In this document: positions 1 through 34,837 of the stretch, piece after piece
How positions within the stretch are numbered: position 1 is the stretch's first letter
Layout of the letters: every line of letters begins with the position of its first letter
IMG/VR virus record: IMGVR_UViG_3300030108_000549
Coordinates: 1-34,837 of that record
Reading direction: 5' to 3' (one strand)
From: a virus
DNA: 34,837 nt
The notes under the pieces: model-generated
The model's database searches: none
Told to the model about the DNA's origin: nothing
What the model saw: only the letters and a program-made list of their open reading frames with translations
Position numbers and translations under genes: made by a program

Positions 1-351
1 AAAGCCACAGAAGATAGCCTTAAGGCTAGATATGGCGATAAGTATGACCCTAGCAAAAAGTATCCACAATACAATGGAACTATGCAAGTAACGCAAATGG
101 ACATTGTAAAAATGGTTAATTATTTGCAGAAAGCAGAACCAGAAGTTACTGACTACCATCCAGAAGGCGCTGTTACTGTAAGAGCTAGTGCTTACATTAA
201 TACATCTAAGAGTGGCCTACAGTATCTATCTATTAATCTAGAACCAGACTACAAAACACTTAAGGCTATAGAAGAGAAAGAGTCTGGTGTTACAAGTTCT
301 ACTCCAGCACCTAGAACTGTAGATCCAACAGAGGATATTATTCCTTTCTAA
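1..351 (+). CDS. ssDNA-binding-like protein with SSB-type acidic tip (5' end outside window)
   Basis: The frame is open from the first base, so this is the C-terminal part (116 residues visible) of a gene starting upstream; the first in-frame ATG is at 82. The product ends in DPTEDIIPF, closely resembling the acidic tip (DDDIPF) by which bacterial SSB recruits replication and repair proteins. The middle part, with NTSKSGLQYLSINLEP, resembles the 'KTSKSG-YLS' core of small OB-like DUF736-type proteins. Inference: a phage single-strand-binding or replication accessory protein. A terminator follows directly, so it is the last gene of its unit. The tip is clear; the fold assignment is tentative. 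Confidence 0.6.
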   Translation, partial: KATEDSLKARYGDKYDPSKKYPQYNGTMQVTQMDIVKMVNYLQKAEPEVTDYHPEGAVTVRASAYINTSKSGLQYLSINLEPDYKTLKAIEEKESGVTSSTPAPRTVDPTEDIIPF

Positions 352-357
352 ACATAT

Positions 358-379
358 AGGGGCTATATGCCCCTTTTTT
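358..379 (+). terminator. Rho-independent terminator
   Basis: A 6-bp stem AGGGGC/GCCCCT (358-363 with 369-374) with loop TATAT runs into six T residues (374-379). It lies 7 nt after the stop of the SSB-like gene and just before a promoter for the next unit. Confidence 0.85.
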
Positions 380-387
380 AAACTTTA

Positions 388-417
388 TTGTCATTTAAGC
401 TAAAATAGATGTATAAA
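388..417 (+). promoter_or_regulatory. sigma70-like promoter
   Basis: TTGTCA (388-393) and TATAAA (412-417) are separated by 18 nt, directly downstream of a terminator. The predicted transcription start near 424 lies downstream of the first ATG of the following ORF (409), which therefore cannot be its start if this promoter is used. The -10 lies in a longer motif, TATAAATCTTGTA, that recurs at 2135. Confidence 0.55.
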
Positions 418-432
418 TCTTGTAATTACACC

Positions 433-819
433 ATGTCCGCTTTTTATAAAAGCATAAGTCTAGATAAAATAATTCATGTCGATAAGATTAATGAATTAAC
501 ACCAGATCAACAAACAGTTCTTAGAGATGAATTAAGAATTGCTGTTGATGAAATGAATTTTATGGAAAGAAGGGTAAAGAAAGAAGCACCTTCTATAGAA
601 AACAATACTTGGCTGCACAAAGTTAATAAAAAGATAAATATTTGCAATCAATTTATAAGAATATTAGATATGCAGCAAGAACAAAAGACTTGTTACAAGA
701 ACAAATATGAGGAAACACTTTCTAATTTATTAATTAAGAAATTAGGAAAAAGTACATATGAGGCAATACAGCAAAAGGCACATATGTTAACAATAAGTGA
801 GTTAATGGAGCAAAACTAA
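433..819 (+). CDS. Hypothetical alpha-helical protein
   Basis: I do not recognise this 128-aa protein. I chose ATG 433 over ATG 409 because 409 lies upstream of the predicted transcription start and next to the -10 box. The product is charged, appears largely helical (residues 20-45 and 55-100), and has no signal peptide or membrane segment. There is no Shine-Dalgarno sequence before 433, and the leader would be only about 9 nt. Its stop overlaps the next start as TAATG, so the two are probably co-translated. Confidence 0.65.
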   Translation: MSAFYKSISLDKIIHVDKINELTPDQQTVLRDELRIAVDEMNFMERRVKKEAPSIENNTWLHKVNKKINICNQFIRILDMQQEQKTCYKNKYEETLSNLLIKKLGKSTYEAIQQKAHMLTISELMEQN

Positions 820-1082
820 TGTCTACTGAAGACGAAAAAATATTAGAAAAATTAAAAGCAAATAAAATAGATAAGCTAGAAGAAAAGCTTGATCATAATA
901 TTAGAGGTTATGATCATTTGATCGAATATAAAGATGATCATAAATGTGGTTTAAGAAGTGATTGGGTCGATGAAAATATACAGATTGTAATTGATCAACA
1001 TAATATTGAAATTGACAAAGTAAAAAAAATGACTTTGATAGATTTCAGTATGAATGAGATTAAACAGGTTACAGAAACCTAA
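819..1082 (+). CDS. Hypothetical charged helical protein, 87 aa
   Basis: Unrecognised. It is rich in Lys, Glu and Asp and likely coiled-coil in its first 30 residues. It starts inside the stop of the preceding gene (TAATG), with GGAG 13 nt before the ATG. A repeated Asp-His dipeptide is encoded by GATCAT, which gives several TGATCA palindromes in the DNA (890, 911, 935) plus another at 992. The ORF fits without conflict between its neighbours, which supports it being real. Confidence 0.6.
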   Translation: MSTEDEKILEKLKANKIDKLEEKLDHNIRGYDHLIEYKDDHKCGLRSDWVDENIQIVIDQHNIEIDKVKKMTLIDFSMNEIKQVTET

Positions 1083-1096
1083 TATATCCACTACCT

Positions 1097-1128
1097 CGCA
1101 AGAACATTAACCAACACCACGCAAGAAC
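1097..1128 (+). repeat. Direct repeat CGCAAGAAC, two copies
   Basis: CGCAAGAAC occurs at 1097-1105 and 1120-1128 in the 47-nt gap between two genes, the second copy ending 1 nt before the next ATG. A third identical copy lies in noncoding DNA at 4736-4744. Function unknown; possibly a protein- or RNA-binding site near the start codon. Confidence 0.5.
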
Positions 1129-1129
1129 T

Positions 1130-1354
1130 ATGAGATCAAACAACTTTCCAGACAAAGAAATTTTAGATATGCCACCTGATATGGAAGGCGTAACAAGAGC
1201 AAAAAAAGACAGTAAAACTAAAAAATATAGATTTATTGTCAATAATGTTGGTAATTGCCCTATGAAACTAACAACTTTTGCAGAAAACAAAAAGAAAGCT
1301 ATTAAGTATGTAGAAGCAAGATGGAAAGATTGTAAGTGGGAGATAATTGAGTGA
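1130..1354 (+). CDS. Hypothetical protein, 74 aa
   Basis: A small basic protein (N-terminal FPDKEILDMPPDMEGV, then a Lys-rich body and a C-terminal WKDCKWEII). The composition resembles a compact alpha/beta protein, but I cannot name a family. The long antisense ORF over the same bases (1069-1290) would encode a hydrophobic shadow and is not favoured. The stop overlaps the GTG start of a 28-codon ORF (GTGA). Confidence 0.6.
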   Translation: MRSNNFPDKEILDMPPDMEGVTRAKKDSKTKKYRFIVNNVGNCPMKLTTFAENKKKAIKYVEARWKDCKWEIIE

Positions 1355-1437
1355 GGACTAAAGAAAAAATAGAAGCCGCGCAGAAGCGCATTAAAGAATT
1401 AGAAACACTTATTAAATTTTGGAGCAAAACAAAATGA
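1351..1437 (+). CDS. 28-aa coiled-coil micro-ORF bridging two genes
   Basis: A GTG start at 1351 overlaps the previous stop (GTGA), and the TGA at 1435-1437 overlaps the next start (ATGA at 1434). The peptide is one amphipathic Lys/Glu helix ending KFWSKTK. The exact fit at both ends suggests it is translated, either as a functional micropeptide or simply to keep ribosomes moving into the next gene. It is too short to judge by homology. Confidence 0.45.
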   Translation: MRTKEKIEAAQKRIKELETLIKFWSKTK

Positions 1438-2132
1438 TTAAAAAATACGATTTTTATTGGGATGACTGTTTTATTGATGAATTTGAAGAATCATTTTATT
1501 ATGCTAGATCATACAATCCATTTATTAATCAATCTGATTATTATTACCATCCAGTACATACATATAAAGATGGCTCTGAAGAGGCATCTCAAGTAGTATT
1601 TGAATTTTATACACCTTCTGGTGAAGAACATCAAGCAACTATTTGTAACAGAAAAATTTATGATATTGAAGATGAAAAAAATTATCAAAAAATTTTAAAT
1701 AGTATTGAATGTGAACATAAAGAAATTAAATATTTTGTGGAAGATCAAAATTATGAACCATGTAAATGGTATAAAAGTATTTTTGGAAAAGACGAGGGTA
1801 ATAATTACGATGAGCTATTTGAAAATTTAAGTACATTAATAAAAATTCCTACTAACGAATTACCAGCTATTGTTAAAAACAATTGTAAAATCCAAGTAAA
1901 AAAAATTAATTCAATAGTCGAATATTTAAATAACGAAAAACCTAAAAGTAAAATTCCAGTATGGCAATATATGGCACATGAAGAAATAAGACATGGAAAA
2001 ATTTATCATCCATATGTTCACAATTTATTACCTGAGTTAGGTAATGAATTATATAAATTACAAAAAAATCCAATTTTATATGAATATGTAGAAAGAATTT
2101 TAAGACAAGAAACTTCAGAAGCTTTTGAGTAG
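1434..2132 (+). CDS. Hypothetical protein, 232 aa
   Basis: Unrecognised. I chose ATG 1434, not the upstream TTG at 1419, because GGAG sits 13 nt before it in the context GGAGCAAAACAAAATG, nearly identical to the context of the gene starting at 819 (GGAGCAAAACTAATG). The protein is soluble, acidic and rich in Tyr, Phe, Asn and Glu, with an early 'FYWDDCFIDEF' segment and a His-rich stretch near residues 180-200 (AHEEIRHGKIYHPYVH). The His cluster might bind metal, but no known motif is complete. Confidence 0.7.
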   Translation: MIKKYDFYWDDCFIDEFEESFYYARSYNPFINQSDYYYHPVHTYKDGSEEASQVVFEFYTPSGEEHQATICNRKIYDIEDEKNYQKILNSIECEHKEIKYFVEDQNYEPCKWYKSIFGKDEGNNYDELFENLSTLIKIPTNELPAIVKNNCKIQVKKINSIVEYLNNEKPKSKIPVWQYMAHEEIRHGKIYHPYVHNLLPELGNELYKLQKNPILYEYVERILRQETSEAFE

Positions 2133-2141
2133 TTATAAATC

Positions 2142-2339
2142 TTGTATATCACACATTTAGTCTGCGAAGGACAAATCGGAGTCAACCCGATATATTATGG
2201 ACTTACAGCAAAATTTAGACCTTGGTATTTTGATGGACAAAAAGTTTATGCGGGTAGATTATACGAGACAAAGTCAGAAGCAGAAGATGCCGCAGAAAGA
2301 CTTAGGACAGATTGTATGTTGCGGAAATCATGTCTTTAG
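2142..2339 (+). CDS. Small hypothetical protein, possibly the first part of a frameshifted gene
   Basis: 65 aa from a TTG start; an in-frame stop at 2136-2138 leaves no ATG option. The segment around WYFDGQKVYAGRLYETK is clearly protein-like, so this frame is the real one between about 2150 and 2310. The gene ends CTT TAG G, a context in which a +1 slip would continue into the overlapping frame that holds the next small ORF. It lies just downstream of a repeat of the TATAAATCTTGTA promoter-like motif. Whether A and B are one protein or two is unresolved. Confidence 0.5.
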   Translation: MYITHLVCEGQIGVNPIYYGLTAKFRPWYFDGQKVYAGRLYETKSEAEDAAERLRTDCMLRKSCL

Positions 2340-2412
2340 GGTTATAAATGGTAAAAGATACTGGATTAGCACACCACCTGATGGCTACGAGGATAAAATT
2401 TGGCATAGATAA
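2287..2412 (+). CDS. Small ORF, 41 aa, overlapping the preceding gene
   Basis: Starts at ATG 2287 within the preceding gene in the +1 frame and ends in a TAATG overlap with the next gene at 2412. The C-terminal segment VFRVINGKRYWISTPPDGY looks like genuine beta-rich protein sequence, whereas the same frame upstream of 2287 looks like shadow. It is either a separate tiny protein or the distal part of the protein starting at 2142, joined by a frameshift near 2334-2339. Confidence 0.45.
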   Translation: MPQKDLGQIVCCGNHVFRVINGKRYWISTPPDGYEDKIWHR

Positions 2413-2726
2413 TGGCATCTCTTAGATATCATGCTGGACGCATGGTGCTGTATGAAGAAAAACCTACTGTTTGGCGTGTAAAAATAAAAACAAAAAAAGG
2501 CAAACTTAATTTGCCGTTATCTGCAAAAGAATTAGAGCCAGCGCTTATAGAAGCAGAATATCTATATGCAGATGCTAGATGTATGAGCAGAGATCATCCA
2601 TTATGCATAGATTGCATACATCATTTAGTTATTAAGGCTGAATGCGGTCTAGGAATGCCAGAAGGTAAAGCTAGTGGCGGTATATGGGCTAAAGACTGCG
2701 CTTATTTTTGGGAGAAGAAGATTTAG
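2412..2726 (+). CDS. Cys-rich putative zinc-binding protein, 104 aa
   Basis: Begins in a TAATG overlap with the preceding ORF. The C-terminal half holds a Cys/His cluster: CIDCIHH (near residues 65-71), then C in ECGLGMPEG, then DCAYFW at the end. This resembles a small metal-binding module known as a C-x2-C...C...C pattern from cyanobacterial and phage hypothetical proteins, recalled without certainty. The N-terminal half (VWRVKIKTKKGKLNLP) is beta-rich. The last 38 nt overlap a convergent minus-strand gene. Function unknown. Confidence 0.65.
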   Translation: MASLRYHAGRMVLYEEKPTVWRVKIKTKKGKLNLPLSAKELEPALIEAEYLYADARCMSRDHPLCIDCIHHLVIKAECGLGMPEGKASGGIWAKDCAYFWEKKI

Positions 2727-2973
2727 CGTTTAATTTATCTATATGATCCCCAGCTTGTTGAATAATTTTTACTAAGCGAAAGTTTTCTTTTGCAAAAGCA
2801 CTTATTAGATCTGGTACTTCATCAGGATCAATGTAATTAACTATTGATCTAAGCACTATTTCAATATGCAACTCTTCCTCGTAGGATACGTCAGCCATAA
2901 CCCAAGGCTCTACTTTTTTCCTTTTTTTAGCTTGGTTACTGAACCAACCAGACCAAGGCATTTGTAGTCTCAT
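2689..2973 (-). CDS. Hypothetical protein, 94 aa
   Basis: Leftward, convergent with the Cys-rich gene, overlapping it by 38 nt. The N-terminus is basic (residues 10-21, NQAKKRKKVEP), and the remainder is a helical acidic domain (YEEELHIEIVLRSIVNYI, then DPDEVPDLISAFAKENF). No family recognised. It follows an NrdR-like zinc-ribbon gene after 13 nt, suggesting one transcript. Confidence 0.6.
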   Translation of the reverse strand: MRLQMPWSGWFSNQAKKRKKVEPWVMADVSYEEELHIEIVLRSIVNYIDPDEVPDLISAFAKENFRLVKIIQQAGDHIDKLNAKSSSPKNKRSL

Positions 2974-2986
2974 GCCCTAAGAATAG

Positions 2987-3184
2987 CTAGCTTGCCCTGA
3001 GATAGCCAGCTTTTCTATCATTTATTATTCTTTCTGGTGTTTGAATAGTATGCCATTTATGCTCACAAACCATACATAATCTTCTTCTTACTATTGTTTT
3101 TTTAGAGTTTCTTTGTGAGTCAATAACTTTTTGTCTTGTAACTTCTTTGCACTTAGGACACTTCACAAAAGTTAATCGATGCAT
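2987..3184 (-). CDS. NrdR-like zinc-ribbon protein without ATP-cone
   Basis: 65 aa from ATG 3184. It matches the N-terminal zinc ribbon of NrdR, the repressor of ribonucleotide reductase genes: CPKC (C9, C12), KVIDS (19-23), an RRR triplet (33-35) and CMVC (C37, C40). The 24-residue gap between the Cys pairs equals that of NrdR. The NrdR ATP-cone (about 90 residues) is absent, so it could bind DNA or a partner but not sense dATP. An upstream GTG at 3253 is possible, but it would overlap the lysine-rich micro-ORF on the other strand. Inference: it may interfere with host nrd control or regulate phage genes. Confidence 0.65.
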   Translation of the reverse strand: MHRLTFVKCPKCKEVTRQKVIDSQRNSKKTIVRRRLCMVCEHKWHTIQTPERIINDRKAGYLRAS

Positions 3185-3241
3185 TTCTGGATTTTTAAGG
3201 ATTTTTAATTTAACATATAAATAGTTACACCCATTACCAAA

Positions 3242-3304
3242 ATGCCAGGTCACTACGGAACAGGAATGAAAAAGAAAAAGAAGAAAAAAGGCGGTAAAAA
3301 GTAG
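3242..3304 (+). CDS. Lysine-rich micropeptide, 20 aa
   Basis: ATG 3242 gives MPGHYGTGMKKKKKKKGGKK: a Gly/His/Tyr head and a run of seven lysines. Short 'MPG-YG...KKK' peptides of this style recur in marine phage genomes, from memory and not checked. It lies alone on the plus strand between leftward genes, and its stop abuts the stop of the 53-aa gene at 3305. A strongly basic peptide could bind DNA or RNA. No Shine-Dalgarno sequence is visible. Confidence 0.45.
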   Translation: MPGHYGTGMKKKKKKKGGKK

Positions 3305-3466
3305 TTATCTACCAGGAAATAGCGCTCTTTCTAAAGCATCGCAAAGCCTGTCGTCAACTGTATTATCAGTCTTCTTAACCATTGCTCGTACTATATCAAG
3401 TGCGAGTTTTTTTATTGCTGACCCACGAAGGAAGGCAAATAAAATAGGTTCAATAATTTTAAGCAT
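3305..3466 (-). CDS. Hypothetical 53-aa protein, first gene of leftward cluster
   Basis: ATG 3466 to TAA 3305. The sequence starts with a hydrophobic helix (MLKIIEPILFAFL), followed by an amphipathic part ending DDRLCDALERALFPGR. It reads as a real small protein and resembles small cyanophage proteins ending in 'LFP', from memory. It could associate with membranes through residues 1-14, but the hydrophobic stretch is short. It is preceded by the structured leader at 3487-3593. Confidence 0.6.
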   Translation of the reverse strand: MLKIIEPILFAFLRGSAIKKLALDIVRAMVKKTDNTVDDRLCDALERALFPGR

Positions 3467-3486
3467 GGTTTTGTACATAAAGAAAG

Positions 3487-3593
3487 ATCGGGAGATTGGT
3501 CAGTCGAACTCTTAAGACTGCCCTGCTTTAACCCCATATCAAGGGTCGTATGGCTTTCAGATCCGCTTTGCATAGATCATCAGGCTTCCCGAC
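3487..3593 (-). ncRNA. Structured leader or small RNA, 107 nt
   Basis: On the minus strand a 7-bp closing stem (GTCGGGA 3593-3587 with TCCCGAT 3493-3487, one G-U) encloses several hairpins: CAGTC/GACTG (3501-3505 with 3516-3520), CCATA/TATGG (3534-3538 with 3549-3553), and GATC/GATC (3560-3563 with 3575-3578). The CCATA loop contains AGGG/CCCT (3542-3545), which can pair with 3521-3524 to form a pseudoknot. The element ends 20 nt before ATG 3466, as expected of a riboswitch-like or autoregulatory leader. It is neither a tRNA (no T-arm) nor a known riboswitch that I can identify. The strand is inferred from the downstream gene. Confidence 0.45.
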
Positions 3594-3606
3594 TTATCTA
3601 AATATT

Positions 3607-3612
3607 ACTATA
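3607..3612 (-). promoter_or_regulatory. Possible -10 box for the leftward cluster
   Basis: TATAGT on the minus strand would start transcription near 3600, just before the 107-nt structured element. No -35 match is convincing at the right distance; the region upstream is an A/T tract with inverted repeat TTAGA/TCTAA. Confidence 0.3.
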
Positions 3613-3641
3613 AATTAGAAAAAAAATCTAAACGGAAAACT

Positions 3642-3671
3642 AGTGTGCCAATTAAATTAGTGTCACACTAA
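3642..3671. promoter_or_regulatory. Operator-like palindrome with an extra half-site
   Basis: TTAGTGT-C-ACACTAA (3657-3671) is a perfect 15-bp palindrome with 7-bp arms. A further half-site AGTGTG at 3642-3647 is inverted relative to CACACT at 3664-3669. The site lies between the divergent units starting near 3600 (minus) and 3709 (plus), where a repressor could control both. Confidence 0.5.
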
Positions 3672-3696
3672 AATCCTATTCCTGATTAGTTGGTTT

Positions 3697-3702
3697 TATA
3701 AT
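3697..3702 (+). promoter_or_regulatory. Consensus -10 box TATAAT
   Basis: A perfect TATAAT with no clear -35 (TCCTAT at the 17-nt position). An activator, or the operator-binding protein 26 nt upstream, may be needed. Predicted transcription start is about 3709, at the base of a 10-bp hairpin. Confidence 0.5.
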
Positions 3703-3706
3703 AAGG

Positions 3707-3730
3707 ATAGCCGATAGAGGTATCGGCTAT
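3707..3730 (+). promoter_or_regulatory. 5'-terminal mRNA hairpin
   Basis: Perfect 10-bp inverted repeat ATAGCCGATA/TATCGGCTAT with tetraloop GAGG and no T-tract after it. It coincides with the predicted 5' end of the transcript for the gene at 3752. 5'-terminal stems of this kind protect mRNA from RNase E or RppH-dependent decay in bacteria and phages. Confidence 0.5.
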
Positions 3731-3751
3731 GTACCTTGACTCTTGAATACT

Positions 3752-4138
3752 ATGAATCTTAATGGTTTTTATCAAGGCAAATCTTGCCTTGCTATTACTC
3801 AGTTTGAAGCACCTTTCTGCTTTAAAACTGAAAGTAATTATAAATTAGTATCGACTAATTTAAAACCACATAAAGGCAAAGAAGTTACTGTAGCTTGGCT
3901 TGCCGATCATAACTCTGGACGTAACTCTTTTGATACTCAACTTTCTGTGAAAGGAATATTGGATTATAAAGAGGAAAACGAATTAACTTTATATCAAGTT
4001 TTACTTGATAACCAAAACTATTCGTATTTTACAGATGCTAATGTTTGGCAAATAAGTCAAAAAGCAAATGCTACTCCAGTAATCATGATTGGTAAAACAT
4101 CAGAAACTGACTTTGACTACGAGAAATTTAGCTCGTAA
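3752..4138 (+). CDS. Hypothetical beta-rich protein, 128 aa
   Basis: I chose ATG 3752; a TTG at 3743 is possible but less likely. The protein is soluble and rich in beta-prone segments (GKEVTVAWLADH, TQLSVKGILDYK, TLYQVLLDNQNYSYF), which suggests a barrel such as an OB or SH3 fold. It ends DFDYEKFSS. No family recognised. It has its own promoter with a hairpin leader and is followed by a UUCG hairpin, so it may be regulated as a single unit. Confidence 0.65.
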   Translation: MNLNGFYQGKSCLAITQFEAPFCFKTESNYKLVSTNLKPHKGKEVTVAWLADHNSGRNSFDTQLSVKGILDYKEENELTLYQVLLDNQNYSYFTDANVWQISQKANATPVIMIGKTSETDFDYEKFSS

Positions 4139-4145
4139 AATAATC

Positions 4146-4161
4146 GCCCTCTTCGGAGGGC
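4146..4161 (+). other. UUCG-tetraloop hairpin between genes
   Basis: GCCCTC/GAGGGC closes a C(UUCG)G tetraloop, one of the most stable RNA hairpins. No T-tract follows (ATTACAC), so it is better read as an mRNA 3'-end stabiliser or partial attenuator than as an intrinsic terminator. Confidence 0.6.
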
Positions 4162-4188
4162 ATTACACATTATACATTGCACTTTATT

Positions 4189-4635
4189 ATGGAATTTAAT
4201 TTCAATGACGGCGGTAGAGCCAAAGCTGGTTACAAAGGACTTACAGGAGACTGTGTAGCCAGAGCAATAGCAATTGCAGCAGAACTACCTTACAAAGAAG
4301 TCTATGATCGACTTGCAGAAGGTAACGCTACTCAAAGAGTTACTAAACGCATGAGGAAATCAAGGCGTGGCGTTAGGACTGCTAGAAACGGAATTAATAC
4401 TAAACGCAAATGGTTTCAAGACTATATGCAAAGTTTAGGATTTAAATCTGTTGCTACGATGGGTATTGGAACTGGTTGCAAAGTTCATCTTAAAGCAGAT
4501 GAGTTACCTAAAGGTAGAATTATCTGTAATCTAAGCAGACATTATTGCGCTGTTGTAGATGGCGTTATAAACGACACTTATGATCCTAGTAGAGGAGAAA
4601 CAAGATGCGTTTATAGTTACTGGATAAAACAGTAA
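4189..4635 (+). CDS. Conserved phage protein with papain-like Cys/His signature
   Basis: 148 aa from ATG 4189; the TTG at 4177 is a weaker start. The N-terminal GLTGDCVARAIAIA places a Cys at the start of a helix. Later RHYCAVVDG supplies a His and NDTYDPSR an Asp/Asn. This order of Cys, His and Asp is typical of papain-like (C39 or NlpC-like) folds. The basic segment VTKRMRKSRRGVRTARNGIN lies between. Proteins with this layout occur widely in cyanobacteria and their phages as uncharacterised proteins, from memory. Peptidase activity is inferred, not shown. A strong terminator follows 8 nt after the stop. Confidence 0.65.
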   Translation: MEFNFNDGGRAKAGYKGLTGDCVARAIAIAAELPYKEVYDRLAEGNATQRVTKRMRKSRRGVRTARNGINTKRKWFQDYMQSLGFKSVATMGIGTGCKVHLKADELPKGRIICNLSRHYCAVVDGVINDTYDPSRGETRCVYSYWIKQ

Positions 4636-4642
4636 TGTTACA

Positions 4643-4668
4643 GCCCCCCATGCAGGGGGCTTTTTTTT
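4643..4668 (+). terminator. Rho-independent terminator
   Basis: GCCCCC/GGGGGC stem (4643-4648 with 4655-4660), loop CATGCA, followed by eight T residues. It ends the rightward unit containing the papain-like gene. Confidence 0.9.
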
Positions 4669-4695
4669 GTGTTAGTGTATCCGCGTGTGTGGGAG

Positions 4696-4741
4696 CTTGT
4701 GAGTGACTAGTGGAAACTAGGCAACACTAGACATTCGCAAG
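4696..4741 (+). ncRNA. Candidate small RNA: long hairpin between two terminators
   Basis: CTTGTGAGTG (4696-4705) pairs with CATTCGCAAG (4732-4741) over 10 bp with two G-U pairs. After an A-A mismatch, CTAGTG (4707-4712) pairs with CACTAG (4725-4730). The loop is the 12-nt GAAACTAGGCAA. The hairpin is preceded by one terminator (4643-4668) and followed 4 nt later by another (4746-4773), with no ORF between. That is the layout of an independent, roughly 100-nt RNA gene. I see no clear promoter, so it might instead be a processed read-through product. Orientation is inferred from the second terminator. Confidence 0.45.
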
Positions 4742-4745
4742 AACC

Positions 4746-4773
4746 AGACCTCTAGCAATAGGGGTCTTTTTTT
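4746..4773 (+). terminator. Rho-independent terminator
   Basis: AGACCTCTA (4746-4754) and TAGGGGTCT (4759-4767) form a 9-bp stem with one G-U pair around a GCAA tetraloop, then a T-tract (4767-4773). It acts in the plus direction; its last bases overlap the stop codon of the convergent minus-strand oxygenase gene. Confidence 0.85.
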
Positions 4774-5356
4774 ATGGCTTTGCATATATCCAGCCGTTAC
4801 AAAGATATTTATTAACTTTTGTTTTGTAACCTCTATGAACATAAGTCCAAGTTGCTGGAAAAAATACTAATGAGCCACACTCAGGCTGCAATCTAGTTCC
4901 ATCAAAAAACTCTGTATAACCACCATCTTTTTTATCAATAGTATTTAAATACCACATAAAAACAAATACCCTTGAACCTTCTTTGCTTGTTAAGACCCAA
5001 TCATTATGCCATTTATAAAAACCAGCAGGCTCGTACTTTTGTATTTTATAACCTGTATCAATAGTTTTATAATCTGGATTTGGCATACAATTTATATGAA
5101 AAGATTGTAAGTATTTTGTATATTCTTCTAAACCAATTTGTAAAGCGTTAAAAAAAACACGATCCTCTTCTACCCAGTTAACACTTCTAGTAAGAGAAAA
5201 ATCAACTGTATCTTTTACACTTTTATCTATTCTTGGAGCATTACCACCAACCATGCCCGCTTTTCTTTCTGGTTCTACCTCAAATTTATTTATTACGTCT
5301 TTACAAAATTTAGGTGTTAGTGAGTTTTTCTTGATATAAATAAGCTCTTTAAACAT
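4772..5356 (-). CDS. 2-oxoglutarate/Fe(II)-dependent oxygenase (prolyl-4-hydroxylase-like)
   Basis: 194 aa. The double-stranded beta-helix motif is complete: Fe(II) ligands H117 and D119 in FYKWHNDW, distal H174 in YVHRGYKT, and a Lys near 183 to bind the 2OG carboxylate. The segment GSLVFFPATW precedes the distal His as usual. The reaction is O2- and 2OG-dependent hydroxylation giving succinate and CO2; the substrate is unknown. Oxygenases of this type are frequent in cyanophages. It lies 3 nt after the coiled-coil membrane protein gene at 5360. It is unrelated in detail to the TIGR02466-like enzyme at 9277. Confidence 0.85.
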   Translation of the reverse strand: MFKELIYIKKNSLTPKFCKDVINKFEVEPERKAGMVGGNAPRIDKSVKDTVDFSLTRSVNWVEEDRVFFNALQIGLEEYTKYLQSFHINCMPNPDYKTIDTGYKIQKYEPAGFYKWHNDWVLTSKEGSRVFVFMWYLNTIDKKDGGYTEFFDGTRLQPECGSLVFFPATWTYVHRGYKTKVNKYLCNGWIYAKP

Positions 5357-5359
5357 TAA

Positions 5360-5590
5360 TTACCTTCTTGGTTTAATTTCCGCAACTGCAAGCTCTACTT
5401 CTTTTAATCGATGAAATACCTCTTTCATGTCATCGTGCATATCATCTATTTTTGTTGTAAGTAATTCTATTGCTGTTGTATTTCGCACAAGATCATCTCT
5501 TGATTGTCTGCCTCTATAAGATACCGAGCCAACTGATACAAAGCAAGCGGTCATCATAGCTCCACCTACTGCTGCTATTACTTCTACCAT
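5360..5590 (-). CDS. One-TM coiled-coil membrane protein (possible lysis accessory)
   Basis: 76 aa. A transmembrane helix spans about residues 3-24 (EVIAAVGGAMMTACFVSVG), followed by a basic turn (SYRGRQSRDD) and a helical heptad region (about 35-70, TKIDDMHDDMKEVFHRLKE) ending in KPRR. Such single-TM, coiled-coil proteins in phages are often holin- or spanin-like, but nothing specific identifies it. AAAGG lies about 10 nt upstream of ATG 5590. It is divergent from the holin-like gene at 5638, 47 bp away, consistent with a lysis region. Confidence 0.65.
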   Translation of the reverse strand: MVEVIAAVGGAMMTACFVSVGSVSYRGRQSRDDLVRNTTAIELLTTKIDDMHDDMKEVFHRLKEVELAVAEIKPRR

Positions 5591-5637
5591 TCCTTACCTT
5601 TTGTGTCTATAGTTATAGTATATATCATCTTACTTTT
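5591..5637. promoter_or_regulatory. Divergent promoter region
   Basis: This 47-bp gap between divergent starts must hold two promoters if both genes are first in their units. On the plus strand TTGTGT (5601-5606) and TATCAT (5623-5628) are 16 nt apart and would give a leader of only a few nt. On the minus strand several TATA-type hexamers overlap (TATACT, TATAAC), so the -10 cannot be fixed. Confidence 0.35.
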
Positions 5638-5895
5638 ATGGCTGAAGAGAAAGAAGAAAAGGAGGGCATTGAATGGGGTGAACTTTTCGGTCACGCTATT
5701 CGATTTCTAATTTTGACTTGGAGTTTATCGATGATGACTTTGGGGTACATGGGTAAGGTAAGGATAGACGGAGCTTTCACTGCCGGCCTGGTTTCGGGAG
5801 TACTTGGTTCATACGGTATTTCAGTTGGAAATAAGAAAAGTGGCAATTCTGCTAAGATTATGGATAATAAGAATAATAAAACTGTAACAAAATGA
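5638..5895 (+). CDS. Small membrane protein, putative holin
   Basis: 85 aa with an acidic N-terminus (MAEEKEEKEGIEWGEL) and two hydrophobic segments, about residues 20-38 (AIRFLILTWSLSMMTLGYM) and 45-62 (GAFTAGLVSGVLGSYGI), then a polar basic tail. The size, two segments and charged tail fit a two-helix holin, but no endolysin gene is visible in this window to support this. The stop overlaps the next start (ATGA at 5892), coupling it to the secreted-protein genes. No Shine-Dalgarno sequence is visible. Confidence 0.55.
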   Translation: MAEEKEEKEGIEWGELFGHAIRFLILTWSLSMMTLGYMGKVRIDGAFTAGLVSGVLGSYGISVGNKKSGNSAKIMDNKNNKTVTK

Positions 5896-6398
5896 AAAGA
5901 CTTATTCCGTTTATCTTTGCATTTACAGCAGCAACTCCAACCTACGCAGATCTTTCGCATAGTATTACGGCCTCTACAAAACTTACTGTAGGAGGCGCTA
6001 GCACAACTTCCTCAAGGCTTGGCAACAGTTATAGCATCAGCGGTTCTGGAGTGGATACAAGTTACACTACTGGAGCAGGGCAAACAGTTAGTGATGGATT
6101 AGGATCATTAAATGTCACAAGTGGTGTAGCTGAAGCTCCAGCTATTACAGTTACCCAGAAAACAGCCGGGAACAGTTTTACATTTAGTCAGTCATATAAT
6201 CAAGGTGATGCAATACCAGGTAGTGCTGTTACAACTGGTACTAATCCAAATTTTTCTGATAATGTCACAAGTATTGCTGGTGGTACAGCAGGGGATCTTG
6301 CCGGAACAGTCACATCAGCCGGTGCAGTTACACTAACAGCCGGAGGCCACAATACTGAAGCCCTTGGTCAAATAACCTCTACATTAGTAGTTGATTAG
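5892..6398 (+). CDS. Secreted Ser/Thr/Gly-rich protein, first of three
   Basis: 168 aa with a clear Sec signal peptide (MKRLIPFIFAFTAATPTYA, cleavage probably after TYA). The mature part is low-complexity beta-type sequence rich in Thr, Ser, Gly and Ala, with segments such as SITASTKLTVGGAST, and no cysteines. A signal peptide means export by the host Sec system, so the product acts in the periplasm or outer envelope rather than being assembled directly in the cytoplasm. Similar proteins occur in marine cyanophages from memory. Function unknown; superinfection exclusion, envelope change and virion decoration are all possible. Confidence 0.75.
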   Translation: MKRLIPFIFAFTAATPTYADLSHSITASTKLTVGGASTTSSRLGNSYSISGSGVDTSYTTGAGQTVSDGLGSLNVTSGVAEAPAITVTQKTAGNSFTFSQSYNQGDAIPGSAVTTGTNPNFSDNVTSIAGGTAGDLAGTVTSAGAVTLTAGGHNTEALGQITSTLVVD

Positions 6399-6406
6399 GC
6401 GAGGTT

Positions 6407-6835
6407 ATGTATAGGTATGCAATTCTGCTAAGTCTTTTTAGCGCACCTGTATACGCTAATAGTGTAATTCCAAATTTTAACCAAGGTGTGCTTACACAAA
6501 GGTCAGAAACTAAAAGTACTGTGGTTGAAGATATAAAAAGTTTTGATATACGCAATGGTTATCAGCTAACAGTAGGTGGCGAGAACGTACAAAGCTCTAC
6601 AGGTAATGTAGCTCCAGAAGGATGGACAAAAACAAATACAACAATACAAGGAACAGGAACTACTTATGTCTCACCTAATTTAGATAATAAACCTACATTT
6701 AGTATTGTAAATGAAGGCGAGAGCTTTCAATACTACGAAAGTCTTGAAGCGCCAGGTATCTCTAATTTTACCCATATAATGAGAACCACCCAGATAGAAA
6801 ATGTTACTGACACGACTAGTACGTTTAGCCAATGA
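6407..6835 (+). CDS. Secreted beta-rich protein, second of three
   Basis: 142 aa with a short Sec signal peptide (MYRYAILLSLFSAPVYA, cleavage after VYA). The mature part includes GYQLTVGGENVQSSTGN and is beta-rich without cysteines. It begins 8 nt after the preceding stop and ends in an ATGA overlap with the third gene at 6832, so the three are co-translated. The 'LTVGG' segment is also present in the first protein, hinting at distant relation. No named family. Confidence 0.75.
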   Translation: MYRYAILLSLFSAPVYANSVIPNFNQGVLTQRSETKSTVVEDIKSFDIRNGYQLTVGGENVQSSTGNVAPEGWTKTNTTIQGTGTTYVSPNLDNKPTFSIVNEGESFQYYESLEAPGISNFTHIMRTTQIENVTDTTSTFSQ

Positions 6836-7485
6836 AAAGATATTTATGTTTTTTGCTTTTACTTAATAATCCTGTCTTTGCAACTTCTGTAAATACGACT
6901 AGCAATTCGTCTGGAAGTGTTGTAAACCAGGCCGTACAAGTAGTGCCTTCTAGGAATTTTAATTATCAAATGAATACTATTCAATGCCAAGGAGCTACTC
7001 TTAATATTTCTCCATTTGTCTCTACAACCTATGGATTTGCCACTCCATATGAAACTCATTTTGAAAGACCTATTTACTCGAATAAGGATATAGAAGGAGA
7101 TTTTGATGACGAAGGTAATCCGATAGGAGATGGGGATGTGGATGAGGGTTACAGAGGTGAGATATTATATTTTGAAAAAGTAAGAACAGGACAAAAACAA
7201 TCTAATGTATCTATAAATGGTGGAATTACTGCTACTTTTAGTATTCCATTAGATCGAGAACCGATAAGACAATGCCGTAAAGCAATGAAAAAACAAAATG
7301 AATTATATGAGGCATCATTAGCAGCAAAGCGTCTTAACTTTGAAATGAGTCGTGCAAAAACTTGCGTAGATAACTACAAAAATGGAATTAGATTTAAAGA
7401 AGGCACACCTATGGCAAAATTATGCGAAGACGTAGAAATGTTGGAATTTGAGTCACATACGCATAAAATTGAAAAAAAGCCGTAA
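6832..7485 (+). CDS. Secreted protein with acidic insert, third of three
   Basis: 217 aa with a Sec signal peptide (MKRYLCFLLLLNNPVFA). The mature protein contains an Asp/Glu/Gly-rich loop near residues 88-108 (DIEGDFDDEGNPIGDGDVDE) that could bind Ca2+, a beta segment SNVSINGGITATFSIPL, and a helical C-terminal region with four cysteines (near residues 143, 178, 193 and one early at 53) able to form disulphides in the periplasm. The start is coupled by ATGA to the second gene. The conserved trio implies a joint role outside the cytoplasm. Confidence 0.75.
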   Translation: MKRYLCFLLLLNNPVFATSVNTTSNSSGSVVNQAVQVVPSRNFNYQMNTIQCQGATLNISPFVSTTYGFATPYETHFERPIYSNKDIEGDFDDEGNPIGDGDVDEGYRGEILYFEKVRTGQKQSNVSINGGITATFSIPLDREPIRQCRKAMKKQNELYEASLAAKRLNFEMSRAKTCVDNYKNGIRFKEGTPMAKLCEDVEMLEFESHTHKIEKKP

Positions 7486-7489
7486 AAAT

Positions 7490-7516
7490 GCCCTTTCAGA
7501 ATCGCCTGTAAGGGGC
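7490..7516 (-). terminator. Weak terminator between convergent genes
   Basis: GCCCCTT (minus strand, 7516-7510) can pair with AAGGGC (7495-7490) with one bulged base, followed on the minus strand by ATTTTT and further on by another T-rich stretch. It would end the leftward transcript of the gene at 7539. The imperfect stem and 14-nt loop lower confidence. Confidence 0.35.
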
Positions 7517-7538
7517 TTGTAAAAAAGTCTGCTTATGT

Positions 7539-8231
7539 TTATACCTTATTAATTTTGCTTTTCATAGGTTTTTTGCCAGAAAACTTTGTACCCTTCTTAC
7601 CTATAGCTTTTTTAACTTTACCAATAGCTTGCTTAAATAAAGGTTTAAGTATTCTGTTTAGTATTGGAGTAAGAGTTGCAGCCGTAGTTGCTACAACTGT
7701 TATGGCAAATGTTGTTGATACTGTGTTAATGCTTGGAAGATATTTTTCAACTATTGTTGTAGCTTCATATTGTACTACACATTCTTTTGTTTCTTCTACC
7801 CATTTAAACCCAACAACCTTTTCTGTACCTTTTGTATTTAGATCTCCTATTCTTGGATTATTTTTTTTTGGATCTGGACATGGTGGTTTTTCTGGTGTCA
7901 CATTAGGAACTTCTGGTTGTTCTATATCAGTTTCTGGCTGCTCTACATTTGACGGAGTTTTAGCTTCTTCTACAAGTAAAATCTTTTTTTTGTCATATTG
8001 CAAAGGCACATAAGATGGTAAAGGACATATTAATTTATTTCCGTTTGGATCATCTATAAATAATTGACTGTTTTTAGTTCCATCATTTCTTAGCGTTACA
8101 CAAGGCATTGATAATGCCGGTGGTAAAGTTCTAGTTACATGAATATTATTTGGTAATGATTGCTCTACAGGTATCTCTATTATTGGGATGCGAGGTATTG
8201 CTGTATTAGGGATTTGATTAATCGTAGGCAT
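7539..8231 (-). CDS. Proline-rich protein with C-terminal membrane segment and basic tail
   Basis: 230 aa. The N-terminus is Pro/Ile-rich (IPNTAIPRIPIIEIP), the centre has an extended acidic Pro linker (about residues 95-120: EQPETDIEQPEVPN then TPEKPPCPDP), and a hydrophobic segment near 172-190 (TFAITVVATTAATLTPIL) precedes a highly Lys-rich tail (GKVKKAIGKKGTKF). The layout of surface-exposed linker, membrane anchor and basic cytoplasmic end suggests an envelope protein of the infected cell. Unnamed marine-phage family. Overlaps the upstream zinc-ribbon gene by 14 nt. Confidence 0.7.
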   Translation of the reverse strand: MPTINQIPNTAIPRIPIIEIPVEQSLPNNIHVTRTLPPALSMPCVTLRNDGTKNSQLFIDDPNGNKLICPLPSYVPLQYDKKKILLVEEAKTPSNVEQPETDIEQPEVPNVTPEKPPCPDPKKNNPRIGDLNTKGTEKVVGFKWVEETKECVVQYEATTIVEKYLPSINTVSTTFAITVVATTAATLTPILNRILKPLFKQAIGKVKKAIGKKGTKFSGKKPMKSKINKV

Positions 8232-8367
8232 TTCTAGGAAGATAAACTTCTACATAGCTAAAACATTTAGGGCAAGATAAATTTGTAACCATAGAATACT
8301 GCGTGTCCTCTTCAGTATCATGATCGCCACCCCAAATTAATTCAGTTTTGCAATGCCAACAGTTCAT
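8218..8367 (-). CDS. Small zinc-ribbon protein, 49 aa
   Basis: ATG 8367 to TAA 8218. Two Cys pairs, CWHC (C3, C6) and CPKC (C32, C35), form a zinc-ribbon with a conserved-looking core, ELIWGGDHDTEEDTQYSMV, between them. The WGGDHD...YSMVTNLSCP pattern is familiar from short marine phage proteins of unknown role. It is joined to the upstream membrane protein gene by TAATG and overlaps the downstream gene by 14 nt, so it sits in a compact operon. Likely a nucleic-acid or protein adaptor. Confidence 0.75.
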   Translation of the reverse strand: MNCWHCKTELIWGGDHDTEEDTQYSMVTNLSCPKCFSYVEVYLPRNAYD

Positions 8368-8594
8368 TACAATTTAGGTTTTTGAGGTAATGGTAAAGAT
8401 GGCCCTGTCATTTTAGGAAGAGAATCATCAAGAACTTTAGGCATCATATCGCCAACACCCCCAAGAACTTTATCCATAATTTGTTTTTGAAATTTTTCCG
8501 ATTTTACAGTTCTGTATGTAAAGAATCCTGTGCCTATAATTCCTAAAACTAGAATACTAGTTACGATAGTAATAATATCTAAAACTTTTCGCAT
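8367..8594 (-). CDS. Small membrane protein, 75 aa
   Basis: An N-terminal transmembrane helix, residues 5-27 (LDIITIVTSILVLGIIGTGFF), is followed by a Lys-rich helix (TVKSEKFQKQIMDKVLGGV) and a Pro/Leu-rich tail ending PLPQKPKL. Type of product is clear, role unknown. Its start codon (8592-8594) overlaps by two bases the start of a plus-strand ORF, so its promoter must lie within that ORF. Confidence 0.7.
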   Translation of the reverse strand: MRKVLDIITIVTSILVLGIIGTGFFTYRTVKSEKFQKQIMDKVLGGVGDMMPKVLDDSLPKMTGPSLPLPQKPKL

Positions 8595-8724
8595 GGTAAA
8601 ATTAGCAATATTAAAAGCACTATCTTTTACAAGTGTGCTTGTGTTACTGCTTATTGTAGCTCTGTCTCCTCTTTACGTCACTATGAGTATTATGACGAGA
8701 CAAATGACAGAAAAATCTATTTAA
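8593..8724 (+). CDS. 43-aa membrane peptide, divergent with overlapping starts
   Basis: ATG 8593 opens a 43-aa ORF with a basic N-terminus (MVKLAILK), one hydrophobic helix (about 9-30, TSVLVLLLIVALSPLYV) and a polar C-terminus (RQMTEKSI). It exactly fills the 131-bp gap between two minus-strand genes. The peptide looks like a genuine phage membrane protein. The alternative, a noncoding leader for the minus gene, is not excluded, since the two ATGs share the sequence CATG. Confidence 0.45.
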   Translation: MVKLAILKALSFTSVLVLLLIVALSPLYVTMSIMTRQMTEKSI

Positions 8725-8725
8725 G

Positions 8726-9280
8726 TTATTCTTGAACAATACCCCATGAAGAGCAAAGATATTTTGTTTGTCCTAATGGTGGATTACCTCTATGTGTATG
8801 AGTAAAACCAGCAGGGTAAATAATTAGCCTACCAGCTTTTGATTTTATTCTTTTGCCTATATATAAAAATTCTGTTTCACCTCCTTCTTGTATATCATTG
8901 AGAAATAACTGAACCACAAACACTCTTGAGGCATATACAAAATTATTTGCTTCGTAGTGCCAAGCATGAAAACCACCTCCATCAGGTATTTTTTTAACTT
9001 TGACATCATATATTAAAAACTTTTTTCTTGATAAAATTGAATACTCATCTAGGTAAGAATTTACATACCTTTGAATATTAGGAAGAAACTTAACTCCAAA
9101 AGGAGATGTGCCTAGCAAATTATGATAAAACAGTCCTACTGCTTTGTGATCTGTATTATGTTTTTTATCGTTATCTTGGAATAATAAATGATTTTTTTGC
9201 AAAGACTCAATATATTCAATTAGTTCATTACATTGGTCAGTTGTGAAGGCATCATCATAAACACCTATAAAGTCTTTCAT
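8726..9280 (-). CDS. 2-oxoglutarate/Fe(II) oxygenase with HxE iron site
   Basis: 184 aa. The beta-helix motif reads H108-Y-E110 in HAWHYEANN, so the acidic Fe ligand is Glu instead of Asp. The distal His is H161 or H163 (HTHRGNPPLG), and K173 (TKYLCSSW) would bind 2OG. It has the same general design as the enzyme at 4772 (both end in a TKYLC or NKYLC motif before a Trp), so the two may be diverged paralogues. The start overlaps the stop of the next oxygenase upstream (ATGA), making a two-oxygenase operon. Substrate unknown. Confidence 0.85.
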   Translation of the reverse strand: MKDFIGVYDDAFTTDQCNELIEYIESLQKNHLLFQDNDKKHNTDHKAVGLFYHNLLGTSPFGVKFLPNIQRYVNSYLDEYSILSRKKFLIYDVKVKKIPDGGGFHAWHYEANNFVYASRVFVVQLFLNDIQEGGETEFLYIGKRIKSKAGRLIIYPAGFTHTHRGNPPLGQTKYLCSSWGIVQE

Positions 9281-9873
9281 TTTATTTTATGTGCATTAAA
9301 ACTAAGTGTTATTCTTAATCGATCATGTTTGTCTTTTGATGAAGGTACAAAATGTCGGCAATCAGGAGTAAACAATAACAAGTCTCCCTCTTCGATTGTT
9401 AATCCTGTATCCGTAGAGTATTTTTGAAAAAATGGATGCTCAAGTTTTTTACCTAAAACTTCTGTTGTGTAAGTAAGTGCTTGATCTTTTGGGTTAATAA
9501 ACTCTGCTGGTCTATCATCTTTATCAAATTGTGCATAATATATACCTGATAAAAAAGTATTATTGGTCATATGCGTATGCACTTCTTGATAATGATACCA
9601 CTCATGAATATTTGTCCAATATGTAATATCATAATTAATTTTTGGATAATTAAAATGTTGCATCCATTCATCTATATACTTTCTAAAACTTAAATTACCA
9701 GAAATATTAGTATTAATATTCCATGTATTAGCCCATCTCGCCCAAGGCAATTCAAGATCAGGATTATCTTTATATTGCTTTACTAATGATGGTACTAATA
9801 ATTTTTTAAGTTTTTCGTGATGCTGTACTTTTATCTTTGCTACAAGAGAAGGGAAAAGACTGTATACATTCAC
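9277..9873 (-). CDS. 2OG-Fe(II) oxygenase, TIGR02466-like
   Basis: 198 aa from GTG 9873, which overlaps the upstream stop (GTGA); the nearby ATG is out of frame. The motif EVHTHMTNNTFLSGIYY gives H99-x-H101 followed by the SGIYY strand typical of this phage oxygenase family. Then GDLLLFTPDCRHFV supplies H174, and RLRITLSFN an Arg for 2OG. A distinct family from the other two oxygenases here. Such proteins are common in T4-like and other cyanophages; substrate unknown. Confidence 0.8.
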   Translation of the reverse strand: MNVYSLFPSLVAKIKVQHHEKLKKLLVPSLVKQYKDNPDLELPWARWANTWNINTNISGNLSFRKYIDEWMQHFNYPKINYDITYWTNIHEWYHYQEVHTHMTNNTFLSGIYYAQFDKDDRPAEFINPKDQALTYTTEVLGKKLEHPFFQKYSTDTGLTIEEGDLLLFTPDCRHFVPSSKDKHDRLRITLSFNAHKIK

Positions 9874-10034
9874 TTTTTAACTGTAAGCTCTTCAAGAGCA
9901 GCTATGCCGCCTCGTAGTTCGTGTATTCGTTGCTCACAATTCTTAACAACTTGAGTTGCTTTATTATAATTTTCTACAACTTGTGTTAACTCAGAGTTAA
10001 GTGCTTCAAGTTTTTGCTTTGGATCGATTGCCAT
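9870..10034 (-). CDS. 54-aa coiled-coil protein
   Basis: ATG 10034 to TGA 9870. After MAIDPKQ the whole protein is one predicted coiled coil (LEALNSELTQVVENYNKA and further) with one Cys and a Gly-Gly break near residue 42, ending LEELTVKK. Small proteins of this look occur next to fibre genes in marine phages, from memory. It overlaps the GTG start of the oxygenase at 9277. The 61-nt gap to the fibre gene stop (10035-10095) holds only A/T-rich sequence with TAATGT repeats and no terminator hairpin. Confidence 0.65.
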   Translation of the reverse strand: MAIDPKQKLEALNSELTQVVENYNKATQVVKNCEQRIHELRGGIAALEELTVKK

Positions 10035-10095
10035 AAAATGTAATGTGTAATGTAATTATTTAATATTATCAACAAAAACTATATTTATCCAGTAT

Positions 10096-12603
10096 TTAAT
10101 ACTTTATGCACATTAAAAGTGCCACGTTTCTTGGTCTTGCCTCACTACCGCCATTCGATGTAGTTCCATGTCTATGTCTTCCGTCAAAACCAATATAATC
10201 TCCATCACCTCCGTCAAAGTCTCTACCACGACCACCAACAGTATAAAATACACCAGTAGGTCTACCATCACGCTCTTCTCCATTAAACTGACCCTGCAAA
10301 TCTTTACTATTATTATTGTTATGGTTAATAGTGGTATTTGTTGTATGTGAATGTGACAAGTTTTGATTACCTTGTGAAGATCTTATTGATCGACCACTAT
10401 CAACACCTCTGCCATCATCAAGACCCCTTACAAACTCTCCCCTTAAATCTGGTAGTGATGATCCTACGATTGCGTATAAATCAGAAAAATCTTCAGTAAC
10501 TCCTTGAACAGTACCCGATCCATTTGGAATAGAATCACCATTCGCTTTTAAATAACCTGTTGGAGCAGAAGACCCTGCATAACTTATTACTGTACCTGTT
10601 GGATTACCACCACCTAAAGCAGCACCATTTATTGTCAATGCACCAGTTACGTTTACTCCAGAACTGGTAGTTTCTAATTTCTTGCTATTGTCATGATAAA
10701 GTTCTACTGCTCCATTACTTATTACAGAAACACCGCTTTCTCCACTTGTCGGCTCTAAAAAAATACTGCTTGCAGTTTTTAAAATTAAATCACCAGTTGC
10801 ATTTTCTATAAATGACTTTGTGCCGTTATGAAATATGCCCATATCATTGCCAGTTCCAAATCTAGCTTTGCCATTATCTGCTAAGAAAAGATGATTAGCA
10901 TTTTCTATAGTTATCGAGGAAGTAGTAACAAGATTTCCAGTTACGGCTGCTCCATAACTTTTCGTAGCAAATTTTTGACTATCATTATGAAATAGTTGAA
11001 CTTCTCCGTCAGGATGAAATCTTGCACATTTTTCGCCTGTGTCTGACTCAATTTCTATTGCATTAGCAGATTGTATTTGTAAATTACCTGTACCTTGTTC
11101 TTTAATATATGAGTTGCTGCCATCGTGATAAATAAGTAAATCTTCGCCACTACCTACTTTTATCTCATCTGAATCACCTAGTACTAAATGACTTGATAAA
11201 GTGCAAGTACCAGCAATAGAGACTCCAGCACTTGTTGTTTCAAGCTTTTTACTATTGTCGTGATATAGCTCTACTGCTCCGTCATGGAGCAATTTCATCA
11301 TTACATCACCATTATCTTTATCTATAAATTGATAATTGTCAGACCTAAAAATTAAAGTACCTGTAGAATTTTTAATATGACTATTTGAAGTATCGTGATA
11401 AATTTGAAAATCATTTGAACTTCCAAATTCAGCTAGAGAATTGTCTTTAAAAACTAAAGCATTTCTTGATCTATCAAAAAAAATATCTCTCCCTGCTGTT
11501 TCCCCATCAAATGTCACATCGCCAGTAAAAGTACCCCCTGCAAGAGGCATTTTAGTTGCTATTGAGTCGGTAACAGTTGTTGAGAAGTTAGCATCATCTC
11601 CAAGTGCTGCTGCTAGTTCATTTAATGTATTTAAGGTACTAGGTGCTGAATCAGCTAAATTTGCTATTGCTGTATCTGTGTAAGCAGTTGTCGCAACTTT
11701 TGTAGAATTATCCCCTGCTGATTGGGTCGTTGCTGTTACTCCGTTGGTAAGTACTCCAGAACTAGAAGTTAATCCACCAAATAGCGTGTCTCTCGTAGCT
11801 ATATCTACACCATCAACTGTGCCTGATACTGTGATATTTCCAGTAACACTAAATGTATTAGCTTTACAAACAACTGAAGAAGCAGAAACATTGTTATATC
11901 CAGTTAAATTTATTGTTCCAGCACCACTAGCACCGCTACCACTAGCACCAGCTTGTATAAAAAGTTCTCCAGCAGAAAGAATAGCTCTTGCTGCTGTAGT
12001 TGTATCAGTTTCCGTTAATGTAAGTCGAGGTGCTGCATTGCTAACTGATAAATTTCCACTTGTTGATATAGTTTGGTCAGATAATAAACTTAAAATTTCT
12101 GAAGCTGTTTGATCTGCGGTGGCATTGCTTTCTATTCCATCAAGTTTTGTACCGTCTGTAGCTAAGTCTCTACCGTCAACTGTGCCTGTTACTGCTAGGT
12201 TTCCTGTAACTGTAGCTCCAGTTGAGTTTGTTGCTAATCTTGTAGTTGCTCCATGCCTAAACGAACAAGATCCGCCAGTATTAAACTCAGCCATTATTAC
12301 GGTATTACCAATATCATAAAAACTTACTTGGCTTCCATTTGTTTGAAGAGATAATATTCCACCTCCCTGTTCTCTTATAATTGAATTGTCATTTGATGAT
12401 TGATGAAATATGTCAAAGTCATCTGAATCCCCAAGTTTTAACTTTGCATCATCTGGTAAATCTAAATTACCAGTTGTAGTTATATCTTGCGATCCAAAGT
12501 CAGGAGTAATCTTTGACCCTGCTATCGCTGCTGAAGCATGAACATCAACATCGAAAATAGTGCCGTCAGTAATACCTTTACCTGTAACTTGTGTTAATCC
12601 CAT
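10096..12603 (-). CDS. Tail fibre with repeats and C-terminal collar domain
   Basis: 835 aa. Most of the length is a series of repeated units around 'FRIYHDTSNSHI...GNLIF'-like segments (IYHDGSNSYI, IFHNGTKSFI, ELYHDNSKKLET), which suggests an elongated trimeric fibre. From about residue 665 (GTVISYAGSSAPTGYLKANG) it has a phage tail collar domain, with PDLRGEFVRGLDDGRG and two His clusters (LSHSHTT, GRHRHG) that can bind metal as in T4 gp12. The C-terminus is EARPRNVALLMCIKY. Abuts the S74 fibre gene without a gap. Likely host-surface binding. Confidence 0.85.
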   Translation of the reverse strand: MGLTQVTGKGITDGTIFDVDVHASAAIAGSKITPDFGSQDITTTGNLDLPDDAKLKLGDSDDFDIFHQSSNDNSIIREQGGGILSLQTNGSQVSFYDIGNTVIMAEFNTGGSCSFRHGATTRLATNSTGATVTGNLAVTGTVDGRDLATDGTKLDGIESNATADQTASEILSLLSDQTISTSGNLSVSNAAPRLTLTETDTTTAARAILSAGELFIQAGASGSGASGAGTINLTGYNNVSASSVVCKANTFSVTGNITVSGTVDGVDIATRDTLFGGLTSSSGVLTNGVTATTQSAGDNSTKVATTAYTDTAIANLADSAPSTLNTLNELAAALGDDANFSTTVTDSIATKMPLAGGTFTGDVTFDGETAGRDIFFDRSRNALVFKDNSLAEFGSSNDFQIYHDTSNSHIKNSTGTLIFRSDNYQFIDKDNGDVMMKLLHDGAVELYHDNSKKLETTSAGVSIAGTCTLSSHLVLGDSDEIKVGSGEDLLIYHDGSNSYIKEQGTGNLQIQSANAIEIESDTGEKCARFHPDGEVQLFHNDSQKFATKSYGAAVTGNLVTTSSITIENANHLFLADNGKARFGTGNDMGIFHNGTKSFIENATGDLILKTASSIFLEPTSGESGVSVISNGAVELYHDNSKKLETTSSGVNVTGALTINGAALGGGNPTGTVISYAGSSAPTGYLKANGDSIPNGSGTVQGVTEDFSDLYAIVGSSLPDLRGEFVRGLDDGRGVDSGRSIRSSQGNQNLSHSHTTNTTINHNNNNSKDLQGQFNGEERDGRPTGVFYTVGGRGRDFDGGDGDYIGFDGRHRHGTTSNGGSEARPRNVALLMCIKY
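11560..11860 (-). repeat. Fibre module duplicated in the neighbouring gene (second copy about 14620-14890)
   Basis: The two long fibre genes encode an identical stretch centred on ATRDTLFGGLTSSSGVLTNG, flanked by a similar 'TLNELAAA..DDA.FSTTV' segment. At DNA level the copies differ at many third codon positions while the protein is nearly unchanged, so the duplication is old and the module is under selection. Confidence 0.75.
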
Positions 12604-15600
12604 TTAACCAGCCTCCAATGCAGCTACTTTTGTTTCTAATGTTTCTATTTTACCTATAGCTTCTTGTAATGCAGCAGTAAGTAAGGGAACAAGTTTAGAA
12701 TGATCTATTTTTTGATAAACATTTTTTGTATAGCTTGCTGACCATGTTGAATCTGATGGATATGTAGCTGGGTCTTCTGTTTTACCTTTATTCCATTGTT
12801 CTTCTGTTATGTCTTTTTCTAAGAATTTACCATTTTTATCTAAAACAACATTAGAACAATTTTCTGTTGCATCTTTCTCCCCTGTTACTGCTTCTGGTAC
12901 TGCTGTTGAAACTTCATGTGCAAAGAAACCATCTACTATAGTGCTTGTATCTACTTTCCAGTTAAATTTATATGGTTTTAAAGTTTTTAATCTTGTTATG
13001 CCATCAGATATAAGAACTTGATTTTCTTTTAATCTATAGTCAGATGAAGTATTAAAAGTTGTATTTGATCCTGATGTGGTTATATCTCCTACATCGCCAT
13101 TTGGGTTATAAAAGACTAAGTGTTCTCTAGCTCCAGTACTAGCTCTTGAGGACAAAAGTCTACAACCATCATTAGCATCAAAAGATTTAGCCTCTGTACT
13201 TCCACCTGTAACACCAGTTTGAGAAGTAGTTGTAATAAGCAATCTTCCAAGTGTATCTACACGCATACGTTCATTCGTATTAGTTACAAATGACATAAAA
13301 TTATTACTGTGGTTGTATCTAATAAAACCTACATCTTGGTCATCGCTATCTCCAAAATCTATAAAACAATCTTGCGTGTTTCCTCCAGTTCTTAAACGAA
13401 GAAATACATCATCATTAGCAGAAGTTCCTTCAGTTTTAAGTTGTAAGTTTGCTTTACCAGAAGGTACTGTAAGATCTAATTTATATGATGGATTTGTTGT
13501 ACCAATACCCACTCTTCCAAATTCATCAATAGATAAAGCTTCATTTGTAATTCCGCTAGCATAATTATTAGAAGTTCCAAGAGTTAAAGTAGTACCACCA
13601 CTTGTTATTTTTGCTGCAATACGAGCTATAGGATTATCGCTACCTGTATATGTAAAATCCATCGCACTAAACTCACCATTTGCATAATCACTATTTGAAA
13701 TAGCAAATGCACCTTTTGTTGTGCCTGTAAAAGAAGTTAAATCTTCGTCAGAAGCAATATGAAGAGGTCTGCTAGGACTTGTTGTACCTATACCTACTCT
13801 TCCATTTGAATCTATTGTTGCAGCTAAACTTGCTCCAACTGCTATTTGTAATTTATTAGTTCCATGATCGTAATTAATATAACCTACGTCAGCGTCAGCA
13901 CTATCAGCAAAGAAAATTGATGAGTTATCGCCAGAATTATTACCAGTATTAATTGTTAAGGATGTATTACCACCGCCTGTTATATCCACACCTCCACTAA
14001 CTGTCTGAAGCTTTTTATTACCTGAGTGATATAGCTCCGTTGCTCCATCAGGTATAGTTCTTAAGCCATATTGACCCCCTTTAGGATGTAGTTCTACTGC
14101 ACCAGCAGAATTTCCTCTTATTCTTAAATTTCCAGTTATTAAATTATCAACATAAGAATCTGTGCCATCGTGATAAATCTTTAAATCTCCTGAGTTTCCA
14201 ACTTGTATCTGAGCATTATCTATACCAACTAAACCACCATGAAACTTAACATCATTGGTTCTTGTCTCAAGTCTTAAAGTGCCGTCATACCATAATTCTG
14301 CTGATCCTCCAGCAGTACCTTTTATAAGAAATTCAGAAGTGCCATGTTTAAATACCCCGAATATTCCTCCTTCTTTTACCGTTGCATAAATACTGTCACT
14401 ATTACTTTCGTGATTACTTATATATAAATTTCCTGTATCGTTTTCTATGTAACTATGAGTATTATGATAAATGTCTAAATCTTGACTTGCTCCAAATCTA
14501 ACTCTTGAATTATCACCAAGATGGATATTCTGTCCGTTAGAATCAAGCGTACCTCCAAGTTGAGGAGAAGTGTCCTCAACAATATTTGCTAACTTAGTTG
14601 CCAAGCTATTTGTAACTGTTGTACTAAACGCAGCATCGTCATTCATAGCTGCTGCAAGCTCATTTAGAGTATCTAAAGCTGAAGGTGCGCCATTGATAAG
14701 GTTGCCAATCGCTGTACTTACAAAAGCTGTAGTTGCAACTTTGGTGGTGTTATCTGATGCTCCTTGAGTCGTTGCTGTAACACCGTTAGTCAAAACTCCA
14801 GAGCTTGAGGTTAACCCTCCAAATAGGGTATCTCTTGTCGCTATATCAACTCCATCTACTGTTCCAGATACAACAATATTTCCTGTAATATCAATCCCCG
14901 AACTAGATGTTTGAAATTTTCTACTTCCAGCATGAAATAACTGGCAACTTGAATTGTTGTTAAAATTTGCTATTGCAACACCGCCACTCGTAATTATTCC
15001 TACTTTTGTACCATTAGTTGCTAACAATAAAGAGCCTGTACCACCATCTAGTAGATAAGAGTTTGACCCATCGTGATAAATTTCTAAATCATCACCTGTT
15101 CCTAATTTTATTCTCGCATCATCAGGTAAATCTATATGACTTGTGGCTGTAATCTCTCCTGTTACGTCAAGACCACTAGCACAATTTAAATTTCCCGGTA
15201 TGTCAATATGTCCATCAGTAAAGACAGTAAAACGATCTGCATTAGAGTTTGATGCGTCTTGTATTTTAAATTTACCAGCATTTATAAAAAGTCTAAAATC
15301 AGAATCCTCGTTAGAATCAGTAAAACTTATGGTTGGATTTGTACCATATAAAGTTAAATTTCCAGTTGTACTTATATCTTGACTACCAAAGTTAGGATTT
15401 ATTTTTGACCCTGCTATTGCTGCACTTGCATTTACATCAGCGTTTACGATAGCTCCATCTGCTATTTTTCCACTTGTAACGCTGTTATCTGCTGGTATTC
15501 CTAATCCAATAGTTCCATAAGTTACAATAAAAAAACTAGCTCCTGTCTCAGGTGCAGCAGCAAAAATAATATCATTTCCATCTACCGCAAATCCTGTACT

Positions 15601-15927
15601 AGGACTTGTTCCAGCGTTGGGTTTTTGTACTACACCGTTAACACTTACTAATAATTGTTGTGCTGAAACATCTGGTGGATTGCTGAGAGTAAATCTAGTT
15701 GCAGTACCATTAAAGGTAGCACTACCACCGCCAGAGCCAGATGACGCTGATAATGTATTTATAAATATATCTGATCCCCCAGCACCACTTATCTCTGCAA
15801 TAGTGCCATTATCTTTTTTTGTAAACAATTTTCCAGTATCAGTTCTTACCGCTACTTCTCCGACAACTAAATCATTAGCACTAGGATCACTACCAGAACC
15901 TCTTTTGAGTTTAATTACATTAGCCAT
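12604..15927 (-). CDS. Tail fibre or spike with S74 autoprotease chaperone domain
   Basis: 1107 aa. N-terminal MANVIKLKRGSGSDP is a short attachment motif shared in style with the fibre at 15948. The body has the same 'LEIYHDGSNSYL' repeats as the neighbour, and near residues 700-850 'GRVGIGTTSPSRPLHI' repeats occur. From about 961 SSDYRLKEN begins a peptidase S74 domain, which trimerises, cleaves itself at its start (catalytic Ser in SSD, Lys in RLK) and is released after folding. It ends with a coiled coil, IGKIETLETKVAALEAG. RBS AGGAGGT lies just before ATG 15927. Largest adhesin of this phage after J. Confidence 0.87.
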   Translation of the reverse strand: MANVIKLKRGSGSDPSANDLVVGEVAVRTDTGKLFTKKDNGTIAEISGAGGSDIFINTLSASSGSGGGSATFNGTATRFTLSNPPDVSAQQLLVSVNGVVQKPNAGTSPSTGFAVDGNDIIFAAAPETGASFFIVTYGTIGLGIPADNSVTSGKIADGAIVNADVNASAAIAGSKINPNFGSQDISTTGNLTLYGTNPTISFTDSNEDSDFRLFINAGKFKIQDASNSNADRFTVFTDGHIDIPGNLNCASGLDVTGEITATSHIDLPDDARIKLGTGDDLEIYHDGSNSYLLDGGTGSLLLATNGTKVGIITSGGVAIANFNNNSSCQLFHAGSRKFQTSSSGIDITGNIVVSGTVDGVDIATRDTLFGGLTSSSGVLTNGVTATTQGASDNTTKVATTAFVSTAIGNLINGAPSALDTLNELAAAMNDDAAFSTTVTNSLATKLANIVEDTSPQLGGTLDSNGQNIHLGDNSRVRFGASQDLDIYHNTHSYIENDTGNLYISNHESNSDSIYATVKEGGIFGVFKHGTSEFLIKGTAGGSAELWYDGTLRLETRTNDVKFHGGLVGIDNAQIQVGNSGDLKIYHDGTDSYVDNLITGNLRIRGNSAGAVELHPKGGQYGLRTIPDGATELYHSGNKKLQTVSGGVDITGGGNTSLTINTGNNSGDNSSIFFADSADADVGYINYDHGTNKLQIAVGASLAATIDSNGRVGIGTTSPSRPLHIASDEDLTSFTGTTKGAFAISNSDYANGEFSAMDFTYTGSDNPIARIAAKITSGGTTLTLGTSNNYASGITNEALSIDEFGRVGIGTTNPSYKLDLTVPSGKANLQLKTEGTSANDDVFLRLRTGGNTQDCFIDFGDSDDQDVGFIRYNHSNNFMSFVTNTNERMRVDTLGRLLITTTSQTGVTGGSTEAKSFDANDGCRLLSSRASTGAREHLVFYNPNGDVGDITTSGSNTTFNTSSDYRLKENQVLISDGITRLKTLKPYKFNWKVDTSTIVDGFFAHEVSTAVPEAVTGEKDATENCSNVVLDKNGKFLEKDITEEQWNKGKTEDPATYPSDSTWSASYTKNVYQKIDHSKLVPLLTAALQEAIGKIETLETKVAALEAG

Positions 15928-15947
15928 TGGCTTTTACCTCCTATGGC

Positions 15948-17255
15948 TTAATAAGTACCACCGTCTATATCAAAACCTGATACACTTCCGTTTTCAAGAA
16001 AAGTAACTAAATCTGACAAAGCAACTTGTACCATTACACCACTATCATTAATGACCATGCGATCAGCCGTAGCAAGTGTTGTTGACGTTGCTGATGTATC
16101 ACCATCTAAAATATTTAATTCTGCTGTTGTGACTACCGCACCATCTAATATTTGAACTTCAGCAGCACTTAGATCAGCTAAAGAGTTAGCTGTAGTTTGA
16201 CCCATACTTGAAAGTTCTGTTAGTTGATCGCTATGAGGCTCGACATCTGTGCCAATCACTAAACCTAAGTTTGATCTTGCGTTAGAAGCTGTTGTAGCTC
16301 CAGTACCACCATCTCCAACTGCAAGTGTTCCTGTTATAGAACTAGCAGCAAGATCAACAGCAATTTCAGAAGATTCAATAACAAGTCCACCATTTGATTT
16401 AAGATCAACTGACATTGTGTTTCCTGACTTTTGCAAGCCATCTGCTGCTGTAATCTGACCAGCACCAGAAAATTGTGCAAAAGTTAAATTATTTGTACCT
16501 GTAACTGCTGAACCTTTATTACTTGTACAAACAAAACCGTTATCAGCATTAGTTGTACCTTGCTCTATAAAAACAAACACACCAGCAGCATCAGCACCAG
16601 AAGCTAAATCTGCTGCTCTTGCTGGAGAAGACCCAACAACATAAATACCATTTTGGGTTGCTGTTGATTGATCTTTAACAAGAACACGATCATTAGTAGA
16701 TAAAGTAACACCATCTAAGGTGTCTCCATTATTAAGAGCAGTTGATATTGTTATATTTCCTGTTGTTGCTGCTACGCACGAATCTTTAACATCAAGTCCT
16801 TGTGCAGTTGCCTCAACAAAACCCTTTGTTGCTGCATCTTGTGTATTAACTGGATCAGCTAAATCTGTAATATTTTGTGAGTTTAATGAAACTGAGGCTG
16901 TAGGACTAGCCATTTCATTTAATTTATTTGTCCTTACACCAGTATCAAAATCACTAATCTTTGTATGTAGAAGTGTAGGTATATCAGCAGCTACTAATGA
17001 TCTAAATGTAGGTGCAGCAGCACTTCCAGTTGTAGGGCCACTCAGAATAGTATTTGCAGTTCTTGTTGTATCTTTATCAAAAAATGCACCTTTACCAAAA
17101 GCCTTATTTATTGTGGTAGCTGATCCTCCAGCACCTCCTGTTCCTATACCGATATAACCAATCTCATTACCTTCAGCAAACGCTAACTCAGCATTTGCCA
17201 AAGTTGTCGGTGCAGAAGATCCAGTTGATCTTTTAATTCTTACTGTGTTTGCCAT
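15948..17255 (-). CDS. Tail fibre protein with modular repeats
   Basis: 435 aa. It starts MANTVRIKRSTGSSAPT, a short N-terminal motif similar to the S74 fibre, suggesting attachment to the same tail component. It contains the segment NSQNITDLADPVNTQDAATK, common to many phage fibres, then LDVKDSCVAATTGNITI, and several 'AELNILDG' units near the C-terminus. No S74 or collar domain. GGAGGAAA precedes the start within the end of the upstream gene. Confidence 0.8.
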   Translation of the reverse strand: MANTVRIKRSTGSSAPTTLANAELAFAEGNEIGYIGIGTGGAGGSATTINKAFGKGAFFDKDTTRTANTILSGPTTGSAAAPTFRSLVAADIPTLLHTKISDFDTGVRTNKLNEMASPTASVSLNSQNITDLADPVNTQDAATKGFVEATAQGLDVKDSCVAATTGNITISTALNNGDTLDGVTLSTNDRVLVKDQSTATQNGIYVVGSSPARAADLASGADAAGVFVFIEQGTTNADNGFVCTSNKGSAVTGTNNLTFAQFSGAGQITAADGLQKSGNTMSVDLKSNGGLVIESSEIAVDLAASSITGTLAVGDGGTGATTASNARSNLGLVIGTDVEPHSDQLTELSSMGQTTANSLADLSAAEVQILDGAVVTTAELNILDGDTSATSTTLATADRMVINDSGVMVQVALSDLVTFLENGSVSGFDIDGGTY

Positions 17256-17495
17256 TTAAAAATTTCCTCCATCGACAAGATTTTCGACAGTACGAGTAGC
17301 ATCTGCTTTAAATGTACCACTACTTTGGTTAAAGTACACTATTGAGTTGTTAACTTTAGCAGTATCATCAAGTGTTGCCCCACTTGTAGTAAAGGCTGGG
17401 CCTGCTGGCCCTTGAGTTGCTACAGTTACAACGCTTGCATCTCCTTCATTAACTGTAACAGTATTGTTAGTGGTGCTAATGTTTACCGATGTCAT
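17256..17495 (-). CDS. Small fibre-associated protein with collagen-like GPAGPA
   Basis: 79 aa, rich in Thr, Val, Asn and Ser, with GPAGPAF near residues 31-37 and the C-terminal segment RTVENLVDGGNF. The C-terminus resembles the ends of fibre-type modules (compare GFDIDGGTY in the adjacent gene). It overlaps the upstream gene by ATGA and abuts the downstream fibre gene, so it is part of the fibre operon. Probably a virion component; exact role unknown. Confidence 0.65.
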   Translation of the reverse strand: MTSVNISTTNNTVTVNEGDASVVTVATQGPAGPAFTTSGATLDDTAKVNNSIVYFNQSSGTFKADATRTVENLVDGGNF

Positions 17496-17833
17496 GCTGT
17501 GTAACCCTCACTCATAGTAATTGTTCCTTCTAAATAATACTCTTTAAGACCATTAGGGTCTGTAAGTAATACATCATATTTTAAAGAAGATGGTAAGAAT
17601 GTGGCTGTTTGTGTATCTGTGAGAGCTAAATCAACTGTGCCTAGTCCTCTATTTGTGTAAGTAACTGCAAAGTCCGCATATTTTATACTGCGTGTCTCTT
17701 CCCACACTTGAGCTTCAACTGTATAACCATTTAAAGAAATAGCAGCATTATTAGAGTCTTTAAACACAAGTTGTATAGAATGATCTGATCTTCTTTGGAT
17801 CGTCATATTATATGTTCCCGGTGATATTGCCAT
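17492..17833 (-). CDS. Tail/baseplate-associated beta-sandwich-like protein
   Basis: 113 aa: MAISPGTYNMTIQRRSDHS, then LVFKDSNNAAISLNGYTVEAQ and DVLLTDPNGLKEYYLEGT. The pattern resembles the N-terminal domain of BppU-like upper baseplate proteins and related fibre adaptors, recalled with moderate certainty. It sits 2 nt after the collar-fibre gene, and its stop overlaps the next start (ATGA). Likely joins fibres to the tail tip. Confidence 0.6.
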   Translation of the reverse strand: MAISPGTYNMTIQRRSDHSIQLVFKDSNNAAISLNGYTVEAQVWEETRSIKYADFAVTYTNRGLGTVDLALTDTQTATFLPSSLKYDVLLTDPNGLKEYYLEGTITMSEGYTA

Positions 17834-17835
17834 AA

Positions 17836-18984
17836 TTAAATTTTAATAACGTAAAGCATTGCTAAGTTACGAGGTCTTGTTTCTGAGCCACCCTCATTAT
17901 CTATGTCAATAGTAACAGATGTATTAACGCTAATTCCAGTTGTCGCATCTGTTACTGAATTATTATCAAGAATTTTATTTTGAGCATCACCAGTTGGTAC
18001 TTTGTTACCACTATTTGCGTCATCATCTCCACCAAACAATGTATGTCTATGACCGGGGTCAGTTACACTAGAACTAGCATTTGCATCTGCATCGTGGTCA
18101 TGTGACTGAAACGCACCTCCTTGTGGTGTACCTATTCCTCTACCACTATCTATCCCCCTACCATCGTCAAGACCTCTAACAAATTCTCCTCGTAAGTCTG
18201 GAACATTAAAATGATTGCTATCAACAGCACCATACGTTGTTTGTATTACTTGAAATAAAGCAGCATAAGTTGACCTTGAAAGTGAAGCACCATTACATTT
18301 GACGTAACCGTCTGGAACTGAGTTGGCTGCCATACAAAAAATAGATCCAGTAGGAACTCCTGCAATTACAGTAAAACTTAAATTACCTGATGCGTCAGTT
18401 TTTAAAAATCCATCTTCAACTATTGATGGGGGTAATGTAAGAGCTACGTTTCCAGACAAAGAAGATGGAGACTGTATTGATACAAAAGGAGAACCGCTAC
18501 TATCTTGAAATCTAATTGGCAATGCGTTAAGCATATCTATACCAGAATTACTTATTTCAACTCTTTGTGTGCCAGCAGTAGAAAATCCTATTCTGTTTGA
18601 TCCTGACCTATAAAGTCCTGTATTAGAGTCATTGTCAAAAGATAGTGCTGGGCTACTTGCTCCAGAACCATCGTCTAATTTCAATGGGCCTGTTAGCGTG
18701 TCTCCAGCCCTTTTTACAAGTCCTAAATTATCTTCATCTAAATTTCCAACATCAAAAAAAGTAGGTGTAGTACCAAGAGTACCATCATTTCCTGTAGTGG
18801 ATCTAATTAGTAATTTTTTAGGTGTAGTAGAACTATCTGCAACAAATTCACATGGTAAAATTTGACCAGCTTGTGCTTTATCTCCAAAATTATTTGTTAC
18901 TACAGCAGCAAAAACATCATTAAGATCTTGCCTTACTCCAGCACCAGAATTATTAGCAATATCTTTATTAGATACTAATGCCAT
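17836..18984 (-). CDS. Short tail fibre with collar domain
   Basis: 382 aa. The N-terminal part (MALVSNKDIANNSGAGVRQD) is an attachment-type domain. Residues about 115-160 hold a fibre repeat (SNTGLYRSGSNRIGFSTAG), and from about 210 (GSIFCMAANSVPDGYVKCNG) comes a collar domain with PDLRGEFVRGLDDGRG and His clusters SHDHDAD and GHRHTL, ending ETRPRNLAMLYVIKI. Its collar domain is closely related to that of the 835-aa fibre at 10096, pointing to duplication or recombination. GGAGGAAA precedes the start. Confidence 0.85.
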   Translation of the reverse strand: MALVSNKDIANNSGAGVRQDLNDVFAAVVTNNFGDKAQAGQILPCEFVADSSTTPKKLLIRSTTGNDGTLGTTPTFFDVGNLDEDNLGLVKRAGDTLTGPLKLDDGSGASSPALSFDNDSNTGLYRSGSNRIGFSTAGTQRVEISNSGIDMLNALPIRFQDSSGSPFVSIQSPSSLSGNVALTLPPSIVEDGFLKTDASGNLSFTVIAGVPTGSIFCMAANSVPDGYVKCNGASLSRSTYAALFQVIQTTYGAVDSNHFNVPDLRGEFVRGLDDGRGIDSGRGIGTPQGGAFQSHDHDADANASSSVTDPGHRHTLFGGDDDANSGNKVPTGDAQNKILDNNSVTDATTGISVNTSVTIDIDNEGGSETRPRNLAMLYVIKI

Positions 18985-19006
18985 TTAAAAAATCTTTTCC
19001 TCCATA

Positions 19007-22000
19007 TTACACCCCTTTGCCATAACCGACAGCTTGAAATGTAAATTTCTTATCAACTGGATTATTACTACCATCTTTAATACTTATATTAAATCCTGTG
19101 CCAGTTATAACTGCCCCTGCTGCGTTTAAGAAATCGCCATTACTATCTGTTTTTATAGTGAAATATTCTCCAGCAGCAGCACCCATTATTGTTATACCAA
19201 GTGTAGGTTTAAAAGCATTAACACCACCTAAAGTACTTGTTCCAACGAAAAATGATTTTGCAAAAGTGACATCTATACCATTTGCATTTGTTCCAGAAGA
19301 AATTGGTGCAGTTGATGTTGAAGAACCACTTATATAACTTCTTTCAGTTCTTGATTCAAATAAAGCAATAAAACCAGCTTGGCTTACATTAATATTATGA
19401 CTTGTATTTTCAGAAGTTAAATTTAATCTAAACTGAAAACCTCTTCCTTTAAATGTTCCATTTGCAAAAGTATTAAATCCACCGCTAAAATCTGAATTTG
19501 CATAAGATGACCCAGCAGGCGCATTTTTAGTAGTTCTTACAACCATTTGAGCATTGACATCTTCAATCGCAGTACCATCAAAACCTGTATTTGGAACTCC
19601 TTGGATAAAACCTGTTCCGTAATTATCCCAACCACCTCCAGCAGGCCCACCTAGCTCTGGTGGTAAATCTGGAATTTGCGTTTCAATAGTTTGACCAATC
19701 TGAACTCCAATTGTCTGTAATATTCGCTTTAAATTAAGAGAAAATACACCACCTAAATCTATTATATTTTGGAAATCGTAAGTACCTGTAAGCCCATTAG
19801 TAGCTGCTGGGTTAGTAAGACTTAAAACATTATTTGAAGTACTTGTGCGAACCTTAGTACCCGGAAAATCATCATCATTATCTAATTCTGTAATAATTTC
19901 TTGTGAATCTATCATGTCTGGTAAATCTAAAATTACACTTGTCTCTCCTAAACTAAATCTTTCTCCATCATCTCTAAATTTTAAGATGTATTCACCTTCT
20001 AAAGCTGGTACGACTACTTCTGTTGTATTACCAGCAGCAGCTTGCACAAGATCTACAGAGTTAGCAAAAGTTCCAGTACCATCAGTCTTATTTGAGTGTC
20101 GTATGTAGACACGACCTCCATGCAAAACATCTGCATCAATGGATTTATCCCACCTTAATCTTACTAACTTGTCGTTTACAGGTTCAATCGTAAGATTTTG
20201 TACATCATTTGGTACTGCTTTTTTACCTTCTGCAAGAAATTGTGTTGATGATGGTGTTGATGATAATTGACCAGCAGCATTAAATGAAAATATTTTTATG
20301 TCATAAGTACCAGCTTGTGTATTCATAATTTCTATATCTGGTCTAAATACAATTTCAGTAACCCAGTTTGAATTTTCAAATCTATATTGGACTTGGTATT
20401 GAGTTACTCCAGATACAGGTTGCCAAGATACAAGCAATCTATTTATTGCAATATTATTTCTAACAACAATTTCTTCCAAGATTGGAGTTTTTATAGTTGG
20501 TGCTGGTTTTAGTTCATTTAGTTTTGATATATTTCTTGCTGGTAAAGTAGGGAAGTCTACTGATTCTATATTGTTATATTTATCAGACCTATAAGATAAT
20601 GCACTAATAGAATAATTTACACCATCCTGTTCTTCTACACTTACAACTCTAAAGGTTTGTGGTTCTTCTCCTGTTCCATCACTTTCTAATAACCAAATAG
20701 AATTTATGTTTGGAGCTTCAGCTTGACCACTTGAATTTAAAAAAGCAGAATTAACATTTATTTTATCTCCAACAACAGTACAAGCTTTTTTATCAACAGT
20801 TCCATCAGGCATAATAACGCTTACCTGTTTATTACCACCACCAAAGGTTTCAAGATTAAAACTATCATCGACTGTTATTTGTGTTGTTGTAGCAGCAGCA
20901 ATACGACCAGATCTTCTATCTCCTTGCCTAACTGGATCATTAACAGCAATAACACTTCCCGGCCTAACTATTGCGCCTGCATCCATTGATGTAGCAAAGT
21001 TTATAACTTCACTTTCCTGTTCCTCCGAGAAGACTAATGCACGAGCTAAACGCTGCGCTTGACCCCTAGAAGTACAACCAAAACTTCTAATTTGCTTATA
21101 AACTATTCCAAGTTTTGCTCTTCTATTAACTTCTGCTGTACTATCGCCATCACCATAAACCTCAAAATCTATTTCTCTTGAATCCATATTAAAATAGCTA
21201 ACACTCACAACAGAATGTCTTTGTTTGAGACTTGAACCTGTATAACTAAAGCCTTCTGGAGTTACATTAGCCAAGCTAAACAAGTAACTAGGATCTGTAG
21301 GTCTATCTTGAATAATAGAAATAGAACCTTGTGACCATAGAGGAATACATCTCATTATCGCTGCTAAGTCTTTAATAAGCTCGAAAGCTTCTTTAGATGA
21401 CTGTATATTTACATTGCAACTAAATCTTGGTTCTTTACTTCCAAACCCATCATTAAGAAGTGTACTTCCTCCATCATTACCAGTACAATATCTGCTGGCA
21501 GCGACAAAACTATATAGGTCTAAATTTTCGTACAATTCTGTATCGTTAGCTTGATTAGGAGCTATATGAGTTCCAAATCCATAGCGTTTAGTTGTAAGGA
21601 GATCTAAAAGTATCATTGCTGGATCACTACACCAAGTCGCAGCCGTCATTTGACCAGCAAAAACGTAATTTTCTGGATAATGTATAAAACCGAAGGAACT
21701 ACAAGTTCCTAAACCTAAATTATCAGCAATAGTTTGATTAGTAACAACTGTAGGAGTTAAACCACCATTTGCTGCTGGTATTTTTACTTTAATACCTCTT
21801 ATCCTGTATGCTCTTTTTGGTATTGAACTAAATTGTTCAGAGTCTATTCTTAATTGTGCATAAGCAGAGTCAGGATATGTTTGCGGATCATCTACTATTT
21901 CTTGCATAACAGAAACACTAAATTCATCTTTTAATGAATCAGTAGTACTATCTGCTGTAACTCGAAGAACTTTGATTGCAGCTTGTGAATATGTTGCTGG

Positions 22001-22624
22001 TAAATTTACACGATATTCTTTTGAGTAAAGATCAGCAGATCTACCAGTTATCGTATCTGTAATTTTGTCTGTAGGAGTTCCGTTGTTTATTTGTAATTGT
22101 ATTTTTAAATCAACAGTTGAACCTAATAAATCTCCGTTATCTTTTGCTTTTTGTAATTGAGGAAAAGATATTGTTACTCTAACTGCATCTTTGTTAAGCG
22201 ATATAGCTTGTGTTACACCACCATTAGCAACTGTACAAAGTCTTGGAAAACCAGCTAAAGGACTTGAATTTACAGGACTACTTGATTCAATCCCCGGTAT
22301 AACTAATTGATTGTTTGTTCCATAACGTGCATCTAAGACAACACTTTGAAAATTAAAATCTGTATCTGTTGGACTACTGTTACTAGCATTAGCGTTAAGT
22401 ATTGGTGTGTCGTTGAGGAATATATCTTTTTGTGCTGCTGTTAGATAATCGGCTGAACTTTTAGAAATATTAGCTTTTGATGGTGTTGCAAATCCCTCTA
22501 TCTCACCTTCTGATAACAAGTCTTGTATTGTCGCAAACTGTTTACTATTTAAAGTATCAGGCGCACGATACGGAGTAGGAGGAGTAGGAGGGCCACCAGC
22601 ACCTTTGATGATTTTTTTTGTCAT
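19007..22624 (-). CDS. J: Tail tip attachment protein J (host specificity)
   Basis: 1205 aa, near the 1132 aa of lambda J. The N-terminal region (MTKKIIKGAGGPPTPPTPY, then IQDLLSEGEIEG) is typical of J. The central parts DPAMILLDLLTTKRYG and SIIQDRPTDPSYLF correspond to the conserved tip hub. A fibronectin type III-like domain lies at about 700-800 (INRLLVSWQPVSGVTQYQVQ), followed by a second strand set and a C-terminal receptor-type domain. It overlaps I by ATGA. Position after K and I, and before the fibre genes, matches lambda. Binds the cell receptor and caps the tail. Confidence 0.93.
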   Translation of the reverse strand: MTKKIIKGAGGPPTPPTPYRAPDTLNSKQFATIQDLLSEGEIEGFATPSKANISKSSADYLTAAQKDIFLNDTPILNANASNSSPTDTDFNFQSVVLDARYGTNNQLVIPGIESSSPVNSSPLAGFPRLCTVANGGVTQAISLNKDAVRVTISFPQLQKAKDNGDLLGSTVDLKIQLQINNGTPTDKITDTITGRSADLYSKEYRVNLPATYSQAAIKVLRVTADSTTDSLKDEFSVSVMQEIVDDPQTYPDSAYAQLRIDSEQFSSIPKRAYRIRGIKVKIPAANGGLTPTVVTNQTIADNLGLGTCSSFGFIHYPENYVFAGQMTAATWCSDPAMILLDLLTTKRYGFGTHIAPNQANDTELYENLDLYSFVAASRYCTGNDGGSTLLNDGFGSKEPRFSCNVNIQSSKEAFELIKDLAAIMRCIPLWSQGSISIIQDRPTDPSYLFSLANVTPEGFSYTGSSLKQRHSVVSVSYFNMDSREIDFEVYGDGDSTAEVNRRAKLGIVYKQIRSFGCTSRGQAQRLARALVFSEEQESEVINFATSMDAGAIVRPGSVIAVNDPVRQGDRRSGRIAAATTTQITVDDSFNLETFGGGNKQVSVIMPDGTVDKKACTVVGDKINVNSAFLNSSGQAEAPNINSIWLLESDGTGEEPQTFRVVSVEEQDGVNYSISALSYRSDKYNNIESVDFPTLPARNISKLNELKPAPTIKTPILEEIVVRNNIAINRLLVSWQPVSGVTQYQVQYRFENSNWVTEIVFRPDIEIMNTQAGTYDIKIFSFNAAGQLSSTPSSTQFLAEGKKAVPNDVQNLTIEPVNDKLVRLRWDKSIDADVLHGGRVYIRHSNKTDGTGTFANSVDLVQAAAGNTTEVVVPALEGEYILKFRDDGERFSLGETSVILDLPDMIDSQEIITELDNDDDFPGTKVRTSTSNNVLSLTNPAATNGLTGTYDFQNIIDLGGVFSLNLKRILQTIGVQIGQTIETQIPDLPPELGGPAGGGWDNYGTGFIQGVPNTGFDGTAIEDVNAQMVVRTTKNAPAGSSYANSDFSGGFNTFANGTFKGRGFQFRLNLTSENTSHNINVSQAGFIALFESRTERSYISGSSTSTAPISSGTNANGIDVTFAKSFFVGTSTLGGVNAFKPTLGITIMGAAAGEYFTIKTDSNGDFLNAAGAVITGTGFNISIKDGSNNPVDKKFTFQAVGYGKGV

Positions 22625-23247
22625 GCAACCACCTGATTCGTATCAACAGAAGCGGAAATCACCACAGATCCGCACACGATTTCTCCATATACAATCGGAT
22701 GTGCTGTTCCGGCTCTCGATGTATTTTGCACCCCTGAGAAGTTAAAAGATATTCGTGGGTCATCTTCTGGCTCATCAAAATCAGGTAATGGAAATAATAT
22801 TTCAGAAACTCCATTTAAAACTAACCCTGCACCTACAGCACTAAGAGCCGTACCAACAGTTGTTAATGTTCCAATAGTACCTGGGTTTAAAGGGCCAAAT
22901 ACTCCAAAGGCAGACTTTCCAAATAACCCAGCACCAGGGAATAAAAAACTAGCTCCAATTAAAGCACCACCTAATAAAATTCTTTGAAAAGTACTACCAC
23001 CAGCACCACTTATGACAGGTACGAAATGTATTTCTGATTTTCCTATAGGATCATGTATTTGATCTTTATCTAATTCATTATCTCCAACTAATACTTGATA
23101 ATATCTATTATTCATATATGCTTCTAGTTTTGGAAAATTTGTTATTAAAAATTTAACTGCTTCTGCTGTTGTTTTTACAACAGCCTCAAATTCATCTTGA
23201 CCTAAAAACTCAGCAAGTTCTCCATGTAATTTAATTTTTCTGAGCAT
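22621..23247 (-). CDS. I: Tail assembly protein I
   Basis: 208 aa, lambda gpI family. The N-terminal MLRKIKLHGELAEFLGQDEF is the ubiquitin-like start of gpI, followed by LEAYMNNRYYQVLVGDNEL and EIHFVPVISGAGG. A Gly-rich hydrophobic region at about 88-150 (ILLGGALIGASFLFPGAG) matches the membrane-like part of gpI. Acts in tail tip assembly with J, K and L. Its start lies within K (17-nt overlap), and its end overlaps J. Confidence 0.9.
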   Translation of the reverse strand: MLRKIKLHGELAEFLGQDEFEAVVKTTAEAVKFLITNFPKLEAYMNNRYYQVLVGDNELDKDQIHDPIGKSEIHFVPVISGAGGSTFQRILLGGALIGASFLFPGAGLFGKSAFGVFGPLNPGTIGTLTTVGTALSAVGAGLVLNGVSEILFPLPDFDEPEDDPRISFNFSGVQNTSRAGTAHPIVYGEIVCGSVVISASVDTNQVVA

Positions 23248-23938
23248 AACGATACCTCTTACCAGTACATTTTTGTAACCACTCAGAATATGGCTCTCTA
23301 CAAGATAGTCTATCGGCTAAATGATGTAAAACCATATCTCCTAAAAAAATAGCTACATGATTTAAAGTTGGATGTAATATTGACATCAATAATACATCAC
23401 CTTTTTTTAAATTCTCATCTTTATCAAGTTCTCTAAATCCAGTTTGTATTGCATACTTTTCAAACAAAGGATTATCTAAAAATTCTTCTGGTGACATACT
23501 TCTTTCATAATCCAATAAATTTATACTTAGTTTTTGCTGATAATAATCCCGAACTAAAGCCCAACAATCTGTTATACCCCAAACCCATTCTCTTCCTATT
23601 AATGGTGCTTTATAACCTTGTGGCTCATAATATCCCCATGTTTCTAGCTTTGGATTAACTATATACCAAGGTAAATTACTATCCTCACAACCAACTTTAT
23701 CCGCTTGCGTAGGCTCTGGTGAGGAGACAGGATGGCTATGAAAAACTCCAATAATATCTCCTAGTTTATCTGCTTTTACATAATCTTCTGGATCAAGAAT
23801 AAAACATTGATTAGCTGTTATAGATAAATTACGACAAGGAAAATATCTTTCTTTACCTTTTACATTTAAAACTAAACCAACAGCTTCTTTAGGGTCTTGG
23901 TCTTTCGCATGAAGTAATGCAGTTTCTTTCCAATTCAT
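23231..23938 (-). CDS. K: Tail tip protein K: JAMM and NlpC/P60 domains
   Basis: 235 aa from ATG 23938, which overlaps the L stop as ATGA; a longer ORF beginning at 23980 is less likely. Residues 1-95 form a Mov34/JAB metalloprotease-like domain with HSHP (H67, H69) and D80 (TQAD), with Thr where JAMM has Ser. Residues about 110-235 form an NlpC/P60 domain with C125 (TDCWALV) and H194 (LNHVAIF). In lambda-like phages K helps assemble the tail tip and may cut peptidoglycan during DNA entry. Both active sites look complete. Confidence 0.92.
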   Translation of the reverse strand: MNWKETALLHAKDQDPKEAVGLVLNVKGKERYFPCRNLSITANQCFILDPEDYVKADKLGDIIGVFHSHPVSSPEPTQADKVGCEDSNLPWYIVNPKLETWGYYEPQGYKAPLIGREWVWGITDCWALVRDYYQQKLSINLLDYERSMSPEEFLDNPLFEKYAIQTGFRELDKDENLKKGDVLLMSILHPTLNHVAIFLGDMVLHHLADRLSCREPYSEWLQKCTGKRYRYAQKN

Positions 23939-24543
23939 CCTATAAATGTACCTATAGACGGAAAAAGATCTCTGGTGCATTGACGTTTTGGCGCACGAAT
24001 ACCAGCCATATCAAAAACTGCTGCTAATTCAAATTGAACTACAGTTCTATTTTCTGCTGATTTTCGATCTATATAATATACCTCTCTAGGAAACTCTGCA
24101 TCTGGATCAGGAGTGCCAAATGGATTAGTTGCACCAGAAAAATTAGCAACATCTAAAAATTTTGCCATTGTTCTAATTCTTGTCACTTTAGCCCCTGTCA
24201 AATCATTACCAGCCGTAAAACTATTTGCAGCCAACAATACAGCCGACATACTAGGAGTTCCCATATTACTTACAGTTATTGTTGGTCTTGGTAATTGTCC
24301 TCGTTGAAATGCAAAACCAGTAGCCTCTACAGGGAATCTAAGATATTCCTCTCCATTCCAAAAAATATTTCCATATGCATCAAGATCGCTACCAGAATGA
24401 AATCTATGTACTGTAGTTATATTTGTGGGATTACCTGTAGCGTAATTAAGTCCTTCTTTTAATTCAAGTTTAAATAACTCAATAATTGAGGATGGATTTA
24501 CTTTTTGTATATCACTAAAAACAGGTGCAGTATCTATTGTCAT
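23935..24543 (-). CDS. L: Minor tail protein L lacking the Fe-S cysteine domain
   Basis: 202 aa against 232 in lambda. Residues 15-185 match gpL: IELFKLELKEG, VHRFHSGSDLDAYGN, and RLPRPTITVSNM-like QLPRPTITVSNM. Lambda gpL ends in a domain with cysteines that hold a [4Fe-4S] cluster. Here the protein stops soon after APKRQC, leaving one C-terminal Cys (about 189) and the tail FPSIGTFIG, so that cluster cannot form. ATGA overlaps on both sides show the short end is genuine and not a frameshift error. Connects the tube to the tip. Confidence 0.9.
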   Translation of the reverse strand: MTIDTAPVFSDIQKVNPSSIIELFKLELKEGLNYATGNPTNITTVHRFHSGSDLDAYGNIFWNGEEYLRFPVEATGFAFQRGQLPRPTITVSNMGTPSMSAVLLAANSFTAGNDLTGAKVTRIRTMAKFLDVANFSGATNPFGTPDPDAEFPREVYYIDRKSAENRTVVQFELAAVFDMAGIRAPKRQCTRDLFPSIGTFIG

Positions 24544-25109
24544 GGTTCAAATTTCTGTACAAATGTAGCTGTTATCGTAGCTAAATTAGGCAAATCAATT
24601 ACCTTACTCCATTCTGGACATACAAATTTATATGATGCTGATTTTGTTATAGATACATTACCGTTTGTTGTCGCACCACTAGCTGCTGTAACCAAAAAAT
24701 TATTAGCATTAGTAATAGAAGAAACTATATAAGTACCATCAGCAGCAGTTCCAGAGGTAAAGTCAATAACCAAAGAATCACCAGCGAATAATCTATGATT
24801 TGCAACAGTTATAGTTATAGTCGTACTACTTTGTGAATATGTTCCTGTTTTAGTAAAAGCTTCTCTTGGTGGAGAGTATGTAAAACTTGCCTTATCTTGC
24901 GCTCTTTCTTGTAAAAAATATTCAATCGTATCTGACTCTTCCTCAGTAATATTTTCCCATTTTAAATTAAAAATTTTAGGATCTTGATTATTTGGCAAAC
25001 CAAAGCCTAAACGATGCTCAAATCCATCAGCAAAAGATACAACCTTAGTTTTTGGTTGTGATTTTTTAGTAACACTAAATGAAGGTTCAATAGCTGGAAA
25101 GTTTGCCAT
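24540..25109 (-). CDS. M: Minor tail protein M with an inserted domain
   Basis: 189 aa against 109 in lambda gpM. Residues 1-84 and 158-189 match gpM: KTKVVSFADGFEHRLGFGL, TEEESDTIEYFLQERA, then YKFVCPEWSKVIDLPNLATI. Between them, about 85-158, sits a beta-rich, Thr/Ser/Ala-rich insertion (TITITVANHRLFAGDSL, DGTYIVSSITNANN). It abuts the tape measure stop upstream and overlaps L by ATGA. The inserted domain may project from the tail tip. Confidence 0.88.
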   Translation of the reverse strand: MANFPAIEPSFSVTKKSQPKTKVVSFADGFEHRLGFGLPNNQDPKIFNLKWENITEEESDTIEYFLQERAQDKASFTYSPPREAFTKTGTYSQSSTTITITVANHRLFAGDSLVIDFTSGTAADGTYIVSSITNANNFLVTAASGATTNGNVSITKSASYKFVCPEWSKVIDLPNLATITATFVQKFEP

Positions 25110-27191
25110 TTATCTTAAAAGTCCTCCTGGTCTTTTTTGTTTAATCATTTCTGATTGAATAGCAACAGCTAAAGCCTTGCCAAATTGTTCTGATCTCGCA
25201 GAGTCTCCTTCTACAGAGCTACCAGAAGCATCTACATTTACAACAATATTACCAACACCTCCAGAACTTTGCACTCCAAGCTTTCCATTCGCACCACGTT
25301 TCAACGGCATGATTGCTTCCGGGCCAGCTTCGCCCATAAGCCCCATTCCTTGGGCCATAGGAAATAATGTGGGCTTTTTAATTATGCCCCCATACGCAAA
25401 CTTAGAAATTTTATTACCAGCATCGTATACATTTCCCATTGCATTTTTACCACCTGTTATTCGATCAAAAAATGGAAAAGGGCTTAAGAAGTTAAGCAAT
25501 GATGCTCTTACAAGCATTCTGGTGAGATCAGACATAATTGATCTTGCTAAATCACTAAAATTTAACTTACCTGTCATTACAAAATTTACTAAAGCGTCTT
25601 CCATACCTTTAAATGCACTACCTACAGCATCTTGAGTTTGCTTGGCAAAATCACCGATAGTGTCAAAATATGCTTTAGCTCCCTTTTGAATATTATTAAG
25701 AGATTCAGTTGTCTCATTTTTAGAGGTTTTATTTAAATCAGCTACAGTTCCTTTAAACTGACCTGTTAGACCATCATAAACATTACCACCAACAGTAAAA
25801 TCTTTTGGAATAAATTGTGATCGTAAATCTGATTGTGCTGATGCTTTAATACCTACTTGTGTTGCTCTATTTTTTATAAGTTCTCTTTTCAGTTGATTTG
25901 CATGCTTAGTATCTTGTTTTGCTAAAACTTTTAATCTTGCATCAATATTTCTTATTTGCCTATCAGCTTCTTCTATTGTTTTTCTCAATCCTTCTTCTTT
26001 CATTTCTATTTGAAACTTTTTAACACGTTTAATTACTTCATTAAAAGCTCCAACTGCTTGTGCTGCAAAAGTTTGGAATGCTGCACCCATTGGTCTTAAT
26101 ATATCCCCTAAACTATCTTTTAGATTAGACATTTCTGTCCTTAACCTATCACCAGCAGCTTCTGGACTTGCAGCAAGTATTTCTGCATTTTCTCCATAAG
26201 TATCAAATAATTTTTCTGCAAACTTCATAAAATCATCTAACGTAACTTTACCTTGCTCTAATGCCTTATCTAATTCTGCTGGAGTTTTATCCATAGAATC
26301 TGCAAATAAAGTAAACGCACCGGGTAGTCTTTCACCCAATTGTTGTCTTAATTCTTCGGCTGATACTTTGCCTTTTGAGAACACCTGGCTAGTCGCTCTC
26401 ATAGCAGCTTTCATGTCTTCTAAGTTTCCACCAGTTCCTCTAATACCAGCAGCTATTGCTTTAAATACTTTTTCAGCATCAGCAGTTTCTTTACCAGCAC
26501 CTTTTACAGAAGCAGTTAATGAGGTAAATTGTCTTACTATTACATCTTGAGGTATTGCTAATTTTTTACTTCTATCAGCTAAGAATTCTTGCGATTTAGC
26601 AAATTCTTTTGTGTCGCCAATAACAAGTTTTAAAGCTTTTCTTTGTAATTCTAATGCTGCATCATAATCAGCAACCTCTCCAATACTTTGACGAACCATT
26701 CCTACTTGCGCACCAACAGCAGCACCAACAGCAGCACCAGCAGGGCCGCCAATACCCAAACCAATACCAGCACCTATAGCACCTTCTGGCCCTCCAAAAA
26801 TACCACCAGCCGCTATAGCTCCAGCACCTTTAGCAAAACCTCCTAATTTACTTTTAAAACCAGTAGTGCCAGCACCAGCCTTTCTCATCTGTGCATCTAA
26901 TTTCGCAATATCAGCAGTAAGCTGTTTAAATTCAACACTTGTAACATCAGCCATGTTACGCAAACCATTCAAAGCATTTCTTTGAGCTTGCATTGCGTTC
27001 AAACTATTTCTTGCTCCAGCACCTAATTTATTAAATTCACTCTTTACTTTTGCAATTGAATCTTTTGATAAAGATTTAAAATCTTTATTAAGTCTTGTTG
27101 TCTCACCACGAAGCCTTTTAAATGCTTTTGCTACCTCACCCTCACCTTTCGTTAAAAAAGCAATATTAATTTGTGAAGTTTGTTTAGCCAT
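25110..27191 (-). CDS. H: Tail tape measure protein
   Basis: 693 aa. Coiled-coil N-terminus (KAFKRLRGETTRLNKDF), a Gly/Ala-rich hydrophobic stretch at about 125-165 (PEGAIGAGIGLGIGGPAGAA), and the conserved tape-measure segment KVSAEELRQQLGERLPGAF with TPAELDKALEQGKVTLDDF. The C-terminus has the lambda H-type region FKGMEDALVNFVMTGKLNF, cut during maturation in lambda. At about 1.5 Angstrom per residue the tail would be about 100 nm, an estimate. Lies between the G-T chaperones and M. Confidence 0.92.
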   Translation of the reverse strand: MAKQTSQINIAFLTKGEGEVAKAFKRLRGETTRLNKDFKSLSKDSIAKVKSEFNKLGAGARNSLNAMQAQRNALNGLRNMADVTSVEFKQLTADIAKLDAQMRKAGAGTTGFKSKLGGFAKGAGAIAAGGIFGGPEGAIGAGIGLGIGGPAGAAVGAAVGAQVGMVRQSIGEVADYDAALELQRKALKLVIGDTKEFAKSQEFLADRSKKLAIPQDVIVRQFTSLTASVKGAGKETADAEKVFKAIAAGIRGTGGNLEDMKAAMRATSQVFSKGKVSAEELRQQLGERLPGAFTLFADSMDKTPAELDKALEQGKVTLDDFMKFAEKLFDTYGENAEILAASPEAAGDRLRTEMSNLKDSLGDILRPMGAAFQTFAAQAVGAFNEVIKRVKKFQIEMKEEGLRKTIEEADRQIRNIDARLKVLAKQDTKHANQLKRELIKNRATQVGIKASAQSDLRSQFIPKDFTVGGNVYDGLTGQFKGTVADLNKTSKNETTESLNNIQKGAKAYFDTIGDFAKQTQDAVGSAFKGMEDALVNFVMTGKLNFSDLARSIMSDLTRMLVRASLLNFLSPFPFFDRITGGKNAMGNVYDAGNKISKFAYGGIIKKPTLFPMAQGMGLMGEAGPEAIMPLKRGANGKLGVQSSGGVGNIVVNVDASGSSVEGDSARSEQFGKALAVAIQSEMIKQKRPGGLLR

Positions 27192-27871
27192 TTATTTTTT
27201 TTCCTTATTAAGTTCTTTCAAGGCTGTATGTTCCATAATTTGTAGCTCTTCTAAAATTTTACGCCTATCTGTAATATTGTAAAGGTCAAACATACCACCT
27301 TGCATAAAAAGAACTTCATACTTTAATCCTACAAAACCTCCAAAGGAAGTACTCCATTGTGTCTGCATATTACAAAAGATCATAACAGCATCCCAATTAT
27401 CCTCATACACCTCAAAATTATCTTTATCTTTTTTAATTTTCTCGGTTGGCAGTTTTAGACCGAATGCTTTTGCGTCATCTTGTGTTTCATCAATTACTTC
27501 TTTACCCGAACCTAACCAATGTAAAACTGCCTCTTTTAGTTTTTTACTTTTTCTTCAACTAAAGATTTAGTGTATGACTGAGATACTGCTCTTAACCAAT
27601 AAGCATCTTCCATCATTTCTTTTAAATTTTGGTTATTAAATGGAATATCATCACCATTTTCTTCTTTCATATTTTCCCATCCAGCAAGCATCATTTTTAG
27701 CATTTCAAATTCTGTTTTACTTTCTGCTGCATTTTGATACTCACTTACTTTCAATCTTTTGAAAATAGCAATAAATTCATTTTCTTCATAAACGCCAGCA
27801 TCAGTCTCACTAGGTTCACGAACAACAACAGGCCATTTAAATGTTTTGTTCTTTTTTCTTACAAAAGTCAT
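27192..27871 (-). CDS. GT: Tail assembly chaperone G-T made by -1 frameshift
   Basis: Frame 0 runs 27871 to 27539. A -1 slip at A_AAA_AAC (27545-27539) continues in the T frame to 27192, giving 111 + 115 = 226 aa. The T frame is open from the slip site: LKEAVLHWLGSGKEVIDET, then DNWDAVMIFCNMQTQW and GLKYEVLFMQGGM, typical of T-parts ('W..F..C.TQW'). An ATG at 27408-27410 is internal to it and not needed as a start. In lambda the G:GT ratio controls assembly of the tape measure and tube; GT bridges to the tube subunit. Confidence 0.9.
27536..27871 (-). CDS. G: Tail assembly chaperone G
   Basis: 111 aa, the product made when ribosomes do not shift. The sequence KVSEYQNAAESKTEFEMLK and DAYWLRAVSQSYTKSLVEE fits the alpha-helical gpG fold that coats the tape measure before tube polymerisation. 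It ends VKN with TAA right after the slippery heptamer. A 9-bp hairpin ends 2 nt before the ATG, and no Shine-Dalgarno sequence is visible, so expression may be restrained. Confidence 0.9.
   Translation of the reverse strand: MTFVRKKNKTFKWPVVVREPSETDAGVYEENEFIAIFKRLKVSEYQNAAESKTEFEMLKMMLAGWENMKEENGDDIPFNNQNLKEMMEDAYWLRAVSQSYTKSLVEEKVKN
27539..27545 (-). promoter_or_regulatory. Programmed -1 frameshift site A_AAA_AAC
   Basis: The heptamer AAAAAAC, read GTA AAA AAC then TAA in frame 0, fits X_XXY_YYZ exactly. The -1 frame continues open for 115 codons with T-part features. The stop immediately after the heptamer places it at the last possible position. I did not find an obvious strong downstream hairpin. 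Confidence 0.92.
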
Positions 27872-27873
27872 AA

Positions 27874-27901
27874 AGTGTAGAAATAAATATACTTCTACAC
27901 T
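27874..27901 (-). other. 9-bp hairpin before the G start codon
   Basis: AGTGTAGAA and TTCTACACT form a perfect 9-bp stem with a 10-nt A/T-rich loop, between the tail tube stop (27924) and the G start codon (27871). There is no T-tract, so it is unlikely to be an intrinsic terminator. It may protect the tube mRNA 3' end or hinder initiation of G. Confidence 0.6.
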
Positions 27902-27923
27902 CTAGCTCTTATCTAACTAAAAG

Positions 27924-28856
27924 TTAAGTGTAGACAATCGATAGCTCATCATTTGCTGAACTTGGTACAAGTGTGTATGGTATTTCAAGCATAGTAACGC
28001 CATCCATCTCTCCATAACTTACGTCACCAATATCAACTTTAGTACTACTAAATCTACAAATATTACCAGCAGCAGTACCATGAGTAACTGTTAAGTTTCC
28101 AAGAGAAGAATCAGTTAAAGCAGCAGCAAAATAGTCTTTAGTACCTGTTAATGGAGCTTCTAATGTTACTGAACCATTTGCAGCCCTATCAGTAATAAGT
28201 ACTTCTTTTGTACCGCCAACTAGTTCTCTATAAACAATTGAATTACCTATATCAAAATTAAGACTTTGCAAAGCACCAGCAAAACTCAATAACTGAAAAC
28301 TTGTAGTATTACCATTTTTAAATATTAATGGACTTGCTTGGTTTCCATAAGTTACTGAAGGCAATGCTGCGTCAGAAGGAGCATTGTATATCCCGGTAAA
28401 AGAAAAATCAAGGGTTGGAATTGCTCCTACCTCTGCTGACAATGAAACATTGCCTCGACACCCGGTAACAACGTGCCTTACTCCATCTACATTGTAATGA
28501 ATAGTAACTGATGAAAAGTTAGACGAGATAGGTTCATAAGTTACAGAAGTTCCAGAGCTAATAGTCTCTGAAAGCCCACACGCCTTAAGCGCACTTCCGT
28601 ACCTGGGCGCTGCTCCGGCTGTTCCAGACCCAGCAAATTCAACGCTGAATGTACATTCAACTCTGGTGTTAGCTAGTAACTGTTGTGATGAGCCAAGATA
28701 TGGTCTAACCACATCTCTATTAACAACATCACTTGATTGTGGTGTAATACTTAGATCAGTTACAAGAACTACATCTGTTGCGGCTGGAGTTGGGTCAGAT
28801 CCATAGGAACTTTCCGCTTCAATTAGAATTACTCTCTTCCTTGTCAGTAGTGCCAT
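27924..28856 (-). CDS. Major tail tube protein
   Basis: 310 aa, in the position of lambda V. MALLTRKRVILIEAESSYGSD, then DVVLVTDLSITPQS and LEIPYTLVPSSANDELSIVY. Beta-rich, uncharged, without signal or membrane segment, as expected of a hexameric tube subunit. It is longer than lambda V (246 aa), with Ser/Thr-rich middle and C-terminal segments that may form a decoration domain. Name based on position and composition. Confidence 0.8.
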   Translation of the reverse strand: MALLTRKRVILIEAESSYGSDPTPAATDVVLVTDLSITPQSSDVVNRDVVRPYLGSSQQLLANTRVECTFSVEFAGSGTAGAAPRYGSALKACGLSETISSGTSVTYEPISSNFSSVTIHYNVDGVRHVVTGCRGNVSLSAEVGAIPTLDFSFTGIYNAPSDAALPSVTYGNQASPLIFKNGNTTSFQLLSFAGALQSLNFDIGNSIVYRELVGGTKEVLITDRAANGSVTLEAPLTGTKDYFAAALTDSSLGNLTVTHGTAAGNICRFSSTKVDIGDVSYGEMDGVTMLEIPYTLVPSSANDELSIVYT

Positions 28857-28971
28857 CTGTTTTTACCTCTGTGGGGAGTTCTGCTGGTTTTGTTTGTTGA
28901 ACTAGCTTTCGTTTGCCAGTTTTGGGGTTAAGAATGTAAGTTCCACCCTCGTTTGGGATTTCATATTCCAT
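28819..28971 (-). CDS. Small 50-aa protein upstream of the tail tube gene
   Basis: ATG 28971 to TGA 28819, overlapping the start of the tail tube gene by 38 nt. Sequence begins MEYEIPNEGGTYILNPKTGK and ends in a polar tail rich in Thr, Asp, Glu and Ser. It reads as a real protein and fills the gap between the tail terminator and tube genes. Function unknown; translational coupling to the tube gene is likely. Confidence 0.6.
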   Translation of the reverse strand: MEYEIPNEGGTYILNPKTGKRKLVQQTKPAELPTEVKTDGTTDKEESNSN

Positions 28972-29012
28972 AATAATCAATCAGGGTTGATAGGCTTCAC
29001 AATACATCATAG

Positions 29013-29441
29013 CTATGTCGTTAAACTGTTATATAAAGTTCTGTACTCTATATCAAACTCACAAGATATAACCCCTGCTGGTTGATCTGCTTCTAAAATC
29101 TCGAATGATGTTGTTGATGGTCTTATATCAATACATAAGCCGCCAAGAGTAGTATCAGTTAAGACTTTATTATGCAGACTTTCAATAGTTGGATCAGCAA
29201 CATTATCTGGAACTGCTCCTCTTGCTACAACAGTTATACGAATTCTTAATTCATGAGTAACAGAATTATAAAAGCTACTTGTGTCTTGTGGTGTATCACT
29301 TATAGGTTCAATAATTATTGCTGGAGTCTCAGATCTTGTAAACGCTTCAGCCCTTGATCTATATATTCTAGTTCCCACACCGGTAGTTCCAGCAAGATTT
29401 GTTTTTACTTTTGCTAGAATCTGTTCTCTTTTAGTAGCCAT
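29013..29441 (-). CDS. Tail terminator or completion protein (U-like)
   Basis: 142 aa, located between the FII-like connector and the tube, where lambda has Z and U. The layout, helix then beta strands (REQILAKVKTNLAG, RSETPAIIIEPISDT, THELRIRITVVARG, CEFDIEYRTLY), matches gpU-type terminators. Length is close to lambda U (131 aa). Only one gene is present where lambda has two, so it may do both jobs. Z-like identity not excluded. Confidence 0.7.
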   Translation of the reverse strand: MATKREQILAKVKTNLAGTTGVGTRIYRSRAEAFTRSETPAIIIEPISDTPQDTSSFYNSVTHELRIRITVVARGAVPDNVADPTIESLHNKVLTDTTLGGLCIDIRPSTTSFEILEADQPAGVISCEFDIEYRTLYNSLTT

Positions 29442-29442
29442 A

Positions 29443-29721
29443 TTAGACCTTAGTTAATGAAATTTTACATAAAGTTCCATCATCTATTTTTCTTACATTT
29501 CTGACTTTGTATTTAACATCGCTTACTTCTATTTGTGTATCAAAAGCAATAGTTCCAAGATCTACAGTCTTTACTGTTAACTCATAATCAGTTGTCAAAA
29601 CAACACCATCAGCAATTACTTCATCAGGCTGCTCTAATATACCTTTATAAGTTTGATTGTCATAAAAAACATTCTCTGAAAAATCTCCAAAGAATGTATT
29701 TATATCTTCTGTAAAAGCCAT
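29443..29721 (-). CDS. Head-tail connector, FII-like
   Basis: 92 aa. MAFTEDINTFFGDFSENVFY then YKGILEQPDEV, followed by VSDVKYKVRNVRKIDDGTLCKISL, fits the small beta-barrel FII family that forms the second ring under the portal. It follows head genes and precedes the tail terminator, as in lambda. An intrinsic-terminator-like hairpin lies 3 nt upstream of its start codon. Confidence 0.75.
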   Translation of the reverse strand: MAFTEDINTFFGDFSENVFYDNQTYKGILEQPDEVIADGVVLTTDYELTVKTVDLGTIAFDTQIEVSDVKYKVRNVRKIDDGTLCKISLTKV

Positions 29722-29724
29722 AAG

Positions 29725-29746
29725 AAAAAGCCCTCAAGAGAGAGCT
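29725..29746 (-). terminator. Terminator-like hairpin inside the head operon
   Basis: On the minus strand AGCTCTC (29746-29740) pairs with GAGGGCT (29735-29729) over 7 bp with one G-U, loop TCTT, followed by five T residues. It lies between the head structural gene and the FII-like gene. It probably lets only part of the transcripts continue, since essential tail genes lie beyond. Confidence 0.7.
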
Positions 29747-29752
29747 ACATGT

Positions 29753-30136
29753 TTAGCCGTACTTTTTAAGACCAACTAGGTTGATACTAAAAGTAAATGT
29801 TGGTGATGAACCGCCAATTGTCTGAACAATCTTAATGTAACGCTTGCATTCATCTTTATTAATTGCAAGTGTTTGCATTGAGGCAGATCCTGTTACCTGA
29901 GTAAAAGTAGCACCAGATAAATCTGTATATGTACCACTTGAAGCGTCAGATTCAGTAATTTTTATATCTAATGTTGGAGAAGAACCGCCACCAGCAGCAC
30001 TATCCAAAATTAACATTACATCTCCATCATATTCGAGAAGATCTATTGCACTTGATGTAGCTGTGCTTGTTACAGCAGCAGTAGCAACACCAGCAACAAC
30101 AGTTAGTTTTTCTAAGTTCTGTTGTATAACAGACAT
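29753..30136 (-). CDS. Head structural or decoration protein
   Basis: 127 aa, Ser/Thr/Gly/Ala-rich and beta-type: VVAGVATAAVTSTATSSAID, SGTYTDLSGATFTQVTGSAS, TFTFSINLVGLKKYG. Proteins with the 'ASSGTYTDL.GATF' pattern occur in many siphovirus head modules, from memory. A strong AGGAGGA RBS precedes it, and a terminator-like hairpin follows. High expression and location suggest a capsid decoration protein, but this is not proved. Confidence 0.6.
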   Translation of the reverse strand: MSVIQQNLEKLTVVAGVATAAVTSTATSSAIDLLEYDGDVMLILDSAAGGGSSPTLDIKITESDASSGTYTDLSGATFTQVTGSASMQTLAINKDECKRYIKIVQTIGGSSPTFTFSINLVGLKKYG

Positions 30137-30152
30137 TTTAAGATTCCTCCTG

Positions 30153-30476
30153 TTAAGAAATATACTTCTCTAATTCTGCAATTAGAGTAGTTTTGTTTTG
30201 TCTTTTATCGAGTTCTAATCCAAGAGTACGACCATAAGCTTCTAGTTGCGCCTTTGTCATTTGAGAAAAGTCAACTTCGTCACTATCGGTAGGCTCTGGC
30301 TCGACAATCGTAACTGATTCTGTACTGGCAATAGGAGCTTCACAAACTTCAACAGCTAATTCAGCTTTCTCTACAGCTATTAAATACTGACCAGTTTGCT
30401 CTTTAACATCAACGATAGTGCCAGCACTCGTAGGAGTGCCAGCTATCATTGTTGCTCTTAGCAATTTAACCTTCAT
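30153..30476 (-). CDS. HeH/LEM-domain head protein
   Basis: 107 aa. An N-terminal beta part (KVKLLRATMIAGTPTSAGT), an acidic linker (about 45-70, VEPEPTDSDEVDF) and a C-terminal helix-extended-helix domain, residues 72-107 (MTKAQLEAYGRTLGLELDKR...LIAELEKY). HeH/SAP-like domains bind DNA; related proteins follow capsid genes in many phages and may aid packaging, comparable in place to lambda FI. It starts 1 nt beyond the capsid stop, so is coupled to it. Confidence 0.75.
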   Translation of the reverse strand: MKVKLLRATMIAGTPTSAGTIVDVKEQTGQYLIAVEKAELAVEVCEAPIASTESVTIVEPEPTDSDEVDFSQMTKAQLEAYGRTLGLELDKRQNKTTLIAELEKYIS

Positions 30477-30477
30477 G

Positions 30478-32967
30478 TTATGTTCCGAAAGAGAACGCAG
30501 TTGGTTGTTTGACGGCGAAATCTACGTCTTGTAACGCGATTATTCTTACGCTACCGCTTGTTGCGTTTGCGTATGGATCTACTGTTAGATCTAAACCAGA
30601 CCACATACCAATTACAAACTGTGAGAAGTCTCCGAAGAGTACATCGTTGTTTGCAAGCTGATTAGAAACAATAGCGGGATAGCCATTAATTTCATTGTTC
30701 TCAAAAACAAACTGACCTGTGTTTGTAGCCTTTTCTGTTGACTTCAAAGCACCTCTAGCAGAAGCGTTAATTAGGTAGTACATATTCGCTACATCAGCGT
30801 TTGCTGCCGCAACATCTGTCTCAAGTGCTATGTACTCAGCAAATGTACCAAATGTAGTAATTGTTGATGTACCTACACCAGTTGTATCTTTAATACCTAG
30901 TGGCTCGTTGGAACTACCAGAACCATAAATCGCTGCGTTATCTAGCTTTGTGGCAATAACTTTAGCTATATCGTCCCGAATCATAGCTTCAACATCTATA
31001 GAAGATTGAAGTAAAAGTCTTCTAGAGTAGTCAACGAATGCACCAATCGTCTTAGGTGTCATATTGACCTGGTCAAACGCCTGTTGGCTCTCAGTTGGAG
31101 CGCCAGACTCACCTACAAAATACGCAGTTGATGTAGATGTCATCCTGGGTATGCTTACGTTTCCGCTCAATCCGGTCAACATTGTTGGGTTAGTAGCCAT
31201 AACCGCCATTCTCTTACGAAGAATGTCAATAAATGATCCAGCAAGTAGTTCTGTAGGAACTAAGTTACCACCAGCAGTTGCTGTACCTACGTTTAAGTCT
31301 CTTCTAAGAACCTCGTTAGGAACAAGGATTCCGTTTGCTGGCTTCTCATATTTTTTAGAAGCTGCATCAGATACCTCTCTCTCGAAAGCTGCTGCCTCTT
31401 GTGCAGCGCGATCTGTTGGGTTTGCTAAAGCATTTAATGCTCTTAGGAAAGAGAATTGCTTAATTTCTTTTTGGTCTAAGCCAACGTCATTTGTTGTCAT
31501 GTCAGTAGAACGAATTGGGGAATTACTTACCTCTGCCTTGTTTTTTACAAGGTCAAGGATTGCTGCTTTTGCTTCTTCTGGGGATTTATTTCCTCTGATT
31601 AAGCTATCAGCAAGCTCTTCTGCTCCATACTTTCCAAATTCACGACATAGAGAAGTGATTGATGCTGTACGAGCATTATTTTCATCAATAGCACGTTGAA
31701 CTTCGGCCTTGATATCGATCTCTACGGCTTCTGCCGTATCAACCGCAGTTTCTTGTTTAGTTGATTCTTCCATTGTACGAACCGAGGGTGATGCGGTTTC
31801 AACCGCAGAATTTATCTCCTCAAGAGGAGACTTATCTTCCATACTAATACTATTACCTTGTGAGGGTTCTATCAAACTTCTACCAAAACCAATTGTGGGA
31901 TCTGCTGGAACTGTAACAACCGATAATTCGTGTACACTCCAGCTTCTAGCGAGCATTCCATCTTCTGTTTCGTCAATATCATTTATTTGATATCCAAAAC
32001 TTATACCGCGTAAGATTCCATCCTTGACATCTTCTAAGATTTCAGAAGCAAATTTATTACGAGAAAAGCGAATCTTCGCATAGCCGCGCTTAGTTTCTGA
32101 GTCAATTCTCGCACTTTCCACTACCCCTATGGGTTTGTTCATGTCGTGATTAAAGAGAACAGCACCGCCGTCATTTAATCGAGATAAATCTGCCGCGCCC
32201 TCATCGTGGCTTAATATTTCGTTACCAAAATATCGTTTTACTGGATATTCAGAACTAAAAGGAAACTCAAATGTGCGTGATTTCACATTTTTAAAGTCCG
32301 TAACCTCTTTACGCTCAAATTTATCTCCAGCATCAATTGTTCTAATCGCCGCAATTTTTGTAAGTGTCGAAAATTTGTGGCCGACCTTTCTATCGGTAGC
32401 CTCCCCATTTCGATACAAAGTAATAAGTGCCGCAGGGTCATCTGCTGTACCAGTAATAGTAAAAGAACTATCAGGCACATCAATTGAACCATCTCTTACG
32501 ATGCGATCAATTTTACCTCTAGCTCGACCACCACTAGAATTCCAAGATACAAAATCACCGACTTTCAGACCATCGGGTTCTGCTCTTTCTTCAACTGTTT
32601 TGGTTTCTTCAGTCATAGAACGCTCCCTAGCTTTTTTGATTGCATTAGACTTAGATTTAGCCCAAGTCATTCCGGAATCCGATCCCCAAGCGCTCCAGGC
32701 CACTCTCCCTCTTGAGGGATAGCCTTCTTCGCCGGAGTTGAACCCCTTGCCTGATTTGTCACTTAAATGTCGAGCAAACCATGCATTCATTGTAATAACA
32801 GTATCAGGTGATAGCTCATTTCCGCTTAATATTTGTGTTGCTCTTCTCGCAGCATCATCAGTTCCCCCTGCTCTACCTTCTTTTTTCCATTTCCTATATT
32901 GCTTGGCAGCACTCCTCATTGCCTCTGTAGGCATTAAATTTATTTCAGTTCCGTTTACATTTGCCAT
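30478..32967 (-). CDS. Fused Tudor - prohead protease - scaffold - major capsid polyprotein
   Basis: 829 aa, four parts in one chain. Residues 1-120: an N-terminal domain of unknown role (RRATQILSGNELSPDTVITM, SRGRVAWSAWGSDSG). Residues about 132-206: a DUF2945/HVA1 Tudor-like domain (LKVGDFVSWNSSGGRARGKI, VGHKFSTL). Residues about 221-365: HK97-type prohead protease with NHD (H274), GISFGY (S323) and H346. Residues about 370-495: acidic helical scaffold or delta region. Residues about 495-829: HK97-fold major capsid protein (TATAGGNLVPTELLAG, ESGAPTESQQAFDQVNMTPK). Self-cleavage must release the capsid subunit. It lies 2 nt after the portal. Confidence 0.9.
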   Translation of the reverse strand: MANVNGTEINLMPTEAMRSAAKQYRKWKKEGRAGGTDDAARRATQILSGNELSPDTVITMNAWFARHLSDKSGKGFNSGEEGYPSRGRVAWSAWGSDSGMTWAKSKSNAIKKARERSMTEETKTVEERAEPDGLKVGDFVSWNSSGGRARGKIDRIVRDGSIDVPDSSFTITGTADDPAALITLYRNGEATDRKVGHKFSTLTKIAAIRTIDAGDKFERKEVTDFKNVKSRTFEFPFSSEYPVKRYFGNEILSHDEGAADLSRLNDGGAVLFNHDMNKPIGVVESARIDSETKRGYAKIRFSRNKFASEILEDVKDGILRGISFGYQINDIDETEDGMLARSWSVHELSVVTVPADPTIGFGRSLIEPSQGNSISMEDKSPLEEINSAVETASPSVRTMEESTKQETAVDTAEAVEIDIKAEVQRAIDENNARTASITSLCREFGKYGAEELADSLIRGNKSPEEAKAAILDLVKNKAEVSNSPIRSTDMTTNDVGLDQKEIKQFSFLRALNALANPTDRAAQEAAAFEREVSDAASKKYEKPANGILVPNEVLRRDLNVGTATAGGNLVPTELLAGSFIDILRKRMAVMATNPTMLTGLSGNVSIPRMTSTSTAYFVGESGAPTESQQAFDQVNMTPKTIGAFVDYSRRLLLQSSIDVEAMIRDDIAKVIATKLDNAAIYGSGSSNEPLGIKDTTGVGTSTITTFGTFAEYIALETDVAAANADVANMYYLINASARGALKSTEKATNTGQFVFENNEINGYPAIVSNQLANNDVLFGDFSQFVIGMWSGLDLTVDPYANATSGSVRIIALQDVDFAVKQPTAFSFGT

Positions 32968-32969
32968 AG

Positions 32970-34529
32970 TTAACTAGACTTTTTACGTTTTCTAGACCTT
33001 GCTGGTTGTTCTGGTTGATTAGGAGATAGATCAAGCGACATTTGCCCCATCTCTACTTCAAGATCTAGATCTTTGTCTAATGTTACACCTAACCCCTTGG
33101 CAACCTCTTGCTCTCTTGCTATTTCGGAAACAATATCATCATAATCGCCGCCATTTGTCTGTGCTATGACTTGTGACTTAGTCATGTAACCAGCTTGTTC
33201 TGCTTCCCTGTAAGCTTTTATTTCTTTAAGCGGATCAACATAATGTTGTGCTGGTGGAGTCCATCTTGGTTTGCAATATCTTTTTGAATTAGACGCATAA
33301 TCAGGAAAATCTATAACACCAGATAAAACTGCAAGATCTAACCATTCTTTAAAAATACGAAAATGAAAATTATCAATTATATATTTCTGACAAAACTTCC
33401 AATGTTCTCTGTCCTCTAACAAACTAAGTCTTGAACTTGAATAATTAGTTTCACTAAAATCTTTACTAATTGTTTCAAAGCTACAGCCAATTCCGGTCGC
33501 GAAACGCCTAATTTTGTTTTTTACAAACATCTCATATTGCTGACTTGGATAATCAATGTCAGGAACAGTAACAGATTCGTTAGGCATAAGATAACGAAAA
33601 GTACCAGGCTCAAAGGATTGTATGCGTTGATTGTTCTGGACATCATCTCCAATTAGTTCTCCTTGATCGTTTTGGATAAATCCCATAATGCTTGCACCGG
33701 CCCTTGCTCTAATAACGGCAGCTTCTTCATAACCTTGTAATTGGTGCATATCAGCCATAACACTATGAAACCAAGGTACACCTCTATTTTGGCCAGGTCT
33801 TTCTGGTAAGAATAAATGGATAATATCTTCTGCTGGTATAAAAATATGTAGCTTTCGGTTTGCAGAGTAATCTAGATAATAAGCATCGCCAGGGTGTTTA
33901 GTTAGTATCGCGTAACGTAAAGCTCTGCCCCACTCATCGACCTCAACACCATTACGCCATTCGTTATTTTTATTGAGTGTTTTGCCGTCATATTCTTCAT
34001 CAAGCAAATCACTTTCAATCATTTGCAAAGCAAGTGGAACTTCAGAATTACCAAATGGTTTTCTAACAATCCTAAATATTGCTTCTCCTGATTCACATAA
34101 TGCACCAGCGGCCAACCATTCAAATTGATGAAAACTATACTTTCCAGCACAATCACAACTATCTGCCTGTGACCATTCTGACCATGCTTCCTCAATAATA
34201 TTATTTACTCTTTGATCTCTCTTGCCACCTCTTTGTTGTACAACAAGAGATTGAAACTTCATGCCATTGCCAACAATATTTATTTGTGTTGTACGTTTTG
34301 CTTGCCTAGCATAAGGATTGTTTCTTACTAATTCTCTTGATCTATCTCTTAGCTTACGCAAACTATTGCGTATTTCGGCATCAGCGCTTAACTGGCTACT
34401 CATCCAATCGGAGGTAAGCCTTGATACTAATGCACCTTGATATGCTCGTAAATTTTTTAGTGGGTTAGCTTTAGTGCCAAAACCTAAAACACGTTTTACC
34501 GCAGAACTGATGTTTGATCTTATTCCCAT
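32970..34529 (-). CDS. Portal protein, lambda B-like
   Basis: 519 aa, close to lambda B (533). Conserved segments: RDRSRELVRNNPYARQAKRT, ICESGEAIFR-like ALCESGEAIFRIVRKPFG, IHLFLPERPGQNRGVPWFHS and GIGCSFETISKDFSETNYSS. Forms the dodecameric ring at one capsid vertex for DNA packaging and tail joining. The C-terminus is basic (QPARSRKRKKSS). The start overlaps the upstream gpW-like stop (TAATG). Confidence 0.95.
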   Translation of the reverse strand: MGIRSNISSAVKRVLGFGTKANPLKNLRAYQGALVSRLTSDWMSSQLSADAEIRNSLRKLRDRSRELVRNNPYARQAKRTTQINIVGNGMKFQSLVVQQRGGKRDQRVNNIIEEAWSEWSQADSCDCAGKYSFHQFEWLAAGALCESGEAIFRIVRKPFGNSEVPLALQMIESDLLDEEYDGKTLNKNNEWRNGVEVDEWGRALRYAILTKHPGDAYYLDYSANRKLHIFIPAEDIIHLFLPERPGQNRGVPWFHSVMADMHQLQGYEEAAVIRARAGASIMGFIQNDQGELIGDDVQNNQRIQSFEPGTFRYLMPNESVTVPDIDYPSQQYEMFVKNKIRRFATGIGCSFETISKDFSETNYSSSRLSLLEDREHWKFCQKYIIDNFHFRIFKEWLDLAVLSGVIDFPDYASNSKRYCKPRWTPPAQHYVDPLKEIKAYREAEQAGYMTKSQVIAQTNGGDYDDIVSEIAREQEVAKGLGVTLDKDLDLEVEMGQMSLDLSPNQPEQPARSRKRKKSS

Positions 34530-34837
34530 TAGTATGCTCCGTTAAAACGTACAAATGTAGCTCTTGGATTACCAAGACCATTAGCAATCATTTCTGCTTG
34601 TTTTTCTCGCACAAGTTCTGCTTTATATCTACTCTCTAATTGTATAAGCTCAGAAAGCTCATATTTTTTTGCTGTTCTTGTTCCAATCTTATATTCCTGT
34701 ATTGCACCACCGCTAATAATGTTTCTTATTGCTGCTTGTATCGTTGCTAAGTCTTTTTCTACTTGACTACGTCCATCGTAGTTAACAGCAGTTCCAGAAT
34801 ATTCTAGTGATTCTAAAACCTTAAACTGTCCTGTATA
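34529..34837 (-). CDS. gpW-like head-tail joining protein (5' end outside window)
   Basis: Open from the right window edge to TAA at 34531-34529; 102 residues visible, so longer than lambda gpW (68). The segment DLATIQAAIRNIISGGAIQEY followed by TAKKYELSELIQLESRYKAE has the gpW pattern of two helices around a beta hairpin. The preceding visible part (YTGQFKVLESLEYSGTAVNY) may belong to an upstream extension of unknown role. It sits directly before the portal gene, as in lambda. Confidence 0.7.
   Translation of the reverse strand, partial: YTGQFKVLESLEYSGTAVNYDGRSQVEKDLATIQAAIRNIISGGAIQEYKIGTRTAKKYELSELIQLESRYKAELVREKQAEMIANGLGNPRATFVRFNGAY

Follow-up and report, generated by a model that had tools for sequence, protein, structure and literature searches.

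A conserved structured RNA of marine cyanophages and Synechococcus with a variable loop complementary to the leader of a neighbouring gene

A 107-nt element between two divergent genes, at positions 3487-3593 of a 34,837-nt viral sequence (IMG/VR record IMGVR_UViG_3300030108_000549, analysed whole and hereafter called the window), is, judged by comparison of homologues, a conserved structured RNA common to marine cyanophages and Synechococcus. We consider it probable that this is a stand-alone antisense RNA with its own promoter, whose P5 loop would pair with the leader of a neighbouring gene and block ribosome binding. The relevant parts of the window are listed here.

3487-3593, minus strand: structured RNA, with covariation in P1, P3, P4 and P5; it matches the covariance model with 103 bits, the window being one of the model's own sequences
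3587-3593, minus strand: 5' strand of P1 (pairs with 3487-3493); the last pair exchanges A-U, U-A and G-C
3582-3584, minus strand: 5' strand of P2, CCU (with 3521-3523); 23/23 sequences pair, with U-G and U-A and no double change
3560-3578, minus strand: P3 hairpin, GAUC...GAUC; changes on both sides in 5/5 pairs
3525-3554, minus strand: P4 arm with a conserved AUA internal loop; its base exchanges C-G to U-A
3501-3520, minus strand: P5 hairpin, CAGUC-UUAAGAGUUC-GACUG; both-side changes in 4/4 stem pairs counted
3506-3515, minus strand: P5 loop UUAAGAGUUC, putative antisense segment, indicated by co-variation and the peak of own-leader complementarity (z 5.0)
3602-3612, minus strand: AT-rich stretch TATAGTAATAT, conserved in class 1, possible -10 region of the RNA's own promoter
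3305-3466, minus strand: gene behind the RNA (57 aa, phrog_2738, unknown function), not the predicted target
3707-3730, plus strand: leader hairpin ATAGCCGAT-AGAG-GTATCGGCTAT, immediately before the target site; relatives have it too, with altered pairs
3738-3746, plus strand: putative target site GACUCUUGA, 6-14 nt before ATG 3752; 9 bp with 2 G-U
3752-4138, plus strand: divergent gene, predicted target (128 aa); in relatives this leader precedes unrelated genes

The first-pass annotation, made from the letters of the window, had proposed a noncoding element of this length with a 7-bp closing stem and three internal helices, and this description was borne out on the minus strand (5' end at 3593; P1 GTCGGGA/TCCCGAT, 3593-3587 with 3493-3487) by covariation across homologues. 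As a single-sequence observation it could have been due to chance, because its folding energy (-30.7 kcal/mol, against -26.7, sd 3.5, for shuffles; z -1.1) is ordinary for its composition. It is therefore comparison, not thermodynamics, that makes the element real: homologues from more than 60 marine phage contigs and from marine Synechococcus genomes carry compensatory changes in four helices, and a lack of such changes, which the annotation had named as grounds for giving up the element, does not apply. When a hand-specified structure was laid over 23 distinct phage homologues, 98.6% of cells paired in P1, P2, P3, the base of P4 and P5, versus 24-51% for the same structure slid out of register, and 32 double changes were counted (0/500 shuffles). 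Among 53 phage and Synechococcus sequences, double changes occur in 14/19 pairs and the covariation score is 0.50 versus 0.20, in an alignment that was fitted to the model and thus leans towards that structure. Several pairings have been rewritten: P3 occurs as GAUCC/GGAUC, GACUU/AAGUC, GACUG/CAGUC, GACCC/GGGUC or GACUA/UAGUC, and the apical part of P4 exchanges GACCC/GGGUU with GAUCC/GGAUU within class 1 (defined below). P2 (CCU/RGG) pairs in 100% of cells of the 23 sequences, U-G and U-A both being seen, and takes the place of the pseudoknot once suspected between AGGG (3521-3524) and 3542-3545, which is not kept across homologues; 3521-3523 pair instead with CCU 3582-3584. The unpaired parts AGCCUGA, UGAAA and AUA are nearly invariant, and G-U pairs (GGUC/GAUC; U-G in P3) make the minus strand the more likely RNA.

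Homologues fall into different genomic settings. A search with the 57-aa protein encoded behind the element yielded 80 loci, 14 with the RNA (class 1) and 66 without. A pattern drawn from the P3/P4 region retrieved further members (class 2/3), in which the RNA starts at a small gene's stop codon or no more than ~8 nt from it, and a convergent gene usually comes next. The small gene before class-2 RNAs encodes a protein ending in ...HALNEL, and the RNA lies directly behind a HALNEL-type gene in 56 of 60 relatives, the other four being taken as cut off by contig ends. Genome-wide, all ten matches to the pattern were in marine Synechococcus. A search of eight such genomes with a covariance model next gave 1-19 copies in each, and of 151 genomes from the family, 17 had a match under strict filters. 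Most of these copies stand 5-17 nt past a stop codon; the proteins encoded by the genes concerned are unrelated and often small and secreted, and many copies are followed by a terminator-like hairpin. BLAST against phage genomes returned no matches for the class-2 element and short chance-level ones for the window element, and two exact-pattern matches (L085, L089) were dismissed as chance. As a separate observation, Synechococcus genes with the RNA at their 3' end (L342, L343, L312-L341) look like a regulon: upstream they have TNGGGGGA boxes and a leader hairpin, GAGGTCC-AGGAGGGAT-GACCTCC, in common, and the proteins that they encode are unrelated and often secreted. Relatives of the 57-aa gene that lack the RNA (L014-L065) have another conserved leader just upstream, a double hairpin (CCTCTTC...GAAGAGG, then TAGCTC...GAGCTACTAT...TAGC) that is itself a candidate structured element.

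How might the RNA act? Transcription probably runs leftward from its own promoter, the conserved TATAGTAATAT lying just upstream; a promoter scan of the window did not pick up this stretch (3602..3612, minus strand), and listed the stem of the hairpin at 3707..3730 on the minus strand too. In the folded RNA, the conserved scaffold P1-P4 would present the variable P5 loop UUAAGAGUUC, which would pair at GACUCUUGA, 6-14 nt ahead of the ATG, with the leader of the divergent gene 3752-4138, cover that leader, deny it to ribosomes and so repress translation. We infer RNA production, pairing in the cell, repression and the role of the target gene from comparison of sequences, and the effect on the target may be activation instead.

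The evidence for this pairing in class 1 is that loop and leader change together. The target site keeps its place in relatives and exists as three co-varying alleles (AAGAGUU with GACUCUU, GAGUUG with CAACUC, and UUUAAGGUUU with GAACCUUGAA), each pairing being short (6-10 bp, G-U pairs included). For 21 distinct class-1 loci, the loop/leader score is 326.8 versus 282.1 (sd 9.5) for permuted partners (0/20000); the three alleles may represent few independent events, and a shuffled-loop test with one representative of each, taken jointly, gave p 0.0002. Scanning along the class-1 RNA reveals a single strong peak of own-leader complementarity, which coincides with the P5 loop (z 5.0). Which leader allele is present goes with the loop and not with the gene behind it, since MIKFTK-type genes carry all three alleles, and the genes behind the leader are unrelated, of at least seven types; a family search with the 128-aa product of 3752..4138 gave no significant match. 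In one locus (L009) the first gene is without the site, and there is a weaker 6-bp match. Seen on its own, the juxtaposition of a conserved leader (hairpin plus antisense site) with wholly different genes, in window 3700-4138 and class-1 relatives, marks this region as a cargo slot whose 5' untranslated region is fixed. Other targets fared less well. Matches of class-1 loops to the genes behind the RNA (57-aa, zinc-ribbon and 94-aa) are not conserved, and a cis target there was rejected. Within the contig, the leader that matches the P5 loop most strongly (near 25124, minus strand; 13 bp with 3 G-U) lies directly before the ATG of a tail-region gene, 24540-25109, which was also rejected as the target as the match is not kept in the three relatives found; it is possibly a second target or chance. 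Between the divergent transcripts there is also a palindrome, TAGTGTG...CACACTA (3641-3647 with 3664-3670), possibly an operator for a phage repressor.

On sequence grounds, the same loop rule recurs in three other arrangements of RNA and gene. In nearly all class-2 cyanophage loci, the HALNEL gene has CUUCGC or CUUCGU at its start, which matches the loop GCGAAG, and a second loop type matches CUUCGUGUA; class-3 loci (L148, L155, L156, L221) show no loop/start match. For Synechococcus copies, which lie 3' of their gene, the rule appears to hold more weakly: with start codons chosen by hand, loops outperform shuffled loops (1/2000), own leaders outperform others (890/50000), and in 10 of 23 genes no sampled stretch away from the start scores as high as the start region; a broader automatic permutation is not significant (5198/50000). 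The third arrangement is that of sRNA-Xcc1 (RF02221), true members of which occur in phages and in plasmid-collection records (69-73 bits in six of them), mostly 30-60 nt before antirepressor, KilA-N, BRO or Rha genes. There the P5 loop is complementary to the SD/start of the linked gene (CCUCUGCUUGG versus CCAAGCAGAGG; CUUUGUGA versus UCACAAAG(GAGG)), the loop/SD score being 225.6 versus 174.4 (sd 9.6) for permuted pairs (0/50000; n=12 diverse phages and replicons). With a 12-nt sliding window, own-gene complementarity along sRNA-Xcc1 is highest at P5 (z 7.7), and a second, lower maximum lies near the 3' side. Two further observations concern these members: a 3' stretch, UUUCGAAC/UUUUGAGC (L371-L385), is also complementary just upstream of the linked gene's SD (z 5.3), which suggests that it and P5 might form a two-point contact as in c4; and a Neisseria prophage holds a second sub-threshold sRNA-Xcc1 match (L374:3210-3280, 33.9 bits) between its first copy and a KilA-N gene.

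Whether the element is a cis-regulatory RNA or a free small RNA had been left undecided by the first-pass annotation, and the free RNA fits best. A cis leader of the leftward cluster, sensing a ligand or protein and controlling translation or termination, would agree with the 20-nt spacing between the RNA's 3' end and the cluster's conserved first start codon (ATG 3466), which was annotated correctly, as was the NrdR-like zinc ribbon in that cluster (PF22811, E=8.6e-9); a U-rich stretch after P1 that is conserved in class 1 and many invariant unpaired scaffold bases, as in ligand-binding RNAs, also point that way. However, the 57-aa gene stands without the RNA in 66 of its 80 relatives, class-2 copies come after a gene, with a convergent one usually on their other side, and loop variation tracks the divergent leader, to which the loop complementarity points instead of to the NrdR-like cluster. 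We therefore prefer a free RNA and regard the cis leader as unlikely.

Less likely again are two readings in which DNA, not RNA, is what matters. Loop and leader site could be repeated DNA sites for a co-evolving protein, the RNA fold serving something else; this would suit class 1, where the two form a direct repeat flanking the operator-like palindrome, but the repeat is inverted in sRNA-Xcc1, class 2 and Synechococcus, only RNA complementarity is common to all, and the site is found at start codons and within the loop of a hairpin that covaries, so that we consider this quite improbable. Marginally fainter still is the prospect that gene cassettes carry the element as structured single-stranded DNA or as a mobile recombination site (attC-like). 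Copies do lie close behind stop codons, several per genome and sometimes ~1 kb apart, and sRNA-Xcc1 is carried in integron cassettes (PMC12444791); against this, one strand tolerates G-U pairs and not their A-C complements, the units have their own leaders and terminators, unlike integron cassettes, and, as expected from RNA pairing, one arrangement has a direct repeat and the others an inverted one. RNA and target are on opposite strands in class 1 and on the same strand elsewhere, which makes RNA pairing the factor common to both repeat orientations. An antisense RNA in the window, unable to share a transcript with its target, would have to act in trans.

Antisense control by structured phage RNAs is already known. 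What is new, as far as the open-access literature that we searched goes, is (i) the cyanophage/Synechococcus family, (ii) its link to sRNA-Xcc1 and (iii) a loop re-written per neighbouring gene in four arrangements. There is about an even chance that all this reflects one portable antisense scaffold, spread from Proteobacteria to Cyanobacteria and their phages, the single loop of which is re-written for each neighbour (downstream, upstream or divergent), and which has multiplied in marine Synechococcus (up to 19 copies per genome) into the 3' ends of many small self-silencing genes. What was an unexplained intergenic fold becomes a testable regulator, and reading the P5 loop to find the target provides a working rule for the family, which extends across marine phages and a main ocean phototroph. 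It also offers sRNA-Xcc1, whose published targets are computational predictions, a candidate function in silencing the adjoining antirepressor-type gene. For the design of gene control in cyanobacteria, too, a scaffold that occurs in nature and has one re-writable loop is of interest.

That the RNA belongs to no accepted class, as first supposed, is upheld by Rfam searches at gathering and relaxed thresholds, which gave only chance matches for phage copies. Among the classes considered and rejected, a riboswitch has no Rfam match, and class-2 and Synechococcus copies follow their gene instead of leading it; ARAGORN finds no tRNA; and a hammerhead ribozyme (core CUGANGA/GAAA), hinted at by CUGAUGA...GAAA, has no model match and would have its stem II start after A9, whereas the covarying P3 pairs through G8-A9. 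The latter also speaks against a hammerhead-like core or box C/D kink-turn, as does the replacement of the G-C pair in L221. The single relation to a known class that emerged is distant and sub-threshold. The sRNA-Xcc1 model does not match the window element; it scores copies of the cyanophage/Synechococcus RNA at 15-29 bits (best 25.9-28.9, against a curated cut-off of 53), with sub-threshold matches in 11 of 12 Synechococcus genomes, most of which coincide with positions of this RNA, and one of the three copies in WH7803 aligns end to end (25.9 bits, E 0.0081). In reverse, the model of the cyanophage/Synechococcus RNA finds the true sRNA-Xcc1 places, weakly. By these scores, the relation appears real or strongly convergent, below the cut-off for membership.

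sRNA-Xcc1, a discrete 88-nt RNA in Xanthomonas (PMC2996969) found there upstream of symE in cassettes (PMC12444791), appears to share with the cyanophage/Synechococcus RNA the P1 closing stem, the AUACAA-ACCC-GNRA-GGG arm and P5; in it, too, the P5 loop is complementary to the linked gene's start region. It differs in having no P3 and in preceding antirepressor-type or symE genes, whereas cyanophage/Synechococcus members lie behind their target or divergent to it. The c4 RNA of phages P1/P7, which is excised from a longer transcript and covers a ribosome-binding site with its b' loop (PMC5320573), is likewise a structured phage RNA with a loop complementary to the ribosome-binding region of a nearby gene. 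However, c4 (RF01695) uses two loops, not one, and shares its target's transcript (release by RNase P), whereas the window RNA and its target are divergent, on opposite strands. Since the c4 covariance model has no match in the window or at RNA positions of four Synechococcus genomes, the best reading is that our RNA would work like c4 without being a member of its class. Finally, in SymR/SymE (PMC1891008), an antisense RNA beside a gene represses that gene by pairing. The RNA described here likewise adjoins a gene that it would repress by pairing but, unlike SymR, which is encoded opposite its target gene, it is a separate locus that would pair via one short loop.
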